Assembly (NCBI RefSeq): GCF_007065885.1
Contig: NZ_CP041409.1
Coordinates: forward strand, 2,527,501-2,591,500
Length of the DNA stretch: 64,000 nt
Direction: 5' to 3'
Origin: Altererythrobacter sp. TH136
GTDB lineage: Bacteria; Pseudomonadota; Alphaproteobacteria; Sphingomonadales; Sphingomonadaceae
The notes under the pieces were generated by a model. It made no database searches. It was given only the letters and a program-made list of their open reading frames with translations, and was not told where the DNA came from. Position numbers and translations under genes: made by a program. Each line of letters opens with the position of its first letter. The first letter of the stretch is position 1. Below, in pieces: positions 1 to 64,000 of the stretch.

Positions 1-2
1 CG

Positions 3-653
3 GGGGTGCGCCGGGTCAACGTATCGCTCGACACGCTCGACCGCGCTCGCTTCACCCAATTGACCGGCGCCGATCGGCTCGGTGCGGTATTGGGCGGGAT
101 TGCAGCGGCGCGCGACGCGGGCCTGGAGGTGAAGCTGAACGTCGTCGCCCTGCGCGACGAGAGCAGCGAGGGCCGGCGCGAACTCATTGAATGGGCGCAT
201 GGCCACGGTCATTCGGTGACTCTGATCGAGGTGATGCCGATGGGCGAGGTGGCAGCCGGGCGGGCAGACCAGTTCGTGCCGCTGACCGACGTGCGCCGAG
301 AACTTGAGGCGCGGTGGACGCTCACACCGTCGACTCATCGTACCGGCGGGCCCGCGCGCTACTGGCATATCGCGGAGACGGGGGGGCGGATCGGGTTCAT
401 CACACCGCTCAGCGACAACTTCTGCGCTGGCTGCAATCGGCTGCGGGTGACCGCCACGGGCCAGTTGCACCCGTGTCTCGGCGGCACGGAAGCGGTCGAT
501 CTGCGCGCGGCGCTGCGCTCTGGAGGGGGAGACCAGGCGCTGGCGTCGGCGCTGGAGACTGCCATGCGGATCAAGCCTGAACGCCATCGCTTCGCGATTT
601 CCCAGGGGTTCGCGAGCGGCCCTGCGCGGCACATGTCGGTCACGGGCGGCTGA
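3..653 (+). CDS. moaA: GTP 3',8-cyclase MoaA, C-terminal part (5' end outside window)
   Basis: Radical-SAM enzyme for the first step of molybdenum cofactor synthesis, converting GTP to 3',8-cyclo-GTP. The visible 216 residues hold the end of the TIM-barrel (RVNVSLDTLD near the left edge) and the C-terminal [4Fe-4S] ligands in the pattern CxxC-x13-C (FCAGCNRLRV, then HPC). The protein ends in the conserved GG tail that inserts into the active site. The N-terminal SAM cluster motif lies upstream of the window, so the gene is cut by the window edge. It is followed after 6 bases by moaD and then moaE, a normal moa operon. No lesion is seen in the visible part. Confidence 0.95.
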   Translation, partial: GVRRVNVSLDTLDRARFTQLTGADRLGAVLGGIAAARDAGLEVKLNVVALRDESSEGRRELIEWAHGHGHSVTLIEVMPMGEVAAGRADQFVPLTDVRRELEARWTLTPSTHRTGGPARYWHIAETGGRIGFITPLSDNFCAGCNRLRVTATGQLHPCLGGTEAVDLRAALRSGGGDQALASALETAMRIKPERHRFAISQGFASGPARHMSVTGG

Positions 654-659
654 CGGCTG

Positions 660-902
660 GTGGGGGTGCGGGTGCTGCTGCTGGGACGGCTGCGAGATTT
701 GGCCGGGACCGACCAATTGATCCTGGACGCCCCGCTGTCATGGGAAACGCTGCTCGCCAAGGTACCCGCGGCGCTGGCGGCGGCGGTCCGGGATGAGCGG
801 GTGCACGTTGCGCTTTCGGGCACGGTGGTGGCGGACAAGGCGACGATCCTTGCCCACGAGGGTGACGAGGTCGCGCTGCTGCCGCCGGTCAGCGGAGGCT
901 GA
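660..902 (+). CDS. moaD: Molybdopterin synthase small subunit MoaD
   Basis: An 80-residue ubiquitin-fold sulfur carrier that supplies sulfur to precursor Z as a C-terminal thiocarboxylate. The diagnostic feature is the terminal GG (LLPPVSGG), which is activated and thiolated; the LLGRLRD segment near the N-terminus is typical of the first strand and helix. The start is GTG at 660, six bases after the moaA stop. moaE begins two bases downstream of its stop, so the three genes are probably translated from one mRNA. Confidence 0.93.
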   Translation: MGVRVLLLGRLRDLAGTDQLILDAPLSWETLLAKVPAALAAAVRDERVHVALSGTVVADKATILAHEGDEVALLPPVSGG

Positions 903-904
903 GG

Positions 905-1366
905 GTGATGGGCCTGCGGGGTCCGGCCGATGTGCGGTTGCTGGAGGACAGACTGTCGCCCGGGCCGGTGCTGGCCGCGCTTGGCGAGGTCCATCAGTCG
1001 AGCGGCGGGATCGCGAGCTTCGTCGGGCAGGTCCGGACCGGCGGCGGGGTCACCGCGCTGGAACTGAGCCACTATGCTCCGCTCACCTTCCCGGGGATGG
1101 AACGGCTTGCCGGCGAGGCGCTGGCCCGCTGGCCGCTCGACGCACTGGTGGTGTGGCACCGGGTGGGGCTGCTTTTGCCGGGAGAGCCGATCGTGCTGGT
1201 GGCGGCAGCGGCGCGGCATCGGCGAGCCGCGATCGAGGCGGTCGATTTCACGATGGACCACCTGAAGGCGGCGGCCTGGTTCTGGAAGCGCGAGCAGCGC
1301 GATGGGCAGTGGCACTGGATCGAGCCGCGGCCCGAGGATCATGCCGACCTGGCGCGGTGGAGCTAG
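905..1366 (+). CDS. moaE: Molybdopterin synthase catalytic subunit MoaE
   Basis: Large subunit of molybdopterin synthase, pairing with MoaD to convert precursor Z into the dithiolene molybdopterin. The core motif DFTMDHLKAAAWFWKRE carries the lysines of the active site (MDHLK and FWKRE). Length (about 153 residues) is normal. Two starts are possible: GTG at 905 or ATG at 908; the ATG is the more likely. The 3' end overlaps the end of the convergent lipoprotein gene by four bases. Confidence 0.93.
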   Translation: MMGLRGPADVRLLEDRLSPGPVLAALGEVHQSSGGIASFVGQVRTGGGVTALELSHYAPLTFPGMERLAGEALARWPLDALVVWHRVGLLLPGEPIVLVAAAARHRRAAIEAVDFTMDHLKAAAWFWKREQRDGQWHWIEPRPEDHADLARWS

Positions 1367-1863
1367 CCGACCCGCGCCCGGAGGCGCCCCAACGCCTCAT
1401 CTTCTGACCGCACAAGAGCTTCAACCTCGTCCCGCACGGCCCCGATCGCCTCGCGCGGCCCGGCTTCGATGGTCGAATCGACCCACAACGCATCGAGATC
1501 GGCCAACGGAACCGCGGTCAGGCTGCGCTGCGAATCGAGATCGGCCAACGCGACCTGCGCGTTGGCCCAACTGTCGCTGCCGGTCGCCCCGGCCGCGGCG
1601 GCGGCGCGCTGGGCTGCGGGAAGGGCGGCCATGAACTGGGCGTGATGTCCGGCGGCATCGCGGCGCAGCGCGGCGAGGCGGGCGACGAGGTCGGCGCTGG
1701 GGGCAGGCGGCGGCAGGGGCACGACCTGCGCCGGGTCGGTTGCGGAACTGCCCTGCGCCCGTTCCGCCGGCCGCTGGGCGAGCGAGGGGTAATCTCCCGA
1801 GCTGGCACAGGCGGCGAGCAATGCGGAGAGCAGCAGGGCTGCAAAAGGTCTGGCGCCGGTCAC
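1363..1863 (-). CDS. Putative lipoprotein of unknown function
   Basis: A 166-residue predicted lipoprotein. The N-terminus is a short hydrophobic signal (LLLSALLAACASS) with a lipobox ending LAAC, followed by a Ser/Pro/Ala-rich linker and a helical Ala-rich region with alternating acidic and basic residues. I recognise no domain. The start is GTG at 1863. It is convergent with moaE and overlaps it by four bases, so the two do not share a transcript. Likely anchored in the inner or outer membrane facing the periplasm. Confidence 0.65.
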   Translation of the reverse strand: MTGARPFAALLLSALLAACASSGDYPSLAQRPAERAQGSSATDPAQVVPLPPPAPSADLVARLAALRRDAAGHHAQFMAALPAAQRAAAAAGATGSDSWANAQVALADLDSQRSLTAVPLADLDALWVDSTIEAGPREAIGAVRDEVEALVRSEDEALGRLRARVG

Positions 1864-2048
1864 CGGGTGTCCTTAGCACGGCCGGCGATGCTGGGAAGCC
1901 GGTCCAGCGCAATTTGGCCCATCCGAGCGTTGACTTGTTGGAGCCTTTCCTTTAGCGGCGCTCATCTTTCCGGGGCCCTTCATCGGGTTCCCCGGTCTCG
2001 TCGCCTTGCCAAGGGCGGCCACACACATAGTCGGAAGTGAACCTTACC

Positions 2049-2651
2049 ATGTTCGCAGTAGTGCGCACGGGCGGCAAGCAATACCGGGTTGCCGCCGGAG
2101 ACAAGATCGCGGTCGAGAAGCTGGCGGGTGACGCCGGTGAGACCATCACGCTGGGTGACGTCCTGATGGCCGGCGAAGGCGACAGCCTGGCCGATGCCGC
2201 CAAGGTCGTCGTGTCGGCCGAGATCATCGCCCAGGCGAAGAGCGAAAAGGTCATCGTCTTCAAGAAGCGCCGCCGGCACAACTACCGCCGCAAGGCCGGG
2301 CACCGCCAGCAGATGACCCTGCTGCGGATCGTCCAGGTCGGCGACGACAAGTACGAGAAGTCCGCGCCGAAGGCAGAGGCTGCTCCGATCGCGACCGCTC
2401 CGGTTGCCGATGCGGCTCCGCTCGACACCACCCCGGCCGCCACTTCGGGCGATACCGGTTCGGTCGATACGGCTCCCGCAGCCGAGACCGCTGCCGCCAA
2501 GCCGAAGAAGGCGAAGGCTGCCGCTCCGGCCAAGGATACCGGGACCGCCGGCGAGGGCATGGTCGATGCGCCCGCCAAGAAGAAGCCGGCCAAGAAGGCC
2601 GCCGCTCCCCAGGACGACAGCGCCACCGACGGCGCTGCCGACAGCGAATAA
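2049..2651 (+). CDS. rplU: 50S ribosomal protein L21 with long C-terminal tail
   Basis: Large-subunit protein L21. Residues 1-105 are a full L21 domain: [13 protein letters not shown] at the start and [19 protein letters not shown] at the rRNA-binding end. ATG at 2049 is preferred over an in-frame upstream GTG at 2037 because it gives the family N-terminus MFAVVRTGG. After the core comes about 95 residues rich in Ala, Lys, Thr and Pro with repeated [12 protein letters not shown] runs, roughly doubling the usual 100-residue length. Such tails occur in sphingomonads and are likely disordered. rpmA follows after 15 bases. Confidence 0.95.
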
Positions 2652-2666
2652 GAGTAGGACGAGACC

Positions 2667-2936
2667 ATGGCACATAAAAAAGCAGGCGGTTCGTCCCGCA
2701 ACGGCCGCGACTCCGCGGGCCGGCGCCTCGGCGTCAAGAAGTTCGGCAGCCAGGAAGTGATTCCGGGCAACATTATCGTGCGCCAGCGCGGCACCAAGTT
2801 CTACCCGGGCACCGGCGTGGGCATGGGCAAGGATCACACGCTGTTCGCCCTGACCGAGGGCCGCGTGCGATTCCACTCGGGCAAACTTGGCCGCAAGTAC
2901 GTGTCGGTCGACATGATGGCCCAGGCCGCGGAATAA
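2667..2936 (+). CDS. rpmA: 50S ribosomal protein L27
   Basis: An 89-residue ribosomal protein whose N-terminal tail reaches the peptidyl transferase centre. It begins directly with [16 protein letters not shown], the mature type, so there is no Firmicutes-style N-terminal prosequence to cleave. The [11 protein letters not shown] and [10 protein letters not shown] motifs are intact. Cotranscription with rplU is expected from the 15-base gap. A GNAT gene lies downstream, as in many alphaproteobacteria, but obgE, which often follows, is not in this window. Confidence 0.96.
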
Positions 2937-3001
2937 CGGACGGTTCGATAACGGGGCCGTCCATCAGGACAGCCCCCGCCGGGCGTTAAAATCCGGCATC
3001 C

Positions 3002-3046
3002 AGAGGGAGATAGGGCTTTCCTGATTCAGGGAGCCCGTCTCCCTCT
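3002..3046 (+). terminator. Terminator-like hairpin after rplU-rpmA
   Basis: Outer arms AGAGGGAGA (3002-3010) and TCTCCCTCT (3038-3046) are perfectly complementary, with an inner GGGCT/AGCCC pairing. It lies 65 bases past the rpmA stop. There is no clean T-run afterwards, so it may be an mRNA 3' stabiliser or a weak terminator. Confidence 0.5.
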
Positions 3047-3150
3047 TGTCGTATCTCCCTCGTGCAACCGGCGCCATCGCAGAAGCGCCGCCATGAGAAT
3101 GTCACGCGCCGCTCCTAGCGGGCAGGCGCGGGGCGAGGAGGAGAAGCGAC

Positions 3151-3684
3151 GTGTTCCATCGTACGGCAAGGCTGTTCCTGCGGCCGGCGTGGCCCGAGGA
3201 CTGGGAAGCGGTGCTCGGCGGAATCGCCGACGAAGGGGTCGTGCGCAATCTGGCGCGCGCGCCGTGGCCGTATGGCCCGGAAGAAGCGCGCGCGTTCGCA
3301 GCCATGCCGCAAAATCCGTGCCGCCCGCACTTTCTGGTAGTGCATGCTGACAGCGGACAGGTCGTCGGCTCAGCCGGCCTGGGGGACCATCATGGCGAGG
3401 CGGAACTCGGCTATTGGCTCGCGCGGCCGTTCTGGGGGCGTGGCTTTGCCACCGAAGCTGCGGCGGGCGTGATCGAGATTGCGCGTCTGCTCGGGCACCA
3501 GCGCGTCCACGCGGGTCACTTCGTGGACAATCCAGCATCGGGGCGCGTGTTGCGCAAGCTAGGCTTCGTCCCCACGGGCCTTACCCGTCCCCGGATGAGT
3601 TGTGCGCGCGGGTGCGAAGTGCCGGCGCATGAATATATCCTCAACCTGGAGGCTGAGGCCGTCCCGCACATGCGGGCAGCTTGA
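3151..3684 (+). CDS. GNAT family N-acetyltransferase (RimJ/RimL type)
   Basis: A 177-residue acetyl-CoA-dependent acetyltransferase. It starts with the family hallmark TARLFLRPAWPEDW and has the acetyl-CoA pyrophosphate loop in the segment YWLARPFWGRGFATEAA, followed by NPASGRVLRKLGF in the last helix-strand unit. The start is GTG at 3151 with a strong purine-rich ribosome site (gaggaggag) about ten bases upstream. It sits behind rplU-rpmA, where a RimJ/L-like gene is common in alphaproteobacteria; a ribosomal-protein substrate is therefore possible but is only inference. Confidence 0.85.
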   Translation: MFHRTARLFLRPAWPEDWEAVLGGIADEGVVRNLARAPWPYGPEEARAFAAMPQNPCRPHFLVVHADSGQVVGSAGLGDHHGEAELGYWLARPFWGRGFATEAAAGVIEIARLLGHQRVHAGHFVDNPASGRVLRKLGFVPTGLTRPRMSCARGCEVPAHEYILNLEAEAVPHMRAA

Positions 3685-3692
3685 ACGAAAAG

Positions 3693-3719
3693 CGCCGCCC
3701 CGGTCTCACCGGGGCGGCG
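3693..3719. terminator. Bidirectional rho-independent terminator
   Basis: Perfect 11-bp arms CGCCGCCCCGG (3693-3703) and CCGGGGCGGCG (3709-3719) with a five-base loop, preceded by AAAA on the plus strand, which gives a T-run for the minus strand. It lies between the convergent GNAT gene and the metal-dependent hydrolase gene and can serve both. Confidence 0.8.
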
Positions 3720-3741
3720 TTCGTGTGTCTCGATTATTGAA

Positions 3742-4629
3742 TTAGGCTGGCAGCAGCGCGTCGGTGAAATCACCCTCGTGCTTGGCGATCAGCGCCCGGT
3801 CGTCGTGGTTCCACGGGTGGAAACCGGGCATGAAGAACGCCAGCCACTGCGGCGCGATCCGGCGCAGGAAACCGGGGCGTACCAGCAGGTAGGCCCAGAT
3901 CTTCGCGCGCCATTTCCAGCCGGTCAGGCCATCCTGCGCCAGCAGATCGGCGGTGTCCTGCACCCGGTTGAAGATGAAGCGCTTGGACACGATCACCATC
4001 ATCAGGCTCTTCACCTTCCACCGCTTCCATCGGCTCCAGTCCTTGGTGGCGTGCAGCCAGGTGTCGTAAGCGACGCCCTTGTGCTCGATCTCCTCCACCG
4101 AGTGCCAGCGCCAGATGTCACCGAGATCGCCCTCTGCGCCGGCGAGGTGTTCAGGGTTCGAGAGCAGTTCGTGGCCCAGCATCGCGGTGAAATGCTCCAG
4201 CGCCATGGTGGCGGCTAGATTGAGGTACATCGGCCGGTTGTTGAGCAGTTGCAGCAGGTGCTCGACGCGCTGGTCGATGAAGCTGACATCGTAACCGCTC
4301 GCCTCGGCCAGCTTGTTCAGCACGATGTGTTCGCGCGTGTGGTTGATCTCCTGCCGCACGAACGCGCGGATCTCGGCGGTCAGCTTCGCTGAGGCGCCCT
4401 CGCGGAAGGCCTTGACCGATTCGATGAAGAACGCCTCCCCGCGCGGGAAAGTCGCGGACAGCGCATTGAACCATGCGGTGGCGACCGGATCGCCGTTCAG
4501 CCACCAGCGCTTCGGCTCAGCCCCCCGCAGGAAGCGGCGGTCGCGGATGACGATGTCGAGGTCCGCCGGGGTGGCGGTAGCGGCGGGGTGATCGAATGTC
4601 GTGGGGGCGTTCACGGGGCGCAGCTCCAT
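3742..4629 (-). CDS. Predicted metal-dependent hydrolase (PF10118-like)
   Basis: A 295-residue helical protein of the family annotated as predicted metal-dependent hydrolases. Regularly spaced Glu/His motifs suggest a ferritin-like di-metal site: FVRQEINHTREHI, ALEHFTAMLGHELL and WHSVEEIEHKGVAYD. The substrate is unknown; relatives often lie beside TetR regulators or lipid and aromatic metabolism genes. It is divergent from a TetR gene, and its promoter (-35 TTGACA, 17-base spacer, -10 TATTCC) lies inside the shared palindrome at 4652-4677, so repression by that regulator is a strong inference. The untranslated leader is very short. Confidence 0.8.
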   Translation of the reverse strand: MELRPVNAPTTFDHPAATATPADLDIVIRDRRFLRGAEPKRWWLNGDPVATAWFNALSATFPRGEAFFIESVKAFREGASAKLTAEIRAFVRQEINHTREHIVLNKLAEASGYDVSFIDQRVEHLLQLLNNRPMYLNLAATMALEHFTAMLGHELLSNPEHLAGAEGDLGDIWRWHSVEEIEHKGVAYDTWLHATKDWSRWKRWKVKSLMMVIVSKRFIFNRVQDTADLLAQDGLTGWKWRAKIWAYLLVRPGFLRRIAPQWLAFFMPGFHPWNHDDRALIAKHEGDFTDALLPA

Positions 4630-4643
4630 TGAATGATGACGCC

Positions 4644-4672
4644 GGAATAATCCTTACTGACACCAGTGTCAA
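4644..4672 (-). promoter_or_regulatory. Sigma-70-like promoter of the hydrolase gene
   Basis: On the minus strand a perfect -35 TTGACA (4672-4667) is followed by a 17-base spacer and -10 TATTCC (4649-4644). The expected transcription start is only a few bases ahead of the ATG at 4629, so the mRNA may be nearly leaderless. Confidence 0.6.
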
Positions 4673-4677
4673 TAAGG
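4652..4677. promoter_or_regulatory. 26-bp palindromic operator between hydrolase and TetR genes
   Basis: Inverted repeat with 12-base arms (core TGACAC/GTGTCA, outer CCTTA/TAAGG) and a two-base centre; one mismatch pair per arm. It overlaps the -35 of the minus-strand hydrolase promoter. Size, symmetry and position between divergent genes fit a TetR-family binding site. Confidence 0.75.
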
Positions 4678-4720
4678 AACGGTTGAACCGGCTGGCGCCG
4701 CGCACTACGCCCCCCGGCCT

Positions 4721-5320
4721 ATGGCCACTCGCAAACGTCTGAGTCCTGAGGAATCCCGCACCGCAGCCCTGGTCGCCGCGCGGGTGCTGCTGATCGAGAC
4801 CGGCCCGCAGTCCGTCACCTTGAAAGCGGTGGCGGCGCGCATCGGGCGTACCCATGCCAACCTGCTGCATCACTTTGGCTCGGCGTCCGGTTTGCAGAAA
4901 GCGCTGGCGCAGCATCTGGCCGAAACCGTGTGCGAAACGATCAAGGAAGCGGTGCGCGCCAGCCGGGCGGGGCTGGGCAGCCCGCGCGAAGTGGTCGACC
5001 TGACATTCGATGCGTTCGACCGCGAAGGGGCGGGCGCGCTCGCTAGCTGGATGCTGGCGAGCGGCAACGAGGATGCACTCGATCCCATTATCGAGACCAT
5101 CCACCAGTTGGTCGACGACATCGCTCCGCAGGAAGCAGCGCACGGTGACAGCCCGCGCCGCCTGCATGAGGACACCCTGACGCTGGTGCTGCTGGCGCTT
5201 GGCGATGCGCTGATGGGGCGGCCGCTGGCGCGGTCGCTCGGGCTACCGGAAACCGCGGCGCGCGATCGGGCGGAACAGCTGCTGGTCAGCTCGCTGCAGC
5301 GCGCGAACGAGCCGACCTAG
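4721..5320 (+). CDS. TetR/AcrR family transcriptional regulator
   Basis: A 199-residue repressor. Residues 10-60 form the DNA-binding domain: SRTAALVAARVLL, then the helix-turn-helix TLKAVAARIGRTHANLLHHFGS, which matches the TetR recognition-helix pattern (small residue, then N/YHHF). The rest is an all-helical ligand-binding and dimerisation domain without a recognisable ligand signature. It is divergent from the metal-dependent hydrolase, with a 26-bp palindrome between them, so it most likely represses that gene and possibly itself. Confidence 0.88.
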   Translation: MATRKRLSPEESRTAALVAARVLLIETGPQSVTLKAVAARIGRTHANLLHHFGSASGLQKALAQHLAETVCETIKEAVRASRAGLGSPREVVDLTFDAFDREGAGALASWMLASGNEDALDPIIETIHQLVDDIAPQEAAHGDSPRRLHEDTLTLVLLALGDALMGRPLARSLGLPETAARDRAEQLLVSSLQRANEPT

Positions 5321-5323
5321 CCG

Positions 5324-6760
5324 CTAGAACGAGCCCGGCGCCTCGCGCTGCACCGCGTTCGGCTCTTGCGGGCGAAGCGGTTCGCGCTTGGGCGCCACCG
5401 ACAGCGGGCCCTGACCCGACGCGCCGCCGATCGGGGTGCAGGCCCGTCCGGCAAGGAAATCGAGCGCGGTCTTAATCGCGGCTTCGTTCGGGTCGCCCAG
5501 CGGATTGTTGATATCGTCGGGCGCGGCGCAGGTCTTGGGAAACACGCTGGCAAGCCCGGTGTAGTAATCCCCCTGGCCGGAGGCGTTCTCGGTGCGGAAG
5601 GCGAGCACGCGCATCCGGGCGTCGCATTCGGCCTTGTCGAGCGCGATCTGTCCCACGGGCTTCCCGAACGTGTTGGCGCCGATCAGCGCCACGTTGGTGC
5701 CCAGGTACGGGATGAAGGCGTTGGCCAGCAGCTCACTGGCCGACGCGGTGCCCGAATAGCCGATGAAGGCGATCTTGGTGGCGGCGATCGCTTGCGCCTG
5801 CGCGGCGAAGTTGCGCGCGGAATTGTTGTTCGCCTTGCTGTCGCGGAAGGTGGTGCGGCTGAACACCTGTCCGACGCGATTGGCGGCGAGGAGGTCGCCG
5901 AACAGCTCCGCCGTCGATACCAGGCCGCCGCCGTTGTAGCGCAGGTCGACGATCACCTCGGTCACGCCCTGCGCGCGGAAAGTGGAAAAGGCGGCGCGCA
6001 AGTCTGTCTCGGCCGGTCCGCCGATGAAGTTGCGCAGGTTGATGTAACCCACCTGCTTGCCGCCATCGTTCAGGATCTTGGCGCCGTAGCGATTGGACAC
6101 CGGATCGATCGTGAAATCGGCCTTGGTCAGGGTAAGGTCGCTCAACGTCCCGTTGCGGCTGACGCGCAGGACCCGCACGACGCCCGGGTCCGACGGTCCG
6201 AGCGCGTTCACCACCGCCTGCGGACCGCCGCTCGCCATCAGCGAGGCGACCGATTGCAGCGAGCTCGCCGTTGCGCCGATGGCGACGATCTCCGCCCCGC
6301 GATCGATCCCGGCATTGAGGGCGGGGGCCCCTTCATAGCTTTCCACCACGAACACCCGGCTCTGCGCGGTGTCGTATGCCAGCCGGATGCCGAAGCCCGC
6401 GCTCGAACCCGAATTGTAGAACGCCGTCTCTTCGGCGATCGAGGTGATGTAGGTGAACCCCCGGTCGCGCGATTGCGCCCGCGCGGGTGCGACGAGCGCG
6501 TCGATGTATCCCTGTACGGTCGAATAGTTGGCCTTGTTGACCGAGCTGTCGATCAGACTGGGGAACAGATACCATTCGTCGATCACCGACTTGGCGAAAT
6601 CCTGCTGCGTGGAGACCGAACACGCCGCGGTTGTCGGCGTGGGTGTCGGCGTGCCGCCGCCGCCGATCGGGCCGGGGTTGCCGCCCCCTCCGCCGCCACC
6701 GCCACAGGCGACCAGCGCCAGCGCGAGCGTCAACGAGAGCGAAGTGCGACCCATGCTCAT
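5324..6760 (-). CDS. S41 family C-terminal-processing peptidase, lipoprotein
   Basis: Predicted secreted serine protease of the CtpA/tail-specific class, lipid-anchored. The start is placed at ATG 6760 (MSMGRTSLSL), with GGGGA eight bases upstream; in-frame ATGs at 6775 and 6754 are alternatives. The signal ends in LALALVAC, then eight glycines and a Gly/Pro linker. A PDZ-like segment precedes the S41 core: VGYINLRNFIG, DLRYNGGG, the nucleophile region SGTASASELLANA and the general-base region FGKPVGQ. Substrate unknown. It ends four bases after the convergent TetR gene. Confidence 0.85.
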   Translation of the reverse strand: MSMGRTSLSLTLALALVACGGGGGGGGNPGPIGGGGTPTPTPTTAACSVSTQQDFAKSVIDEWYLFPSLIDSSVNKANYSTVQGYIDALVAPARAQSRDRGFTYITSIAEETAFYNSGSSAGFGIRLAYDTAQSRVFVVESYEGAPALNAGIDRGAEIVAIGATASSLQSVASLMASGGPQAVVNALGPSDPGVVRVLRVSRNGTLSDLTLTKADFTIDPVSNRYGAKILNDGGKQVGYINLRNFIGGPAETDLRAAFSTFRAQGVTEVIVDLRYNGGGLVSTAELFGDLLAANRVGQVFSRTTFRDSKANNNSARNFAAQAQAIAATKIAFIGYSGTASASELLANAFIPYLGTNVALIGANTFGKPVGQIALDKAECDARMRVLAFRTENASGQGDYYTGLASVFPKTCAAPDDINNPLGDPNEAAIKTALDFLAGRACTPIGGASGQGPLSVAPKREPLRPQEPNAVQREAPGSF

Positions 6761-7102
6761 CCCGATATTCCCCATCCCAGGCGCGCCGATCAGCCATCGG
6801 GCGCGCGGCCATCCCGTGGGGCCGCACCCGCGCGCCGACGGGCGGTGGGGGCGGCCTTCGCGGGCAGTCTGAACCCGCAGATGCACTTTCCCAAGCCAAA
6901 ATGCGGGAAAAAGCGCCTCGCGCCTGTCGAAAACTGCGTTCGGCAGGCAACTGGCCCTCGCCGTGCCGCATTGTTACGCCTAGCATCATCGGTGGAAGAG
7001 GGCGTCTCACACGCCTTGCCCGCGCCTTGCGGGCGGGAGTGGACCGGCGAAACCCTGTTCGACTAGCTTATTACGGATAGCCAAGCAGGAAAGGATCACA
7101 AC

Positions 7103-7354
7103 ATGGCTGGCAAGAACAACGCGCTCCAGAAGCCCGTCACCCTTACGCCCGATCTCGAAGCGGTTTGCGGCAAGGGCCCGATGACGCGCGCCCAGGTCAC
7201 TTCGAAGGTGTGGGACTACATCAAGAAGAACGGCCTGCAGGACAGCAAGGACAAGCGGATGATCAATCCCGACGAGTCGCTCGGCAAGGTGACCGGCAAG
7301 GACCAGATCTCGATGTTCAAGATGACCGGTGCCGTTTCCAAGCACATGAGCTGA
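7103..7354 (+). CDS. SWIB/MDM2 domain protein
   Basis: An 83-residue protein that is nearly all SWIB domain: PVTLTPDLEAVCGKGPM followed by RAQVTSKVWDYIKKNGLQD, KRMINPDE and LGKVTGKDQISMF. Bacterial stand-alone SWIB proteins occur in chlamydiae and alphaproteobacteria; a DNA-binding or nucleoid role has been proposed for some, but function here is not known. ATG at 7103 has an aggaaagga ribosome site just upstream. It is a single-gene unit. Confidence 0.88.
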   Translation: MAGKNNALQKPVTLTPDLEAVCGKGPMTRAQVTSKVWDYIKKNGLQDSKDKRMINPDESLGKVTGKDQISMFKMTGAVSKHMS

Positions 7355-7358
7355 ACGC

Positions 7359-7730
7359 TTAGCGTTTACGGCGGGCGAACGGCCAATCGGTCGCTTCGCT
7401 CGCCCACAGCGCAAGCCAGATGATCAGCGGCTGCGCCAACAGGCGCGGCACGTGATACGCCAGCCCCAGGCCCTGATCGGGCCGCGCCAGATCGAGCGCC
7501 ATGTGCTGGAAGTTCGCCGGCCACACGCACAACGCATAGAGCGCCAGCCCCCAGCCTCCGACCCGCCGCAGCGGGCGTGACCATGGTTGCAACAAAGCGG
7601 CGGCCCCCAGCAGTTCTGCCACGCCCGTAACCGCTACCACCCACGCGGGAACAGGCACCCAGCCGGGCATGATTTGCAGAAACGGACCTGGCGCCGCGAG
7701 GTGCAGATATCCCGCGACGCCATAGAGCAC
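7359..7730 (-). CDS. DoxX-like small membrane protein
   Basis: About 123 residues with four hydrophobic segments typical of DoxX-like proteins (LYGVAGYLHLAAPGPF, WVVAVTGVAELLGAAALL, GWGLALYALCVWPANF, LIIWLALW). GTG at 7730 is the first usual start codon, but it trims the first helix; the reading frame stays open upstream (RRAIRWLLAVLYG) as far as a CTG at 7790 that overlaps the stop of the upstream gene, so the true N-terminus may be longer. It is the second gene of a pair with the stress-type flavin-fold protein. Confidence 0.65.
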   Translation of the reverse strand: MLYGVAGYLHLAAPGPFLQIMPGWVPVPAWVVAVTGVAELLGAAALLQPWSRPLRRVGGWGLALYALCVWPANFQHMALDLARPDQGLGLAYHVPRLLAQPLIIWLALWASEATDWPFARRKR

Positions 7731-7786
7731 CGCGAGCAGCCAGCGAATTGCCCTGCGCGCGATGCCCCCGTGTCGGGCGGCGCGGG

Positions 7787-8257
7787 TCAGGGGCCCTCGG
7801 TCCAGACGCCCTTGTCCTCCAGCACGATCTCACCTTCATCCTCGCCATCCCAATAGTGGACGCGGCTGGCGCGCACTTCCAGCATCACGAGGCCGGGGGT
7901 GTCGGTGCCCTGCGGGAACCACCGGTCGAGCGAGGTCTGCCAGTGCTCCTTGAACCGCGCCTTGTCGCGCACGATCCGGGCCTTGCCCTCGACATGAATG
8001 AACTGCCCCGGCGCGCCAAGAATGCCTTTCAGCCCGGCGCTGCCGAGATAAGTCATCGCGACGTTCGGATTGCGTTCGATATCGGACACCATCTGCCGGT
8101 CCTGGTAAGTGAAGAACCACGAGTCTCCGTCGAAATCGACTTCGCTGTTGTTGCTCATGGGCCGCGCGCCAATGGTGCCGTTGGGCGCATGGGTGGCAAG
8201 GGTGCAGAAATCGATCTGCTTCATGTCTTCGGCGATGTGGGACAGGGTCTTGGTCAT
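7787..8257 (-). CDS. Pyridoxamine 5'-phosphate oxidase-fold protein (general stress protein 26 type)
   Basis: A 156-residue split-barrel flavin-binding-fold protein. Conserved features are the first strand IDFCTLATHAPNGTIGARPM and the strand-turn SWFFTYQDRQMVSDIERNPNVAMTYL. Members bind FMN or F420 or act as general stress proteins, so no specific reaction is assigned. The start ATG 8257 was chosen over an upstream in-frame codon because GGAG lies eight bases before it. It probably shares an mRNA with the downstream DoxX-like gene. Confidence 0.82.
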   Translation of the reverse strand: MTKTLSHIAEDMKQIDFCTLATHAPNGTIGARPMSNNSEVDFDGDSWFFTYQDRQMVSDIERNPNVAMTYLGSAGLKGILGAPGQFIHVEGKARIVRDKARFKEHWQTSLDRWFPQGTDTPGLVMLEVRASRVHYWDGEDEGEIVLEDKGVWTEGP

Positions 8258-8337
8258 GCATGGTCTCCAGGTTCGCTTATCAAATGTTGGGCCGCAGGCT
8301 TGTTCCACTGCGCGGCAAACAGGCTAGGATCGGTCGC

Positions 8338-9141
8338 ATGATACGCACCGGGATCGGCGGCTGGACGTATCCCGCGTGGCGCGGGGGCGTGTTCTATCCC
8401 GCCGGCTTGCGGCAGCGCGACGAGCAGGCGTTCGCGACCCGCGCGGTCTCGGCGATCGAGATCAACGCGACGTTCTACCGCCTGCAGACGCCGCAGACCT
8501 TCGCGGCCTGGCGCGACCTGGCGCCGCCGGGGTTCATCTACAGCCTCAAGGGATCGCGCTTCGTCACCAACCGCAAGGTTCTCGCCTCCGCGGGCGAGGC
8601 GCTGGAGCGATTCGTGGGGCAGGGCTTCACCGAGCTCGGCGATATGCTCGGCCCAATCGTGTGGCAGCTCGCCGTGACCAAACGGTTCGATCCCGACGAT
8701 GTGGCCGCGTTCCTGGCGCTGCTGCCAGCGGCGCACCAGGGCGTGCCGCTACGCCATGCGATCGAAGTGGGGCACGAGAGCTTCGCCTGCGCCGAGTTCG
8801 TCGCGCTGGCGCGAAAAGCGGGGGTTGCGGTGGTCTATTCGGAGGCGACCGGACGGACGCCCGTAGCGGACCGGACCGCGAATTTCGCATACCTGCGGCT
8901 GCAAAATCTGACGAGCGGGCGCCGGACCGGCTACCCGCCGGCCCAGCTCGATCGGCTTGCCCGCCAATGCCATGCGTGGGCGCGGGGTGAAGCGCCAGCG
9001 GAGCTGGCATACTCCGGGGACCCGTCCGACAGCGCCGGCCGGCCGGGCGAGGTGTTCGCGATGATGATCAACGGGGCCAAGGAGCGCGCTCCGGCAGCGG
9101 CACGCGCGCTGGCGAAACGGGTTGCGAAGCTGTCGGAATAG
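8338..9141 (+). CDS. DUF72 family protein
   Basis: A 267-residue TIM-barrel-like protein of the DUF72 (YecE) family. It starts MIRTGIGGWTYPAWRG and continues VSAIEINATFYRLQ and FIYSLKGSRFVTN, all family signatures; later motifs are GPIVWQLAV and the C-terminal YSGDPSDSAGRPGEVFAMMINGAK region. ATG 8338 gives the standard N-terminus. The function of the family is unknown. It is divergent from the flavin-fold gene. Confidence 0.88.
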   Translation: MIRTGIGGWTYPAWRGGVFYPAGLRQRDEQAFATRAVSAIEINATFYRLQTPQTFAAWRDLAPPGFIYSLKGSRFVTNRKVLASAGEALERFVGQGFTELGDMLGPIVWQLAVTKRFDPDDVAAFLALLPAAHQGVPLRHAIEVGHESFACAEFVALARKAGVAVVYSEATGRTPVADRTANFAYLRLQNLTSGRRTGYPPAQLDRLARQCHAWARGEAPAELAYSGDPSDSAGRPGEVFAMMINGAKERAPAAARALAKRVAKLSE

Positions 9142-9209
9142 GAGTCTTCAGCGGAGGTCTTCGGGCGCGTTTCTCGATGCCCTTTGGACGCAAGCCTGCA
9201 TCGGTATTG

Positions 9210-9625
9210 TCAGAGCCGTGCGAGCGTCGCCCGATCCGGCTCGCCGTCAGAGAATGCCCGAGCGCCGCTGCAAAGCGCGTGTTTTCTGGCGCGGCGGCCC
9301 CGAACAAGGTCATCGAGCTGCGAAATTTCACCGCGTCGATCGTCCCCAGGATGGCCTCTGCCGGGCGCTTCCCGGCCCAGCCGAGCATGGCATCCGTCGC
9401 GGCGTCGAGGCGTTCTCCGAGCAGCGGGTGCGCAAGGTAAGCCGCCGCTTCCCGCAAATCGGCCAGGGCATAGTAACGTGCCGTTTCGCTCCGTCCCAGC
9501 CCGGCGATTTGCGGGAAGACGAACCACATCCAGTGGCTATGCTTGGACCCGGCGCGGAGTTCGGCAAGCGCCCGCTCGAATACGCCGCCTGCCTGCGCGG
9601 TTAAGAACCGGTCGAGCGATGCCAT
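9210..9625 (-). pseudogene. DUF1810 (YciR-like) gene with frameshift near its 3' end
   Basis: The first 120 residues are a clear DUF1810 protein: LDRFLTAQAGGVFERALAELRAG at the start, HWMWFVFPQIAGLGRS, YLAHPLLGERL and KFRSSMTLFGA. Near 9257-9260 the frame slips: the expected ending (AFSDGEPDRATLARL, stop at 9210-9212) is in another frame, while the original frame runs on for about 60 unrelated residues to 9068, antisense into the DUF72 gene. One missing base after CTCGG explains it. The family function is unknown. A second, far more decayed DUF1810 copy lies at 49532-49935. Confidence 0.8.
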
Positions 9626-9657
9626 GCCAGTAGCGGGCGACCGCTCGCGCCGAACAG

Positions 9658-9846
9658 TCAGTCGCCGGACTTTTTCTCTGGCAGTCCCTTGCGCTTGGTT
9701 TCCGCAAGCTCCTCCAGTTCGTTTTCGGTCATCGACTTGTACATGCCTTTGGAAGCGCCTTGCAGGTCGCCGACTTTCGTATCACCGCGCTTGGCGGACA
9801 GGGCTGCGCCGGCCGCTTTCTGTTGTGCCTTGGATTGAGCGGGCAT
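9658..9846 (-). CDS. DUF3008-like small basic protein
   Basis: A 62-residue highly charged protein: MPAQSKAQQKAAGAALSAKRG, then KVGDLQGASKGMYKSMTENELEELAETKRK. This matches the DUF3008 family of small, probably disordered proteins found in many proteobacteria. The open frame extends upstream, but the family N-terminus MPAQSKAQQ fixes the start at ATG 9846. No partner is suggested by the neighbours. Confidence 0.75.
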   Translation of the reverse strand: MPAQSKAQQKAAGAALSAKRGDTKVGDLQGASKGMYKSMTENELEELAETKRKGLPEKKSGD

Positions 9847-9937
9847 CAGGGTTCTCCTACGCTGCGTCCAATTCCGATCCCAACTTGAGTGCGCGATCGC
9901 CCATGCGGACCGCGTTGCCTTTCCCGGCCGCCCCGAC

Positions 9938-10303
9938 TTACTGTGCCGTGTTCGTCGGATCACCCGCGGGCGCATCGCCCGGGGTGGCCGCGCTCGACGG
10001 AGCGGCATCGGGGGCGGCATTCGACTGCTGCGTGCCAGTGGCACCGGTGTCCGCGTCAAAGGCGGGCGCCATCGGCTCCCCCCGGTCTGCGTTCATGTCT
10101 TCCTGCGCCGCCATCTCGCGGCTCTGATTGACCTGGCTGTCAGCGCCGTTGTCCTGCGAGAGCATTCCCGTCGCCAGGATGATGGCGAATGCCGCGATGA
10201 CCAGCACCAGGCCGATCACCAGCACCCAGCGGACCACGCCTTCGCGCGAGCCGCCGCTGGCTTCGGTTGTGCTGGCGTGAATTTCGTCGCCCCGATGGTC
10301 CAT
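9938..10303 (-). CDS. Single-span membrane protein, unknown function
   Basis: A 121-residue protein with one transmembrane helix (WVLVIGLVLVIAAFAIILA, about residues 26-45), a short cytoplasmic N-terminus (MDHRGDEIHAS) and a low-complexity Ala/Asp/Pro/Thr tail of about 70 residues. I recognise no domain. The composition suggests an anchored protein with a disordered exported tail. It lies between dapD and the DUF3008 gene on the same strand. Confidence 0.55.
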   Translation of the reverse strand: MDHRGDEIHASTTEASGGSREGVVRWVLVIGLVLVIAAFAIILATGMLSQDNGADSQVNQSREMAAQEDMNADRGEPMAPAFDADTGATGTQQSNAAPDAAPSSAATPGDAPAGDPTNTAQ

Positions 10304-10358
10304 TGTCTGCCTCCCTTGCCTGATTGCCGCTTCTACGGTTTCCCGCCGGTTTCGGTTC

Positions 10359-11198
10359 CTAGTCGCGCAACAGCTCGTTGATGCCGGTCTTGAAACGGGT
10401 CTGCGCGTCGACGGTCTTGACGATCACTGCGCAGTACAGGCTGGGGCCCGGGCTGCCATCGGGCAGCGGCTTGCCGGGGAGAGCGCCCGGCACCACCACG
10501 GCATAGGGCGGCACGGTGCCCATGTGCACTTCGCCGGTCGCGCGATCGACGATCTTGGTCGAAGCGCCAAGGTAGACGCCCATCGACAGCACCGCGCCTT
10601 CACCCACGCGCACGCCTTCGGCGACCTCGCTGCGAGCGCCGATGAACGCGCCGTCGCCGATGATCACCGGGTCCGCCTGCAGCGGTTCCAGCACACCGCC
10701 GATGCCCGCTCCGCCGGAGATGTGGACGCCCGCACCGATCTGCGCGCAGCTGCCCACCGTCGCCCAGGTATCGACCATCGAGTTTTCGCCGACATGGGCG
10801 CCGATGTTGACGAAGCTGGGCATCAGCACCGCGCCGCGGCCGATGTGCGCGCCGCGCCGGACCACCGCGCCCGGCACCACCCGGAATCCGGCCTCGCGGA
10901 AGCGATTGTCGCCCCACCCGGCGAACTTGGACGGTACCTTGTCGAACGCGGGCGCGCCCGCGCTGCCGCCGTCGATCACCGCGTTGTCGTTGAGCCGGAA
11001 GCTCAGCAGAACCGCTTTCTTGAGCCACTGGTTGACCCGCCATCCGCCGTTGCCGTCCGGCTCCGCCACGCGCGCGCTACCGGCATCCAGCAGATCGAGC
11101 GCGGCCTCGACCGGCTCGCGGACATCGTGGCTGGCCGGCGTCACATCGGCGCGTGCGTCCCATGCCCGGTCGATGGCGGCGGCAAGATCGGCGGACAT
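10359..11198 (-). CDS. dapD: 2,3,4,5-tetrahydropyridine-2,6-dicarboxylate N-succinyltransferase
   Basis: Succinylates tetrahydrodipicolinate with succinyl-CoA in the lysine/diaminopimelate pathway (cytosol). About 279 residues. The hexapeptide-repeat left-handed beta helix is obvious ([60 protein letters not shown]). Start ATG 11198 ([13 protein letters not shown]) was chosen because GGGAG lies nine bases upstream; ATG 11204 is an alternative. It is divergent from the subtilase gene and not clustered with other dap genes here. Confidence 0.95.
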
Positions 11199-11350
11199 GG
11201 ACATCGGCTCCCGTTCAGTGGCTATGCCCATGCGCTAGCTGGGCGCCGGGACAGCGGCAAGTGCGCGCGGCTGCAGAAACCCCGAACCGCACGTTCAGCA
11301 AGATGTTAGGATCGTCCGTACATGCTGAGGTAAATTCGGGGACGCATCGC

Positions 11351-13726
11351 ATGACCAGACCTCCGCTTCGTCAACGGCGGCTCACTATTGGCTGCGCGCT
11401 TGGCACGCTGGCAGCGCTGTCCGCCTGTGGCGGCGGCGGTGGTGGGGGCGGGGGTGCTCCTCCGATCATCAGCACCCCGGCGCCCGTGCCGACCCCTTCG
11501 CCCAGTCCGGCTCCACCTCCGCCGCCGCCCCCGCCTGTGGCGGCGTCGAGCTTCGACACGGCGGAGTTCCGCCGCTCGGACGGTCCGTCGTTTCACGGCG
11601 CCACTGCGGCGTGGACCAAGGGCGTCACCGGCGCGGGCGTGAAGATCGGCGTGGTGGACAGCGGGATAGACCCGGACAATCCTGAGTTTGCGGGCCGGAT
11701 CGATCCGGCGAGCGGCGATGTGGTCGCATCGCGGGGTGTGGAAGGACCGGACGATCACGGCACCCAGGTGGCGCTGGTCGCCGCGGCGGCGCGCAACGAC
11801 AGCGGGGTGGTCGGCATCGCCTATCAGTCGACCGTCGTGGCGTTGCGGGCGGACTCGCTGGGAAGCTGCGACGGCGAGGACGGGTGCACGTTCAGCGATC
11901 GCTCCATCGCCGCCGGCATCGACCGCGCGGTCGCGGCCGGGGCCACTGTGGTCAACCTCAGCCTGGGCGGCGATGCGCCGACTTCGGTGATGCTCGATGC
12001 CGTGCGGCGGGCGTCGGCGGCGGGGGTGGTGATCGTCGTGTCATCGGGCAACGAAGGGGACGGCAGCGATCCCGAGGTCGATCCCAACCAGCCCAATCCG
12101 TTCGCTGCCGGGGTCCGCAACGCGGGCGGCGGCAACGTGATCATCGCCGGCTCGGTCAACGAGACCAGCCAGTTTTCCCCCTTCAGCAACAAGGCGGGCG
12201 CCCAGGCGCAGTGGTTCCTCTCCGCGCTGGGGGAGCGGGTCTGCTGCGTGTACGAAAACGGTGTCCTGAAGGTCGAATCGACGCCCGAAGGGCAGTTCGT
12301 CACCCTGGTATCCGGCACCAGCTTCTCCGCGCCGCAGATTTCGGGCGCGGTGGCGCTGCTGAAGCAGGCGTTTCCCAACCTCACCGGCGCGCAGATGGTC
12401 GATCTGTTGTTGTCTAGCGCGCGCGATGAGGGGGCTGCGGGGACCGACACGACCTATGGCCGCGGTATCCTCGATATCGCCGCCGCGTTCGCGCCCCGCG
12501 GGACGACTACGCTCGCCGGCAGTTCCACCTCGATGGCGCTGGGCGACGATACCGGCGTGGGGTCCGGCCCGATGGGCGATGCGTTCGGGGGCAAGCCGCT
12601 CGGCACCGTGGTGCTCGACGGATACCAGCGGGCGTACAGCTACGACCTTGGCCGCGGGATGCGCAGCGCCGGATTGCAGCCCAAGCTGCTGGGCGCGGTC
12701 GATGCCGGCACCCGGCAGGTGAGTGGCGGCGGACCGGCGGTGGCGATGGCGTTTACCCTTGCCGACGGATCGCGCGGTGAGCCGAATTGGATCGCCCCGC
12801 TGCGCCTCTCGGCCGAAGATGCCCGCGCCGCGCGCGTGCTTGCCGGCCGAGTGGCGATGAAGATCGCGCCAGACCAGCAGATCGGGTTCGCGTTCAAAGA
12901 ACGGGCCGATGGCCTGGTGGCGCAGCTGCAGGGGCAGGACCGTCCGGCGTTCCTGATCGCGGGCGATGCCGGGGCCGATGCGGGCTTCACGCAAGGCGGC
13001 GACCTTGCGGTCGCCTATCGCCGGCAGATCGGCCCATGGGGCGTGACCGCCAGCAGCGAGCAGGGCCGCGCCTGGCTCGGCAATCTGCGGATCGAGGACG
13101 GCAGGCTGGAAGGCGCCCGCGAAAGCCGCGGCCTTTCCAACTGGTCGCTGGCCGCCGATCGTACGTTCGGCCCGGTGGAGACCGCGCTTGGCCTGTCGTG
13201 GTTGAGCGAGGACCGCACGATCCTGGGCGCGTATTTCGCCGATGCGTTTGGCGGGGGCGGGGCGAACACCCTGTTCATCGACGCCAGCGCCGGGTGGCGG
13301 ATGGGCGATGGATGGCGGCTGGGCGGCGCGTTCCGCCAGGGCTTCACCCGCGCGGACCGGGTCGGCCTGATCGGCGGGGGATCGAACCTGGTCAGCCGCG
13401 GCTGGTCGGCGGACCTGACCAAGCAGGGCGTGCTGGGCTCCGACACGCTGGGCCTGCGGGTGTCGCAGCCGCTGCGGGTGGAGGGCGGGGGGCTCAACCT
13501 GACGCTGCCAGTGGGATACGACTATACCACGCTGTTGCCGACGTACGCCACCAGCCTGCTGTCGCTGACCCCGCAGGGGCGCGAGATCGACGCTGAGCTG
13601 GCTTGGCACGGGCGGCTGTGGGGCGGGGACGCCTCCACCAGCGTGTTCTACCGCACCGACCCCGGCAACTTCGCCAGCCTGCCCGACGACAAGGGTGTCG
13701 CGGTCAAGTGGGCGAAGCGCTTCTAG
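11351..13726 (+). CDS. Subtilisin-like S8 serine protease with C-terminal beta-barrel-like region
   Basis: A 791-residue exported subtilase. The signal ends in a lipobox (AALSAC) followed by nine glycines and a long Pro/Ser linker. The S8 triad is complete: Asp103 in GVVDSGIDP, His136 in PDDHGTQV and Ser324 in SGTSFSAPQ, with the oxyanion Asn in SSGNEGDG. After residue 400 the sequence turns into alternating strands and ends in KWAKRF; a terminal aromatic residue is typical of outer-membrane beta-barrels, suggesting an autotransporter. ATG 11351 gives the signal peptide. A lipobox on an autotransporter passenger is unusual. Confidence 0.88.
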   Translation: MTRPPLRQRRLTIGCALGTLAALSACGGGGGGGGGAPPIISTPAPVPTPSPSPAPPPPPPPPVAASSFDTAEFRRSDGPSFHGATAAWTKGVTGAGVKIGVVDSGIDPDNPEFAGRIDPASGDVVASRGVEGPDDHGTQVALVAAAARNDSGVVGIAYQSTVVALRADSLGSCDGEDGCTFSDRSIAAGIDRAVAAGATVVNLSLGGDAPTSVMLDAVRRASAAGVVIVVSSGNEGDGSDPEVDPNQPNPFAAGVRNAGGGNVIIAGSVNETSQFSPFSNKAGAQAQWFLSALGERVCCVYENGVLKVESTPEGQFVTLVSGTSFSAPQISGAVALLKQAFPNLTGAQMVDLLLSSARDEGAAGTDTTYGRGILDIAAAFAPRGTTTLAGSSTSMALGDDTGVGSGPMGDAFGGKPLGTVVLDGYQRAYSYDLGRGMRSAGLQPKLLGAVDAGTRQVSGGGPAVAMAFTLADGSRGEPNWIAPLRLSAEDARAARVLAGRVAMKIAPDQQIGFAFKERADGLVAQLQGQDRPAFLIAGDAGADAGFTQGGDLAVAYRRQIGPWGVTASSEQGRAWLGNLRIEDGRLEGARESRGLSNWSLAADRTFGPVETALGLSWLSEDRTILGAYFADAFGGGGANTLFIDASAGWRMGDGWRLGGAFRQGFTRADRVGLIGGGSNLVSRGWSADLTKQGVLGSDTLGLRVSQPLRVEGGGLNLTLPVGYDYTTLLPTYATSLLSLTPQGREIDAELAWHGRLWGGDASTSVFYRTDPGNFASLPDDKGVAVKWAKRF

Positions 13727-14815
13727 CTACGAAGCGCCCGCCAGCTTCGCGAACTCCCATGCCTTGTCGGCCAGGGGAGCCACACGTTCCGACTGCGCCT
13801 TGGCGTGGGCGGAGCTGGCGGTGCCGTCGATCACCCGCTTCTTGATGCCCTGCAGGATGCCTGCGAGGCGGAAGAAGTTGTATGCGAAGAACCAGTTCAT
13901 GTCGGGCACTTCGCTGCGCCCGGTAGCCGCGCAATATCGCGCCACCAGTTCATCGAGTTCCGGAATGCCGAGCGCCGCGCGGTCGAGGTCCATCACCCCT
14001 GACCGGCCGCCGTTCTCGGTCACGTACATCATGCAAAGGTAGGTGAAATCCGCCATCGGATCGCCGAGGGTCGACAGCTCCCAGTCGAGCACCGCCAGCA
14101 CTTGCGCCCGATCATGGGCGAAGATCATGTTGTCGATCCGGTAATCGCCGTGGACCACGCTGGTGCGGGTCTGCTCGGGCAGGGTCGCCGGCAGATACTC
14201 GATCAGCTTTTCCATTGAGGGCAAGTGATCGGTTTCGGACAGGCGGTATTGCTTCGTCCAGCGGTCGACCTGGCGGCCGAAGTAGTTGCCGGGCTTGCCG
14301 AAGTCCTCCAGCCCCGCTTCGGCGACGTCGGTGTTGTGCAGCTTGGCCAGCGTGTCGACCATCTCCAGATACACCGCGCGCCGTTCCTCGGGCGAGGCGC
14401 CGGGCATGGCGCCGTCCCAGATCGTGCGGCCATCAACCATGTCCATGACGTAGAACCACGATCCCACCACCGCATCGTCGGTGCACAGCCCGAACTGCCG
14501 CGCGACGGGAAAGCCGGTACGGTGCAGACCCGACTGCACCTTGAACTCGCGATCCACCGCGTGCGCGCTCGGCAACAGTTTGCCGAACGGCTTGCGGCGC
14601 AGGACGTAGTTCCTGGTCGGGGTCGACAGCTTGTAGGTCGGGTTCGACTGGCCGCCCTTGAACTTGCCCTGGGTTAGCGGCCCCTGGAACCCCTCGACGT
14701 TGGCTTTCATCCACGCGGTCAGGCGCGCTTCGTCAAGGTGATCGGCCTCGCTCGGCTCGACCGTGCCGGTGAAGGCCGCCTGCGCGTCGCCGATTTCGGG
14801 GGAGGGCACGCTCAC
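13727..14815 (-). CDS. Phosphotransferase family protein (ACAD10/APH-like kinase)
   Basis: A 362-residue aminoglycoside-phosphotransferase-fold kinase. The catalytic loop VVHGDYRIDNMIF carries the conserved His-Gly-Asp and Asn, followed by the metal motif AVLDWELSTLGDP. The N-lobe has the sequence FKGGQSNPTYKL. Relatives fused to or beside acyl-CoA dehydrogenases (ACAD10/11) phosphorylate hydroxyacyl-CoAs, which fits two acyl-CoA dehydrogenases nearby; the exact substrate is inference. It overlaps the upstream alcohol dehydrogenase by four bases (ATGA), so the two are translationally coupled. Confidence 0.85.
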   Translation of the reverse strand: MSVPSPEIGDAQAAFTGTVEPSEADHLDEARLTAWMKANVEGFQGPLTQGKFKGGQSNPTYKLSTPTRNYVLRRKPFGKLLPSAHAVDREFKVQSGLHRTGFPVARQFGLCTDDAVVGSWFYVMDMVDGRTIWDGAMPGASPEERRAVYLEMVDTLAKLHNTDVAEAGLEDFGKPGNYFGRQVDRWTKQYRLSETDHLPSMEKLIEYLPATLPEQTRTSVVHGDYRIDNMIFAHDRAQVLAVLDWELSTLGDPMADFTYLCMMYVTENGGRSGVMDLDRAALGIPELDELVARYCAATGRSEVPDMNWFFAYNFFRLAGILQGIKKRVIDGTASSAHAKAQSERVAPLADKAWEFAKLAGAS

Positions 14816-15900
14816 TGGTCGAACACGATCACGCTGCGCGCGCTATCGCCCTGCTTCATCTTGTCAAAGCCTGCGTTGACCTCTGACAGCGAGATGCGTT
14901 CCGAGATGATTGTGTCGAGATCGAGCAGCCCGCGCATGTAGAAGTCCACCAGCCGCGGCAGGTCCACCGGGAAGCGGTTGTTGCCCATGATCGAACCCTG
15001 CAGCTTCTTGCCGCTGAGCAGGTCCATCGCGCCGAGCCCGACCTTGCAGTCGAGCGGCATCATGCCGAGGATCGTCGCGGTGCCGCCGCGGCGCAGCACC
15101 TTGCAGGCGAGTTCGGCCGAGGCGGGCCGTCCGACCGCCTCGATCGCGTGATCAACGCCGCCCTTCGACAGTTCGATGACCTGCTGCGCGGCGTTTTCCG
15201 CCATCGCGTCGACCACGTCGGTCGCGCCGAGCGCCAATGCCAGCTCGCGCTTCGCGGGCACCGGATCGCAGGCGATGATGCGGCCCGCGCCGGCGATCTT
15301 CGCGGCATTGATCGCGGCAAGTCCCACGCCGCCGCAGCCGATCACGGCCACCGTTTCGCCCGGCACCAGCTTGCACGCGTTGAACACTGCGCCCGCGCCG
15401 GTGGTGACCGCGCAGCCGATCACCGCCGCACGGTCGAGCGGCATATCGGGGTCGATACGCACGCAGGCGTGTTCGTGGATCAGCATCTGTTCGGCAAAGG
15501 CCGAGAGGTTGAGCATCTGGTTGACCATGCCGCCATCGGTGCGGGTGATGCGCGGCGCATCGCTCTGCGCGCGGCGCGTCTCACCGCCAAGGCACAGCGC
15601 CATGCGCCCGGTAACGCAGAATTCGCAGTGGCCGCAGAACGCTGACAGGCACGACACAACGTGATCGCCCGGCTTGACCGTGCGCACCTCGCTGCCGACT
15701 GCCTCGACGATGCCCGCCGCCTCATGCCCCGGCACCGCGGGGAGGGCGTGGGGGTAAGTGCCTTCGATGAAGTGCAGGTCGGAATGGCACAGGCCACAGG
15801 CGGCGGTGCGGATCAGCACTTCGTGCGGGCCCGGCTTGGAGATCGACAGCTCCTCGATTTCGAGCGGCTGTTTCGGTTGGATAAGAACTGCAGCTTTCAA
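14812..15900 (-). CDS. Zinc-dependent alcohol dehydrogenase, class III-like
   Basis: A 362-residue medium-chain dehydrogenase. Catalytic zinc ligands are in CGLCHSDLHF and PGHEAAGIV; the structural zinc site has four cysteines in CGHCEFCVTGRMALC. The Rossmann motif is VIGCGGVGLAAI. Close to S-(hydroxymethyl)glutathione and long-chain alcohol dehydrogenases, but the substrate cannot be fixed from sequence. It heads a two-gene unit with the phosphotransferase and lies in a catabolic cluster with SDRs and acyl-CoA dehydrogenases. Confidence 0.9.
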   Translation of the reverse strand: MKAAVLIQPKQPLEIEELSISKPGPHEVLIRTAACGLCHSDLHFIEGTYPHALPAVPGHEAAGIVEAVGSEVRTVKPGDHVVSCLSAFCGHCEFCVTGRMALCLGGETRRAQSDAPRITRTDGGMVNQMLNLSAFAEQMLIHEHACVRIDPDMPLDRAAVIGCAVTTGAGAVFNACKLVPGETVAVIGCGGVGLAAINAAKIAGAGRIIACDPVPAKRELALALGATDVVDAMAENAAQQVIELSKGGVDHAIEAVGRPASAELACKVLRRGGTATILGMMPLDCKVGLGAMDLLSGKKLQGSIMGNNRFPVDLPRLVDFYMRGLLDLDTIISERISLSEVNAGFDKMKQGDSARSVIVFDQ

Positions 15901-16031
15901 GGCGTTGACTCCAGTTGAAAATTCGCTGGCACTCGGCCGGTTTCAGACGGTTTCTCGTGCGCCCGACATCTGTCCGTTGCAATTCAGGACCGTGGCAGAG
16001 CCACGCGGCCGCGCCAAGGCTCTAGTTGGCA

Positions 16032-17528
16032 TCACGGGTGGTGTCCGACCGCGTCGGGATCAGCCTTGGCCGCCTGGGCGAGCAGCGCCAGCCGCGCCTC
16101 GTGCCCCTCGCGCGTGATGGGGAAGCGGCGGATGATCAGCACCACCAGGATCGCCAGCACGAACACGCACGCGGCATAGGTCATCGCCAGCCGGTCGATG
16201 ATATCGGGCGCGACCGCGCCCGGCGTGGCGCCGCTGGGCATTCCGGCATAGCTGAGCAGGAACCCGGTTATGAAAATCCCGACGCCGGTGGAGCATTTGG
16301 CCGCGAAGAACGCGCCGGCCGCGAACGTGCCTTCCGACCGGCGGCCCGTCTGTTCTTCGGAAGCCTCGACCACGTCCGCCACCATCGATGACAGCGCGAT
16401 GCCGGCGATGACGCTGAACATGTTCGAGAAAAACGTCGCGACGAACATTCCGCCAAGCGACGGAATGGACCCGTCAGGCCACCACAGCCCGAAGTGGCGG
16501 AAGGTGAGGGGAGTAACCCAGCAGATCATCCCGATCACGGCGGCAACGGCTGCGGTTTCGCGCTTGCCGAACCGCTGTTGCAGCGGGCCGACCAGCAGAA
16601 AACTGCCGATCACGCTGCCGAACAGCAGCAGCGGGTAAAGCTGCAGCGCCAGCGGCGGGAACTTCCATACGAACAGGTACAGGTAGTTGGAGATCGAGAA
16701 GGTGATCCCCTGGCTGGTGATCGACGCCGCGATCGCGAACATCAGCACCACGAATGCGGGGTGGGACAGGCTCTCGCGGATTTCGCTGAACGCGCCGCCG
16801 ATGCCCGCCTTGCCGGGGGCTTTGACCTCTGGCCGGTGGCCGACCCACTTGTGCTGGCCCCATGCCGACAGCAGCACCGTGCCGACCATCAGGATCGCGC
16901 CGACGATGCCGTAGTTGTGGTAACCCTCGCGCGCCAGCATCGCGTTGGGCAGGAACACGCCGTACGCCAGCAGCAGCATCAGGAGGCCGCCGCCCCAGGC
17001 GTTGAGATAGCGCAGGCGGGTGAGGCGGGTGCGCTCGTCGTAATCGCGGGTGATTTCCGCCACCAGCGCGGCGGACGGCACTTCGCAGAACGCCACCGCG
17101 GCGCGCACCGCGATCGCCGAGAGCAGCAGGACCGGGAAGCTCGCCGGGCCGACGGGCGACCACAACAGCACCCAGAAGCCGCCGAGGAACAGCGGCGCAA
17201 CATAGAGGTAGGGCAGCCGGCGGCCCCAGCGGGTGTTCGTCCGGTCGCTGACGTGGCCGACGATGGGATCGATCAACCCATCGAACACCAGCGCGATCAG
17301 CAACGCCAGGCTGACCAGCCGCGCGTCCATTCCTAGCACCTGGTTATAGAACAGCAGCAGGAAGGTGGAAAAGCCGTTGTCCTTTATCCCGTAGGCAATG
17401 CTGCCCAGGCCGTTCGCCATGGCAAGGCGGGTCGGCACGCGGCCCTGGACCGGCGTCATGGGAGTCGATGTGCCCGGTGCCGGCGATTCAGGTGCCGGCG
17501 TCTGGGGCGCCGCCGCGCTGGCGCTCAC
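16032..17528 (-). CDS. MFS transporter, glycoside-pentoside-hexuronide type
   Basis: A 498-residue, twelve-span carrier. The N-terminus has the GPH pattern ANGLGSIAYGIKDNGFSTF and the loop GHVSDRTNTRWGRRLPYL. The start is taken as GTG 17528, which overlaps the upstream SDR stop in a GTGA junction; a Pro/Ala-rich leader of about 25 residues precedes the first helix, and a later ATG is an alternative. Family members are often cation symporters for sugars or glycosides, but in sphingomonads such carriers also accompany catabolic clusters. Coupled to the SDR gene. Confidence 0.83.
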   Translation of the reverse strand: MSASAAAPQTPAPESPAPGTSTPMTPVQGRVPTRLAMANGLGSIAYGIKDNGFSTFLLLFYNQVLGMDARLVSLALLIALVFDGLIDPIVGHVSDRTNTRWGRRLPYLYVAPLFLGGFWVLLWSPVGPASFPVLLLSAIAVRAAVAFCEVPSAALVAEITRDYDERTRLTRLRYLNAWGGGLLMLLLAYGVFLPNAMLAREGYHNYGIVGAILMVGTVLLSAWGQHKWVGHRPEVKAPGKAGIGGAFSEIRESLSHPAFVVLMFAIAASITSQGITFSISNYLYLFVWKFPPLALQLYPLLLFGSVIGSFLLVGPLQQRFGKRETAAVAAVIGMICWVTPLTFRHFGLWWPDGSIPSLGGMFVATFFSNMFSVIAGIALSSMVADVVEASEEQTGRRSEGTFAAGAFFAAKCSTGVGIFITGFLLSYAGMPSGATPGAVAPDIIDRLAMTYAACVFVLAILVVLIIRRFPITREGHEARLALLAQAAKADPDAVGHHP

Positions 17529-18379
17529 GCAGCGGTTCCGGTCGCCTGCGCTTCCATGGCGGACAGCGCTTCGAGCATCCCCGGCGTTTCGGGATCCCAG
17601 CTGCCCCGCTGCCCGATCGTGAGGCCGCCATCGACCAGCAGCGAGGTGCCCGTGACGAAGCTGGCCGCTTCGCTTGCGAGGAACGCGCATGCTTCCGCGA
17701 TGTCGCGCGGCTGCCCGCCGCGGCTGACCGGCTGCGCGTTGGCGCTCATCTGGGCGATCATCGACTTGGCGATGTGCTTGGTCTCGTCCGGCACTTCGAG
17801 CGCGGTGGTGAAGATGTTGGTGTTGATGAAGCCCGGCAGGATCGCGTTCACCCGGATGCCGAACTGGGCGAGGTCGGCGGCGGCGACCTTGCTCAGGTGG
17901 AGCACGCCCGCCTTGGCGACCGCATACGCGGTGGGCGAGAACCCCGAGCCGGTGGCCGCCACGCTGGCGGTGTTGACGATCGCGGCGCCGGGCCGGCCCT
18001 GCATGTGCGGCACGGCATAGCGGATGCCGAACGCGACCGAGCGCAGCAGCAGGTCCATCGTGCGGTCCCACTCGTCGGGCTCGATCTCGTGAATCTTGGC
18101 CCTCGCGCCGCCGGCGCCGGCGTTGTTGAACACCACGTCGATCCCGCCGGTTTCCTGCCCCGCGCGGTCCATGAGCGCTTTGATCGCCTCGGTCGAGCAG
18201 ACGTCGCAATGCTGGAAGCGAATGTCGCCCACGCCTTCGTCGCGCAGTGCCTGGACGCCGGCCTCGTCGATGTCGGCGGCATAGACGACCGCGCCTTCAC
18301 GGGCGAACAGTCGCGCCGTCTCGGCGCCGATACCCGATGCCGCGCCGGTGATGACGACGGTCTTGCCTGAGAATCGCAT
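17525..18379 (-). CDS. SDR family NAD(P)-dependent oxidoreductase
   Basis: A 284-residue classical short-chain dehydrogenase. Cofactor motif TGAASGIG at the N-terminus, NNAG motif in VVFNNAGAGG, catalytic YxxxK in AYAVAKAG, and the C-terminal GTSLLVDGG. It is the first gene of a minus-strand unit with the MFS carrier (four-base overlap). A purine-rich ribosome site (GGGAGAGG) precedes ATG 18379. It is divergent from the acyl-CoA dehydrogenases, sharing a 170-base control region. Substrate unknown. Confidence 0.88.
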   Translation of the reverse strand: MRFSGKTVVITGAASGIGAETARLFAREGAVVYAADIDEAGVQALRDEGVGDIRFQHCDVCSTEAIKALMDRAGQETGGIDVVFNNAGAGGARAKIHEIEPDEWDRTMDLLLRSVAFGIRYAVPHMQGRPGAAIVNTASVAATGSGFSPTAYAVAKAGVLHLSKVAAADLAQFGIRVNAILPGFINTNIFTTALEVPDETKHIAKSMIAQMSANAQPVSRGGQPRDIAEACAFLASEAASFVTGTSLLVDGGLTIGQRGSWDPETPGMLEALSAMEAQATGTAA

Positions 18380-18549
18380 GGCCTCTCCCGAGCCTTTTGT
18401 TGTGGCGGTAGGGTAAGCGGATGGGCTGTCTCGTCAACGGTGCTGTGGCTGCCGTTACGGCATCCTCAAACCATCGGTATGGAGCAAATCGACCCTTGCC
18501 CCGGCACGACAATCGGCCTTACGTATGCGTCAACGAGAGGAGACGACCA

Positions 18550-19734
18550 ATGTCCGACCTGGACGCTTTCCGCAGCGAAACCCGCGCCTGGCTCGAGGCG
18601 AATTGTCCGCCCGAAATGCGCCAGCCCGTCCGCGATGACGAGGACGTGTACTGGGGCGGCCGCAACGCGACCTTCAAAAGCGACGCGCAGCGCGCCTGGT
18701 TCGAGGCGTGCCGCGACAAGGGCTACACCGTGCCGTCGTGGCCGAAGGAATACGGCGGCGCCGGTTTGTCGCCGGCCGAGGCCAAGGTCCTGCGCGAGGA
18801 AATGGCCGCCATCGGCGCGCGTCCCCCGCTCTCCAGCTTCGGCATCTGGATGCTCGGCCCCGCGCTGCTGCACTTCGGTACCGAAGAGCAGAAGAAGTAC
18901 TTCCTCAACCAGATCGCGCGCGGCGAGATCCGCTGGTGCCAGGGGTATTCGGAGCCGGGATCAGGCTCGGATCTCGTAAGCTTGCAGACCTTCGGCGAGG
19001 ACAAGGGCGATCACTGGGTCGTCAACGGCCAGAAGATCTGGACGAGCTACGCCGACAAGGCCGACTGGATTTTCTGCCTCGTCCGCACCGACAAGGCGAA
19101 CAAGTACCAGGGCATCACCTTCATGCTCTACGACATGGCCACCCCCGGCGTGTCGACCAAGCCGATCCTGCTGATCAGCGGCAACAGCCCGTTCTGCGAG
19201 ACTTTCTTCGACGACGTGAAGGTGCCCAAGTCCTATGGCGAGGGCATCCCGGCCTACGTCGGAGAGATCAATCGCGGGTGGGACGTGGCCAAGTACCTGC
19301 TGGGGCACGAGCGCGAGATGATCTCGGGCGCCGACAGTTCGGAACGCGGAGCCGGCATCGGCGCGGCGCTGTCGCGCAATGCGGGCGGCGAGCTTGACCC
19401 GGTGCTCCGCGCCGAACTGGCCATGTTCGACGTCGACGCGCTGGCGTTCAGCGCGATGGGCGAGAAGTTCCTCGACGAGATCAAGGTCGGCAAGACGCAC
19501 CCGGCATACCCCAACATGATGAAGTACGCCGGCACCGAGCTGAACAAGCGACGCCACGAGTTGCTGATGGCCGCCGGCGGCTCGACCGCGCTCGAATGGG
19601 ATAGCGAGGAAACCCGCGGCGGCGCCGCCCCGCGCGCTTGGCTCCGCACCAAGGCGAATTCGATCGAAGGCGGCACCAGCGAAGTCATGCTGGGCGTCGT
19701 CGCCAAGCGCATCCTCGAGCTGCCCGGCGCGTGA
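18550..19734 (+). CDS. Acyl-CoA dehydrogenase family protein
   Basis: A 394-residue FAD enzyme that alpha,beta-dehydrogenates acyl-CoA thioesters. Typical motifs are WCQGYSEPGSGSDL (FAD/substrate region) and the C-terminal IEGGTSEVMLGVVAKRIL. ATG 18550 is preceded by a gagaggag ribosome site at the expected distance, so the open frame upstream of it is ignored. Together with the next gene it looks like one half of a two-gene ACAD pair, as seen in steroid and branched-acid catabolism where two different ACADs form a heterotetramer; that is inference. Confidence 0.9.
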   Translation: MSDLDAFRSETRAWLEANCPPEMRQPVRDDEDVYWGGRNATFKSDAQRAWFEACRDKGYTVPSWPKEYGGAGLSPAEAKVLREEMAAIGARPPLSSFGIWMLGPALLHFGTEEQKKYFLNQIARGEIRWCQGYSEPGSGSDLVSLQTFGEDKGDHWVVNGQKIWTSYADKADWIFCLVRTDKANKYQGITFMLYDMATPGVSTKPILLISGNSPFCETFFDDVKVPKSYGEGIPAYVGEINRGWDVAKYLLGHEREMISGADSSERGAGIGAALSRNAGGELDPVLRAELAMFDVDALAFSAMGEKFLDEIKVGKTHPAYPNMMKYAGTELNKRRHELLMAAGGSTALEWDSEETRGGAAPRAWLRTKANSIEGGTSEVMLGVVAKRILELPGA

Positions 19735-19741
19735 ATTCGCC

Positions 19742-19813
19742 ATCCCGGCGCTCGCCGGGATCGCGTGCCGCCCGATGCCGACCTAGAACAACGAGATCCC
19801 AGCCGTCGCTGGG
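19742..19813. repeat. Two adjacent short palindromes in the ACAD intergenic gap
   Basis: ATCCCGGCG-CT-CGCCGGGAT (19742-19761) is a perfect 9-bp-arm palindrome; 36 bases on, CCCAGC-CGTC-GCTGGG (19798-19813) is a second one. Both have the form of small extragenic palindromic repeats, a unit likely dispersed in the genome. They could also stabilise the upstream mRNA. Confidence 0.5.
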
Positions 19814-19831
19814 ACGACGGGAAGAGAACAC

Positions 19832-20971
19832 ATGCCGCTCTACCACAATGAAGACCAAGCGATGCTCGCCGAGACCGCTCAGCAGTTCATGGGCGAGGAA
19901 GGCGCGATCGGAAAGCAGCTGCGCCATTGGCGCGATCGCGAATGCAAGGATGGCTTCGGGCACGATCTGTGGAAGCAGATGGCCGAGATGGGCTTCACCG
20001 GCGTGCTCGTGCCCGAAGCGGACGGCGGGCTGGGCATGGGGCATGTCGAGGCAGGCATCGTGCTGGAGGAGATCGGCCGCAACCTGACGCCGTCGCCGTT
20101 CCTCACCAGCTCGGTCATGGCCGCCACGGCGCTGTCCGCCGCGGGCGACGACGCGCGCGGGCGCTGGCTGCCCGGACTAGTTTCAGGCGACAGCGTGTTC
20201 GCCGTGGCGATCGATGAAGGCCCCAAGCACCGGCCAGAGCGGATCGCCACGAAAGCGGAAAGATCGGGCAACGGCTTCAAGCTGTCGGGCAAGAAGGACT
20301 TCGTGCTGTATGGCGCGAGCGCCGACATGATCGTCGTCGCCGCGCGCACATCCGGCTCCGACACCGACGAGCAGGGGATCACCCTGTTTGCGGTGCCCAA
20401 GGACGCCGCCGGCGTGGGGCACAACTCGGTGCGGCTGGTCGACAGCTCGATGGCCAGCCACCTGAGGCTCGATCAGGTCGAGCTCGACGGTGATGCCGTC
20501 ATCGGTGAAGTCGATGGCGGGCGCGAAGTGCTGGGTCGGATGCTCGACGCTGGGCGCGTCGGCGCGGCGGCCGAAGGCGTGGGCGTGGCCCGCGGGGCGA
20601 TGGACATGACCATCGACTACCTCAAGCAGCGCAAGCAGTTCGGCAAGCTGATAGGCGAATTCCAGGTGCTCCAGCACCGGGCCGCTCATTTGTATTCCGA
20701 AGTCGAAATCGCCCGCGCGGTGGTGATCAAGGCGCAGCAGCTGCTCGATGCGGGCAGCGAGAACGCCTCGCTGATGGCGTCGGTCGCCAAAGCCAAGGTG
20801 GGCAAGGCCGCCGGCCTCGCGGTCAAGGAAGGCGTGCAGATGCACGGCGGCATCGGCATGACCGACGAATACGACATCGGCCTCTACATGAAGCGCGACC
20901 GCGCGCTCGCGGAGTTCATGGGCGACGTCCACTATCACGCCGACCGCGTGGCGCGGATGAGCGGATACTAG
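19832..20971 (+). CDS. Acyl-CoA dehydrogenase family protein (second of pair)
   Basis: A 379-residue acyl-CoA dehydrogenase. Recognisable parts are VPEADGGLGMGHVEAGIVLE, the RKQFGKLIGEFQVLQHRAAH region and MHGGIGMTDEYDIGLYMKR at the flavin/C-terminal helix bundle. It is shorter and diverged from the upstream ACAD and begins with LYHNEDQAMLAETAQQFMGE, a pattern of the partner subunit in sphingomonad and actinobacterial ACAD pairs. It follows the first ACAD after 97 bases containing two small palindromes. Confidence 0.9.
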   Translation: MPLYHNEDQAMLAETAQQFMGEEGAIGKQLRHWRDRECKDGFGHDLWKQMAEMGFTGVLVPEADGGLGMGHVEAGIVLEEIGRNLTPSPFLTSSVMAATALSAAGDDARGRWLPGLVSGDSVFAVAIDEGPKHRPERIATKAERSGNGFKLSGKKDFVLYGASADMIVVAARTSGSDTDEQGITLFAVPKDAAGVGHNSVRLVDSSMASHLRLDQVELDGDAVIGEVDGGREVLGRMLDAGRVGAAAEGVGVARGAMDMTIDYLKQRKQFGKLIGEFQVLQHRAAHLYSEVEIARAVVIKAQQLLDAGSENASLMASVAKAKVGKAAGLAVKEGVQMHGGIGMTDEYDIGLYMKRDRALAEFMGDVHYHADRVARMSGY

Positions 20972-21013
20972 ATTGATCCTTCCCGCGGGCGGGTTGGGCG
21001 ACAGGAGAGAGAA

Positions 21014-21820
21014 ATGACCCTCGAAGACATGTTCAGCCTCAAGGGGCGCGTCGCGCTGGTCACCGGCGGCAGCCGCGGGATCGGCAAGATGATCGTCGAG
21101 GGCTTCCTCGCCGCCGGGATCGACAAGGTCTATATTTCGGCGCGCAAGATCCATGAGATCGAGGAGACCTGCGCCGAGCTGGGCGACAAGGTCATCGGCA
21201 TCCAGGGCGACATATCCACCATGAGCGGCATCGACGCGCTGGTGGAGGAGCTGTCTGGTCGTGAGACCCGGCTCGACATCCTGGTCAACAATGCCGGTTC
21301 GGCCTGGGGCGCGGATTACCTCGATTTCCCGGAAGCGGGCTGGGACAAGGTGATGGACCTCAACGTCAAGTCGCCGTTTTTCCTGACCCAGAAGCTACAC
21401 AAGCTGCTGACCGCGAATTCGAGCCAGGCCAGCCCGAGCAAGGTGATCAACATCGCCAGCGTCGATGGCCTGCGGATCAATCCGTGGGAGACCTATAGCT
21501 ACCAGGCGTCAAAAGCGGCGCTGATTCACTTGACCCGCCGCATGGCCGCGCGGCTGGTGCAGGATCACGTCTATGTCACCGCGATCGCACCAGGCGCGTT
21601 CCCTTCAAGCATGAACAAGGTCGCGCGCGATCACGAGGAGCAGTCGTCAAAGGGCATTCCGAACAAGCGGGTGGGTGACAAGTATGACATGGGGGGCAGC
21701 GCGGTCTATCTCGCCAGCCGCGCAGGCGATTACACGATCGGGGAAACGCTGACCGTCGACGGCGGCATCGTCAACGCGCACTTGCCAACGCACTTCGCCG
21801 ATCCGGCGGGCGGACTTTAA
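21014..21820 (+). CDS. SDR family oxidoreductase
   Basis: A 268-residue short-chain dehydrogenase with VTGGSRGIGKM (cofactor), LVNNAGSAWG, the active-site Tyr and Lys in SYQASKAAL, and a C-terminal TLTVDGGIV. Related to 3-oxoacyl-ACP reductase-like and gluconate 5-dehydrogenase-like SDRs. Position 42 bases after the second acyl-CoA dehydrogenase, with a good ribosome site (aggagagaga), suggests it oxidises the hydroxyacyl-CoA product in the same pathway. A strong hairpin follows at 21833. Confidence 0.88.
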   Translation: MTLEDMFSLKGRVALVTGGSRGIGKMIVEGFLAAGIDKVYISARKIHEIEETCAELGDKVIGIQGDISTMSGIDALVEELSGRETRLDILVNNAGSAWGADYLDFPEAGWDKVMDLNVKSPFFLTQKLHKLLTANSSQASPSKVINIASVDGLRINPWETYSYQASKAALIHLTRRMAARLVQDHVYVTAIAPGAFPSSMNKVARDHEEQSSKGIPNKRVGDKYDMGGSAVYLASRAGDYTIGETLTVDGGIVNAHLPTHFADPAGGL

Positions 21821-21832
21821 CGCTCGTTTGCT

Positions 21833-21878
21833 GCAGCGGCCGGTGAGTTAGGGTAATTCCCTGAGCACCGGCCGCTGC
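21833..21878. terminator. Strong hairpin between convergent genes
   Basis: Perfect 13-bp arms GCAGCGGCCGGTG (21833-21845) and CACCGGCCGCTGC (21866-21878) enclose a 20-base loop that itself can pair (AGGG/CCCT). It sits 13 bases after the SDR stop and 8 bases from the stop of the convergent small lipoprotein gene, so it can end transcription from both sides. Confidence 0.7.
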
Positions 21879-21885
21879 GAACCAG

Positions 21886-22020
21886 TTAGCAGTTACCCGG
21901 CTGACCGTCGACGCAGTCGCCAACCGACTCGACATCATTGGCGGCGCCGCGAACAGCGTTGCATGCCGACAGGATCAGCCCGCTGGACAAGGCGAGCGCG
22001 ATGAGGACCTTCTTTTTCAT
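21886..22020 (-). CDS. Entericidin-like small lipoprotein
   Basis: A 44-residue protein: MKKKVLIALALSSGLILSAC, then NAVRGAANDVESVGDCVDGQ and a short tail ending in cysteine. The lipobox LSAC is perfect, and the remainder NxVRGxGxDVxxxG resembles the entericidin A/B family (small membrane lipoproteins linked to a toxin-antidote pair and envelope stress in enterobacteria). Two extra cysteines after the lipidated one could form a disulfide. Only one member is present, so no antidote pair is visible. Confidence 0.75.
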   Translation of the reverse strand: MKKKVLIALALSSGLILSACNAVRGAANDVESVGDCVDGQPGNC

Positions 22021-22163
22021 GTCGTGATTTCCTGCTTCGCGCGGTGCGACAATACGTCCCCGCGACGTGATGGTGAAAATGCCCGGCGCTGCCTGGTGTT
22101 CCCCGAGGGCGATAAACCGGTCGCCGCGGTAGATCTTCCCGGTGGGACCAGGCCCTCCGCGTT

Positions 22164-22811
22164 TCAGCCCATCATCGCGCGAACGAAATCGATCAGCCCC
22201 GTCTGGCGCCGCCGCTTCCGGCGCTCGGCATGCAGGATCTCGCGCACCTTGGCGAAACAGGCGTCGACGTCGTCATTGATGACGACATAATCGTACGCGT
22301 CCCAGTGACTGATCTCGGCCCGGGCGCGATCCATCCGCGCGTCGATCACCGCCGCGCTGTCCTGCGCGCGGGTTTCGAGCCGGCGGCGCAGTTCATCGAT
22401 GCTGGGTGGCAGGATGAAAACGGCAACCACGTCCTGCTTGTCCTTCTGGATCAGCTGCTGGGTGCCCTGCCAGTCTATGTCGAACAGCCAGTCCTGCCCG
22501 TCCTTCAGCCCGCTGCGGATGTGCCCCTTGGGCGTGCCGTAGCGATGACCAAACACGTGCGCCCATTCGTAGAAATCGTCGTCCGCCACCATCCGATCAA
22601 ATTCCGAGTCGGTCGCGAAGTGGTAATCGACCCCGTCGCGCTCGCCGGGCCGCATTGGCCTTGTGGTGACCGAGACCGACAGCTTGATCTCGGGGTCTGC
22701 TGCCAGCAGCATGTGCGAGATGGTCGTCTTGCCCGCGCCCGATGGCGAGGACAGCACGAACATCAGTCCGCGGCGCTTGAGAGTGTTGGCAGGAGTTCGG
22801 TCGCCGGTCAT
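22164..22811 (-). CDS. gmk: Guanylate kinase
   Basis: Phosphorylates GMP to GDP with ATP; essential for GTP supply. The P-loop is SSPSGAGKTT, followed by SVTTRPMRPGERDGVDYHF (GMP binding) and the lid/base region. 215 residues, normal length. ATG 22811 is preferred to an upstream TTG. It lies alone on the minus strand next to two small conserved genes; no partner operon is evident. Confidence 0.95.
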   Translation of the reverse strand: MTGDRTPANTLKRRGLMFVLSSPSGAGKTTISHMLLAADPEIKLSVSVTTRPMRPGERDGVDYHFATDSEFDRMVADDDFYEWAHVFGHRYGTPKGHIRSGLKDGQDWLFDIDWQGTQQLIQKDKQDVVAVFILPPSIDELRRRLETRAQDSAAVIDARMDRARAEISHWDAYDYVVINDDVDACFAKVREILHAERRKRRRQTGLIDFVRAMMG

Positions 22812-22861
22812 CGCCCGCAAGTGCGCCAGGCCGGCCTAATAAATCAACCCGGAAGCCGCGC

Positions 22862-23302
22862 TCAATCCTCCGCCATCTTCCGCAGCGTCCGGTCGCCGGA
22901 ACGGCGCGCCTGGCGTTTGGTGCGGCTGCGGTCGTAGAGCGTTTTCACCGCCAGGCCCCCGCCGATCACCACCGCGCCCGGCAGCGAGCGCGTGGCCAGC
23001 CGCGCCAGCAGCGCGCTGACCAGCGTATTCGACAGCGACCGGTTCTCAACGATGGCCTTTGCCGTGCCCTGGCCGAAGCGGCCATGAAGCAGGCCTTTCT
23101 CCATGGTGTGACGCACCAGGCGGCCACCGGCGCGCAGGGCGATATCCTGGATGATCAGGTTGGTCGCCGGATTGGGGCTGGGGCCCGGAACAGAGGTGCT
23201 GCTGCCCGTGGCCTTGGCGACCAGTTGGGCGCCCGCGTCGGTAATCCCGCCGGCCGCTTCAGTCTTCTTGCTGGGTGGTGCCGTTTCGCGCGTTCGCGCC
23301 AT
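22862..23302 (-). CDS. Conserved hypothetical protein
   Basis: About 146 residues, basic and helical: MARTRETAPPSKKTEAAGG leader, a middle section IIQDIALRAGGRLVRHTMEKGLL, and SLPGAVVIGGGLAVKTLYDRS near the end, which could be a short membrane-interacting hydrophobic stretch. I recognise no family function; it looks like an alphaproteobacterial lineage protein. ATG 23302 was chosen over an earlier in-frame ATG because the extra residues look non-conserved. It lies 51 bases upstream of gmk, same strand. Confidence 0.6.
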   Translation of the reverse strand: MARTRETAPPSKKTEAAGGITDAGAQLVAKATGSSTSVPGPSPNPATNLIIQDIALRAGGRLVRHTMEKGLLHGRFGQGTAKAIVENRSLSNTLVSALLARLATRSLPGAVVIGGGLAVKTLYDRSRTKRQARRSGDRTLRKMAED

Positions 23303-23340
23303 TGCCGTATCCCCATGGGGCGGCAACGACGCCGCCGTGC

Positions 23341-23844
23341 TTATTTCTTGCGGCCGAAATCGACCGTCACGACGTTTGATCCATCGTCGCTTTCGGTAAC
23401 GGTGGGTCCGCCGCTGCGTTCCGACCCGTCATTCTCCGCCTCGTCGTGCGTTTCGGGCATCATGTCGGCGACGGTTGCCTGGAATTGCAGCCCGAAATCG
23501 ACCGCCGGATCGACGAACGCGGTGATCGCGCCGAACGGGATTTCCAGCTTGGCGGGTACCTGGTTGAACGTCAGGCCGACGCTGAACCCATCGTCGTCCA
23601 CCTTCAGGTCCCAGAACTTGTTCTGCAGCACCACCGTCATCTCGTCCGGGAAGCGCTCGCGCAAATGCGGCGGGATGGAGACGCCCGGGGCACCGGTCTT
23701 GAAGGTGATGTAGAAGTGGTGGTTGCCCGGCAGGCTGCCGCCCGTCGTTTGCACTTCACCGAGCACCCGTCCGACGACCGCGCGCAGCGCTTCCTGCACG
23801 ATCTCGTCGTAAGGGATCAGGCTGTCTGGCATATCGTCGGTCAT
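23341..23844 (-). CDS. sspB: ClpXP adaptor SspB (alphaproteobacterial type)
   Basis: Delivers ssrA-tagged and other substrates to ClpXP. Motifs: [20 protein letters not shown] at the N-terminus, [20 protein letters not shown] (SspB core strand), [12 protein letters not shown] and FSVGLTFN. The acidic linker ends in [11 protein letters not shown], the C-terminal ClpX-docking tail seen in alphaproteobacteria. Start ATG 23844. The long-range partner clpX is not in this window. Confidence 0.88.
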
Positions 23845-23940
23845 CGCCCGCGTGGTGGCTTGGCCGCGCGGCTCGGTCAAGCCGGAAACCTAAACCGGCG
23901 AACGCTTGCACGGCGGCGCTTGCCGCGTATATCCGCCGCC

Positions 23941-24534
23941 ATGCGCACCGGCCGGATAGAACGCACCACCAGCGAAACCGCCATTCTGGTCGAGGTCAAT
24001 CTCGACGGCAACGGCACATACTCGGTATCGACCGGCATCGGCTTTCTCGATCACATGGTCGAACAGTTCAGCCGCCATTCCCTGATCGACGTCACGATGC
24101 GCGTGCAGGGCGATCTTCACGTCGACCAGCACCACACGACCGAGGACAGCGCGATCGCGCTGGGCCAGGCGCTGGGGCAGGCGCTTGGCGACAAGGCGGG
24201 GATCGGCCGTTACGGGCAGGCCTATTCGCCGATGGACGAAACGCTCGCGCGGGTGGCGCTGGACATTTCCGGGCGGCCATACCTCGTGTGGCGCGCGGGC
24301 TTCAGCCAGCCGCGGCTGGGCGAATGGGATACCGAGCTGATCGAGCACTGGTTTCATTCGGTCACGCAAGCCTGCGGGATCACGCTGCATGTCGAACTGA
24401 TGTACGGCAGCAACAACCACCACGTGTGCGAGGCGATTTACAAGGGCTTCGCGCGCGCCATGCGGCAGGCGGTCGAGCGCGACGAGCGCAAGGGCGGGGC
24501 CATTCCCAGCACGAAGGGTCAGCTTGGTGGCTGA
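23941..24534 (+). CDS. hisB: Imidazoleglycerol-phosphate dehydratase
   Basis: Sixth step of histidine synthesis. The 197-residue monofunctional enzyme has both manganese-binding His clusters: [20 protein letters not shown] and the second [32 protein letters not shown] is the N-terminal half-repeat. It opens the histidine block (hisB, hisH, SDR, GH130, hisA, hisF, hisE). Confidence 0.96.
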
Positions 24535-24557
24535 GGCTTCCCTTACAGGCCCTTCGC

Positions 24558-25187
24558 ATGTCTGAAGCCATCGCGCTGATCGATTACGGCGCCGGCAATC
24601 TCCATTCGGTCCACAACGCGCTGAAGGCCGCCGGGGCCGAACATGTCCACGTCACCGCCGATCCCGACCTGGTGCGCGGTGCGCGGCGCATCGTGCTGCC
24701 CGGGGTAGGCTCGTTTCGCGCCTGCGCGGAAGGCCTCGCCGCGATCCCCGGCCTGGTCGAGGCGCTGGAAGAGCGGGTTCTCACCGACGGCGTCCCGTTC
24801 CTGGGCGTGTGCGTGGGAATGCAACTGCTCGCAACGCGCGGCCGGGAACACGGGGACACCGACGGCCTGGGCTGGATCGCAGGCGAAGTCCTGCCGATCG
24901 AACGCACCGATCCGGCGCTCAAGGTCCCGCATATGGGGTGGAACGAAGTCCGCCCGATGCCTCACCGCGACGGGGCCATGCTGGTGGAGCCGGGGGAGGC
25001 GTACTTTCTCCATTCGTACCACTTCGCGTGCGACGAAGGCCGCGATGTCGCCGCGATGACCGACCACGGCGGGGGACTGGTCGCCGCCGTGGCGCGGGAC
25101 AACATCCTGGGCGTGCAATTCCACCCGGAGAAAAGCCAGGCATACGGATTGCGGCTGCTCGAGCGGTTCCTCGGCTGGAGCCCCTGA
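24558..25187 (+). CDS. hisH: Imidazole glycerol phosphate synthase, glutaminase subunit
   Basis: Class I glutamine amidotransferase that passes ammonia to HisF. The nucleophile is in LGVCVGMQLL, the catalytic His and Glu in VQFHPEKSQ. The N-terminus IALIDYGAGNLHSV is the family hallmark. 209 residues. ATG 24558 follows hisB by 23 bases. Its partner hisF is 2.7 kb downstream, separated by an SDR/GH130 pair and hisA. Confidence 0.96.
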   Translation: MSEAIALIDYGAGNLHSVHNALKAAGAEHVHVTADPDLVRGARRIVLPGVGSFRACAEGLAAIPGLVEALEERVLTDGVPFLGVCVGMQLLATRGREHGDTDGLGWIAGEVLPIERTDPALKVPHMGWNEVRPMPHRDGAMLVEPGEAYFLHSYHFACDEGRDVAAMTDHGGGLVAAVARDNILGVQFHPEKSQAYGLRLLERFLGWSP

Positions 25188-25249
25188 CCGGCGGGAACGG
25201 CCGGCCGGTGCGATGCGTCTCCCTGCTAACTGCAAAAGGAGACCTGCCG

Positions 25250-26020
25250 ATGGCTGATGCCGATCCCAAGAACCTGTCCGACGCGCATACCGAGATGCCG
25301 TCCCTGAAAGGACGCAAGGCGATCATCACCGGGGGCACCACCGGCATCGGCCGCGCGATCGCGGTCCTGCTGGCGAGCGAAGGTGTCGAGATTTTCACCT
25401 GCGGGCGCGACGAGCAGCACCTCAAGGACGGGCTGGAGCGGATCAACGAGGTCGGCAAGGGTGACGGCATCGCGCTCGACCTTGCGAAGCGCGAGGACCT
25501 CGATCGCTTCTTCACCGAGGCGGAAAAGCGGCTGGGCAGCTATGACATCGCGATCATCAATGCCGCCGTCCCGGTCGATGGGCTGACCACCACCAGCGAG
25601 GAAGACGCGTGGTACGCGGTTGCCACGGACTATGCCGCTTACGTGATGAGCGCGCACAAATCGGTGTCGCACCTGAAGGATAAGGGCAACCTGGTCCTGA
25701 TCGGATCGATGAGCGCGCACAGCCTGGGCGGCTCCGGCTCGGTCTACGCGGGCATGAAGAAGGGCATCCAGGGTTTTGCCGAAGCGCTGCACAAGGAGCT
25801 GGGGAGCAAGGGGATCAAGGTGGGCCTGATCGAACCCGGGCTGACCGGCGCCGACTTCCAGTACCCCGACATCCCGGCCGACAAGCAGCGCGAGATGATC
25901 AACGAGGATAAGATGCTGCGGGCCGAGGACATCGCCGTGGCGGTGCACTTCATGCTGACGCAGCCGCGCCGCGCGGTGGTGATGCAGCTTGCCATGACCC
26001 AGCGCGTGTCCGACGAATGA
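25250..26020 (+). CDS. SDR family oxidoreductase inside the histidine block
   Basis: A 256-residue short-chain dehydrogenase: TGGTTGIGRAIAVLLA for the cofactor, IINAAVPVDG in place of the usual NNAG, and YAGMKKG as the YxxxK active site. The C-terminus lacks the common VDGG ending and reads MQLAMTQRVSDE, close to SDRs that act on sugars or small ketones. It overlaps the GH130 gene by four bases (ATGA), so the two probably work together. A clear ribosome site (aaaaggaga) precedes ATG 25250. No link to histidine synthesis is evident. Confidence 0.85.
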   Translation: MADADPKNLSDAHTEMPSLKGRKAIITGGTTGIGRAIAVLLASEGVEIFTCGRDEQHLKDGLERINEVGKGDGIALDLAKREDLDRFFTEAEKRLGSYDIAIINAAVPVDGLTTTSEEDAWYAVATDYAAYVMSAHKSVSHLKDKGNLVLIGSMSAHSLGGSGSVYAGMKKGIQGFAEALHKELGSKGIKVGLIEPGLTGADFQYPDIPADKQREMINEDKMLRAEDIAVAVHFMLTQPRRAVVMQLAMTQRVSDE

Positions 26021-27162
26021 GCTTTGCAGTCGACCGGTTGATCCTGACGCCGGACGATATCGACCTCGCGCAATCGCCGCTCGCGGGTCAGTTGGACGCC
26101 GAGACCTATGTGCTCGGCGCGTTCAACCCGGCGTTGACCCGATTGCCGAACGGCAACCTGCTGATGATGGTCCGGGTGGCGGAAGCGCTGCGTCAGCCGG
26201 TGCGGGACGGCAACGTCCATGCCATCCGCTGGGATAGCGATGGCAGAGGCGGTCGCTTCGTGCTCGACGCGTGGCCGCTCCAGTTCGCCGACACCGCGGA
26301 CCCGCGCAAGTTCGAGCTGCGGGGCTATGGCTGGAAGGTCATGGCGCTGACCTCGCTGTCGTGGCTGCTGCCGGTCGAATTGACGCCTGACGGGCTGGAG
26401 CGGGTGGCGATCCACTATGACAAGGCGATTGCGCCGGCGGGCAGCTATCAGTGCTATGGCGTGGAGGACGCGCGGATCAGCAAGGTTGGCGAACGCTACC
26501 TGATGACCACCTGCTCGGTCAGCCCGGAGCGGCACTCGACGACCCTCTACAGCTCGGGCGATGCGCTCGATTGGCGGTTCGAAGGGATCGCGCTCGATCA
26601 CCAGAACAAGGACATGCTGATCTTCGAAGGCCTGATCGATGATCAGTATTGGGCGCAGACCCGGCCGCTGGGACAGCTGTTCTTCGCCTATCCACCCGGC
26701 AGCGAGTGGCACGCGGGGCCATCGATCAACCACGCCACCAGCCCGGACGCGCTCCACTGGAAGCCGCATATCGAGCCCGCGATCCGGCCCCATGCCGGCA
26801 CGGCCGCGACCGCGCGGATCGGCGGCGGCACCCCGCCGGTCCTGACCGAGATCGCGGGGCGACGCGGCTGGCTGAGCCTGTGGCATGGGGTGGAGCCCAA
26901 GGAGATCGTCGGCATTTATCGCACGTACTGGTCGCTGCTGGACCCGGATGAGCCGTGGAAGGTGCTCGCCACCAGTCACCCCCCGTTGATCGAGGCAAAC
27001 CCGGACCTGACCCGGCCGATCGAGCACCAGATGTACGTGCGCGATGTGGTCTTCACCACCGGCATCGTTGACGCCGGCGACCACTTCGTCGTCGCAAGCG
27101 GCGAGGCTGATCTGGCCTGCCGGATAACGCACGTTCCCAAGAGCGCATTCGTGCCATCGTAG
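26017..27162 (+). CDS. Glycoside hydrolase family 130-like protein
   Basis: A 381-residue five-bladed beta-propeller protein related to beta-mannoside phosphorylases. Seen motifs: GAFNPALTRLPNGNLLMMVR, the catalytic-acid region YGVEDARIS, KDMLIFEGLIDDQYW, and GGGTPPVLTE with GWLSLWHGVEP. The GH130 phosphate-binding residues cannot be confirmed by eye, so phosphorylase versus hydrolase stays open. Coupled to the preceding SDR by ATGA overlap and embedded between hisH and hisA, which is unusual. Confidence 0.8.
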   Translation: MSFAVDRLILTPDDIDLAQSPLAGQLDAETYVLGAFNPALTRLPNGNLLMMVRVAEALRQPVRDGNVHAIRWDSDGRGGRFVLDAWPLQFADTADPRKFELRGYGWKVMALTSLSWLLPVELTPDGLERVAIHYDKAIAPAGSYQCYGVEDARISKVGERYLMTTCSVSPERHSTTLYSSGDALDWRFEGIALDHQNKDMLIFEGLIDDQYWAQTRPLGQLFFAYPPGSEWHAGPSINHATSPDALHWKPHIEPAIRPHAGTAATARIGGGTPPVLTEIAGRRGWLSLWHGVEPKEIVGIYRTYWSLLDPDEPWKVLATSHPPLIEANPDLTRPIEHQMYVRDVVFTTGIVDAGDHFVVASGEADLACRITHVPKSAFVPS

Positions 27163-27209
27163 AATTTGCCCGCGTGACGACCGCGGGCGGCGGTGATAGC
27201 GGCGCCGCC

Positions 27210-27938
27210 ATGATCGTATTCCCCGCCATCGACCTCAAATCCGGCCAGGTGGTGCGCCTGGCCGAAGGCGACATGGATCGCGCCACCGTCTATGGCGACG
27301 ATCCCGCGGCGCAGGCGGCGCTGTTTGCCGATGCGGGGGCTGAACACCTCCATGTGGTCGATCTTGACGGGTCGTTCGCGGGCCAGGCCGAGAACCGCGC
27401 CGCGGTTGAGGCCATCGTGGCCAAATTTCCCGGATATGTGCAGCTTGGCGGCGGCATCCGCACCCGCGCGGCGGTCGAAGGCTGGTTTGACCTGGGCGTG
27501 GCGCGCGTCGTCATGGGTACCGCGGCGCTGAAAGACCCGCAGTTCGTGCGCGATATGGCCGGCGCGTTCCCCGGCGGCGTCGTGGTCGCGGTCGACGCGC
27601 GTGACGGGATGGTCGCGACCGAGGGCTGGGCGGAGGTGTCGGACGTTCCCGCAGCCGATCTCGCGCGCCGGTTCGAGGACGCGGGAGTGGCCGCGCTGTT
27701 GTTTACCGATATCGGCCGCGATGGCTTGCTGAAAGGCGTCAACATCGACGCGACGGTTGAACTTGCCCGGCGGGTGGATATTCCGGTGATCGCCAGTGGC
27801 GGGGTCAAGGGGATCGACGACATCCACTTGCTGTCCCTCTACGCCAGCGACGGGATCGAAGGCGTGATCACCGGGCGGGCGTTGTACGACGGGCGGCTCG
27901 ACCTTGCGACCGCGATCGCGATGGCGAACCGCGCGTGA
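27210..27938 (+). CDS. hisA: ProFAR isomerase HisA
   Basis: Phosphoribosylformimino-5-aminoimidazole carboxamide ribotide isomerase, a TIM-barrel. [19 protein letters not shown] carries the catalytic Asp, [12 protein letters not shown] and LGGGIRT follow, and the second Asp is in [17 protein letters not shown] 27210 gives the standard N-terminus, so the open frame upstream is ignored. It overlaps hisF in a GTGA junction. Confidence 0.96.
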
Positions 27939-28693
27939 CCGTTCGCATCCGCGTCATCCCGTGCCTGGATGTGGCTGACGGGCGGGTGGTGAAAGGCGTC
28001 AACTTCGTCGATCTGCAGGACGCCGGCGATCCGGTGGAGCAGGCCAGGGCCTATGACGCAGCGGGGGCCGACGAGCTGTGCTTCCTCGACATTTCCGCCA
28101 GCAACGAAGGGCGGGGCACGCTGCTCGATGTCGTTCGCCGGACTGCCGAGGTGTGCTTCATGCCGCTTACGGTGGGCGGCGGCGTGCGGTCGGTGGACGA
28201 CGCCCGGGCGCTGCTATTGGCCGGGGCCGACAAGGTGGCGGTGAATTCGGCCGCCGTCGCGCGCCCTGAGGTGGTGGGCGATGTCGCCGCGCGCTTCGGC
28301 AGCCAGTGTGTCGTCGCCTCGATCGACGCGCGGCGAAGCGGCGAGCGGTGGGAGATCTTCACCCACGGCGGGCGCCGCGCGACCGGCATCGATGCGGTGG
28401 ACCACGCGATCAATCTGGCGCGTCTGGGGGCGGGCGAGTTGCTGGTGACCTCGATGGATGGAGACGGGACGCAAGCGGGCTACGACCTGGCCCTGACCCG
28501 GGCGATCGCCGATGCGGTGCCGGTCCCGGTCGTCGCCAGCGGCGGGGTGGGCTCGTTGCAGCATCTGGTCGACGGGGTGGTGGAGGGGCACGCCAGCGCC
28601 GTGCTCGCGGCCTCGATCTTCCACTTCGGCAAGCACACGATCGGCGAGGCACACGCCGCCTTGCGCGCTGCCGGATTGCCTGCGCGCGCCTGA
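27935..28693 (+). CDS. hisF: Imidazole glycerol phosphate synthase, cyclase subunit
   Basis: Closes the imidazole ring using ammonia from His[21 protein letters not shown] holds the catalytic Asp and Lys; [22 protein letters not shown] and [14 protein letters not shown] (second Asp) are intact. Start is GTG 27935, overlapping the hisA stop. A small palindrome, CGTCCCG-TGG-CGGGACG (28696-28712), lies three bases after the stop and may be a processing or attenuation hairpin ahead of the PEP-CTERM gene. Confidence 0.96.
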
Positions 28694-28765
28694 CCCGTCC
28701 CGTGGCGGGACGCCGTCCACAACACCATTGGCAAGCCACCGCGATGCGAGCCTTGGTCCTCAGCC

Positions 28766-28921
28766 ATGCGGATCGCCATTTCTCTCGTAGTTCTCTTCAT
28801 CGCGTCGCCGGCCATGGCGGCGGGAACGGCGGTGCCCGAACCTTCGGGCCTGGCACTGTTCGGACTGGGGGTGCTCGGCGTGATCGTTGGTCGCCGCGGC
28901 GCGCGCCGGCGGCGCGACTGA
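28766..28921 (+). CDS. Minimal PEP-CTERM protein within the histidine block
   Basis: A 51-residue protein that is nothing but an N-terminal signal peptide (MRIAISLVVLFIASPAMAAG) joined to a PEP-CTERM sorting tail: VPEPSGLALFGLGVLG, one hydrophobic segment and a basic end GRRGARRRRD. PEP-CTERM tails are cut by exosortase (EpsH/XrtA type), usually in EPS-producing Gram-negatives. After processing only about five residues would remain, so it may be a decoy, an exosortase substrate peptide or a regulator. No exosortase gene is in the window. It has no strong ribosome site. Confidence 0.75.
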   Translation: MRIAISLVVLFIASPAMAAGTAVPEPSGLALFGLGVLGVIVGRRGARRRRD

Positions 28922-28961
28922 CGGCTTGACCTGACCGGTCGCCTCCCGCCATGCACGGCGG

Positions 28962-29279
28962 GTGGATACCCTGACCCGCCTCGAAAGCACCATCGCCCAG
29001 CGCCTCGGCTCGGGCGAGCCCGGTTCCAGTTATGTTGCGCAGCTTCACGCGCGCGGCTTGCCCGTGATTGCGCGCAAGCTGGGAGAGGAAGCGGTCGAAG
29101 CGGTGATCGCCGCGCTGGCGGGCGATCGGGCCGAGCTCGTCGGCGAAGCGGCGGACGTCTTGTTCCACCTGCTGATCCTGCTCGGCGAGAAGGGCGTGCC
29201 GCTGGCCGACGTGCTGGCCGAGCTGGACCGGCGGGAGGGGACTTCCGGCCTCGATGAAAAAGCCGCCAGGAGTGCCTGA
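28962..29279 (+). CDS. hisE: Phosphoribosyl-ATP pyrophosphatase
   Basis: Second step of histidine synthesis, hydrolysing PR-ATP to PR-AMP. 105 residues, all-helical MazG-like fold: ARKLGEEAVEAVIAAL and ELVGEAADVLFHLLILL carry the metal-binding Glu/Asp residues. Start is GTG 28962. A hairpin CCCGCC-ATGCAC-GGCGGG (28945-28962) reaches into the start codon and hides the only purine-rich stretch, so translation may be partly occluded. The stop overlaps the HIT gene start. Confidence 0.94.
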   Translation: MDTLTRLESTIAQRLGSGEPGSSYVAQLHARGLPVIARKLGEEAVEAVIAALAGDRAELVGEAADVLFHLLILLGEKGVPLADVLAELDRREGTSGLDEKAARSA

Positions 29280-29653
29280 TGCCGATTGATCCCACCGCGC
29301 CGTACGACGACCAGAATATCTTCGCCAGGCTGCTGCGCGGCGAGATCCCGTCCACCCGCGTGTACGAAGATGAATGGGCGGTCGCATTCCACGACATCGC
29401 GCCGCAATCGCCGGTGCATATCCTGGTGATCCCCCGCGGCGCTTACGTCAGCTGGGACGATTTCTCCGCCCGCGCGTCCGATGGCGAGATTGCGGGCTTT
29501 GCCCGGGCCATCGGGCAAGTGGCGCGCGACGCGGGACTGGTCGAGAACGGTTACCGCGTGCTGTACAATATCGGCCGTGACGGGGGGCAGGAAGTCGCTC
29601 ACCTGCATGCGCATATCTTCGGCGGACGCCCGCTGGGGCGGATGATCGGCTGA
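29279..29653 (+). CDS. HIT family protein (HinT-like)
   Basis: A 124-residue histidine-triad nucleotide-binding protein. The triad is HLHAHIFGG, preceded by the strand VHILVIPRGAYVS and the motif NIFARLLRGEIP. HinT enzymes hydrolyse nucleoside phosphoramidates, such as lysyl-AMP adducts. ATG 29279 overlaps the hisE stop codon by one base, so it is cotranslated; a HIT gene right after hisE is usual in alphaproteobacteria. Confidence 0.92.
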   Translation: MPIDPTAPYDDQNIFARLLRGEIPSTRVYEDEWAVAFHDIAPQSPVHILVIPRGAYVSWDDFSARASDGEIAGFARAIGQVARDAGLVENGYRVLYNIGRDGGQEVAHLHAHIFGGRPLGRMIG

Positions 29654-29715
29654 ACGCCACGCGCTGACCTTCGTTAGTTGCCAGCGGAGTCGCGCTGCGG
29701 CTAAGGCCGCTGCCA

Positions 29716-30164
29716 ATGACGGTTAACCTATCGCTACCCGGTGGTCTGATCGACGGCCCGCGTCACCTGTATGCAGTGCGCGCGTATTACGAGGACACCG
29801 ATCTTTCGGGGATCGTGTACCACGCCAACTACCTTCGCTGGTTCGAACGCGCGCGGAGCGACCTGCTGCGGCTGCTCAAGATCGACCAGCGCAGCGCGGT
29901 CGAAGCGGGTGAGGGCGCCTATGCCGTGGCAGACCTTGCCATCCGGTATGTGCGGCCGGCCAGGCTGGATGACACCGTCATCATCGAGACTCGTTGCCTC
30001 GATCTCGGCGCGGCCAGCGTCCGCATTCAACAACGCGCCACCCGGGATGGTGAGCTGATCGCCGAGCAATCCGTCCGCGTCGGCTTCATCGATCCCGCCG
30101 GGCGGCCCCGGCGCCAGCGGGCCGAATGGCGCGCCGCCTTTGCACAATTTGCAGAAAGACCTGA

Positions 30165-30168
<4 letters not shown>
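29716..30168 (+). CDS. ybgC: Tol-Pal system acyl-CoA thioesterase YbgC
   Basis: Hot-dog-fold thioesterase that starts the tol-pal operon. The motif YYEDTDLSGIVYHANYLRWFERAR contains the catalytic Asp and the first helix of the fold. 150 residues. The stop overlaps the tolQ start by four bases (ATGA). In other bacteria YbgC acts on short-chain or phospholipid-derived acyl-CoA and associates with the Tol proteins; its role in envelope stability is indirect. Confidence 0.92.
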
Positions 30169-30871
<703 letters not shown>

Positions 30872-30872
<1 letters not shown>

Positions 30873-31309
30873 TGGCGATGGGTTTGCACGCGAAGAAACG
30901 CGGGCGGCGTGGCCGTGCGCCGATGGCGGAGATCAACGTCACTCCGCTGGTCGATGTGATGCTGGTGCTGCTGATCATCTTCATGGTGACCGCGCCGCTG
31001 CTGACCGCGGGCGTGCCGATCGAACTGCCTGACAGCCGGGCCAACCCGATCGACCAGAATCCTGAGCAGGTGACCGTGTCGATCGACCGCGACGGGTACA
31101 TCTTCATCGACAAGGAGCGCGTGGCGGTCGGCGGCTTTCCCGATGCGCTGGCGCAGTTGAATGCAAGCGGCGGCGAACCGCCGGTGGTGACGCTGCGTGC
31201 GGATAAGGAACTGGATTACGGCCGTGTCATGGCGGTGATGGGGGAGTTGAACCGGGGCGGGTTCAATTCAATCTCGCTGGTCACCAACAGTTCAGTGTCG
31301 GCCCCATAG
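30872..31309 (+). CDS. tolR: TolR, stator partner of TolQ
   Basis: A 145-residue ExbD/TolR protein. The single N-terminal span carries the proton-translocating Asp in INVTPLVDVMLVLLIIFMV, followed by a periplasmic domain with AVGGFPDALAQLN and LRADKELDYGRVMAVM. ATG 30872 overlaps the tolQ stop. It links the stator to peptidoglycan. Confidence 0.95.
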
Positions 31310-31322
31310 CGCGGCGATACCG

Positions 31323-32237
31323 ATGATTTTCGCCAATCTTCGCCGCGAGGAGCGCCTGGGACTGGGAATCGCCCTGGCGCTGCATCTTGCCCTTGGAGCG
31401 GCGCTGCTGGTGCAGCCGGCGAAGCGCACGTTGATTCCGCCGACCGAGAAGATGACGGTCAACCTCGCGACCGACGTGGGCCTGGAGGCCACCGCGCCCG
31501 AGCCCGTGCCGGAAAGCGCCGCCGCTGTCGCGCCGATGCTTGCTCCTGAGCCTGCGCCGCCGGCAGAGGCGGTGCCGCAACCGGCGACCGCAACCCCGAT
31601 CGAGCGGCCTCAACCGGTCGCCGCCCCGGCTCCTGCGCCGAGGCCCGTTCCGCGGGCCGCTGCGGTGCCGCAGCCAAAGCCGGTTCCGCGTGCGACCACC
31701 GCGCCCCGAGCGAAGCCGGTCGCGCGTTCCACCTCCGCGCCGCAAGCACGGCCCGCCGCACCGTCCAGCGAGCCGCGTCGGCGGCCCGATGCGCCTGCCA
31801 GCCAGTCCCGTTCCACTCCCAAGCCGGCGGGCGGCAGCCGGATTGGCGCGGACTTTCTGCCGGGCGCCGGCACCAGCACCGCCACCCGCGAAACGCGCGT
31901 TCCGGCAAGCCAGATCGGCGCCAGCGCCAAGGCGTCATTGGTCCAGTCGATCGCGCGGGAGATCAAGCCCAGGTGGCAGCCGCCAGACGGGCCTGACGTG
32001 GACCAGATCACCACGTACCTGCGCTTCCGGCTCAACACCGATGGCAGCCTGCAGGGACGCCCGGAACTGGTCCGGCAGACCGGAATCAACGATACCAATC
32101 GCGCACAGGCCGGACGCCATGCCGAACAAGCGATCCGTGCCGTGCAACTGGCGGCGCCGTTCGACCTGCCGGACGAATACTACGACGCGTGGAAGCTCGT
32201 CGGACCCTTTGGATTTGACTGGAAACTGGCCCAATGA
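31323..32237 (+). CDS. tolA: TolA-like envelope-spanning protein
   Basis: A 304-residue TolA analogue. One N-terminal transmembrane helix (GLGIALALHLALGAALLV), a long Pro/Ala/Arg-rich extended domain (about residues 50-190, with repeated PRPVPRA/KPVPRAT units) instead of the coiled-coil of gammaproteobacteria, and a C-terminal TolA/TonB-like domain (REIKPRWQPPDGPDVDQIT onward). It sits between tolR and tolB, which supports the name; the low-complexity middle alone would not. Confidence 0.88.
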   Translation: MIFANLRREERLGLGIALALHLALGAALLVQPAKRTLIPPTEKMTVNLATDVGLEATAPEPVPESAAAVAPMLAPEPAPPAEAVPQPATATPIERPQPVAAPAPAPRPVPRAAAVPQPKPVPRATTAPRAKPVARSTSAPQARPAAPSSEPRRRPDAPASQSRSTPKPAGGSRIGADFLPGAGTSTATRETRVPASQIGASAKASLVQSIAREIKPRWQPPDGPDVDQITTYLRFRLNTDGSLQGRPELVRQTGINDTNRAQAGRHAEQAIRAVQLAAPFDLPDEYYDAWKLVGPFGFDWKLAQ

Positions 32238-33610
32238 TCAAAACCCTCGCCACCCTTCTGCTGCTGACCACCGCGCTGCCGCTGGCTGCGCAGGATCTGG
32301 GGCAGAAACCGCCTGCCGACACCCCCGTCGAGACGACCGAGGAGGAGGGGCTGTCAGGCTCGGTGAGTTTCGAGGGTAATCTGGAAGACCTCGGCATCGC
32401 GATCCCCGCTTTCGCCACCGACCGCCAGGCTCCGACCCCCGCGAACGCGGGGGGCACCGTGGCGCTGGGCCGCGAACTGGCGCAGGTCGTGTTCAACGAT
32501 TTGAGGAACAACGGACTGTTCAAGCCGGTCGGTCCGGGCTCCCTGCCGCAGCCGACTTATGGCGAGATCACCGCGCCCGCCTGGGCCACGTGGTCCGGCC
32601 GCAGTGCCGAAATGCTGGTGGAGGGATACGTCCGCGCGGGCGCCGACGGACGCCTGACCGTGGGCTGCTATCTCTACGATGTGCAGTTGCAGAAGGAACT
32701 GGCGCGCGCGGGCTGGGTGGTCCAGCCGGTCGACTGGCGGCGCGCGGCGCACAAGTGCGCGGACCTCGTCTATTCGCGCCTGTCGGGTGAGAGCCCGTTC
32801 TTCGACAGCCGCATCGCCTATATCGCCGAGACCGGTCCCAAGGATAACCGGGTGAAGCGCCTGGCGATCATGGATTCGGACGGGGCGAACCACCGCTTCA
32901 TCACCAACGGCCGGGCGACCGCGCTGACCCCGCGCTACTCGCCCGATTACCGCAAGCTGATGTACCTCAGCTACGTCGACAAGAACCCGCGCATTTATGT
33001 CTATGACATCGGCACCGGGCGGCAGACGCTGGTGACGCAGTCCACCAACCCCACTTTCGCCCCGCGCTGGTCGCCGGACGGGCAGTGGGTGCTGTATTCG
33101 ATGGCCGTGGCGGGGAACACCGACATCTACCGCGTGCCGGCATCAGGCGGACAAAGCATCCGGCTGACCACCACGCCGGGGATCGACATCGGCGGCTCCT
33201 ATTCACCCGACGGCCGCCAGATCGTGTTCGAAAGCGACCGGTCGGGCACTCAGCAATGTTATGTCATGAACGCGGACGGGTCCAACCAGCGGCGGATCAG
33301 CTTTGGCGGCGGACGGTGCGCGACCCCGGAATGGAGCCCGCGCGGTGACCAGATCGCATTCACCAATGCCAGCAACTTCCGCATTTCCGTTATGAACCCG
33401 TCCGGCGGCGGCGTGCGCACGCTGACTAGTGGGTGGCAGGACGAGGCGCCGACGTGGTCCCCCAATGGCCGCGTGATCCAGTTCTTCCGCACCGAGCGGG
33501 GGAGCGGCAAGGCCGCGCTGTACCAGGTCGATCTGACCGGCCGCAACGAACGCCGGCTGCCCACTCCGGTGGACGCGTCGGACCCGGCATGGGGACCAAT
33601 CCTGCCGTAA
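32234..33610 (+). CDS. tolB: TolB periplasmic beta-propeller
   Basis: A 458-residue periplasmic protein with a signal peptide (MIKTLATLLLLTTALPLAAQ), an N-terminal alpha/beta domain (residues about 40-170) and a six-bladed propeller with repeated PxWSPDG units: FAPRWSPDGQWVLY, GGSYSPDGRQIVFES, ATPEWSPRGDQIAF, EAPTWSPNGRVIQFF. It binds Pal and is released by TolA during outer-membrane constriction. It overlaps tolA by four bases (ATGA). Confidence 0.96.
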   Translation: MIKTLATLLLLTTALPLAAQDLGQKPPADTPVETTEEEGLSGSVSFEGNLEDLGIAIPAFATDRQAPTPANAGGTVALGRELAQVVFNDLRNNGLFKPVGPGSLPQPTYGEITAPAWATWSGRSAEMLVEGYVRAGADGRLTVGCYLYDVQLQKELARAGWVVQPVDWRRAAHKCADLVYSRLSGESPFFDSRIAYIAETGPKDNRVKRLAIMDSDGANHRFITNGRATALTPRYSPDYRKLMYLSYVDKNPRIYVYDIGTGRQTLVTQSTNPTFAPRWSPDGQWVLYSMAVAGNTDIYRVPASGGQSIRLTTTPGIDIGGSYSPDGRQIVFESDRSGTQQCYVMNADGSNQRRISFGGGRCATPEWSPRGDQIAFTNASNFRISVMNPSGGGVRTLTSGWQDEAPTWSPNGRVIQFFRTERGSGKAALYQVDLTGRNERRLPTPVDASDPAWGPILP

Positions 33611-33671
33611 GAGCATTCCCATCAGGGGAGCACGGGTCGCACCGACCGACGATTTCAATCAGGAGAACACC

Positions 33672-34190
33672 ATGAACCGTCGCATCGTCATCACCGCGCT
33701 ATTGGCCGGCACCGCCGTGCTGGGCGCGTGCAAGAAGGAGCCCCCCGCTTCTCTTCCGCCGGACCCCGTGCCGACCTCCACCAGTTCAGGATCATTGGGC
33801 GGCGATAGCGGCGGTGCGGCGGTGCTCGGCACTCAAGGGCACTTCGTGAACGCGGTAAACGGCCAGAACGTGATCTATTTCGACACCGACCAATACAACG
33901 TGGACAGCGCCGACGCTGCCGCGCTGCAGACCCAGGCGGCGTATCTGAACCAGTATCCGCAACTGGCCATCACGGTGGAAGGGCATGCCGATGAGCGCGG
34001 CACGCGCGAGTACAATCTTGCGCTCGGTGAGCGGAGAGCGAACGCGGCGAAGAACTACCTGGTCAGCCTCGGCGTCGCGGCCAGCCGCATCAACACCGTC
34101 AGCTATGGCAAGGAACGCCCCGTCGCGCTCGGTTCGGACGATGCCTCGTGGGCTCAGAACCGCCGCGCCGTATCGGTGGTGGTGAACTAA
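33672..34190 (+). CDS. pal: Peptidoglycan-associated lipoprotein Pal
   Basis: A 172-residue outer-membrane lipoprotein. Lipobox LGAC at residue 20, a Ser/Gly linker, then an OmpA-like peptidoglycan-binding domain: VIYFDTDQYNVDS, ITVEGHADERGTREYNLALGERRANA (diaminopimelate-binding Asp and Arg) and VSYGKERPVALG. An aggag ribosome site precedes ATG 33672. It ends the tol-pal operon; no ybgF/cpoB follows, unlike the enterobacterial arrangement. Confidence 0.96.
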   Translation: MNRRIVITALLAGTAVLGACKKEPPASLPPDPVPTSTSSGSLGGDSGGAAVLGTQGHFVNAVNGQNVIYFDTDQYNVDSADAAALQTQAAYLNQYPQLAITVEGHADERGTREYNLALGERRANAAKNYLVSLGVAASRINTVSYGKERPVALGSDDASWAQNRRAVSVVVN

Positions 34191-34351
34191 CGCAGGAAGA
34201 TGGACGGCGCGGGCAGCCCACCCAACGAGGGCAGTGCGCCCGCGCCGTTCCCGCCCCCGCCGTGCAGCGCGGGTGATCCCAAGGCGAGCGAAGCCATCGC
34301 GAGCGTCGAGGCGACCGCGGCGATCATCAGTTGAGAGCTCATCTTGCGCAT
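34187..34351 (-). CDS. Possible small secreted Gly-rich protein
   Basis: A 54-residue open frame: MRKMSSQLMIAAVASTLAMA forms a convincing signal peptide, followed by a Gly/Pro/Leu-rich tail (HGGGGNGAGALPSLGGL). It overlaps the pal stop by four bases on the opposite strand. A promoter-like pair (TTGCAA, 17 bases, TAATTG) lies just upstream, overlapping the palindrome at 34377. An in-frame ATG at 34342 is an alternative start. Nothing like it is recognised; it may be lineage-specific or spurious. Confidence 0.4.
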   Translation of the reverse strand: MRKMSSQLMIAAVASTLAMASLALGSPALHGGGGNGAGALPSLGGLPAPSIFLR

Positions 34352-34376
34352 GACAGGTTTCAATTAGGGACTTTGA

Positions 34377-34391
34377 TGTTGCATTGCAACA
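34377..34391. promoter_or_regulatory. Perfect 7-1-7 palindrome in pal / J-domain gap
   Basis: TGTTGCA-T-TGCAACA is a perfect inverted repeat in an AT-richer stretch between pal and the J-domain gene. It overlaps the -35-like TTGCAA of the small minus-strand ORF, so it could be a regulator-binding site. No known consensus is matched with certainty. Confidence 0.35.
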
Positions 34392-34463
34392 AAATCCCTT
34401 CGTTCGCTTTCAATTGCCGGTGGCACCGCCTAGGTCGGCCACGATGACAATCGGAAATCCCAC

Positions 34464-34997
34464 ATGACCGGCGCGCGGCGCTCAAGCGACTGGGGCTTCC
34501 CCCGCTGGCGGGGTTATGGCGGTAGCCGTGAAACAACGACGGTGCGGCTGTGCGATCGTCACGGGTGCGAGGATCCGGGCAACTGTCCCGCGCCCAAAAG
34601 CCCCAACACCCCCGAAAGATGGTATTTCTGCCAGCGGCATGCGGCCGAATACAACAGCAAGTGGGACTATTTCGAAGGCCTCAGCAAGGAAGAGGCGGCC
34701 GAGCGGGCGCGCACCGAGAAGCGCGATAACGACGGATACGCAGAATCCGCGCACTATGGATGGTCGGGCAGCGGCGACGGCAGCCGCAGCGCTGACGAGA
34801 TGCGGGCCCTCGAAATCATCGGGGTCGAAGCTGACGCGGACTTCGCAGCGATCAAGAAAGCCTGGCGCGAAAAAGCCAAACAGGTGCACCCGGATCTTAA
34901 ACCCGGCGATGCCGCGGCTGCGGCCGAATTCCAGAAGCTGCAACTGGCCTACGACATCCTTCGTCAGGCTGAGGAAAGGCGCGTATGGAAGGGCTGA
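34464..34997 (+). CDS. J domain-containing protein (alphaproteobacterial DnaJ-like)
   Basis: A 177-residue protein with a C-terminal J domain: ALEIIGVEADADFAAIKKAW, the invariant HPD in KQVHPDLKPGD, and FQKLQLAYDIL. The N-terminal half has a Cys/His cluster (CDRHGCEDPGNC, then YFCQRHAAEYN) that could bind a metal. This architecture is widespread in alphaproteobacteria and likely recruits DnaK to unknown clients. ATG 34464. No dnaK nearby. Confidence 0.85.
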   Translation: MTGARRSSDWGFPRWRGYGGSRETTTVRLCDRHGCEDPGNCPAPKSPNTPERWYFCQRHAAEYNSKWDYFEGLSKEEAAERARTEKRDNDGYAESAHYGWSGSGDGSRSADEMRALEIIGVEADADFAAIKKAWREKAKQVHPDLKPGDAAAAAEFQKLQLAYDILRQAEERRVWKG

Positions 34998-35073
34998 CGG
35001 CGATTGGCTCCCGCCGCCTTCCCGGACACGGTGCGGACGCCGCACGTTTCCGGAAAGGCGGGGAGCCGCCCGC

Positions 35074-36369
35074 TCAGACCGCGTCGAGGGCCTGAGCGAA
35101 GTCGGCAATCAGGTCTTCGGGATCCTCGATGCCGATGCTGATCCGCACCAGGTTGTCCGCGATGCCGAGCGCGGTCTTGCGCTCGTCCGGAACCGACAGG
35201 TGCGTCATCGAGGCGGGGTGGCTGGCAAGCGTCTCGGTCCCGCCCAGGCTGACAGCGAGTTTCGCGATCGTCAGCGCATCCAGGAAACGGAAACACTCCG
35301 CCTCGCCGCCCCGGATGAACACCGAGAAGGTGCTTCCCGCGCCCATGCAATGGCGATCGAAGATGTAATGCTGGCGGGGATCGTCGATCATGCCGAGGTA
35401 ACCGAGCTTCTCAACCTTGGGATGCCCGGCAAGGAAATCGCAGACCTTGGCTGCGTTCTGTCCGGCCCGGTCCATCCTGAGCTCTACGGTCTCCAGGCTG
35501 CGCAGGAGCATCCAGGCGGTGTTGGGATCGGCGATGCCGCCCATGGTATTGCGCAACATGCGCACCGGGGTGAGCCATTTCTTGGCCCCCGATACGCTGC
35601 CGGCCACGAGGTCCGAATGACCGCCGACGTACTTCGTCAGCGAGTAGACCACGATGTCGGCCCCGTGATCGAGCGGACGGGACCACAGCGGCCCCAGAAA
35701 CGTGTTGTCGATCGCGATGGGGCAGTCGGTGCCCAGCGCGGCGTCGCGCGCATCGCGCACGGCCTCGACATCGACCAGCGCATTGGTCGGGTTGGCGGGG
35801 CTTTCGAGGTAAACCATCGCCACCTTGCCGCCCTGGCTGTCCGCCAGCGCCTTGGCCTTGGCCATGACGGCGTCCAGTTCGGCGCGGTCGGCACCCGCGG
35901 GGAAATCGACATAGGTCACGCCGAACCGGCTCATGTGCTTTGCCACGAACCCTTCACTGGCGGCATAGAGAGGCCCCGAATGCACGATGACATCGCCCGC
36001 GGAGCAGAACGTCAGCAGCAGCACACAGATGGCGGTCATGCCGCTTGAGAAGCACAGCGTCTCCTCCGCGCCATCCCAGATCGACAGGCGCGCCTCGAGG
36101 ATCTCCTGGTTGGGTCCGTTGAAGCGGGAATAGACCAGCCCTTCCGCGCCGCCGGGCCGCTTGCCGGTGATGCCTTCGAAGTGGCGCTTGCCAGCGGCGG
36201 CGTTCTCGAACGCAAAGGTGCTAGTGAGGAAGATCGGCGGCTTCAGGCTGCCTTCGGACAGCGCGGGATCGTATCCCGCACCCATCATCAAGGTGGAAGG
36301 CTTCAGTTCGTGGTCGCCGATGCGGGTGACGGCCGCCTTGGGCTTGCGAGTGGGGGTAGGGTCGGACAT
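35074..36369 (-). CDS. Cystathionine gamma-synthase family PLP enzyme (methionine gamma-lyase-like)
   Basis: A 431-residue Cys/Met-metabolism PLP enzyme. The PLP lysine is in SLTKYVGGHSDLVAG; other motifs are AEGLVYSRFNGPN, LCFSSGMTAI, AIDNTFLGPLWSRPLDHGAD and LGGTETLASHPASMTH. An insertion of about 12 residues after FENAAAGKRHF separates it from typical MetB. Substrate may be methionine, cystathionine or O-acyl-homoserine. Start ATG 36369 is supported by GAGGAAG upstream; an open frame continues further 5' but is not coding-like. Single-gene unit. Confidence 0.87.
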   Translation of the reverse strand: MSDPTPTRKPKAAVTRIGDHELKPSTLMMGAGYDPALSEGSLKPPIFLTSTFAFENAAAGKRHFEGITGKRPGGAEGLVYSRFNGPNQEILEARLSIWDGAEETLCFSSGMTAICVLLLTFCSAGDVIVHSGPLYAASEGFVAKHMSRFGVTYVDFPAGADRAELDAVMAKAKALADSQGGKVAMVYLESPANPTNALVDVEAVRDARDAALGTDCPIAIDNTFLGPLWSRPLDHGADIVVYSLTKYVGGHSDLVAGSVSGAKKWLTPVRMLRNTMGGIADPNTAWMLLRSLETVELRMDRAGQNAAKVCDFLAGHPKVEKLGYLGMIDDPRQHYIFDRHCMGAGSTFSVFIRGGEAECFRFLDALTIAKLAVSLGGTETLASHPASMTHLSVPDERKTALGIADNLVRISIGIEDPEDLIADFAQALDAV

Positions 36370-36540
36370 GCGATGCTTCCTCAGGACCAACGCTCCCAGG
36401 GAGGCGGGGAGCACGAGAATGAGGGGCCGGGGCGCTCGTGTCCTAACCTCCGCAGGACGCATCTCCGCCGGCTCGACGGTCGCCGGAGCGATTACGGTGC
36501 GGCGGCGATGATTTCAACCGCAACCATCGGCCGCTTGCGC

Positions 36541-37953
36541 TCACGCCCCCAGCGCCGCTACGCCCCAGACGGCGCCGATCAGCAGGAACACGCCCGCGAC
36601 ATCCAGCGCCGCGCCCGCGGCCAGCATACGCGGCAGGGCGATCCGTCCCGTCGCCCAGGCGATCGCATTGGGCCCCGTGCCGGCGGGCAGCATGAAGCCC
36701 CAACTGGCTGCGAGAGCCGCCGGCAGCGCGAGAAGCACGGGATCAGCGCCGAGCGCCACCGCAAGGCTCGCCACCACCGGCATGATCGCGCTCGCGGTCG
36801 CGACGTTGCTGGCGAATTCGGTGATGGCGATCATCAGGGCGACGACCGCCAACGCGACGATGATGAGCGGCACGCTGCTCAGCGCCAGCAGCGACTGGCC
36901 GAGCCATGCCGCAAATCCCGATTCGCTCATTCCGGCGGCCAATGCCAGTCCGCCGCCAAACATCATGATGACGCCCCATGGCGCGCGATCGGCCTCGCTC
37001 CAGGTCAGCATCGGCCGCCCGGTACCGTCGGGCAGCACGAACAGGAGCGTCCCGCAGAACACCGCGATGGTCCCATCGGTCAGCGCGCCCGCAGGGACGA
37101 GCGGTTCAAGCAGCGGTTGCGCCATCCACAGTCCGAACGCGAGCATGATCAAGGGAAGCAGCCGCCGCTCCGGCACCGTCCAGCTATGGTCGGTGTGGAT
37201 GGCTGCGCGGGCGCCGGTGACATCGAACGGGTGTTCGGCGACCCGGTGCACCTGGCCGACGATCCAGGCCGCGAGCGGTGTCGCGATCAGCACCACCGGA
37301 ACCCCGAACGAAGCCCACTGCGCGAACCCGATGCGCACGCCGGTCAGCTCCGCGATCAGTCCGACGGCGATGGCGTTGGTCGGCGATCCCACGATCGTGC
37401 CGAGTCCGCCGATCGAGGCGGCGAAGGCGATCCCCATCGGCAGCGCCCCTGACAGGCCGGTCTGAGTGACTTCCTCCGACCCTCCGCTGGCGAGCACCGC
37501 GAGTGCCATCGGCATCATGATCAGGGCGGTCGAGGTGTTCGATATGACCATACTGAGGATGGCCGCAGCCGCCATGAACGCGAACAGCAGACGATGCTGG
37601 CTGCCGCCGTTCCCGACGACCCGCAAAAGACCTTGCGCAAGCCGTGCGTGCAGCCCGGTGCGTTCGATGGCGAGCGCGATGAACGCGCCGCCCAGGATGA
37701 GAAACAGGATCGGGGAATAATACTGGCTGGCGGTCTCGTTCGCGCTCATCACCCCGGCCATCGGCAGCACCAGGAATGGCAGGAGCGCGGTGGCGGTGAG
37801 CGGCAGCGCCTCGGTCATCCACCATGCGGCCATCCACACGACAAGGCCTGCGACCAGCCATGCCTCGGCCGGCATACCTGCGGGCGGCGGCAGCAACAGG
37901 GTGAGCACGAATGCCAGCACCCCGGTGACGAGGCCGATCCGTCGTGCTGTCAT
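36541..37953 (-). CDS. SLC13/DASS family anion:sodium symporter
   Basis: A 470-residue inner-membrane carrier with about twelve hydrophobic segments. The family signature GLGTIVGSPTNAIAVGLIAE is present in the N-terminal half and its repeat AGTGPNAIAWATGRI in the C-terminal half; these SNT-like loops bind sodium and the carboxylate. Members move dicarboxylates, citrate or sulfate. ATG 37953 starts MTARRIGLVTGVL. It has no enzyme partner nearby. Confidence 0.88.
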   Translation of the reverse strand: MTARRIGLVTGVLAFVLTLLLPPPAGMPAEAWLVAGLVVWMAAWWMTEALPLTATALLPFLVLPMAGVMSANETASQYYSPILFLILGGAFIALAIERTGLHARLAQGLLRVVGNGGSQHRLLFAFMAAAAILSMVISNTSTALIMMPMALAVLASGGSEEVTQTGLSGALPMGIAFAASIGGLGTIVGSPTNAIAVGLIAELTGVRIGFAQWASFGVPVVLIATPLAAWIVGQVHRVAEHPFDVTGARAAIHTDHSWTVPERRLLPLIMLAFGLWMAQPLLEPLVPAGALTDGTIAVFCGTLLFVLPDGTGRPMLTWSEADRAPWGVIMMFGGGLALAAGMSESGFAAWLGQSLLALSSVPLIIVALAVVALMIAITEFASNVATASAIMPVVASLAVALGADPVLLALPAALAASWGFMLPAGTGPNAIAWATGRIALPRMLAAGAALDVAGVFLLIGAVWGVAALGA

Positions 37954-38123
37954 CGGTCTTGCCCCTCCATGCCCGGAGGCTGTTCTATCGCAACCGCCCG
38001 GCAGGGCAACCTGCCCCACCACAGGAGCGTGGCGCGCTCAGACGGGGGACAGTCGCATCGACACGATCTTCCAGGCGAGCTGTTCGCGCGTCGCGCCGTC
38101 GATGTCGTTGACCCGGCGCAGGA

Positions 38124-38663
38124 TCACTCACCTGTCAGCGTCGCTCGACTGCCGTCCGAACGCGCGCCGGTGACCGTTGCCGGCACCGTGTAGTAGGTCG
38201 ATCCTGCAGCTCCCTCCATCCGGCCGGCAGGCACCGTGACGGCAAGGTCGCGGAGCGGATGGAACAGTGCGTTGAGCTGCTGTTTCGAAAGCTCTGCCTT
38301 GGCCGCATCGCCCATCAGCGCCCACGCCTGATCGAATTCGCGCAGTTCGATCCCGCGTGCCCACGCCAGCAGGTTGGCCCGTGCGCCCGTTTCCGACCTC
38401 GCGGCAGCAAGGGTAAGCGTTGCAGGAGCGATAACAGGCCGGCCATCGTTCTCGCCGGGAACGGCATCCGGCGAGACGGCCGGATTGGGCGGCACCGGAG
38501 AGGGCGGTGCGGGAGTCGGTGATGCGGGCTGGGTGCCCCTTGGCGGGGAAGGCTCTTCCCCGGTGATCGCCTTCAACTCGTCAGATGGCGCGGGATGTTT
38601 CTGCTCGCATGCGGTTAGCAGCAACGCTGCTAGGGCCACCGCGCAGCTCACGGCTCTTTTCAC
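38124..38663 (-). CDS. Putative lipoprotein of unknown function
   Basis: About 179 residues. Signal AVALAALLLTAC with lipobox LTAC, a Pro/Ser/Thr-rich linker (about residues 30-70), then a small folded domain with LLAWARGIELREFDQAWALM and STYYTVPATVTGA. It resembles periplasmic proteins with a DUF4019/NTF2-like fold, but I do not assign it. Start GTG 38663 is supported by GAGGGAG seven bases upstream; an ATG at 38705 lacks one. It lies between infC and the SLC13 carrier on the same strand. Confidence 0.6.
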   Translation of the reverse strand: MKRAVSCAVALAALLLTACEQKHPAPSDELKAITGEEPSPPRGTQPASPTPAPPSPVPPNPAVSPDAVPGENDGRPVIAPATLTLAAARSETGARANLLAWARGIELREFDQAWALMGDAAKAELSKQQLNALFHPLRDLAVTVPAGRMEGAAGSTYYTVPATVTGARSDGSRATLTGE

Positions 38664-38727
38664 GCCACGGCTCCCTCGGGGGCAGCGAAGCCGGACCAGG
38701 CGCAAGCCGGATCCGGCATTCGTCAGC

Positions 38728-39270
38728 TTACTTCGGAGAGATCACCATGAGCATCTGGCGCCCTTCAAGGCGCGGGTATGCTTCGACCTTGGCGATCTCG
38801 GCGGTGTCTTCCTGCACCCGTTTCAACAGGTCCATGCCGAGTTCCTGGTGCGCCATTTCACGTCCGCGGAAACGCAGGGTCATCTTGACCTTGTCGCCTT
38901 CCTCGATGAACTTCTTCACGTTGCGCATTTTCACATCGTAATCGTGATCGTCGATGTTCGGACGCATCTTGATCTCTTTGATGTCCTGCGTTTTCTGAGT
39001 CTTGCGCGCCTGGTTGGCTTTTTTCTGCGCCTCGTAACGGTGCTTGCCGACGTCGAGGAACTTCGCGACTGGCGGATCGGCGTTTGGCGAGATCTCGACC
39101 AGATTAAGGCCAATCTCGTTGGCCTGTTCCATCGCTTCGCGCGTGTACATCACGCCGAGGTTCTCACCGTTTTCGTCGATGACGCGAACCTTGTCGGACT
39201 GGATCAGATTATCAAAGCGCGGGCCGCTCTTGACGGGCGGGGCCAGCATGCGCCGGGGGGGACGAGCTAT
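38728..39270 (-). CDS. infC: Translation initiation factor IF-3, probable ATA start
   Basis: IF-3 binds the 30S subunit and proofreads initiation. The body has the N-domain ([40 protein letters not shown]), the lysine-rich linker and the C-domain ([40 protein letters not shown]). The first ATG (39249) has no ribosome site. Seven codons upstream, in frame, an ATA at 39270 is preceded by AGGAG with eight-base spacing and gives the N-terminus [16 protein letters not shown]. Rare AUU/AUA starts on infC are a known self-regulation device in other bacteria. No rpmI-rplT follows. Confidence 0.9.
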
Positions 39271-39345
39271 GGGGCGTTCTCCTGAAATGCCATTAGAGTG
39301 ACGTTCTACTTAGGCGCGAATCGTCAGATACGGAAGAGGCTGCGC

Positions 39346-40068
39346 CTAGGCCGCCGCACGCCACAGGGGGAATGTGGCGAGTTTGCCACCGGCTGGCACC
39401 ACCGCGTCAATCGTCCGCGCTGGCTGAAGCGCCTTAAGAATTTCCGGATCGGCCGCATTCATGCCCCCGGTCAGCGCGCCAAAGGCCGGCAGGATCATCC
39501 GTCCAGAGCCGCGTCCGTCCGCGCTGACGACCGCGCACGGCCGGCGGATGCGCCGCGAACGAACCGTGAGCTGCAGCCGGGGGTGGTAGTGGCCCGACAG
39601 TTCGGGCCGCGTCTCGCCTGCTTTCGCGCGGTGACGCAGGACCAGGCCGGCGATGACGAGTTCGTTCGCCATCGTGCCGCCCGCCGCTGCCTCCGCCGCG
39701 CCGCTGACCTTGTCGATATCGTGATTGCCGGTGATCCAGACCCAGTCGGTGACGCGGGTCAGGGCGGCGAGCATGCCGGCGGCGTGCGGTTCCAGCCGGG
39801 ATGCCCCGCGCGCATCGTGGAAGTTATCGCCCAGCGTATAGACCCGTCGCGCGCCGGTTTCGCGGATCGCCAGCGCCAGCCGCTCCAGCGTTTCGCGGCT
39901 GTCGTAAGGGGGCAGCAGCTGGCCGTGACGCGCGAAGAAGCTGGCTTTTTCCAGGTGGAGGTCGGCCACCAGCAAAGCCCGTTCCCGCGGCCAGTACAGC
40001 GCGCGGCCCTGCGTGATCGCGAATTCTTCGTTAGCGAAGGCAAGGGTGGCGAACGAAAGGGGAACCAT
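39346..40068 (-). CDS. pdeM: PdeM-like metallophosphoesterase (ligase-associated DNA damage response)
   Basis: A 240-residue calcineurin-like phosphoesterase. Metal motifs in order: LLVADLHLEKASFFARHG, YTLGDNFHDARG, WITGNHDIDK and ELSGHYHPRLQ. ALYWPRERALLVADLHLEK matches the PdeM family, which is normally encoded beside a ligase, helicase and exonuclease in a DNA repair cassette; none of these is adjacent here. ATG 40068 gives the family start. It lies 75 bases upstream of infC on the same strand. Confidence 0.8.
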   Translation of the reverse strand: MVPLSFATLAFANEEFAITQGRALYWPRERALLVADLHLEKASFFARHGQLLPPYDSRETLERLALAIRETGARRVYTLGDNFHDARGASRLEPHAAGMLAALTRVTDWVWITGNHDIDKVSGAAEAAAGGTMANELVIAGLVLRHRAKAGETRPELSGHYHPRLQLTVRSRRIRRPCAVVSADGRGSGRMILPAFGALTGGMNAADPEILKALQPARTIDAVVPAGGKLATFPLWRAAA

Positions 40069-40114
40069 GCCGCGCTCTTGCCCCAGTCGATTCGGCTTGG
40101 CAAGGGTGTCGCGC

Positions 40115-40972
40115 ATGACTGACTGGACCCCCCACACCGCCCGCGCGAAAGTCTGGTTCGAAGACTTGCGCGACCAGATCTGCGCTGCGTTCGAGGCGAT
40201 CGAGCGCGAAGCCGGGTCGGACGCTTCGTTCGAGTACACGCCCTGGGCACGTGAGGAGGAGGGCAACGATTCCCCCGGTGGCGGCACGCGCGGAGTGATG
40301 AAAGGGCAGGTGTTCGAGAAGGTCGGGGTCAACGTGTCCACCGTACACGGCAACTTCGCGCCGGGTTTCGCGGCCACGATCAACGGCGCGAGCGAAGAGG
40401 ATCCGGGCTTCACCGCCACCGGGATCAGCCTGGTCGCGCACATGGCCAATCCCCACGTGCCGGCGGTCCACATGAACACCCGTTTCCTGACCACCAGCAA
40501 GGCGTGGTTCGGGGGCGGGGCGGACCTGAACCCGCCGCTTCCCTATGATGACGACACGGCGGAATTTCACGCCGCGTTCCGCGCCGCGTGCGCCGGGCAT
40601 AATCCCACGTACTACGACCAGTTCAAGAAATGGGCGGACGATTACTTCTATATCCCGCATCGCGGGGTCCATCGCGGCGTGGGCGGGATTTTCTACGATC
40701 ACCTCGATTGCGCGGACGACGCCGCATGGGAGCGGCACTTCGCTTTCACCCAGGATGTCGGAAGGGCATTTCTCGACGTGTTCCCGCGCATCGTCCGGCG
40801 CCGTATGGGCGCTGAGTTCACCCCTCAGGAGAAGCTTCAGCAACTGGAGTGGCGTGGGCGCTACGCCGAGTTCAACCTCGTCTACGATCGCGGCACGTTG
40901 TTCGGCCTCAAGACGGGCGGCAACATCGATGCCATCCTGATGAGCCTTCCGCCCGAGGCGGTGTGGAGCTGA
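40115..40972 (+). CDS. hemF: Oxygen-dependent coproporphyrinogen III oxidase
   Basis: Decarboxylates coproporphyrinogen III to protoporphyrinogen IX using O2 in haem (and bacteriochlorophyll) synthesis. 285 residues. Motifs: RGVMKGQVFEKVGVNVSTVHG, AHMANPHVPAVHMNTRF, TSKAWFGGGADLNPPLPY and the C-terminal RGRYAEFNLVYDRGTLFGLK. ATG 40115. It is divergent from pdeM, separated by only 46 bases. Confidence 0.95.
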   Translation: MTDWTPHTARAKVWFEDLRDQICAAFEAIEREAGSDASFEYTPWAREEEGNDSPGGGTRGVMKGQVFEKVGVNVSTVHGNFAPGFAATINGASEEDPGFTATGISLVAHMANPHVPAVHMNTRFLTTSKAWFGGGADLNPPLPYDDDTAEFHAAFRAACAGHNPTYYDQFKKWADDYFYIPHRGVHRGVGGIFYDHLDCADDAAWERHFAFTQDVGRAFLDVFPRIVRRRMGAEFTPQEKLQQLEWRGRYAEFNLVYDRGTLFGLKTGGNIDAILMSLPPEAVWS

Positions 40973-41052
40973 ACCGCACTCGCGCGCGATGACCACTTAC
41001 TGCGCCGCCGCGCGATGACCCGCGGCTGCACCAACATAATTCGGAGAATTTC

Positions 41053-42957
41053 ATGCGTAGTCTTGCCGCCCTTCTGCTGCTCGCATCGACCGCGGCGTGC
41101 ACGACGATGACGCCTGACGCGCCTCCCCAGACCATGGTGGCGCCGATCCTGACCAGTACGGACGCCCGCGACACGGCGACCTATGCCCGGCCAGAAGTCG
41201 CACGGGTCACGCACGTCGACCTCGATCTCGCGCTCGACTTCGCTGCCAAGACGGTGGGCGGCACCGCGACACTCGATCTCCTCACCGCGCCCGGCGCGAC
41301 CGAGGTCGTCCTGGACGATCGCGGCTTGCAGATCAGCCGCGTCACCGATGGCGGCGGCGCGGAACTGCCGTTCACCGTCGGCCAGTCGGTCGAGGGCCGG
41401 GGCGCGCCGCTGACCATCGCCATCGGACCGGGAGCCGAGCGCCGGCGCATCGCCATCCAGTACACCGCCGCCCCCGGCGCCGAGGCGCTGCAGTGGCTTG
41501 CTCCTGAGCAGACCGCGGGCAAGGCGCAGCCGTTCCTGTTCAGCCAGGGCCAGGCGATCCTCAACCGCACATGGATCCCGACGCAAGACAGCCCCGGCAT
41601 TCGCCAGACCTGGCGCGCGCGGATCACCGCACCCAAGCCGCTGACGGTGGTGATGTCGGGCCTGAAGCAGGGCGAGACGGAAGACCTCGGCGATCGCCGC
41701 GCGTTCACCTATGCAATGAACAAGCCGGTCGCGCCGTATCTGATCGCGATCGCGGCAGGCGACATCGCGTTCCGTGAGATCGGCCCGCGCACCGGGGTGT
41801 GGGCCGAACCGGCCACCCTGGCCGCGGCGCATCACGAAACCGCCGATACCGAGAAGATGGTTGTGGCTGCGGAGAAGCTATACGGTCCGTACCGCTGGGG
41901 CCGCTACGACATGATCGTGCTGCCGCCGAGCTTCCCCTACGGCGGGATGGAAAACCCGACACTCACCTTCCTGACGCCGACCTTCATCGCCGGCGACCGC
42001 AGCCTCAACGGCCTGATCGCACACGAACTGGCGCACTCGTGGTCCGGCAATCTGGTGACCAACGCCAACTGGTCCGACAGCTGGCTGAACGAAGGCGTCA
42101 CCAGCTATTTCGAGAACCGCATCATCGAGGCGCTGTACGGTCCCCGCCGCGCCAGCCAGGAAGCGGCGTTGAGCTTTGCCGAGATGGAGGGCGAGCTGGC
42201 CAAGGCCGGTCCCGACAACCCGGAGACCGCGCTGCACTTGCCCGACAGCGTGGCCGGGCCCGACGCCGGGCTGGGCGGAGTAATCTACGACAAGGGCGCG
42301 GTGTTCATGCGGACCGTCGAAACCATCGTCGGCCGCCCCCGGTTCGATGCCTGGCTGCGCCAGTGGTTCGACAACCACGCGTTCCAGCCCGCCACCAGCG
42401 CGATGATCCTGGCTGACATGAAGGCCAACCTTGTCGGCAACGACCCTGCGCTGGCGCAGCGCCTGATGCTCGACGAATGGATCTACCAGCCGGGCCTGCC
42501 GGCCAATGCGGTGCGGCCGAACCCCGCCGCGTTTGCCGAGGTCGATGCTGCCGCCGCGGCCTACGGCACCGGCGGCGGGGTGCCGCAAGCTGCCTGGGCA
42601 AAGTGGACCACGGCCGAACGTCTGCGGTTCATGGCCAAGCTGCCGCGCGAGCGCACTGCGGCCCAGCTTGGCGCGCTGGACCAGGCGCTGGGCCTGTCGA
42701 ACGAGGGCAACGACGAAGTCCTGTTCGCATGGCTCCAGCTGGCTCTCGCCAATCGCTACGAACCCGCCGTCCCGCTGGCGGAGCAATTCCTGGCCCGGGT
42801 CGGCCGCCGCAAGTTCGTCGCGCCGTTGTTCGAGACCCTGATGGGTGAGGGCGAGTGGGGCCAGCCACTGGCGCGTCGCATCTACGCCACAACGCGTCCG
42901 GGTTACCACGCTGTAACTACGGTCACGGTCGACAAGCTGGTGCTCAAGAAGGACTGA
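41053..42957 (+). CDS. M1 family metallopeptidase, lipoprotein (LTA4 hydrolase-like)
   Basis: A 634-residue zinc aminopeptidase. The signal ends LLLLASTAACTT, a lipobox-like sequence, so it is probably lipid-anchored. The exopeptidase motif is PYGGMENP, the zinc site HELAHSWSGN with the distal Glu in WLNEGVTSYFE, about residues 320-345. The C-terminal helical domain (LTA4H_C-like, about residues 490-630) places it with the leukotriene A4 hydrolase-like subgroup. Likely role: periplasmic peptide trimming. Followed by a terminator-like hairpin at 42973. Confidence 0.9.
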   Translation: MRSLAALLLLASTAACTTMTPDAPPQTMVAPILTSTDARDTATYARPEVARVTHVDLDLALDFAAKTVGGTATLDLLTAPGATEVVLDDRGLQISRVTDGGGAELPFTVGQSVEGRGAPLTIAIGPGAERRRIAIQYTAAPGAEALQWLAPEQTAGKAQPFLFSQGQAILNRTWIPTQDSPGIRQTWRARITAPKPLTVVMSGLKQGETEDLGDRRAFTYAMNKPVAPYLIAIAAGDIAFREIGPRTGVWAEPATLAAAHHETADTEKMVVAAEKLYGPYRWGRYDMIVLPPSFPYGGMENPTLTFLTPTFIAGDRSLNGLIAHELAHSWSGNLVTNANWSDSWLNEGVTSYFENRIIEALYGPRRASQEAALSFAEMEGELAKAGPDNPETALHLPDSVAGPDAGLGGVIYDKGAVFMRTVETIVGRPRFDAWLRQWFDNHAFQPATSAMILADMKANLVGNDPALAQRLMLDEWIYQPGLPANAVRPNPAAFAEVDAAAAAYGTGGGVPQAAWAKWTTAERLRFMAKLPRERTAAQLGALDQALGLSNEGNDEVLFAWLQLALANRYEPAVPLAEQFLARVGRRKFVAPLFETLMGEGEWGQPLARRIYATTRPGYHAVTTVTVDKLVLKKD

Positions 42958-42972
42958 GCCAGCTTCTTTCCA

Positions 42973-43002
42973 GGGGGCGCCGCGTCCGGCATGCGGCCCC
43001 CC
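42973..43002 (+). terminator. Terminator-like hairpin after the M1 peptidase gene
   Basis: GGGGG(C)GCCGC at 42973-42983 pairs with GCGGCCCCCC at 42993-43002 with one bulged base and a nine-base loop. No T-run follows, so strength is uncertain. Confidence 0.4.
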
Positions 43003-43054
43003 GTCGACGAAAAGGCTTGCTCCTGTTCGCGCATTCCTCACATCAGGGTGCGAG

Positions 43055-45145
43055 ATGTTGCGGCAATACGAACTGGTAGAGCGGGTCAAGGAATACGACC
43101 CGGACGCCGACGAGGCGCTGCTGAACCGCGCCTATGTCTATACCGTGCAGAAACACGGCACGCAGAAGCGCGCAAGCGGGGACCCGTACTTCAGTCATCC
43201 GGTCGAGGTGGCTGGCCTGATGACCGACCTGAAGCTCGATCAGGAAACGATCATCACCGCGCTGCTCCACGACACGGTCGAGGATACGCTGGCGACGATT
43301 GGCGACATCGAGATCAATTTCGGCAGCGAAGTCGCGCAACTGGTCGACGGCGTTACCAAGCTGTCGAAGATTGAGGCGATGCCCGAGAACGAGCGGGCGG
43401 CGGAGAACCTGCGCAAGTTCCTGCTCGCGATGAGCGAGGACATTCGCGTGCTGCTCGTGAAGCTGGGCGACCGGCTGCACAACATGCGGACGCTCCATTT
43501 CATCAAGTCACCGGAAAAGCGCCAGCGCATCGCGCGCGAGACGATGGACATCTACGCCCCCCTGGCCGAGCGGGTTGGGATGTACGAATACGTGCGTGAG
43601 ATGCAGCTTCTCGCGTTCGAACAAATCGAGCCGGAAGCCTACGCCACCATCACCGGCCGCCTGGCGCAGATCCGCAGTGCCGACGGCGGCCAGGTGGATG
43701 CCATCGCGCTGGCGATCAAGCAGGCGCTGGCCGAAGCGGGGCTGAAGGTCGAGGTATCGGGCCGCGAAAAGCACCCGTATTCGATCTGGCGCAAGATGGC
43801 CGAACGGCACGTCAATTTCGAACAAGTGACGGACATCATGGCCTTCCGGGTCATCACCGAAAGCGATGCCGATTGTTACCGCGCGCTGGGGGTGCTGCAC
43901 ACGACGTGGCAGTTCATTCCGGGGCGCTTCAAGGACTATATCTCCACGCCGAAGACCAACGGCTATCGCTCGCTGCACACCAGCCTCATCTATGAAAACT
44001 CGATGCGGGTGGAAGTCCAGGTGCGCACCCGCGCGATGCACCGGACCAACGAATTCGGCCTGGCCGCGCACTGGGCGTACAAGCAGGGCGACAAGCCCGA
44101 TGGCCAGGTCGGCTGGTTGCGCGATCTGATCGAGATCGTCGATGCCAGCCACGATGCCGAGGAACTGCTCGAGCATACGCGGATGGCGATCTACCAGGAC
44201 CGCATCTTCGCTTTCACCCCCAAGGGCGCGTTGTTCCAGCTGCCAAAGGGCGCGACGCCGGTCGATTTCGCGTTCGCGGTGCACACCGATCTTGGCGCGC
44301 AGACCGTGGGCGCCAAGATCAACGGGCGGCACATGCCGCTGCGCACGGTGCTCAATAACGGCGACGTGGTGGAGATCATCAAGGGCAAGGCGGCCGAGCC
44401 GCAGTTGTCGTGGCTCAGCTTCGTCACCACCGGCAAGGCGCGCGCATCGATCCGCCGGGCGGTGCGGCTGAAGGAGCGCGACGAGGTCGCCGCGCTGGGC
44501 CGAAAGCTGTTCGACGAGATCGCCGCGCGGCTGCCGGTCAAGATCGGCAAGAAGGCGCTGCGCGAAGCGGTCAAACGGCTGGATCTCGAGGATGAGGACG
44601 AGCTGATGTATATCATCGGCGCCAATAAGCTGCCTGACCGCGAGGTGATGGAAGCGCTGGTGCCCGGCAGCACCGCCGGCGTCGAACTGCAGGAACCATG
44701 GCCGCGGCAGGAACGCGCCATCTCGATCCGCGGGCTCACGCCCGGAGTCGGGTTCAGCCTGGCCGAATGCTGCCACCCGGTGCCGGGCGATCGGATCGTC
44801 GGCTTGCGCAAGTCGGGCGAGCCGGTGGAGGTCCACACGATCGATTGCCTGGAACTCGCCAGCGGGATCGACGCCGACTGGATCGACCTGTCGTGGGGCA
44901 AGCGCAGCCACGGCGCGGTCGGGCGGGTGCGGGCAACGCTGTATGACCGCCCCGGCACGCTGGCCGAGATGGCGGGCCTGTACGCGCAGAACCACGCCAA
45001 TGTCGTCGCGCTGGAGCAGACCCAGACTGACCCCCCGTTCACCACCTACGAGGTTGAACTCGATGTGCAGGACCTGGCGCACCTGACGCGCATCGTCAGC
45101 GCGCTGCGCGCCAGCGACGCCGTGGCGCAGGCTGAGCGGATTTGA
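43055..45145 (+). CDS. rsh: Bifunctional (p)ppGpp synthetase/hydrolase (RSH)
   Basis: A 696-residue stringent-response enzyme. HD hydrolase domain: YFSHPVEVAG, TALLHDTVEDT and KLGDRLHNMRTL (complete metal site, so hydrolysis is likely active). Synthetase domain: RKMAERHVNFEQVTDIMAFR and GYRSLHTSLIYE. Then TGS (IFAFTPKGALFQLPKG), and a C-terminal ACT domain (RATLYDRPGTLAEMAGLYA). Having both activities fits the single RSH of alphaproteobacteria. ATG 43055. Confidence 0.95.
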   Translation: MLRQYELVERVKEYDPDADEALLNRAYVYTVQKHGTQKRASGDPYFSHPVEVAGLMTDLKLDQETIITALLHDTVEDTLATIGDIEINFGSEVAQLVDGVTKLSKIEAMPENERAAENLRKFLLAMSEDIRVLLVKLGDRLHNMRTLHFIKSPEKRQRIARETMDIYAPLAERVGMYEYVREMQLLAFEQIEPEAYATITGRLAQIRSADGGQVDAIALAIKQALAEAGLKVEVSGREKHPYSIWRKMAERHVNFEQVTDIMAFRVITESDADCYRALGVLHTTWQFIPGRFKDYISTPKTNGYRSLHTSLIYENSMRVEVQVRTRAMHRTNEFGLAAHWAYKQGDKPDGQVGWLRDLIEIVDASHDAEELLEHTRMAIYQDRIFAFTPKGALFQLPKGATPVDFAFAVHTDLGAQTVGAKINGRHMPLRTVLNNGDVVEIIKGKAAEPQLSWLSFVTTGKARASIRRAVRLKERDEVAALGRKLFDEIAARLPVKIGKKALREAVKRLDLEDEDELMYIIGANKLPDREVMEALVPGSTAGVELQEPWPRQERAISIRGLTPGVGFSLAECCHPVPGDRIVGLRKSGEPVEVHTIDCLELASGIDADWIDLSWGKRSHGAVGRVRATLYDRPGTLAEMAGLYAQNHANVVALEQTQTDPPFTTYEVELDVQDLAHLTRIVSALRASDAVAQAERI

Positions 45146-45146
45146 G

Positions 45147-45248
45147 GTGATCGTCAGCCTCGATCGTGTCCAGCTGGCGATGCCGGCAGGCAGGGCAGAC
45201 GCGGGGCGGCCGTTCTATGCCGAGGTGCTTGGTCTGGCGGAGCGATGA
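45147..45248 (+). pseudogene. VOC/glyoxalase-family N-terminal remnant
   Basis: A 33-codon frame right after rsh: VIVSLDRVQLAMPAGRADAG, then RPFYAEVLGLAER and a stop. This is the first beta-alpha unit of a VOC/glyoxalase fold (LDRVQLAMPxG...FYxxVLGLxE) with the remaining ~90 residues lost. The following methyltransferase frame starts inside its last codons. Most likely the scar of a deletion between a VOC gene and its neighbour. Confidence 0.6.
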
Positions 45249-45964
45249 GCCAGGCATTGTGGATCGCACGGCGGACCGCTGCGGTTCTCCGCCGCGAGGG
45301 CGCGGCCGGCACGATCCGCCGGATCGTCAAGCACGCGCGCATCGCGCTCGGTATCCCGTCAAGCGAGGTACGCCGCTAGCGTCAGGCCAAGGCGCAGGCG
45401 GATCTGCGCTTCGACATGGAGCGCGGGGTCGATACCGGCGGAACGCAGAACCTGGGCGGCCTGACCATTCCTTCGCCCAATGCGTCGCTTGGCGTGGCCC
45501 ACATCGCAACCGTGCCCGGTCATTTTCATCGCGCGCTCGGCTTGCTCGACATCGACCCTAAGGGTTGCACGTTCGTCGATCTCGGCGCCGGGAAGGGCCG
45601 GGCGCTGCTGATGGCGGCGGATTATCCCTTTGCCGCGATCGTTGGCGTCGAATTTGCGCACGAACTGCACGCGATCTGCGAGCGGAACCTCGCCCAAACC
45701 GGCGACTCGCGGATCACCTGCCTGCTCCAGGATGCCGAAGCCTTCGCCTACCCGGCGACCGATCTCGTGATCTACATGAACAACCCGTTCGATGCCCCGC
45801 TGGTGGAACGGGTTGCGCGCCGGCTCGAAGCCACCGTGCGCTCGGGCCCACGCACCGTCAGGCTGGTGTATACCAACCCGAACGCGGCGTGGGTGTTCGC
45901 GCATGACCCGTGGTTCAGCGTCGCATCGGACGAAGGCGTAGAGGTGTTCGGGCTGCGTGCTTAA
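45245..45964 (+). pseudogene. Class I SAM-dependent methyltransferase gene with in-frame amber stop
   Basis: Starting at ATG 45245 the frame reads MSQALWIARRTAAVLRREGA and onward to residue 44, then a TAG at 45377-45379, then continues in the same frame through DLRFDMERGVDTGGTQN to 45964. The downstream part holds the SAM site FVDLGAGKGRALLMAADYPF and GVEFAHELHAICERNL. The family normally includes the region around the stop (RFD...GVDTGG), so the stop is probably a point mutation. A shorter product could start at ATG 45416 but has no ribosome site. Substrate unknown. Confidence 0.7.
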
Positions 45965-46932
45965 CCGCTCGCGGGGGTCTGCCGGACTGGCACCGGGATA
46001 TTGCATACATCCGCGCCGCCAGCCGGGGCGATGAAGAATTCGTCGCTCCGGTTCGCGCGGGCATGGGCGTACCGGGCGAAAGCGGCGCTCTGGGTGGAAA
46101 GATATTCGAAGCGCGGCTGCTCTGCCTGCGGCAGGTCGCTGGCCAGCCGGATCGAAGCGATCGGCGTGCGCTCTTCAGGAGTGGAGTAAAACCCGAGCGC
46201 CTCGGTCCCGCGCGGCAGGGTCGAGAGGTACTCGATACCCTCGATCACCCGGCCGACGACGGCGATATTGCGATCGAGATGGCGGGGCGCATGGCCAATG
46301 ACGGCGTAAAGCTCCGCGCCCGTGCCCGCGTCAGGCGACAGGTTCCGGCCGACGCCGACGGTGCCATAGCAATGAACCGGCCAGTACCGGCCCGGCTGAG
46401 TGGGCGATTGTGCCATTGGCCATCCTGCGAGAAATCCGGCCTTGGGAGCGTAGGCATCGGTATCAAGAGGAAGGTCGGGCTGTGGCCGCTGCACGATCCC
46501 TGAAGCCTGACCGTCGACGACCGTCGTGCTCTCCATGCGCAGGGTATAGCCCTCTTCCAGGGTCTGGACTAACTCAACCGGCAGCTCCCGCGCCTTCGCC
46601 GCGTCTTCCGCGTCAGGGTCGCCCCATTGGACGACGTAATTGTCCTGCGCCCGCACGATCGCGAGACCGTCCCACCAGTGCGCCTTCGCCAGGGTGCGAA
46701 TGTTCGCGGTCCACGGCTGGCTGAAGGGCGGGGCGATGAGCTGGATCACGATTTGGCGCGGCTTGCCACGCGCATCTGCCGCCAGCGTCATCACCAGCAG
46801 GTCGGCGGGCGCGATCGGCACCCAGTCAGCGGCGGGCGCCGCCGCCACGATCTCGCCCGGTGACAGCGCGGGGGCATCAGCCGCGCCGGCGGGGGCGGCT
46901 ATCAGGGCGAAGGTGGCGAAGAGCGTTCTCAT
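45961..46932 (-). CDS. Cyclophilin-type peptidyl-prolyl isomerase, exported
   Basis: A 323-residue periplasmic protein with signal peptide MRTLFATFALIAAPAGAADA and a cyclophilin-like domain: WWDGLAIVRAQDNYVVQWGD (first strand and loop), KAGFLAGWPMAQ, CYGTVGVGRN and AVVGRVIEGIEYLSTLPRG. It is diverged from canonical cyclophilins, so activity is uncertain. Start ATG 46932 was chosen for the signal peptide. It overlaps the convergent methyltransferase by four bases. Confidence 0.82.
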   Translation of the reverse strand: MRTLFATFALIAAPAGAADAPALSPGEIVAAAPAADWVPIAPADLLVMTLAADARGKPRQIVIQLIAPPFSQPWTANIRTLAKAHWWDGLAIVRAQDNYVVQWGDPDAEDAAKARELPVELVQTLEEGYTLRMESTTVVDGQASGIVQRPQPDLPLDTDAYAPKAGFLAGWPMAQSPTQPGRYWPVHCYGTVGVGRNLSPDAGTGAELYAVIGHAPRHLDRNIAVVGRVIEGIEYLSTLPRGTEALGFYSTPEERTPIASIRLASDLPQAEQPRFEYLSTQSAAFARYAHARANRSDEFFIAPAGGADVCNIPVPVRQTPASG

Positions 46933-46972
46933 GTCCGCGGTTGTGACACGTGACCTGCAGGACGCAAAGGGT

Positions 46973-47374
46973 TCAGTCGGCTCCATCTTCCAGTGCGTGC
47001 ATATCCTCGTCGCTCAGGCCGAAGTGGTGGCCGATCTCATGAATCACCACGTGCGAAATCAGGTGTTCGAGGTCCTCGCCTTCCGCGATCCATTCGTCGA
47101 GAATGGCGCCGCGGAACAGGCGCACCCGGTTGGGCATCTGGCCGCTCATCTCGATCGACTGTTCGGTCATGGCGATGCCTTCGAACAGTCCGGTGAGCAT
47201 GAAGGGGTCTTCGATCCCCAATTGGGCGAGCGTCTCCGCGTCGGCGAACTCCTCTACGCTGAGCACGACATCGCCGACGTGCTCCGCAAACGGCGCCGGC
47301 AGCCGCGCGAGCGCTGCGCGGGCGATGCGCTCGAATTCGTCCGGAGAGGGCGGGGAAGCAAAGGTTCGCGTCAT
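46973..47374 (-). CDS. Metallopeptidase family protein (minimal zincin)
   Basis: A 133-residue small zincin of the DUF1025-like family. The zinc motif HEIGHHFGLSDEDMHALE provides two His ligands and the catalytic Glu; ADAETLAQLGIEDPFMLTGL and RVRLFRGAILDEW precede it. No signal peptide, so cytosolic. Biological substrate unknown. It is 40 bases upstream of the cyclophilin gene, same strand. Confidence 0.85.
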   Translation of the reverse strand: MTRTFASPPSPDEFERIARAALARLPAPFAEHVGDVVLSVEEFADAETLAQLGIEDPFMLTGLFEGIAMTEQSIEMSGQMPNRVRLFRGAILDEWIAEGEDLEHLISHVVIHEIGHHFGLSDEDMHALEDGAD

Positions 47375-47453
47375 CGTCCCGGCCTAGCCCGCCGCGCCAC
47401 GCTTGTCAGCGCCGATGCGCGCGGCTAGGGGCGCCGTTCTGTCCAGAGCATGC

Positions 47454-47544
47454 GGAGCGGTGGCCGAGTGGTCGAAGGCGCTCGCCTGGAAAGTGAGTAT
47501 ACGCCAAAAGCGTATCGAGGGTTCGAATCCCTCCCGCTCCGCCA
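47454..47544 (+). tRNA. tRNA-Ser (anticodon GGA)
   Basis: Class II tRNA. Acceptor arms GGAGCGG (47454-47460) and CCGCTCC (47534-47540), discriminator G, and an encoded CCA (47542-47544). The anticodon stem CTCGC/GTGAG encloses CTGGAAA, so the anticodon is GGA (serine UCC/UCU). A long variable arm follows, and the T-loop GGTTCGAATCC is standard. It forms the left border of an island-like segment, a common role for tRNA-Ser genes. Confidence 0.97.
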
Positions 47545-47546
47545 CC

Positions 47547-48065
47547 TAGTCCGCTAGACTTGCTCTCCGCGATGGAAGGCGCCGCAGAACGGCGCAGAAC
47601 CGCGGCATTCTGCCCGTTGAAAGGGTGCTGCAGGCTCACGGTTTTGGGGCCGACCGCTGCCTTCATCCGCGCATTCGAGGCGGCGTCTCTACGGCCTCCT
47701 GGCCGCACACCCTTTCACCGATCGACGAATTTCACCGGATGTTGTGATTTTTCGACCGTCTGTTGCGCCTTGTGGACGCGGCTGATGAGCGTTCGAAAAC
47801 GGCAGGAATCCGGGGATCTTCGTGAGAATTCCGCCGCTATACGCGTCAGATAACGCAGGTCGGGAGCAGGTGACTAGCAGGTCAACAGCAGGAGCACTGC
47901 AGGAGGCTTGCAGGCATCATGCACGAGCGTTGCAGGGCCTGCTCAGACAATACCGAGCATCCTTCGTTGATCTTCCCATCCGAGCGGCAGCTTGCGCAAG
48001 AGCAGATCCGCCAGCTTCAATCCGGCGGGCTGCCGCCCCTCGAGAATGGCCCGCTGGAGATCTGG
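47547..48065 (-). repeat. Long diverged direct repeat, copy A (tRNA-proximal)
   Basis: This ~520-bp module is repeated in diverged form at 53779-54303, same orientation, offset 6226-6232 bases. It holds, in order from the tRNA, about 300 bp of non-coding DNA, an array of eight 11-bp units (47855-47942), and the 3' end of a recombinase gene. Shared landmarks include the TAGTCCGC start (just past the tRNA CCA), a GCCTCCTGGCC block and an identical 23-base block (47961-47983 against 54188-54210). Lengths from the left edge to the recombinase stop are nearly equal (396 and 391 bases). No gene is seen in 47545-47942. Confidence 0.85.
47855..47942. repeat. Eight 11-bp-spaced GCAGG units, copy A
   Basis: GCAGG-type hexamers start at 47855, 47866, 47877, 47888, 47899, 47910, 47921 and 47932, exactly 11 bases apart: GCAGGT three times, GCAGGA twice, GCAGGC, GCACGA, GCAGGG. 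The five bases between units vary. The next 11-base step lands on the recombinase stop codon (47943). Eleven bases is close to one helical turn and is not a codon multiple, so this looks like a DNA-level, protein-binding array. Confidence 0.85.
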
Positions 48066-48779
48066 CGCTAGGAACGCGAGTTGCGTTAACTTTCGAAGGT
48101 AGGGATCGTCAACTCCGTGGGCGTGGTCGATCGAGGCACTTCTGTGGGAGAGATCTATCCCGCGCGATGCAAGTTCAGCATGCGCCCGGCGCAAGCCGGC
48201 AATCAGAGCCCTGTCGGATCGGCTGCGGCGAGGCTTCGCGCAACCCTCGATCCTCGAGGTGCGCCCGCCAGGGGTGAGAATCCTTACGAGCGAGGTGATC
48301 CGCAACAGGCCATCTTTCGGGTGCGAAGATTGTTCGTTCATTCCGGCGGTCCACCTCTCATGCGCAGACGAAACTAGATCGACGACGATGGTCTCGGGGT
48401 ATAGTCCGACGCGGGTGACGTATGTCGTCAGTTCAGACCAACCCGCGGTGGGCCGACCTGTCCATGAGCGAAGCCGCTCGATCGGAATGCTCTCGATTTG
48501 TGGAGCCGGCACTCGCCGTAACACGCGCACGGCATCGGGATCAGAGGCTGGTACGCGGGAAACGTGATAGAGGTAGCGCCTTTCTGCGCGGCCGCACGCA
48601 TGCGTTGCGGCCATCCTGTTGCCGAGCGCATCAAACAGAATGCCGGTGAGCGGAGAGTGCGAATGCCTTCGCTCCTGGCTTCTCCTTTTCCGCTTCTCCA
48701 TTTTCGGCCTGAACGGCATCGAACGTATCGCGATCAATAATCGCCGGTGTAGCCCGTGATAGCTCTTGTCCTTATGCAC
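47943..48779 (-). pseudogene. Serine-recombinase C-terminal remnant (catalytic domain missing)
   Basis: About 230 residues match the C-terminal half of alphaproteobacterial serine recombinases: zinc-ribbon-like LTGILFDALGNRMAATHA and RRYLYHVSR, then SDRALIAGLRRAHAELASRG, YLRKLTQLAFLAPDLQRAIL and the ending GLKLADLLLRKLPLGWEDQR. The catalytic resolvase domain and the coiled-coil start are absent; upstream the frame runs into unrelated sequence. It is therefore a 5'-truncated remnant, likely of an integrase that used the tRNA-Ser region. Downstream lie the 11-bp array and copy-A DNA. Confidence 0.75.
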
Positions 48780-49002
48780 AATCTTGCCGACGTAGGCGCG
48801 GTTCTGCAGTGGCTAATGTCGTGGTAGTCGTCAGGACCGTCGTTCCGCCATCAGCGTAAGTAGTGGTCGTGCCTGTCTGAGAGCAAGTAGTCGCCTGCGC
48901 TTGAGCAGGAGTCGAAAGCATCGCAGCGGCGACAGCGGTTGACGCGCTGCCGAGCAGCGCCAAGCGAATGGACGAGATTTCAAGTGCAATTTCCTCAGAC
49001 AA
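48772..49002 (-). pseudogene. Truncated secreted protein N-terminus (autotransporter-like)
   Basis: A 76-codon frame with a hydrophobic export signal (RLALLGSASTAVAAAMLSTP, AQAQA cleavage) and a Thr-rich start TTCSQTGTTTTYADGG, resembling the N-terminus of sphingomonad outer-membrane or autotransporter proteins. It ends abruptly and overlaps the 5' end of the recombinase remnant by eight bases, as expected if a deletion joined two genes. The first codon is TTG, and no good ATG exists. Function lost or unknown. Confidence 0.45.
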
Positions 49003-49531
49003 GCGACATCACGCAGGATCGCTTTAGCAATTCGGATCCGCGCTGCTTATGCTTTTCCTCTGTTCGAGCAATTGATTTATTTTTCAGAAGTTTTCGGCTA
49101 TGGGCGGAACGTCGGTGACTTTTTTAACTTGCCCTCATGGCGGTCATTAAACGGTCGAAGACATCGGCCTGCTTGCAAAGGAGGGCGTTGCGCTGCTGTG
49201 CCTCCGTTGTTGATCGCTTCCCAGAAGCGTGAGCGAAATCCGGTAAAAAACACGCGGTTCCAGTTTCTGACCCCGGATCTGTGTGCGCTCTAATTAGCCA
49301 CTGGGTCGGCTCGTAGGCTTACGATAGGATTGCGTGTAGGACCGAGATTAGGTGCAAACCTTCCTTCGACGCATCGGTGAACGAGCGGCAGCTTTCGGGC
49401 ATTCGCCGGAAAGCCGGAATGTCCGATATTGGGCGCGCAGCCGAGCGGCCGCTCGTGAGCCGGGAGCATACTGACGAAATATGGCCCGCATTCCGCATAA
49501 GCTGTTGCTTCAACGAGGCCAGAAATTCACG
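49003..49531. other. Non-coding, AT-richer island DNA
   Basis: I see no convincing gene on either strand. The stretch has short T-runs (around 49080-49125) and only small open frames without signals or recognisable domains. It is probably decayed mobile or accessory DNA between the truncated secreted-protein frame and the DUF1810 pseudogene. Confidence 0.5.
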
Positions 49532-49935
49532 CTAAAGATGGACCAGGTCCGGGGTCTGCTCGTCCATCGATGCAAACCACCTCGCAATGGCCGCCTCGAA
49601 AATCGGCCCTCCATCGGCAAGCGCGAAGAGGGTCAGTGATGACCTCAGCTTCATTGCATCGACGTCCCCTTAAACGTAGTCGCAAATCCATCAGTGAGAT
49701 CCTGAAGCGCTTCGACGCACTCACGCAGCCTGTATCCGAGGACCGGATGCACTAGATAAGCTCTCGCTTTTTCCATCGAAGCGATACCGTACCGCTCGGC
49801 CATCGTGATGCGGCCCAGACCGCGCAGTTGGGGGAATATGAACTACATCCAGTGCCCGCGCTTCGCGCCCCGCCGGATATCCGCGAGCGCGGAACTGTAA
49901 AGCACTGAAGGACTTGGCTCGCTCGTTCACGAGAT
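49532..49935 (-). pseudogene. Decayed DUF1810 gene (nonsense codon and two frameshifts)
   Basis: Reading the minus strand and allowing frame changes recovers a whole DUF1810 protein: LKHLVNERAKSFS, then ALADIRRGAKRGHWM, a TAG at 49843-49845 where Trp is conserved, FIFPQLRGLGRITMAERYGI, RAYLVHPVLGYRLRECVEAL, a frameshift near the CCCC run at 49666-49669, then DAMKLRSSLTLFALADGG and IARWFASMDEQTPDLVHL with the stop at 49532. So it has one amber and at least two frameshifts. It is a more degraded relative of the DUF1810 gene at 9210-9625. Confidence 0.8.
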
Positions 49936-49963
49936 GCTTGAGCCGCAGCAGGAGAAAGGCTGC

Positions 49964-50340
49964 ATGAGCGCACCCCAATCCATGACCGTATTTGTGCCGC
50001 TGACGCTCCGGAAGAGGAACGGGCGTCCGAAGATCATGCCGCCGACAGAGAGGCTGCCTACGAGCAATGCGAGCGCTGACCCGCATGTTATTTGCGCGAT
50101 CGCGCGCGCCTGGAGCTGGCGTCGTAAGCTTGAGAGCGGGAAGGCATCCACGCTTCTCGACAACGCAGTAGCCGAGAATGTCACTGATTGGTTTGTGAGC
50201 AGGATGGTGAGGCTCGCATATCTCTCGCCTGGCGTGCTGCAAAGCTGCTGGAGCACCGGCCGATCACGGTGTCGGTGAAGGAACTGATTACCGTCGCTGA
50301 GGTGCCTTGGGAGCGACAGGACGCAGCTGTGTTTGACTAG
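49964..50340 (+). pseudogene. Recombinase-associated ORF remnant with frameshift
   Basis: Frame one gives MTVFVPLTLRKRNGRPKIMP, DPHVICAIARAWSWRRKLES, TDWFVSRMVRLAYLSPGVLQ, then near 50239 the homology jumps frame to AKLLEHRPITVSVKELITVA and PWERQDAAVFD, stop at 50338. The pattern (RAWxWRRxLExG...VSRMxRLAYLSP...PWxxQ) is that of small ORFs, or recombinase C-terminal modules, found beside serine recombinases and DUF2924 genes in alphaproteobacteria. It is a second recombinase-type remnant of the island, unlike the one at 47943. Confidence 0.65.
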
Positions 50341-50673
50341 TTATTGGCGGCCTTGCGCCCAGTCTCAGTTATGGAAAGGTCCGCGTCGTGGCTGAAAGCT
50401 GCTGCTCGTTGAGGTCCGAGGGAATGGCAGCAACGCGCTCAAAACTGAGACATCGAGAGCGCAGGCAGACTCATCTGAAGCTGACGTCAGTGGCTAGCCA
50501 CCTCGGCAATGCAGCTTAGCCTGGTTTGAGCGGGTTTGCCGAGTGTCGGGTCCAGCGTCCTGCGCGATGCGGCCTGAATTCGATTCATGTAAAATGCTCA
50601 GCCGAACCATCGGCAATCTGTTTTTCGCTAAGGCTGGACGGTTCAACAAGACAAACCTTGTCGGAAACTCTTA
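50341..50673. other. Intergenic island DNA without recognised gene
   Basis: Between the recombinase-associated remnant and the receiver-only regulator I see no supported gene. The right part is the 3' flank of the minus-strand regulator gene; no clear terminator hairpin is visible. Confidence 0.5.
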
Positions 50674-51105
50674 TCAACTGAGTGCAGAGAAGGCCGCGAC
50701 TAGCCGTTCTTCTAAATCGTCAATTGCAAAAGGCTTCTCAATGAAGTCGATCGCACCCAGTTTATGCGCTGTTGCAGCAAGCGGTATTTCCGCATGCGCT
50801 GTCATCATGATAACTGGCCAATCTATCGCGCGATCTCTAAGGTTCTGCAGCAGCTGAAATCCATCGATTTCAGGCATTCGAACATCCAGTAAAATCGGCG
50901 CTGGTTTTCGCTCTGCGATGTCTTCGAGAAATTCAGAAGGCCGCTCAAAGGACTGCACCGTGAAGCCACCCGACTCGAGCGCAAAATGAAGTGACTTCCT
51001 GATGGCGGCGTTATCATCGACCACGTAGATGACCCGCTGGTGTCGGCCATGATCTTCTCCCGCGCACTCCGGAGCAACATCGGCGGTGGTGCCTACGTCT
51101 TTCAT
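50674..51105 (-). CDS. Receiver-only response regulator (FixJ-type receiver)
   Basis: A 143-residue single-domain regulator. VIYVVDDNAAIRKSLHFALE carries the acidic pair, ILLDVRMPEIDGFQLL the phospho-acceptor Asp, VIMMTAHAEIPLAA the switch Thr and FIEKPFAIDDL the Lys. It is closest to FixJ/TtrR receivers but stops right after the receiver, with no LuxR helix-turn-helix. It is divergent from the membrane histidine kinase at 51291, so it is probably its partner and may act by protein-protein contact or phosphate transfer. ATG 51105. Codon use is AT-richer than the core genome. Confidence 0.85.
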   Translation of the reverse strand: MKDVGTTADVAPECAGEDHGRHQRVIYVVDDNAAIRKSLHFALESGGFTVQSFERPSEFLEDIAERKPAPILLDVRMPEIDGFQLLQNLRDRAIDWPVIMMTAHAEIPLAATAHKLGAIDFIEKPFAIDDLEERLVAAFSALS

Positions 51106-51290
51106 TTCAGAAGCCTTCGTTGACGCATATCCGCTCCACTGACAGGCTCGCGCGCACCGAGACCCAGTAAACCGCGGAGCCGACAGGTCAACTGAGCCTG
51201 AGGCCGGAACCTTAGCTGATAGCTTGGTCACGTAGACCGGCAGGCCATGGTCCGGCAAAAAGAACAGGTGATGTAGCAGGAGCATCAGGA

Positions 51291-53354
51291 GTGGCCAGGG
51301 CTAAGCATAATGACGCGTTAAAGCACTCGCCAATCCAGCGCTTGGTGTTGCCCTTGGTCGTCTTGATCCTGCTGCTCGGCTGGATAGCGCTTCTTACGCG
51401 TGTTGATTCCGAGCGGGAAAGCGCAGAGAGCGCTGCGATCACTCGTGCGAAAGATCGAGCAACCTTACTCGAGCAACACGTCGTCAAAACTCTCCAGGTG
51501 GCTTCGCTCGCAAGTCTTCATCTGGGCGACATGCATTTTGGAGCGAGCGCGGAACATCGGAAAGCTCAAACTAACACACGGTGGATCGAAGACGAAGCAA
51601 TAGGTATCGCTGGCTTTTCGGGTGCCACAGTCGCAAATGCAACTGGGCAGATCGTCGCCACTGCGGGCGGGCCAGCGCCTAGGCGTGAAGATCTCGCAGA
51701 GTTGAAGCTTGATTTAGTCGAGGGCCCCGACGTGACAATCGGCCGCCCTCAGCCTTTGGGCGAGACAGACCAGCAGTATGTCCTGGTGGTCCGTCGGATC
51801 AAGACGAACGGAAGCGTCGCAGGCTTTGTCGCGCTTTCTTTGCGCCCCGAGCAGTTTTTGAATTTTCCCATTAGAACGAGGTTTGAAGTAACTGATCTAG
51901 TCTCAGTGATCAATCTCGACGGGGTGACCTTAGCCCGCCGAGAAGGAGATCGTTTCTCCAGCGGCGAAAACGTGCGGGGAAGATTAGTGATGCGCGAGCA
52001 GCAAAGGAACCCAAACGGAACCTACAAAGGCCCAAGCTCCCTTGACGGTCATGTACGCTATTTCAGCCACCGACGATTAGAAGATTTTCCCATTTTTGTA
52101 ACCGCCGGGGTGTCTTACTCTGCTGCTTTGGTGAACGCCCAACGCAGGGCAATGATCTATTTCATCATCATGACGGTACTAAGTGGAGCTTGTCTTCTGA
52201 CAGCTTGGATTATCCAGCGGGAGGCCTCTTATCGTGAGAAGAACAGTGCAGAACTCGCAGGGTCAAGAAAGCGCCTGCAAGAAGCTCAGCGCGTGGCGAA
52301 AATTGGCGACTGGGAGTACGATCTGTCAAGGAATTTGGTAACTTGGTCCGACCAACTCTGTGAGATGTACGAAAGATCTTTAGAAGACGACCACCTAACC
52401 CTAGAGGATTTCGCTGCATATGTGCATCCGGATGATATATCGCAGTTTGAGAAAGATTTTCAGATTCTCTTGGGGAAAGCTGACCATCACTCTTACGAAT
52501 TTCGAGTTATCCTTCCGAGCGGCAAAATCTTGTGTCGGCATATAAATGCCATAGCGACGACCGACGAGGCAGGACAGATTATCAGCCTCTATGGCACCGA
52601 CCAAGACGTGACACACCTGCAGCTGCTCCGCGAGCTCGAGAACCACGTCGCGCACTTAGACAGGCAAGGGGCGATGAGCATGATGGCCGGAACTCTTGCG
52701 CACGAGCTAAACCAGCCGCTCACGGCAGCGTCGAATTACCTTACGGGATCTTTGCGAAACGCAGAGAAAGCGAACGAGTACCAAGGCAAAACAGTTCTCC
52801 CCGGAATGAAGCTCGCGTTAGACCAAATCCACGATGCGGCAGAAATCATTCGTCGGGTCCGCAGAATGGTACAAGTCGAGGATCGTGAAACGAAAATTGC
52901 GTCGCTGCGTGCTTGCGTTTCCGATGCTGTCGCCCTGTTGCAGGCGTCAGGGTATTCCGAGGCTAAGGAGATTCAGATTAAGGTAGATCCTGATACCCCT
53001 GAGGCATTGATCGCGCCGATTCAGCTGCAACAAGTGTTAGTCAATCTCCTCAAGAATGCTCTTGAGGCGGTTCACAACGACGTGCCCGCAGTGTCAGTGC
53101 GGGCCAGTTGCACTGACCAGAAGATGCTCAGGATCGAGGTTTGGGACAACGGACCTGGATTTCCAGCAACTGCATCTGACGTATTCTCAGCGTTCTATAG
53201 TGAGAAATCGTCGGGCACGGGGCTTGGCCTGTCGATCAGTCGGACGATCATCGAATACCACAGCGGAAAAATATATGTCGGAGAGTCGGGACCCGGAAAG
53301 ACAGTAATTGTTATTTTGCTTCCAATGGCCCCCCCCGACGCCGAGGCAGCTTAG
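51291..53354 (+). CDS. Membrane sensor histidine kinase (Cache-PAS-HisKA-HATPase)
   Basis: A 687-residue kinase. TM1 is about residues 18-38 (RLVLPLVVLILLLGWIALL) and TM2 about 284-305 (MIYFIIMTVLSGACLLTAWI); between them is a roughly 245-residue periplasmic sensor like double-Cache domains (ligand unknown). A PAS domain follows (QEAQRVAKIGDWEYDLSRN), then HisKA with the phospho-His in GTLAHELNQPLTAASNYL (about residue 470) and an HATPase (NLLKNALEAV, DNGPGF, GTGLGLSISRTII). GTG 51291 with caggag upstream. Paired with the divergent receiver protein. Confidence 0.88.
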   Translation: MARAKHNDALKHSPIQRLVLPLVVLILLLGWIALLTRVDSERESAESAAITRAKDRATLLEQHVVKTLQVASLASLHLGDMHFGASAEHRKAQTNTRWIEDEAIGIAGFSGATVANATGQIVATAGGPAPRREDLAELKLDLVEGPDVTIGRPQPLGETDQQYVLVVRRIKTNGSVAGFVALSLRPEQFLNFPIRTRFEVTDLVSVINLDGVTLARREGDRFSSGENVRGRLVMREQQRNPNGTYKGPSSLDGHVRYFSHRRLEDFPIFVTAGVSYSAALVNAQRRAMIYFIIMTVLSGACLLTAWIIQREASYREKNSAELAGSRKRLQEAQRVAKIGDWEYDLSRNLVTWSDQLCEMYERSLEDDHLTLEDFAAYVHPDDISQFEKDFQILLGKADHHSYEFRVILPSGKILCRHINAIATTDEAGQIISLYGTDQDVTHLQLLRELENHVAHLDRQGAMSMMAGTLAHELNQPLTAASNYLTGSLRNAEKANEYQGKTVLPGMKLALDQIHDAAEIIRRVRRMVQVEDRETKIASLRACVSDAVALLQASGYSEAKEIQIKVDPDTPEALIAPIQLQQVLVNLLKNALEAVHNDVPAVSVRASCTDQKMLRIEVWDNGPGFPATASDVFSAFYSEKSSGTGLGLSISRTIIEYHSGKIYVGESGPGKTVIVILLPMAPPDAEAA

Positions 53355-53776
53355 CAGTCCGCACGGCGCCGCGTTCGTTGACGAAGCAGATAGTTCGCTT
53401 CGAGCCCCGTTGATTTCGTTGATGCAGCGGTCAAAGAAGCCCCTGAACATTGGCTTCAGCCAGCAGCCGTGCGGAAACGCGCTCAATCGATATACGAGTT
53501 CCTGAAATACGACTGCTGGGGCTGACAGCTTCGCGTCAATGTCTGCTTAGTACACTTCCGCACCCTAAAGCCGAATGTCCAACTTCGGCCCAAGAGCTGC
53601 CGGTCAGCTGAAAGGTAGGTTTCGCCTCATCCGTTGCGGATTGGTTCGGCCATGCGAACAAATTGAGCTGCCGATCAAATAGGGGAGGGAAGCCAGACAC
53701 TGTTCTGCTCCCGTTCGCGCACTTACTCGCACGGTTGCGAAGAAAAAGCTCTTTCATAGGTGCTCTCTCTGCCCCC
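53355..53776. other. Intergenic island DNA, no supported gene
   Basis: From the kinase stop to the left edge of repeat copy B I see only short frames without domains. Its right end (CCCCCTCTAGTCCGC, from 53772) resembles the sequence just beyond the tRNA-Ser CCA in copy A, so a degraded attachment site may lie here, but no tRNA fold remains. Confidence 0.45.
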
Positions 53777-53778
53777 TC

Positions 53779-54303
53779 TAGTCCGCAAGCGCTGCTCCGT
53801 TCCATGGAGGGCGCGGCTTTAATTGGCGCGGAACTGCGGCATCCTGCCATCTGAATGGAGAAGCGGGGGACGGTTTTGAGCTCGATCGGTGCCTTCTTCT
53901 CTGCATTTGACGCCTCGTCTCTAGGGCCTCCTGGCCACACACCGTTCCACGGATCACCAACTTCACCTACTCCGGTGATTTCCGGCCGTCGCTGGCCTTT
54001 CCGTCGAAGCTAACAAGGGTCTGAACGGGCACAAATGCGGGGTTCTCCAAAATATCTGATGCCGCATGCGCAAAAACGATGCAGGTCTGGAGCAGGTGAA
54101 TAACAGGGAGATGGCAGGTGATATTGCTGGACACATGCAGGTATTCTGCTGGAGTGTTGCAGCGCCAACTCAGCCAATATCGAGCGGCCTTCGTTGATCT
54201 TCCCATCCGAACGGAAGCTTGCGCTGGAACATGTCCGACAGCTTCAATCCAACGGGCTACCGGCACAGTCCGAGGGAGCCGATGCAGATCTCGAACGGCC
54301 CTA
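53779..54303 (-). repeat. Long diverged direct repeat, copy B
   Basis: Diverged copy of 47547-48065, same orientation. It keeps the non-coding left part, the 11-bp array (54081-54169) and a short recombinase 3' end (54170-54303). In the last part the minus strand reads GLKLSDMFQRKLPFGWEDQR followed by a stop, matching GLKLADLLLRKLPLGWEDQR of copy A, but an in-frame stop lies just upstream of it, so it is a dead fragment. The DNA between A and B (about 6.2 kb) is the island interior. Confidence 0.8.
54081..54169. repeat. Eight 11-bp-spaced GCAGG/GCTGG units, copy B
   Basis: Units start at 54081, 54092, 54103 (ACAGG), 54114, 54126 (GCTGG), 54137, 54148 (GCTGG) and 54159 (GCAGC). Spacing is 11 bases except one step of 12; the next 11-base step lands on the recombinase-remnant stop at 54170. 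Eight units, the same position and the same end point as in copy A, although the intervening bases differ, indicate that spacing was under selection or inherited intact. Confidence 0.75.
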
Positions 54304-54633
54304 GACTGGGTGGGGAGCAAAGTCAGCGCCTTGTTCGATAGCACTTTGGCCACAAACTTCGAACTGCTGTTAGTATAAGATGGGTGGATAATTGATCAAA
54401 CATTTCGAGCTTAGTAAGTACCCCTGGCTTTGCGCACCGATCGTGCAATGCGACTCCGTTATGGGGCAACAGTCGCTCGTACATCGGGCCTGAGCCCTCA
54501 AAAACTCAACGATTCTTGCCGGCGAATTTTAAGGGGTGATCTCGATTTCAGCGGTTTCCACAAACGGGTAAGTCATCGCGCAGCACGGCTAATCCGGACA
54601 AGCCAAACCGGGCCGAATTTTTCCATATAACCG
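54304..54633. other. Intergenic DNA downstream of the FixJ-like regulator
   Basis: No gene is supported. The segment is moderately AT-rich (for example around 54375-54420) and separates the repeat copy B from the 3' end of the FixJ-like gene. Its small open frames lack any signal or domain. Confidence 0.5.
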
Positions 54634-55311
54634 TCAGTGGGGCTTGATCCCGGCAAGCAAGGCGAGACGAACTGCATCAGCGACCGACTTGGCGCCTAGA
54701 CTGCGCATGAGGTTGCTGCGGTGGATTTCCACGGTTCGGATGCTGATGCCCATCGATTGAGCAGCGCCCTTGTTCGAGAGGCCCGCCACAATGCCTTCCA
54801 GCAGTTCGCGTTCGCGACGGGTCAGAGAAGCAACCAACCGCGCCGCTTCAGCTGCTGCTGTGTCCGCTGCGGCCGCCGCTGGCAGGCTCTGGAACAGCGA
54901 CGTCAAAACGCTAATCAGCGCCTCATCGGTGAATGGTTTCTCAAGGAAGTCGGTAGCGCCCATTTTCATGGCGCGTACTGCAACGTCAATCTCACCGTGT
55001 CCGGTAATCATCACGACCGGAAAGCGCCGGCTCCGGCTACCCATCGATTCCAGTACGTTCAGTCCATCAATCTTTGGCATTCTGAGGTCAAGCAAAACGC
55101 AGCCGGGCTCGAGATAGTCCAATTCGGCCAGGAAATCTTCGCCCGATGCAAAGGAGCGAGCCGCAAAGCCTGCCGAAGCCAGAAGAAAATACAGTGCTCG
55201 TCGCACCATGCTGTCATCATCAACGATGTAAACTTGCTGGCTTGCGGAGGACTCTGACGACTCAATGTCTTCAGTAAATTGTGTAGCTCTCACCGTGCTG
55301 CTAACGTTCAT
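54634..55311 (-). CDS. FixJ/LuxR-type response regulator
   Basis: A 225-residue two-domain regulator: receiver (QQVYIVDDDSMVRRALYFLL, phospho-Asp in VLLDLRMPKIDGLNVL, VVMITGHGEIDVAV, FLEKPFTDEAL) and a C-terminal LuxR helix-turn-helix (LTRRERELLEGIVAGLSNKG, GISIRTVEIHRSNLMRSLGA). An Ala-rich linker (about residues 145-160) joins them. ATG 55311 overlaps the end of the upstream kinase gene by 11 bases, so they are a coupled pair. Confidence 0.92.
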   Translation of the reverse strand: MNVSSTVRATQFTEDIESSESSASQQVYIVDDDSMVRRALYFLLASAGFAARSFASGEDFLAELDYLEPGCVLLDLRMPKIDGLNVLESMGSRSRRFPVVMITGHGEIDVAVRAMKMGATDFLEKPFTDEALISVLTSLFQSLPAAAAADTAAAEAARLVASLTRRERELLEGIVAGLSNKGAAQSMGISIRTVEIHRSNLMRSLGAKSVADAVRLALLAGIKPH

Positions 55312-56866
55312 TATTTGAGCAACCCTCTGTGTTTTGCGGTAACGAAAACCGGAACTCAGACCCTGATAGGTCGCTTTGCTCCAGCCAAATGCGCCCACCG
55401 TGGCTTTCAACGATGGTTCGGCAGATCGCAAGTCCCAGTCCCGTGCCACCTTCCTTCCTGGAGTCCGTCCAGATGAAAATGTTCTGAGCAGCCTCGACTG
55501 AGAGGCCTTGCCCCTGGTCTCGTACTGAAACAACTATCGCGTCTGCGGCTACATGAGCTCCGAGCGTAACGGTATTTGGCTGCGCAGTTTTGGCAGCACA
55601 TGCGTTTCTCAACAGGTTGATGACAACCTGCTGGATCTGAACACGATCAGCGACCACGGGTATATCGTCGGAAATCGCCACCACGATACTTGAGGAATTA
55701 CAATCACCAACTCTCACGAGCCGCGCCGACTCGGCCAAGGCTTCGGTTAGACTGAAACACGTACGGGAGGTCTCACCGCGCCGGGTCAAATCCCTGATGC
55801 TCCGGATGACGTCGCCCGCGCGCCGCGCGGCGCCTTCCACCTCACCTAGCACATCTTCGAGATGTTCGAGCGGTGCAGTGCCGGCTCGCAATGATCTAAG
55901 ACCCGCGCTTGCAAACATGGAGATAGCAGCGAGCGGTTGGTTGAGTTCATGAGCCAGCGTGGCCGCCATCATTCCCATGATGTTTACACGAGAGACATGT
56001 GCAATTTCTGATCGCAACAGTGCGAGTTGCTGTTCGGCAGTTTTCTCAGCAGTCACGTCTGAGCCCTCGGCGAAAAGACCCGTGACCTTGCCTCTATCAT
56101 CCCTCACGGGCTGATAAACGAAGTCGATATACCGGGTTTCGTAGGCTCCCCTACCATCAGCAGAAAGGCGAATTGGCATCGCTTCGCCAACAAACGGTTC
56201 CCCCGTCCGGTAAACGGTGTCTAGGATAGCTATGAAGCCCTGATCCCGAATTTCCGGCAGTACGTCCGCCACCGTCTGTCCGATAAAGTCATAGCGCCCG
56301 ACTAGCCGCTCATATGCGGGATTTGCGAAGGTGAAACGGTGTTCCGGCCCCTCAGTCGCGGCGATGAAGCCAGGGGCCCGGGTATACAGCTCTGCAAGCT
56401 GACTGCGCTGCTTGATCAGACGGTCGACCCGTCCGCTCACTTCTATAAACGCGAGCGTGTGATAGAGGGCATCGTTCAATTCGTCGCCGATTGGGCTAAA
56501 GAAAACAGTGGCGAGATACTCCTCGCCATCCGCACGGCAGCATATCGCTTCGAGGGCGCCGTGCGCCTTGCTGTCCAGACCAGCCGAGATTGCCGATACG
56601 TCGCTCTCCCTTCCGTTGTTTCGGAGCAGAATGGAGACTGGGCGGCCTGCTAGTTCGCTGAAGCGATGTCCTGTCAAAGCTAACAAACTTTCGTTGGCGA
56701 ACAGGATTGGGTGGCCCGGACCCCGATCAGTCAGAACCATAGGCATCTTCATCGACTGAACTGCAGAGGCGAACGGGCCCAATGCTTTCCGAAGCTCCTC
56801 AAGGCGCTCCCGGGAAAATGCAGGGGAAGCCATTACTTTGGGTGCCTCGTCGTCGATCTGCGCCAT
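55301..56866 (-). CDS. FixL-like soluble histidine kinase with LOV-like and PAS domains
   Basis: A 521-residue kinase with no transmembrane segment. Residues about 40-145 look like a LOV-type PAS (PMVLTDRGPGHPILFANESL, LTGHRFSELAGRPVSILL, CCRADGEEYLATVFFSP), but where LOV proteins have GRNCRFLQ this one has GRPVSILL, so the flavin-adduct Cys is replaced by Val77. A second PAS is at about 155-275. HisKA has His306 in ATLAHELNQPLAAIS; the HATPase has NLLRNACAA, DQGQGL and GGTGLGLAICRTIV. Coupled to the FixJ-like gene. The sensed signal is unknown. Confidence 0.88.
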   Translation of the reverse strand: MAQIDDEAPKVMASPAFSRERLEELRKALGPFASAVQSMKMPMVLTDRGPGHPILFANESLLALTGHRFSELAGRPVSILLRNNGRESDVSAISAGLDSKAHGALEAICCRADGEEYLATVFFSPIGDELNDALYHTLAFIEVSGRVDRLIKQRSQLAELYTRAPGFIAATEGPEHRFTFANPAYERLVGRYDFIGQTVADVLPEIRDQGFIAILDTVYRTGEPFVGEAMPIRLSADGRGAYETRYIDFVYQPVRDDRGKVTGLFAEGSDVTAEKTAEQQLALLRSEIAHVSRVNIMGMMAATLAHELNQPLAAISMFASAGLRSLRAGTAPLEHLEDVLGEVEGAARRAGDVIRSIRDLTRRGETSRTCFSLTEALAESARLVRVGDCNSSSIVVAISDDIPVVADRVQIQQVVINLLRNACAAKTAQPNTVTLGAHVAADAIVVSVRDQGQGLSVEAAQNIFIWTDSRKEGGTGLGLAICRTIVESHGGRIWLEQSDLSGSEFRFSLPQNTEGCSNNER

Positions 56867-57216
56867 ATCCTACGCTCCCTGGCAGCAAAGGTGCCCCCGA
56901 GGGCTGTCTTTCGAACTGGTATATCCCCCGTTGATGAAGTGCGCCACCTCGAGGGCGCCCTGATCGAGCGGCGGGACCAGGGAATTTGATTGTCGACTTA
57001 GAACGCCCACCTGGTTCAGCCTTGACCAATCGTTTGGTCGTCATGGCCCATCTCTTTCAGCAAAGCGCCGTTTCGATTTTTTCCGCAGCATTTCAGTTCG
57101 GCCACAGTTGCATGCGGCTTTCCGAGCAACGTTGAGGACGCCCTAACCGACCGCACGACACCACAATGTAGGAACCACCGCTAGCCCCCGGGGCGGGTCG
57201 TTACGGCTCAAACAAT
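56867..57216. other. Upstream region of the kinase gene / end of fimbrial operon
   Basis: No supported gene. It contains the expected control region of the kinase-regulator pair; a perfect palindrome GACCAA-TCGT-TTGGTC lies at 57024-57039, about 160 bases upstream of the kinase start, and could be a regulator site. The right part is the 3' flank of the chaperone gene. Confidence 0.5.
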
Positions 57217-57903
57217 CTAGAAGGTTCGGTCGCGCACTGCTTGACCCGTTGAGGTTTTATAATGGACCGGCGTTCCGAACGGGACTGTCTGTGTCCATAC
57301 ATTGCCGGGGTAAAGGCGCTTCGGCGGTAAGTCTCGGCAGTTGCGGTCCTTGCGGGCACATTGGCGACCAGCAAAAATCTCTTGGGAGGTGTTTCCGGCA
57401 TTACGGATAGTCAACGTGTGGCCGATTCGCTGTGCTTGGAGGTCGTCAACGGCCTTGGTGGGCCTGACGAGCACGAGCGCGTCATAACCGACCATTATCT
57501 TGATCGCATCTTGATCTGCCGCAAGTGGCCCAGCGACTGGCTTGATTGCCACGCGGTACACTCGCTCAGACACCGGCCGTTCACCGAACACGGCGATCCG
57601 TATCGTCCGCCGTTCCCCTGGCTCGAGGACCACCCGTCGGGGAGCGACTAGTAGTCCGCCATCCTCGTCTGATCTTAACGCAATACGCCGCTCATGCTCG
57701 CTCCCTGCATCGACGATCTCGAATGGGTCGGCGCTTACGTACATGCGCTCTTCGCCGTCGTTGCCGACCTCGATGTCTTCCCGCTGCGGTTTGCCCGGTT
57801 GTAGGTCAACGATAACCTGGCTTAGGATCATCTCGGCATGCGCGAGCGAGGGATAGGCGCTCATGGTCAGCGCCAAGGCTGTCCAAATCAATGCTCTCTT
57901 CAC
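57217..57903 (-). CDS. Fimbrial periplasmic chaperone (PapD-like)
   Basis: A 228-residue two-Ig-domain chaperone with signal peptide MKRALIWTALALTMSAYPSL. Strands resemble PapD-family proteins: EMILSQVIVDLQPGKPQRED, LVAPRRVVLEPGERRTIRIA (the strand carrying the conserved basic residue) and VYRVAIKPVAG. The second domain has two cysteines (RQCARKDRNCRDLPPKRL). The GTG start at 57903 is four bases after the usher stop, with its ribosome site (GGAG) inside the usher end, so the two are tightly coupled. It should fold and deliver the two pilins. Confidence 0.85.
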   Translation of the reverse strand: MKRALIWTALALTMSAYPSLAHAEMILSQVIVDLQPGKPQREDIEVGNDGEERMYVSADPFEIVDAGSEHERRIALRSDEDGGLLVAPRRVVLEPGERRTIRIAVFGERPVSERVYRVAIKPVAGPLAADQDAIKIMVGYDALVLVRPTKAVDDLQAQRIGHTLTIRNAGNTSQEIFAGRQCARKDRNCRDLPPKRLYPGNVWTQTVPFGTPVHYKTSTGQAVRDRTF

Positions 57904-57907
57904 GTCC

Positions 57908-60469
57908 TCATTCTCCGTTGACCGATCTGGCCGAAATGGCGTGACTCAATTGCGGGTCGCGCGTGGCAGCCACAATCGTGCCGACCCTAGTTACACTTGA
58001 AGCTGAGCGAACGCGCGGGAGGACGGTGGCGAAGGAAGTGCCGTCTCGCAACGTGACCATTAGCTCAACATCATCGGCGACTTCGATCTGGAAGTTGCCT
58101 CCTTCGTCGGTCTCCGCCCACGTCCCAGGAGCGGTGAGGGTAGCACCTGAAACCGACGAGCCGTCAGCGGTGACCAGACGACCCATCTTGATAGTGATCG
58201 GCGATGTCTTCCACTCGACCTTAGCGACCGTGCCCGGATACAGCGCTACTGCGCGTGGTGCACTGTCATAGTCGAGCAGACGTTCGCCCGTTGGGCGAAT
58301 TCGAACGTTGTAGCTGCGGTATGCCGGCATCGCGAGCGCCAAGGACTTAGTGCCAGTTATTGATCCTGATGGCTGCTCATTGATAAGAACCTCGAAGATG
58401 TCATCCTCATCAGCACCTTCTACGCGCGTGACTAGAAGGCTCTCATTAGCGTTTCTGCCGCCGATCTGCAGCTCTCCAGCCCCGGCCGCGACAGTTGTTT
58501 TGAATCCCAAACTGTATTGGGTGGTGTCGATCTTCCCGTCAGTATGGGCGACGTCTAGCGAAAGCGATCCACCTGGACGGCGAAAATCGCCTGAAACAGT
58601 GACGTTTTCCCTCATCGGCTGGTGTTCAAGGCCGGCCCCCACAGACAGTTCCCCTCCCGCAACAGAGCGCGCCCAAGCACCGGACAGCGCGGCCATTGCG
58701 CCTTCGCCGCTATCGCCGTCGTCGATGCTCCTAATACGTGCCCCCGCAAGCGCAGAATAGGTTGATCGAGGGCCAAGGAGGCGCAGACTAAGTCCCGCGA
58801 ATCCTGCATTACCCCGCTCGGTGGCGGTCATGTCTCCGCGTACGGTGAGCGTGAGCCGGCCACGGCGCAACACATCCCATTCTAGCGCTGGGCCAATGCT
58901 GTACTGAGGATCCTGACCTGCTTCCTCCCGATAATAGCTGGTTCCAAGAAAGCGCAGATTGGCAAGATCATAGGAGACCAACCCGCCAAGCTGAGAGTAA
59001 CTACGGCGTGGCCTCAGCGGCAGAGTACCGGTGGTTTCGCTCATGGCGGTCTTGGACCCGTCGGCGTTCACCAACAAGCGGCTCGCGTCCTGCACCACCC
59101 GGCGCAGATCGAAGTTGAAGTTGAAACGCGAGGTGCCCGCCGAGGCAATCTGCACGATAGCTCCAACCGCACCATCAGTGTCAGCGATAGCGGCGGCGCG
59201 CACCCGGGCGATCGATGTGAGATAGGTAGCCGAGAACTCGCTCGATGCCGTTCGGCCAGCAAGCGCGACGCTTCCGCCGAACGCCCAGTTCTGGTTCAAA
59301 CGGATGGCGAGTCCGCCCTGCAGATAAGCGGCGTCCGTGCTCTCTTGGCCGGCGAGGCCGCTGTCATCGTCTATCAGCAGACCGCCAAAAAGAAAAATAT
59401 CTGTCCGCCCGAGTGACGGGATTTGACGGCTCTTGGTAAAGAACCGCCGCTCATCGCGCGGCGTACGACCGGGCTCCTCGATATGGAGGATGATGGAATA
59501 AGATCCATCCGGAAGGTTGGAGGTGTCGATGCGTTGATTGCCGGCTTCGTAGATTGCGGAGCTTAACAGCCGGCCGTCGCGCAGCACATCCACGCGGGCG
59601 CGCTGCTCGAGGTAGACCACGACGGGGCTTCCGGTGAGATAATCCTTGTCCAACCGTGTATCGATTTGGCTCTCCAAGCCGCCGCCGAGAAACTTGCGTG
59701 GTCCGCTTAGGTCCAGGCCGGGTGACCACAAAGCTCCCGCTGAATAACGCAGTCCAGGTCGATCCCATTCTACCAAGAGCCTGTCCGCCTCGAAACCCTG
59801 TGCGCTGCTGTAGCTTACATCCGCGCGAAGACGCTTCTCACCCTGGGCAAGAACAAGCTGGTCGAAAACAGTGGCATGATGCTTCCGCTCGCCTAGTTGT
59901 CCGGAAATGACAGCCCCGAATGAATTGATCAGCGATGGACCGCCTTCCATGGCTCGAAGATACTGCTCCTCGACCCGTGATTGCACGCTAACGAACTCAG
60001 GATTAAGGAAGAGATCAACCCGAAATTTGTCGGGGTCATAGATGACGCTGAGCAATGCTGGAGTCGTACGCCCGCACTTGTGCGGATCGCTGCCGAGCGA
60101 GCACCGCAATTCCTGATGCGACGGCAACTCGTGCTCGCTGATCGCTTCAAGAACTAGATTGTAGTTCTTGAGTTGAGGGAGCAGGCTGAGGACCTTCTGC
60201 GGCTCGACAAACCTGATCGACCCCGGAGTAACGCGGACGAAAGCCTCGCCGCGGCGGCTGCCACCATAATAGAGGTCAACCACCAGCGTGCGTTCGCCCA
60301 TAAGGTTGGCGAAGCCAGCTGGTTCGCCCACTTCGATGACCGGCGAATTCGAAGCTTCGGCCGAAGCGCCGAAGAAGGCCGCAAGAGCCCCGCAACCGAT
60401 GACGGCCAGCCTCGAAAGGTTTAGTGGAGGGCGGCGGCGCACGATCACTGGCGGGTCACTGTGGCGCAA
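57908..60469 (-). CDS. Outer-membrane usher of a chaperone-usher pilus (TcfC/CooC-like)
   Basis: An 853-residue usher. Signal-like segment RLAVIGCGALAAFFGASAEA; N-terminal domain TLVVDLYYGGSRRGEAFVRV and LEAISEHELPSHQELRCSLG with a disulfide-like Cys pair; a long beta-barrel region (QLVLAQGEKRLRADVSYSSA through the 700s) and a C-terminal plug/carboxypeptidase-like strand set (GRLVTADGSSVSGATLTAPG). Overall order is closer to alternate (CS1-type) ushers than to FimD, but a profile search is needed. Start is uncertain: TTG 60469 overlaps the pilin, GTG 60448 is an alternative. Confidence 0.83.
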   Translation of the reverse strand: MRHSDPPVIVRRRPPLNLSRLAVIGCGALAAFFGASAEASNSPVIEVGEPAGFANLMGERTLVVDLYYGGSRRGEAFVRVTPGSIRFVEPQKVLSLLPQLKNYNLVLEAISEHELPSHQELRCSLGSDPHKCGRTTPALLSVIYDPDKFRVDLFLNPEFVSVQSRVEEQYLRAMEGGPSLINSFGAVISGQLGERKHHATVFDQLVLAQGEKRLRADVSYSSAQGFEADRLLVEWDRPGLRYSAGALWSPGLDLSGPRKFLGGGLESQIDTRLDKDYLTGSPVVVYLEQRARVDVLRDGRLLSSAIYEAGNQRIDTSNLPDGSYSIILHIEEPGRTPRDERRFFTKSRQIPSLGRTDIFLFGGLLIDDDSGLAGQESTDAAYLQGGLAIRLNQNWAFGGSVALAGRTASSEFSATYLTSIARVRAAAIADTDGAVGAIVQIASAGTSRFNFNFDLRRVVQDASRLLVNADGSKTAMSETTGTLPLRPRRSYSQLGGLVSYDLANLRFLGTSYYREEAGQDPQYSIGPALEWDVLRRGRLTLTVRGDMTATERGNAGFAGLSLRLLGPRSTYSALAGARIRSIDDGDSGEGAMAALSGAWARSVAGGELSVGAGLEHQPMRENVTVSGDFRRPGGSLSLDVAHTDGKIDTTQYSLGFKTTVAAGAGELQIGGRNANESLLVTRVEGADEDDIFEVLINEQPSGSITGTKSLALAMPAYRSYNVRIRPTGERLLDYDSAPRAVALYPGTVAKVEWKTSPITIKMGRLVTADGSSVSGATLTAPGTWAETDEGGNFQIEVADDVELMVTLRDGTSFATVLPRVRSASSVTRVGTIVAATRDPQLSHAISARSVNGE

Positions 60470-60932
60470 TCATCAGCTGTAACGTTCCCGCGTACGTTCC
60501 GGCCGGAGCTTCTGCGATGTCAGCACTTCGAATTGTCACCGTCAGTGACGCGTTGCCTCCTTGAGTGGAGCAGGCAAAGCCAGTCGCGCCGTTGCTAAAA
60601 CCCGCCGCCGGCCTTCCTGCTTGCAAGAGCGTACCACCCGTTTGCCCGGCACTGTCTGCCCATTGCACATCGAAGGGCAAGAAGGCTGCTCCGGACTCGA
60701 GCTGAAATGCCCCGCCTGAACCGCTGCCCGTCGCCGTCACGGAGTAGGGCAGGTCCTGCGGATTATTCTTGTAGCTGCAGACAATCACACTTTGGCTACT
60801 GGTCCGATGACCTGCACTTAGGATCGAACCAAAGTTGACGTCCGCCAGACCAGTTATGCGGGAAGACGCGGCCGCTGCAGGGGCCGCGCTGAACAGGGCT
60901 GTCGCAAAAATAAGGATTTTCCCGCAAGTCAT
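60456..60932 (-). CDS. Pilin-like protein, second subunit (spore coat U-like)
   Basis: A 158-residue exported subunit: signal MTCGKILIFATALFSAAPAA, then SRITGLADVNFGSI and one cysteine pair (IVCSYKNN and GFACSTQG) in positions matching those of the upstream pilin. Short beta strands and the ending YAGTLQLMIAPQ suit a donor-strand subunit. It probably acts as a minor or tip-proximal subunit. The start ATG 60932 has no Shine-Dalgarno sequence, and a terminator-like hairpin (60974-61011) separates it from the first pilin, so it should be made in smaller amounts. Confidence 0.72.
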   Translation of the reverse strand: MTCGKILIFATALFSAAPAAAASSRITGLADVNFGSILSAGHRTSSQSVIVCSYKNNPQDLPYSVTATGSGSGGAFQLESGAAFLPFDVQWADSAGQTGGTLLQAGRPAAGFSNGATGFACSTQGGNASLTVTIRSADIAEAPAGTYAGTLQLMIAPQ

Positions 60933-60973
60933 GGTTAAGGAGACTGAAGGAATTTGGTAAACATCAGGTTACC

Positions 60974-61011
60974 AAAGAAAGGGGCCCGCCGAGCCATCGC
61001 TCGGGGGCCCC
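60974..61011 (-). terminator. Terminator or attenuator after the major pilin gene
   Basis: On the minus strand GGGGCCCCCGAGC pairs with GCTCGGCGGGCCCC (about 13-bp stem, one mismatch, four-base loop), followed by TTTCTTT. It lies 22 bases past the first pilin stop and 42 bases before the second pilin. A partly effective stop here would give many pilin copies per usher, as in many fimbrial operons. Confidence 0.7.
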
Positions 61012-61032
61012 TCACTTTGCTAAGAAGCGCCT

Positions 61033-61593
61033 TTACTGCGGCGTGATGAGCAAGGTTAACGTGCCCAGGTAGTTGCTGCCGGCACTCATCGTTCCCAAGT
61101 CGGAAGCGGAGATGCCAACAATGAGGCTGGCGGAGGCGGCGGGGCCGCTCGCGCAGGTTTGGTTGGTGGCAGTTGAAATCAGCGAGGCTGATGCGGTGCC
61201 GGAAGTCAGCGTCGTTCCCGTTGTCTGATTGATCGAAGATGCCCAGGCGACTGAGTACGGCACAGTCGACGATCCGTTGTTTAGGGTGAACGCATTCGCG
61301 GTGCCGTTGCCGCTGGCTGTTATCGTATAAGCCTTGGTTGCCGTGTTGCTCCAGATGCAAACGTTCTGGGCGCCAGACGCGGGTACCGTGGGATCCTGGT
61401 TGAGGAACGTTATGTCGCTCAAGCCTGAGATGCGGGCCCGATTGGGCACCGAAGCGGAAATTGAAACACTGCCGCTCGAAGTGGGCCCCACAGTACCTTG
61501 CGAGGCCGCCATTGCAGGCGCGCTGTGCATCAGGCCTGATACGACCACACTCGCCAGCGCGAGTGCCATTAGCTTGCTTTTGCTCACGCTCAT
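61033..61593 (-). CDS. Major pilin-like subunit (spore coat U-like)
   Basis: A 186-residue exported beta protein. ATG 61593 gives the signal MSVSKSKLMALALASVVVSG with cleavage after AMA. Mature part: SVSISASVPNRARISGLSDI, one cysteine pair (NVCIWSNT and QTCASGPA), Ser/Thr-rich strands, and a C-terminal strand YLGTLTLLITPQ. It resembles spore-coat-U-domain pilins used in archaic/alternate chaperone-usher systems. It is first in the operon, typical for the major subunit. An earlier in-frame ATG exists at 61602. Confidence 0.75.
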   Translation of the reverse strand: MSVSKSKLMALALASVVVSGLMHSAPAMAASQGTVGPTSSGSVSISASVPNRARISGLSDITFLNQDPTVPASGAQNVCIWSNTATKAYTITASGNGTANAFTLNNGSSTVPYSVAWASSINQTTGTTLTSGTASASLISTATNQTCASGPAASASLIVGISASDLGTMSAGSNYLGTLTLLITPQ

Positions 61594-61687
61594 TGTTCTC
61601 ATCCAGAATATTAGGTCGGTTGCAGATGAGGGTAAGTACCTAGGCAAGGTAAACATTTCGTTTGCCAAGATTTCGGCGCTGACTTGC

Positions 61688-61709
61688 TCGAGCGGGCACG
61701 ACCGCTCGA
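61688..61709. promoter_or_regulatory. Perfect 8-bp-arm palindrome upstream of the pilus operon
   Basis: TCGAGCGG-GCACGA-CCGCTCGA lies about 95 bases upstream of the major pilin start, the expected place for a regulator site. Its length and loop also allow an RNA hairpin. Whether the adjacent FixJ-type regulator binds it cannot be told from sequence. Confidence 0.4.
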
Positions 61710-61765
61710 CAACCTGCCTGTTTTTGGCGGGGGCGCTGCCTGACTGAGCTGAGAAGGCTCTTGGA

Positions 61766-61999
61766 TCATTTGATAGTCAGTGGACAAGAGCGGATAAGGA
61801 AGCTGGTTAGCGACGCTAGCCAGGGTTCGAGGCCCTCGGCAATTTGAGCGGCCGTATCGATAACGTAGCGCTCGGTGGCGCTGTAGAGTGTATGTTCAAG
61901 CCTTTGCCGCAGCGGCATCTGCACTCGTTGCACATCATACGCTGCGAGCATCAACTCGAGGTCGCGCATCGGCTGCGAGACGTTGCATGGATCGCCCAA
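61766..61999 (-). CDS. Short hypothetical ORF, doubtful
   Basis: A 77-codon frame with natural-looking composition (DLELMLAAYDVQRVQMPLRQ, then RLEHTLYSATERYVIDTAAQ and AEGLEPWLASL). An upstream in-frame stop leaves only TTG near 61999 or an internal ATG at 61969 as starts. No domain is recognised; it may be the C-terminal end of a lost gene. The remaining DNA from 61669 to 62281 holds no other supported gene. Confidence 0.3.
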   Translation of the reverse strand: MGDPCNVSQPMRDLELMLAAYDVQRVQMPLRQRLEHTLYSATERYVIDTAAQIAEGLEPWLASLTSFLIRSCPLTIK

Positions 62000-62281
62000 G
62001 ATAGTTGCACCACGCTAGCCGCGTTCTCTTCTGGGTGATGGGTCCACTCGCGTTGACCAATACGCAAAACTCCCGGCGGAGTGCTTCCTATTACCGCCAT
62101 ATGTCATGGGCGCGGTTGCGCACCGCCTTTGGAGCTGCAGGTTCAAAGCCACCGGCGCCGGTTGCGGCACGATTGTCGAACCTGATCGACGCAGTCGCCT
62201 GAAGCGCGCGAACAATAACAGCCCGGTTCGGGTCAGGCGTGCGGTAAAAAACCAGAGCAGCAACGCGTCGCCGGGTCGTCG

Positions 62282-64000
62282 TCACACTCGATGACGCAGC
62301 TCGATGATCTGGTCGGCCAGCCCGTGAAGGGCGGGGCGGTGGCCGAGGATGACGAAGGTGCATGTGCCCCGCAATCGCTCGATGGTGCGGGCGATCGCCG
62401 TTTCGTTAGATGCATCGAGCGCGGCAGTCACTTCGTCGAGAATGATGAGCGACGGCTTGCGCAGCAGTGCTCGCGCGAGCGAGATGCGCTGGCGCTCGCC
62501 ACCCGAAAACTGCCGCCCCACTTCTCCGACGATGGTCTCGAGTCCTTGCGGCAGATCGAAGACGAACGCCGCAGACGCATCGCGCAAGGCACGCTCCATG
62601 GCGTCCAGGTCTGGGTCGGCCGCGCCCCAAGACAGGTTCGCACTGATGGTGCCGTTGAACAGATAGGGGACCTGCTCGACATACGCGACCTGCCGCCGCC
62701 AGCGTATTCGGCACTCACCCTGCAACGAAAGTCCGTCCACCCGAATGGTGCCACAATCAGGCGCGACTAAACCAGACAGGAGATCGGCAAACGTGCTTTT
62801 GCCCGATCCAGAGGGGCCAGACACTCCGACCACCGTTCCAGCTGCGATCTGGCATCGGAAATCCTCGAGCACCGGTTGCTTGCGGCCTGCAAAGGTAACG
62901 CCGACGTTTTCAAATGTGAGATCGCGGTCAAAGGTGATGGGCGACGAATTACCAATTGCTGGCTCGGCCGCTGCACGAGCCTCAGCCACGGTCCCTCGCA
63001 GATTGTCCAGCGCGGGCCGGCAAAAGCGCCAAGCGCGCCAACCCTGCTGCATGTTGCCGATCAGCGGCACGATCCGCGCGAAAATCGCCAGCACCGGGAC
63101 GAAGACAGCCAGCGGTAGCGATAGGGCTCGCAGTCCAAACCACACGAGTATGGCCAGCAGGGCCGCGGAAATAACCTGCAGGCCAAGGTGCGCCCGGTGG
63201 CCCGTAGCAATATAACGCAGCTCGATCTCCTCGATCGAGCGCGCCGTGGCTACGAAATCGCGCGCGAGCGTGTCTTCCGCGCCCGCAATCCGGGCGGCGC
63301 GCAGATGCGTCAGGCCGTCAACGACATGGCCCTGCAGCGCCTGATAAGCCGTCGCGAACGGGACACCAAGCGCGTCTGTCCTTCGGCGGAGGGTGAACCA
63401 CACCCCTGCAGCGACCGCCCCAAACCCCAGAGTGGCTAAGGTGAGCGGCCACGCGAGCCACATCGCTGCGACGAGCAATCCTAGGAGGGTGACCAGCGAT
63501 GATGCCAGATCGACGGCGCGATTGGCTTCGCGCCCCACCTGCTCGGCCTGGGTCACGATGACCGCGGCATGATCAGCACTGCGCTGGCCGCTAAGCCACC
63601 GCCAGTCCGCGGCAATCAGAGCCGCTTGGGCCGTCATACGCAACTGGCGTACCAGGCCCAGCGACAGCGTGGCCCGGCGCATCAGTAGTGCGTGCGTCAG
63701 TACTGCCCGTAAAGCGACGAGCGCGACAAAACCGCCTAGTAGGAGCGCGAGCGGCATGCTTGCGAGCGATGCGCCCCAGTCCCCGGCCCACTCATTGACG
63801 AGACCTTAGGAACCTTCTTCGGCGACGATCTGCGTGATCGGGACAAGCATCAGCAGACCGATCCCCTCGGTAAAGCTCGCCAAGATCATCAGAGCACCGA
63901 TCGAGGCAATGCCCGGCCAGCCCACCGTGCCGATGAGGTACGAAAGCGCATCGGCGTCTCTCGATCGTGTCCCGCTATCCCTCATTGCGGTTTTCGGCAT
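62282..64000 (-). pseudogene. ABC exporter (fused membrane and ATPase domains) with in-frame ochre stop
   Basis: One open frame from the window edge (ATG 64000, MPKTAMRDSGTRSRDADALS) contains TM1 (IASIGALMILASFTEGIGLL), then TAA at 63806-63808 in the same frame, and continues at once with GLVNEWAGDWGASL and the remaining membrane helices. The ATPase part is intact: Walker A SGPSGSGKSTF, signature QFSGGERQRISL, Walker B LIILDEVTAALD, and the H-loop His in ILGHRPALHG. About 570 codons match a half-size exporter. The single stop is a point mutation or an error; substrate unknown. The true start may be further upstream. Confidence 0.8.

Follow-up and report, generated by a model that had tools for sequence, protein, structure and literature searches.

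Two rows of eight short direct repeats, stepped at about one helical turn of DNA, each end at the stop codon of a broken large serine recombinase gene in the window (the whole 64-kb stretch of DNA that was analysed), and rows of the same family recur beside related recombinase genes. The array, its phase, its recurrence, its near-fixed distance from the att junction and, in this group, its link to insertion at tRNA-Ser genes are well supported. To the reading that the array is an att-flanking strip, along one DNA face of which an island protein would assemble to control integration and excision, we give a probability of about one half; this docking-strip reading is favoured because many related islands carry similar rows at a near-fixed distance from the insertion point.

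Two phased arrays beside a tRNA-Ser gene

Array A consists of seven exact GCAGG units and one GCACG in exact 11-bp steps (starts at 47855, 47866, 47877, 47888, 47899, 47910, 47921 and 47932), and the step after its last unit, at 47943, falls on TCA, the reverse complement of the TGA of recombinase remnant A. More than three exact GCAGG at 11-bp steps are found in array A only, within the 64 kb and on both strands. Array B is looser, its units reading GCAGG, GCAGG, ACAGG, GCAGG and, after a 12-bp step, GCTGG, GCAGG, GCTGG and GCAGC, followed by TCA at 54170. A preliminary description of this DNA had claimed eight units in 11-base steps abutting a recombinase stop codon, and a second copy of eight units with an equal end point and a single 12-base step; both arrangements were confirmed. 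It had also proposed helical phasing, and this is supported by shuffled controls: the longest run of a single 4-mer at 11-bp steps is six in array A and four in array B, whereas dinucleotide shuffles of the two regions of about 400 bp (5000 each) gave a maximum of three, the observed length being reached in 0 of 5000 in either case. At the other lags from 7 to 15, single-4-mer runs in the array regions of A and B were of two at most. Mechanically predicted plus-strand open reading frames overlap the arrays (47822-48277 in A and 54118-54378 in B), and a period of 11 is not a coding period. It is reasonable to suppose that some protein binds along one DNA face of the array; a drift of about 120 degrees over eight 11-bp steps, at 10.5 bp per turn, was counted against the best explanation.

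Copies A and B share 71-72% identity over about 450 bp, from the tRNA boundary region through the array to the recombinase end, with the homology ending at the tRNA boundary within the outermost bases of copy A (Table 1), and they are the only copies in the host genome, a single contig of 2.61 Mb (E <= 0.001). At unit positions 1-5 the two agree in 35 of 40 bases, in the spacers in 28 of 48 (Fisher p = 0.004). An origin by chance or by neutral tandem duplication would be in keeping with the presence of the region among the entries of Tandem Repeats Finder and with the broken state of both recombinase genes that adjoin arrays in the window. Conversely, units were kept while spacers came to differ, the shuffles of window regions and flanks gave shorter runs, and rows recur at fixed distances in relatives (below); this explanation was ruled out and is given hardly any weight.

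Table 1. Features of the two array copies and their surroundings, in window coordinates
Feature	Position	Strand	Remarks
tRNA-Ser (gga)	47454..47544	+	ARAGORN and Rfam; 3' end towards recombinase remnant A; insertion target
Outermost bases of copy A, adjoining tRNA 3' end	47545..47568	-	position of left att half in relatives; by-eye alignment of 75 bp before tRNA
Copy A spacer, att junction to array	47569..47854	-	inverted repeat 47615-47627 / 47708-47720; GAGAC at 47685-47689, minus strand
Array A	47855-47942	.	eight 11-bp GCAGG-type units
Recombinase remnant A, C-terminal part only	47943..48809	-	residues ~233-521 of L078 protein; stop 47943-47945
Copy B spacer	53776..54080	-	homologous to 47545-47854
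Array B	54081-54169	.	eight looser units, one 12-bp step
Recombinase remnant B, last codons	54170..54262	-	69% identity over 29 residues, one TAG; stop 54170-54172

Remnant A includes a minus-strand open reading frame of 278 aa (47943-48779) that ends in TGA; it matches the PHROG recombinase C-terminal family phrog_14161 and is 50% identical to the recombinase of locus L078, 45% to L077, 41% to L079 and 37% to L037 (L numbers denote loci or sequence stretches, G numbers genomes). Stretches like GGGTGTGTGG, and CAGAGAC, are also present in L077-L079, which in this respect resemble the copy A spacer. Copies A and B would be the decayed recombinase-side ends of two large-serine-recombinase islands in tandem beside the tRNA-Ser gene. 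Response regulators and PAS histidine kinases are encoded near and between the copies (50674-51285, minus; 51291-53354, plus; 54634-55533, minus; 55301-56866, minus) and are possible cargo. An exact 27-bp copy of the tRNA-Ser 3' end (window 47519-47545) lies at G000:C1:2591902-2591928, or window coordinates 64402-64428, just past the window end and about 16.9 kb from the tRNA; it may be the right end of an older or different element. As an att site of the remnant's recombinase it was considered and dropped, because about GGCGG is all that the att halves have in common with the tRNA. Searches of 80, 80 and 60 kb of G427, G279 and G003 found no long direct repeat of the tRNA end, and a pattern search of these stretches and the window found no right att half.

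Recurrence and geometry of the module

Loci were drawn from 98 related genomes (remnant query), 397 family genomes (C-terminal profile) and a named genome collection, searched with the protein of L087, a locus of Tsuneonella troitsensis that is also carried by G009; they represent part of the matches. As G009 belongs to the same genus as the window's host, this genus is probably Tsuneonella. Hits that stopped over 8 residues before the last residue of the query, downstream pieces below 150 bp and duplicates were discarded, which left 129 distinct 3' flanks. Those with a best C-terminal query of the window, L004, L006 or L011 type (qA/q4/q6/q11) form the array groups and those of q7/q8/q10 the other groups, these being best-query groups of C-terminal matches and not tree clades. 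At least three CCTG in phase (11 or 21/22 bp) occur in 39 of 61 array-group flanks versus 0 of 68 others; the 22 array-group flanks that fail this three-unit test were counted against the best explanation. On the recombinase strand the family unit is CCTG followed by T, A or C. A motif-free 5-mer search returned mainly CCTG-type motifs in the array groups, and in the other groups significant chains in five flanks, namely L114 (CTGTT, 21/22 bp) and four isolated cases. No array was found in phage AcaML1 and two plasmid relatives (stretches L279-L281). The recombinase of AcaML1 (L279) is annotated as large and small subunits in adjoining genes, the small after the large.

Exact 11-bp arrays with at least three CCTG number five: both window copies, L077, L078 and L079, the last having eight units once CGTG is allowed. 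Most of the other arrayed rows step by 21 or 22 bp, and in the rows without 11-bp steps 90 of 129 successive intervals are of 21 (46) or 22 (44) bp. The 11-bp pattern matched six of the 397 family genomes, namely that of the window, G232, G427 and G347, and G348 and G161 with simple repeats; its backwards control matched two (G161 and G403). The check on intact relatives that the preliminary description had suggested did not refute its proposal: L078 and L079, with long open recombinase genes, have an 11-bp array past the stop, as does L077, whose frame is without a normal N-terminal part, and many more relatives have the 21/22-bp version. Its 11-bp spacing is real in the window copies but is not the general period, being confined to one small group.

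A quick recombinase tree of 102 rows, which left out proteins below 440 residues or not under 650 as well as the window fragments, and in which the root is the drawing midpoint and 28 of 99 inner branches are open, placed the arrays in one 42-row group (SH-aLRT 99). This group holds 3 rows with 11-bp arrays, 26 with at least three units, 5 with two units at 21/22 bp and 8 without an array; 0 of the remaining 60 rows has one. The 8 rows without an array were counted against the best explanation.

The order of the module is array, about 128 bp, a palindromic CCCTGTT site and the att junction, usually at a tRNA-Ser 3' end. The first unit falls within the last codons of the recombinase gene in several relatives (e.g. 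L039, L044, L059 and L061, all with PCS in the C-terminus). In 35 rows a palindromic site could be matched, 127-129 bp from the last unit in 24 of 33 measured rows and 138-139 bp in 5 more, where the pattern had caught the second half-site; of 29 measured distances from palindromic site to tRNA, 22 are of 197-198 bp. CCCTGTT, counted in 20 loci with long flanks, has 62 hits in the first 300 bp past the stop versus 0-6 in each other 300-bp bin. In the tRNA-Ser group some 300 bp separate the array from the att junction, which was also counted against the best explanation.

ARAGORN placed a tRNA within 700 bp past the stop in 46 of 61 array-group flanks, 45 of them tRNA-Ser of four anticodons and one a tRNA-Tyr (L135, in qA, without an array); the distance from stop to tRNA-Ser is 355-407 bp in 41 of 45. 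In the other groups a tRNA was found in 30 of 68 flanks, of ten amino-acid types and including 8 Ser, and all 76 flank tRNAs are antisense, with the 3' end towards the recombinase. Because 30 of 68 other-group flanks adjoin an antisense tRNA, tRNA 3' ends look like common targets of the superfamily; and since these islands use tRNA targets, eight of them tRNA-Ser, with no array detected on that side, the array is not needed for targeting, another point counted against the best explanation. Other-group recombinases beside antisense tRNA genes include L007, L013, L016, L022, L026, L083, L128 and others. A distant recombinase in q8, L114, adjoins a tRNA-Ser (gct) with CCCTGTT sites and a palindrome resembling those of the main group, either through exchange of att regions or through convergence.

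Ahead of the tRNA-Ser the island end is commonly AGAGACTAGTGCTGGGGGT, as judged from a by-eye alignment. In L045 and L070 the left end continues instead into GGCGGTGCTGTCAGTCTAACGC(G/T)AACTCGTC(T/C)C, which is probably the other att half, with a core like that of an ordinary inverted-repeat attP. Putative att halves around a common core were read by eye in L045, L070 and others and additionally by pattern.

The module is also present where no recombinase gene adjoins it. The pattern CCCTGTTN{13,16}CCCTGTTN{13,16}CCCTG, run on 385 class-level genomes, matched 19, and its backwards control 0. Among 22 opposite-end regions that were fetched, 5 had a recombinase match and 10 a strict match to the second att half, in 8 of these at 174-177 bp past the start of the array; L260 and L278 resemble unrelated repeats, and L264 is without the palindromic site. 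In IMG/VR, 112 stretches match a similar pattern, 14 of them on a stretch with a recombinase match and 6 with an att half 176-180 bp from the array start; among the first 60 matches listed, many are simple repeats or one recurrent phage repeat. L289, L291, L294 and similar stretches carry a different recurrent phage repeat, CCCTGTTTTCAGGGATA-like with steps of 21-23 bp, with no recombinase link here. Contigs L296, L314 and L362, of 7.0-7.5 kb, carry recombinase and array at opposite ends, with the strict att half in L296 and L362. In L373 and L320 the array is followed by the att half and, about 490 bp on, by a recombinase pointing at it, a layout as expected of a joined attP or of tandem islands. 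An all-against-all comparison of open reading frames beside opposite-end arrays found no gene common to more than two loci. Because the opposite-end copies adjoin the other att half, the module appears to belong to the att region, on either side; the initial view of the array as a feature of the recombinase 3' end as such was not supported, since other Alphaproteobacteria have islands in which the module adjoins the second att half, for which reason "att-flanking module" is the better name.

The position of the module between the recombinase stop and an antisense tRNA in the tRNA-Ser group, together with the fact that the last 21/22-bp unit is often an inverted repeat, might suggest a role at the RNA level, as a terminator or insulator that keeps recombinase transcripts from running antisense into the tRNA. 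We consider this very unlikely: direct phased repeats are not expected of terminators, no promoter- or terminator-like site was found in 47440-48800, and the module also occurs at island ends without a recombinase.

Candidate binders and possible roles

Among loci of the 21/22-bp tree group with at least 2.6 kb upstream, all 20 have DUF2924 and 17 have DUF3489 beside the recombinase, the figures for other loci being 44 and 28 of 47 (names as in Pfam). DUF2924 was thereby weakened as a special partner of the array, and a DUF2924 model gave no match at E <= 0.001. When at least 4.5 kb of upstream sequence was required, 11 of 13 such loci had ParB_N-methylase and as many had DUF5681, versus 5 of 35 others for each. 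For 61 named loci of at least 8 kb, whose relatedness inflates tests of association, a strong array occurs with ParB_N-methylase in 8 and without it in 0, and no strong array occurs with it in 11 and without it in 42. Six of these 11 have one array pair; the loci without ParB_N-methylase include one array pair (L128) and one palindrome (L114).

In its distribution the array follows ParB_N-methylase and DUF5681 more closely than it does DUF2924 or DUF3489, and this suits an operator or maintenance function no less than the best explanation. ParB_N-methylase and/or DUF5681 would then bind the array so as to regulate their own operon or for the segregation, marking or stabilisation of the excised circle, and the array would be near att only through being near the end of the island. 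The ParB_N-methylase match starts at a distance of 129-201 bp from the array, and is directed away from it, in five IMG/VR contigs (L287, L296, L322, L334 and L392), the distance being 463 bp in L314 and 916 bp in L362. G347 has an 11-bp CCTG array (L187 ~6430-6490; G347:C1 ~205435) that lacks a recombinase match and precedes a DUF5681 gene by about 250 bp, and ParR is described as binding repeats of 11 bp in plasmid R1 and of 20 bp in pSK41 (PMC9426499, in the excerpt available). However, shared descent confounds the gene association, the surroundings of the ParB operon showed no CCCTGTT cluster in the recombinase-side group, the array is not repeated in two weak relatives of the G347 gene, and G279 has an array with no ParB_N-methylase or DUF5681 match within 80 kb, a case that was counted against the best explanation as well. 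In G427 such matches lie about 20 kb from the recombinase. Moreover, a role of this kind does not need fixed distances to the att junction. We rank an operator or centromere-like role of the ParB_N-methylase/DUF5681 pair second, as a possible but doubtful explanation, and assembly on the array or control of directionality first.

Plasmid iteron and operator layouts resemble direct repeats at 21-22-bp steps beside palindromic half-sites, as seen here, and the array might in principle be an iteron-like replication origin of the excised circle. This seems improbable, as no replication-initiator gene was noticed among the conserved neighbours (in the course of general annotation, not an initiator-directed search), and the matched genes of L296, L314 and L362 are those of the recombinase, DUF2924, DUF3489, DUF5681 and ParB_N-methylase, the other genes being unnamed.

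A further candidate is the recombinase itself. The L087 protein has resolvase and recombinase domains (PF00239 and PF07508), as in a large serine recombinase island, of which the window retains the C-terminal part only; its model (mean pLDDT 80.7) matches solved large serine integrases, the placement of the domains being unsure because the pTM is 0.39. From the alignment that fed the folding, rows with stop codons (L098 and L105) and some others were omitted. The A118 integrase profile stops matching near residue 391, and residues 401-521 match the separate family phrog_14161; a Pfam scan of four C-terminal pieces gave nothing above the cut-off. This extra C-terminal domain is a possible binder of the array, so that the candidates comprise it and the ParB_N-methylase, DUF5681, DUF2924 and DUF3489 proteins.

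In the preferred reading, that of an att-flanking strip, the module would comprise an outermost row of binding sites on one face of the DNA, a spacer, the palindromic site and, at the att junction itself, the core site of the recombinase. An island-encoded protein would bind the units head to tail and bend or wrap the DNA, and in this bound state would help the recombinase to tell attP, attL and attR apart, controlling integration versus excision. Tandem islands, protein binding, bending and control of directionality are all inferred. A fuller version can be put forward only tentatively: a family of large serine recombinase islands may have an extended, lambda-like attP, with the module on either side, where an island protein (perhaps ParB_N-methylase, which could also methylate the units, or the recombinase C-terminal domain) polymerises on the phased array and sets the direction of recombination or the fate of the circle.

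Serine integrases are prized for short att sites without accessory DNA. To our knowledge they are generally held to need only such a short site and factors that bind the integrase, not DNA, which counts against the best explanation. If the module does act in recombination, a natural, Alphaproteobacteria-wide branch of serine recombinases would depart from the short-att rule and would offer a handle on how such islands decide on leaving the chromosome. The array signature marks island ends on either side, and the module points to DUF2924, DUF3489, DUF5681 and ParB_N-methylase as candidate recombination or maintenance factors. No title or abstract describing a phased array at a serine-recombinase island was found in literature whose coverage takes in few subscription papers or preprints.

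Comparison with known systems

The recombinase of Wolbachia phage WO matches the whole query length at 34%, and DUF2924 and a recombinase are named together in those parts of the Wolbachia literature that were available. WO variants differ in that they use a magnesium chelatase gene or other sites, and the accessible portion of PMC9203015 mentions no array. DUF3489 is named in PMC4520260 and fusions of a ParB fold with an N6_N4-methyltransferase are enriched in prophages (PMC12704722), both as given in extracts. RdfS of a Mesorhizobium ICE is likewise an alphaproteobacterial island factor and oligomerises on DNA at attP, but its partner is a tyrosine integrase and no consensus motif is apparent in its sites, according to the sections at hand of PMC11963761.

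The array, as a cluster of direct repeats in the range of 10-20 bp, also resembles parC centromeres bound by ParR, with their clusters of 11- or 20-bp direct repeats (PMC9426499, in part). It differs in being tied to the att junction. The genes looked for beside the repeats were those of ParB_N-methylase and DUF5681, and ParB_N-methylase is not known as an adaptor in partition.

A further likeness is to the sites of tyrosine-integrase directionality factors such as lambda Xis and phage 186 Apl, where short direct repeats one helical turn apart lie in the att region of the element; for Apl, the available text of PMC7498355 gives seven operators at pR-pL and, in attP, five of 6 bp each, spaced by 10-11 bp. 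Repeats about one turn apart (11 bp) are found here in arrays A and B and in L077-L079, and two turns apart (21/22 bp) in the other rows, in both cases within an apparent att region, either from the recombinase stop to the tRNA-Ser junction or beside the other att half, the attP being inferred. The differences are that the adjacent enzyme is a large serine recombinase, that the array lies well away from the att junction, that two-turn steps prevail and that the binder is putative. Phased operator arrays are already known for tyrosine-integrase directionality factors, and the att-flanking module would be their possible counterpart beside a large serine recombinase.
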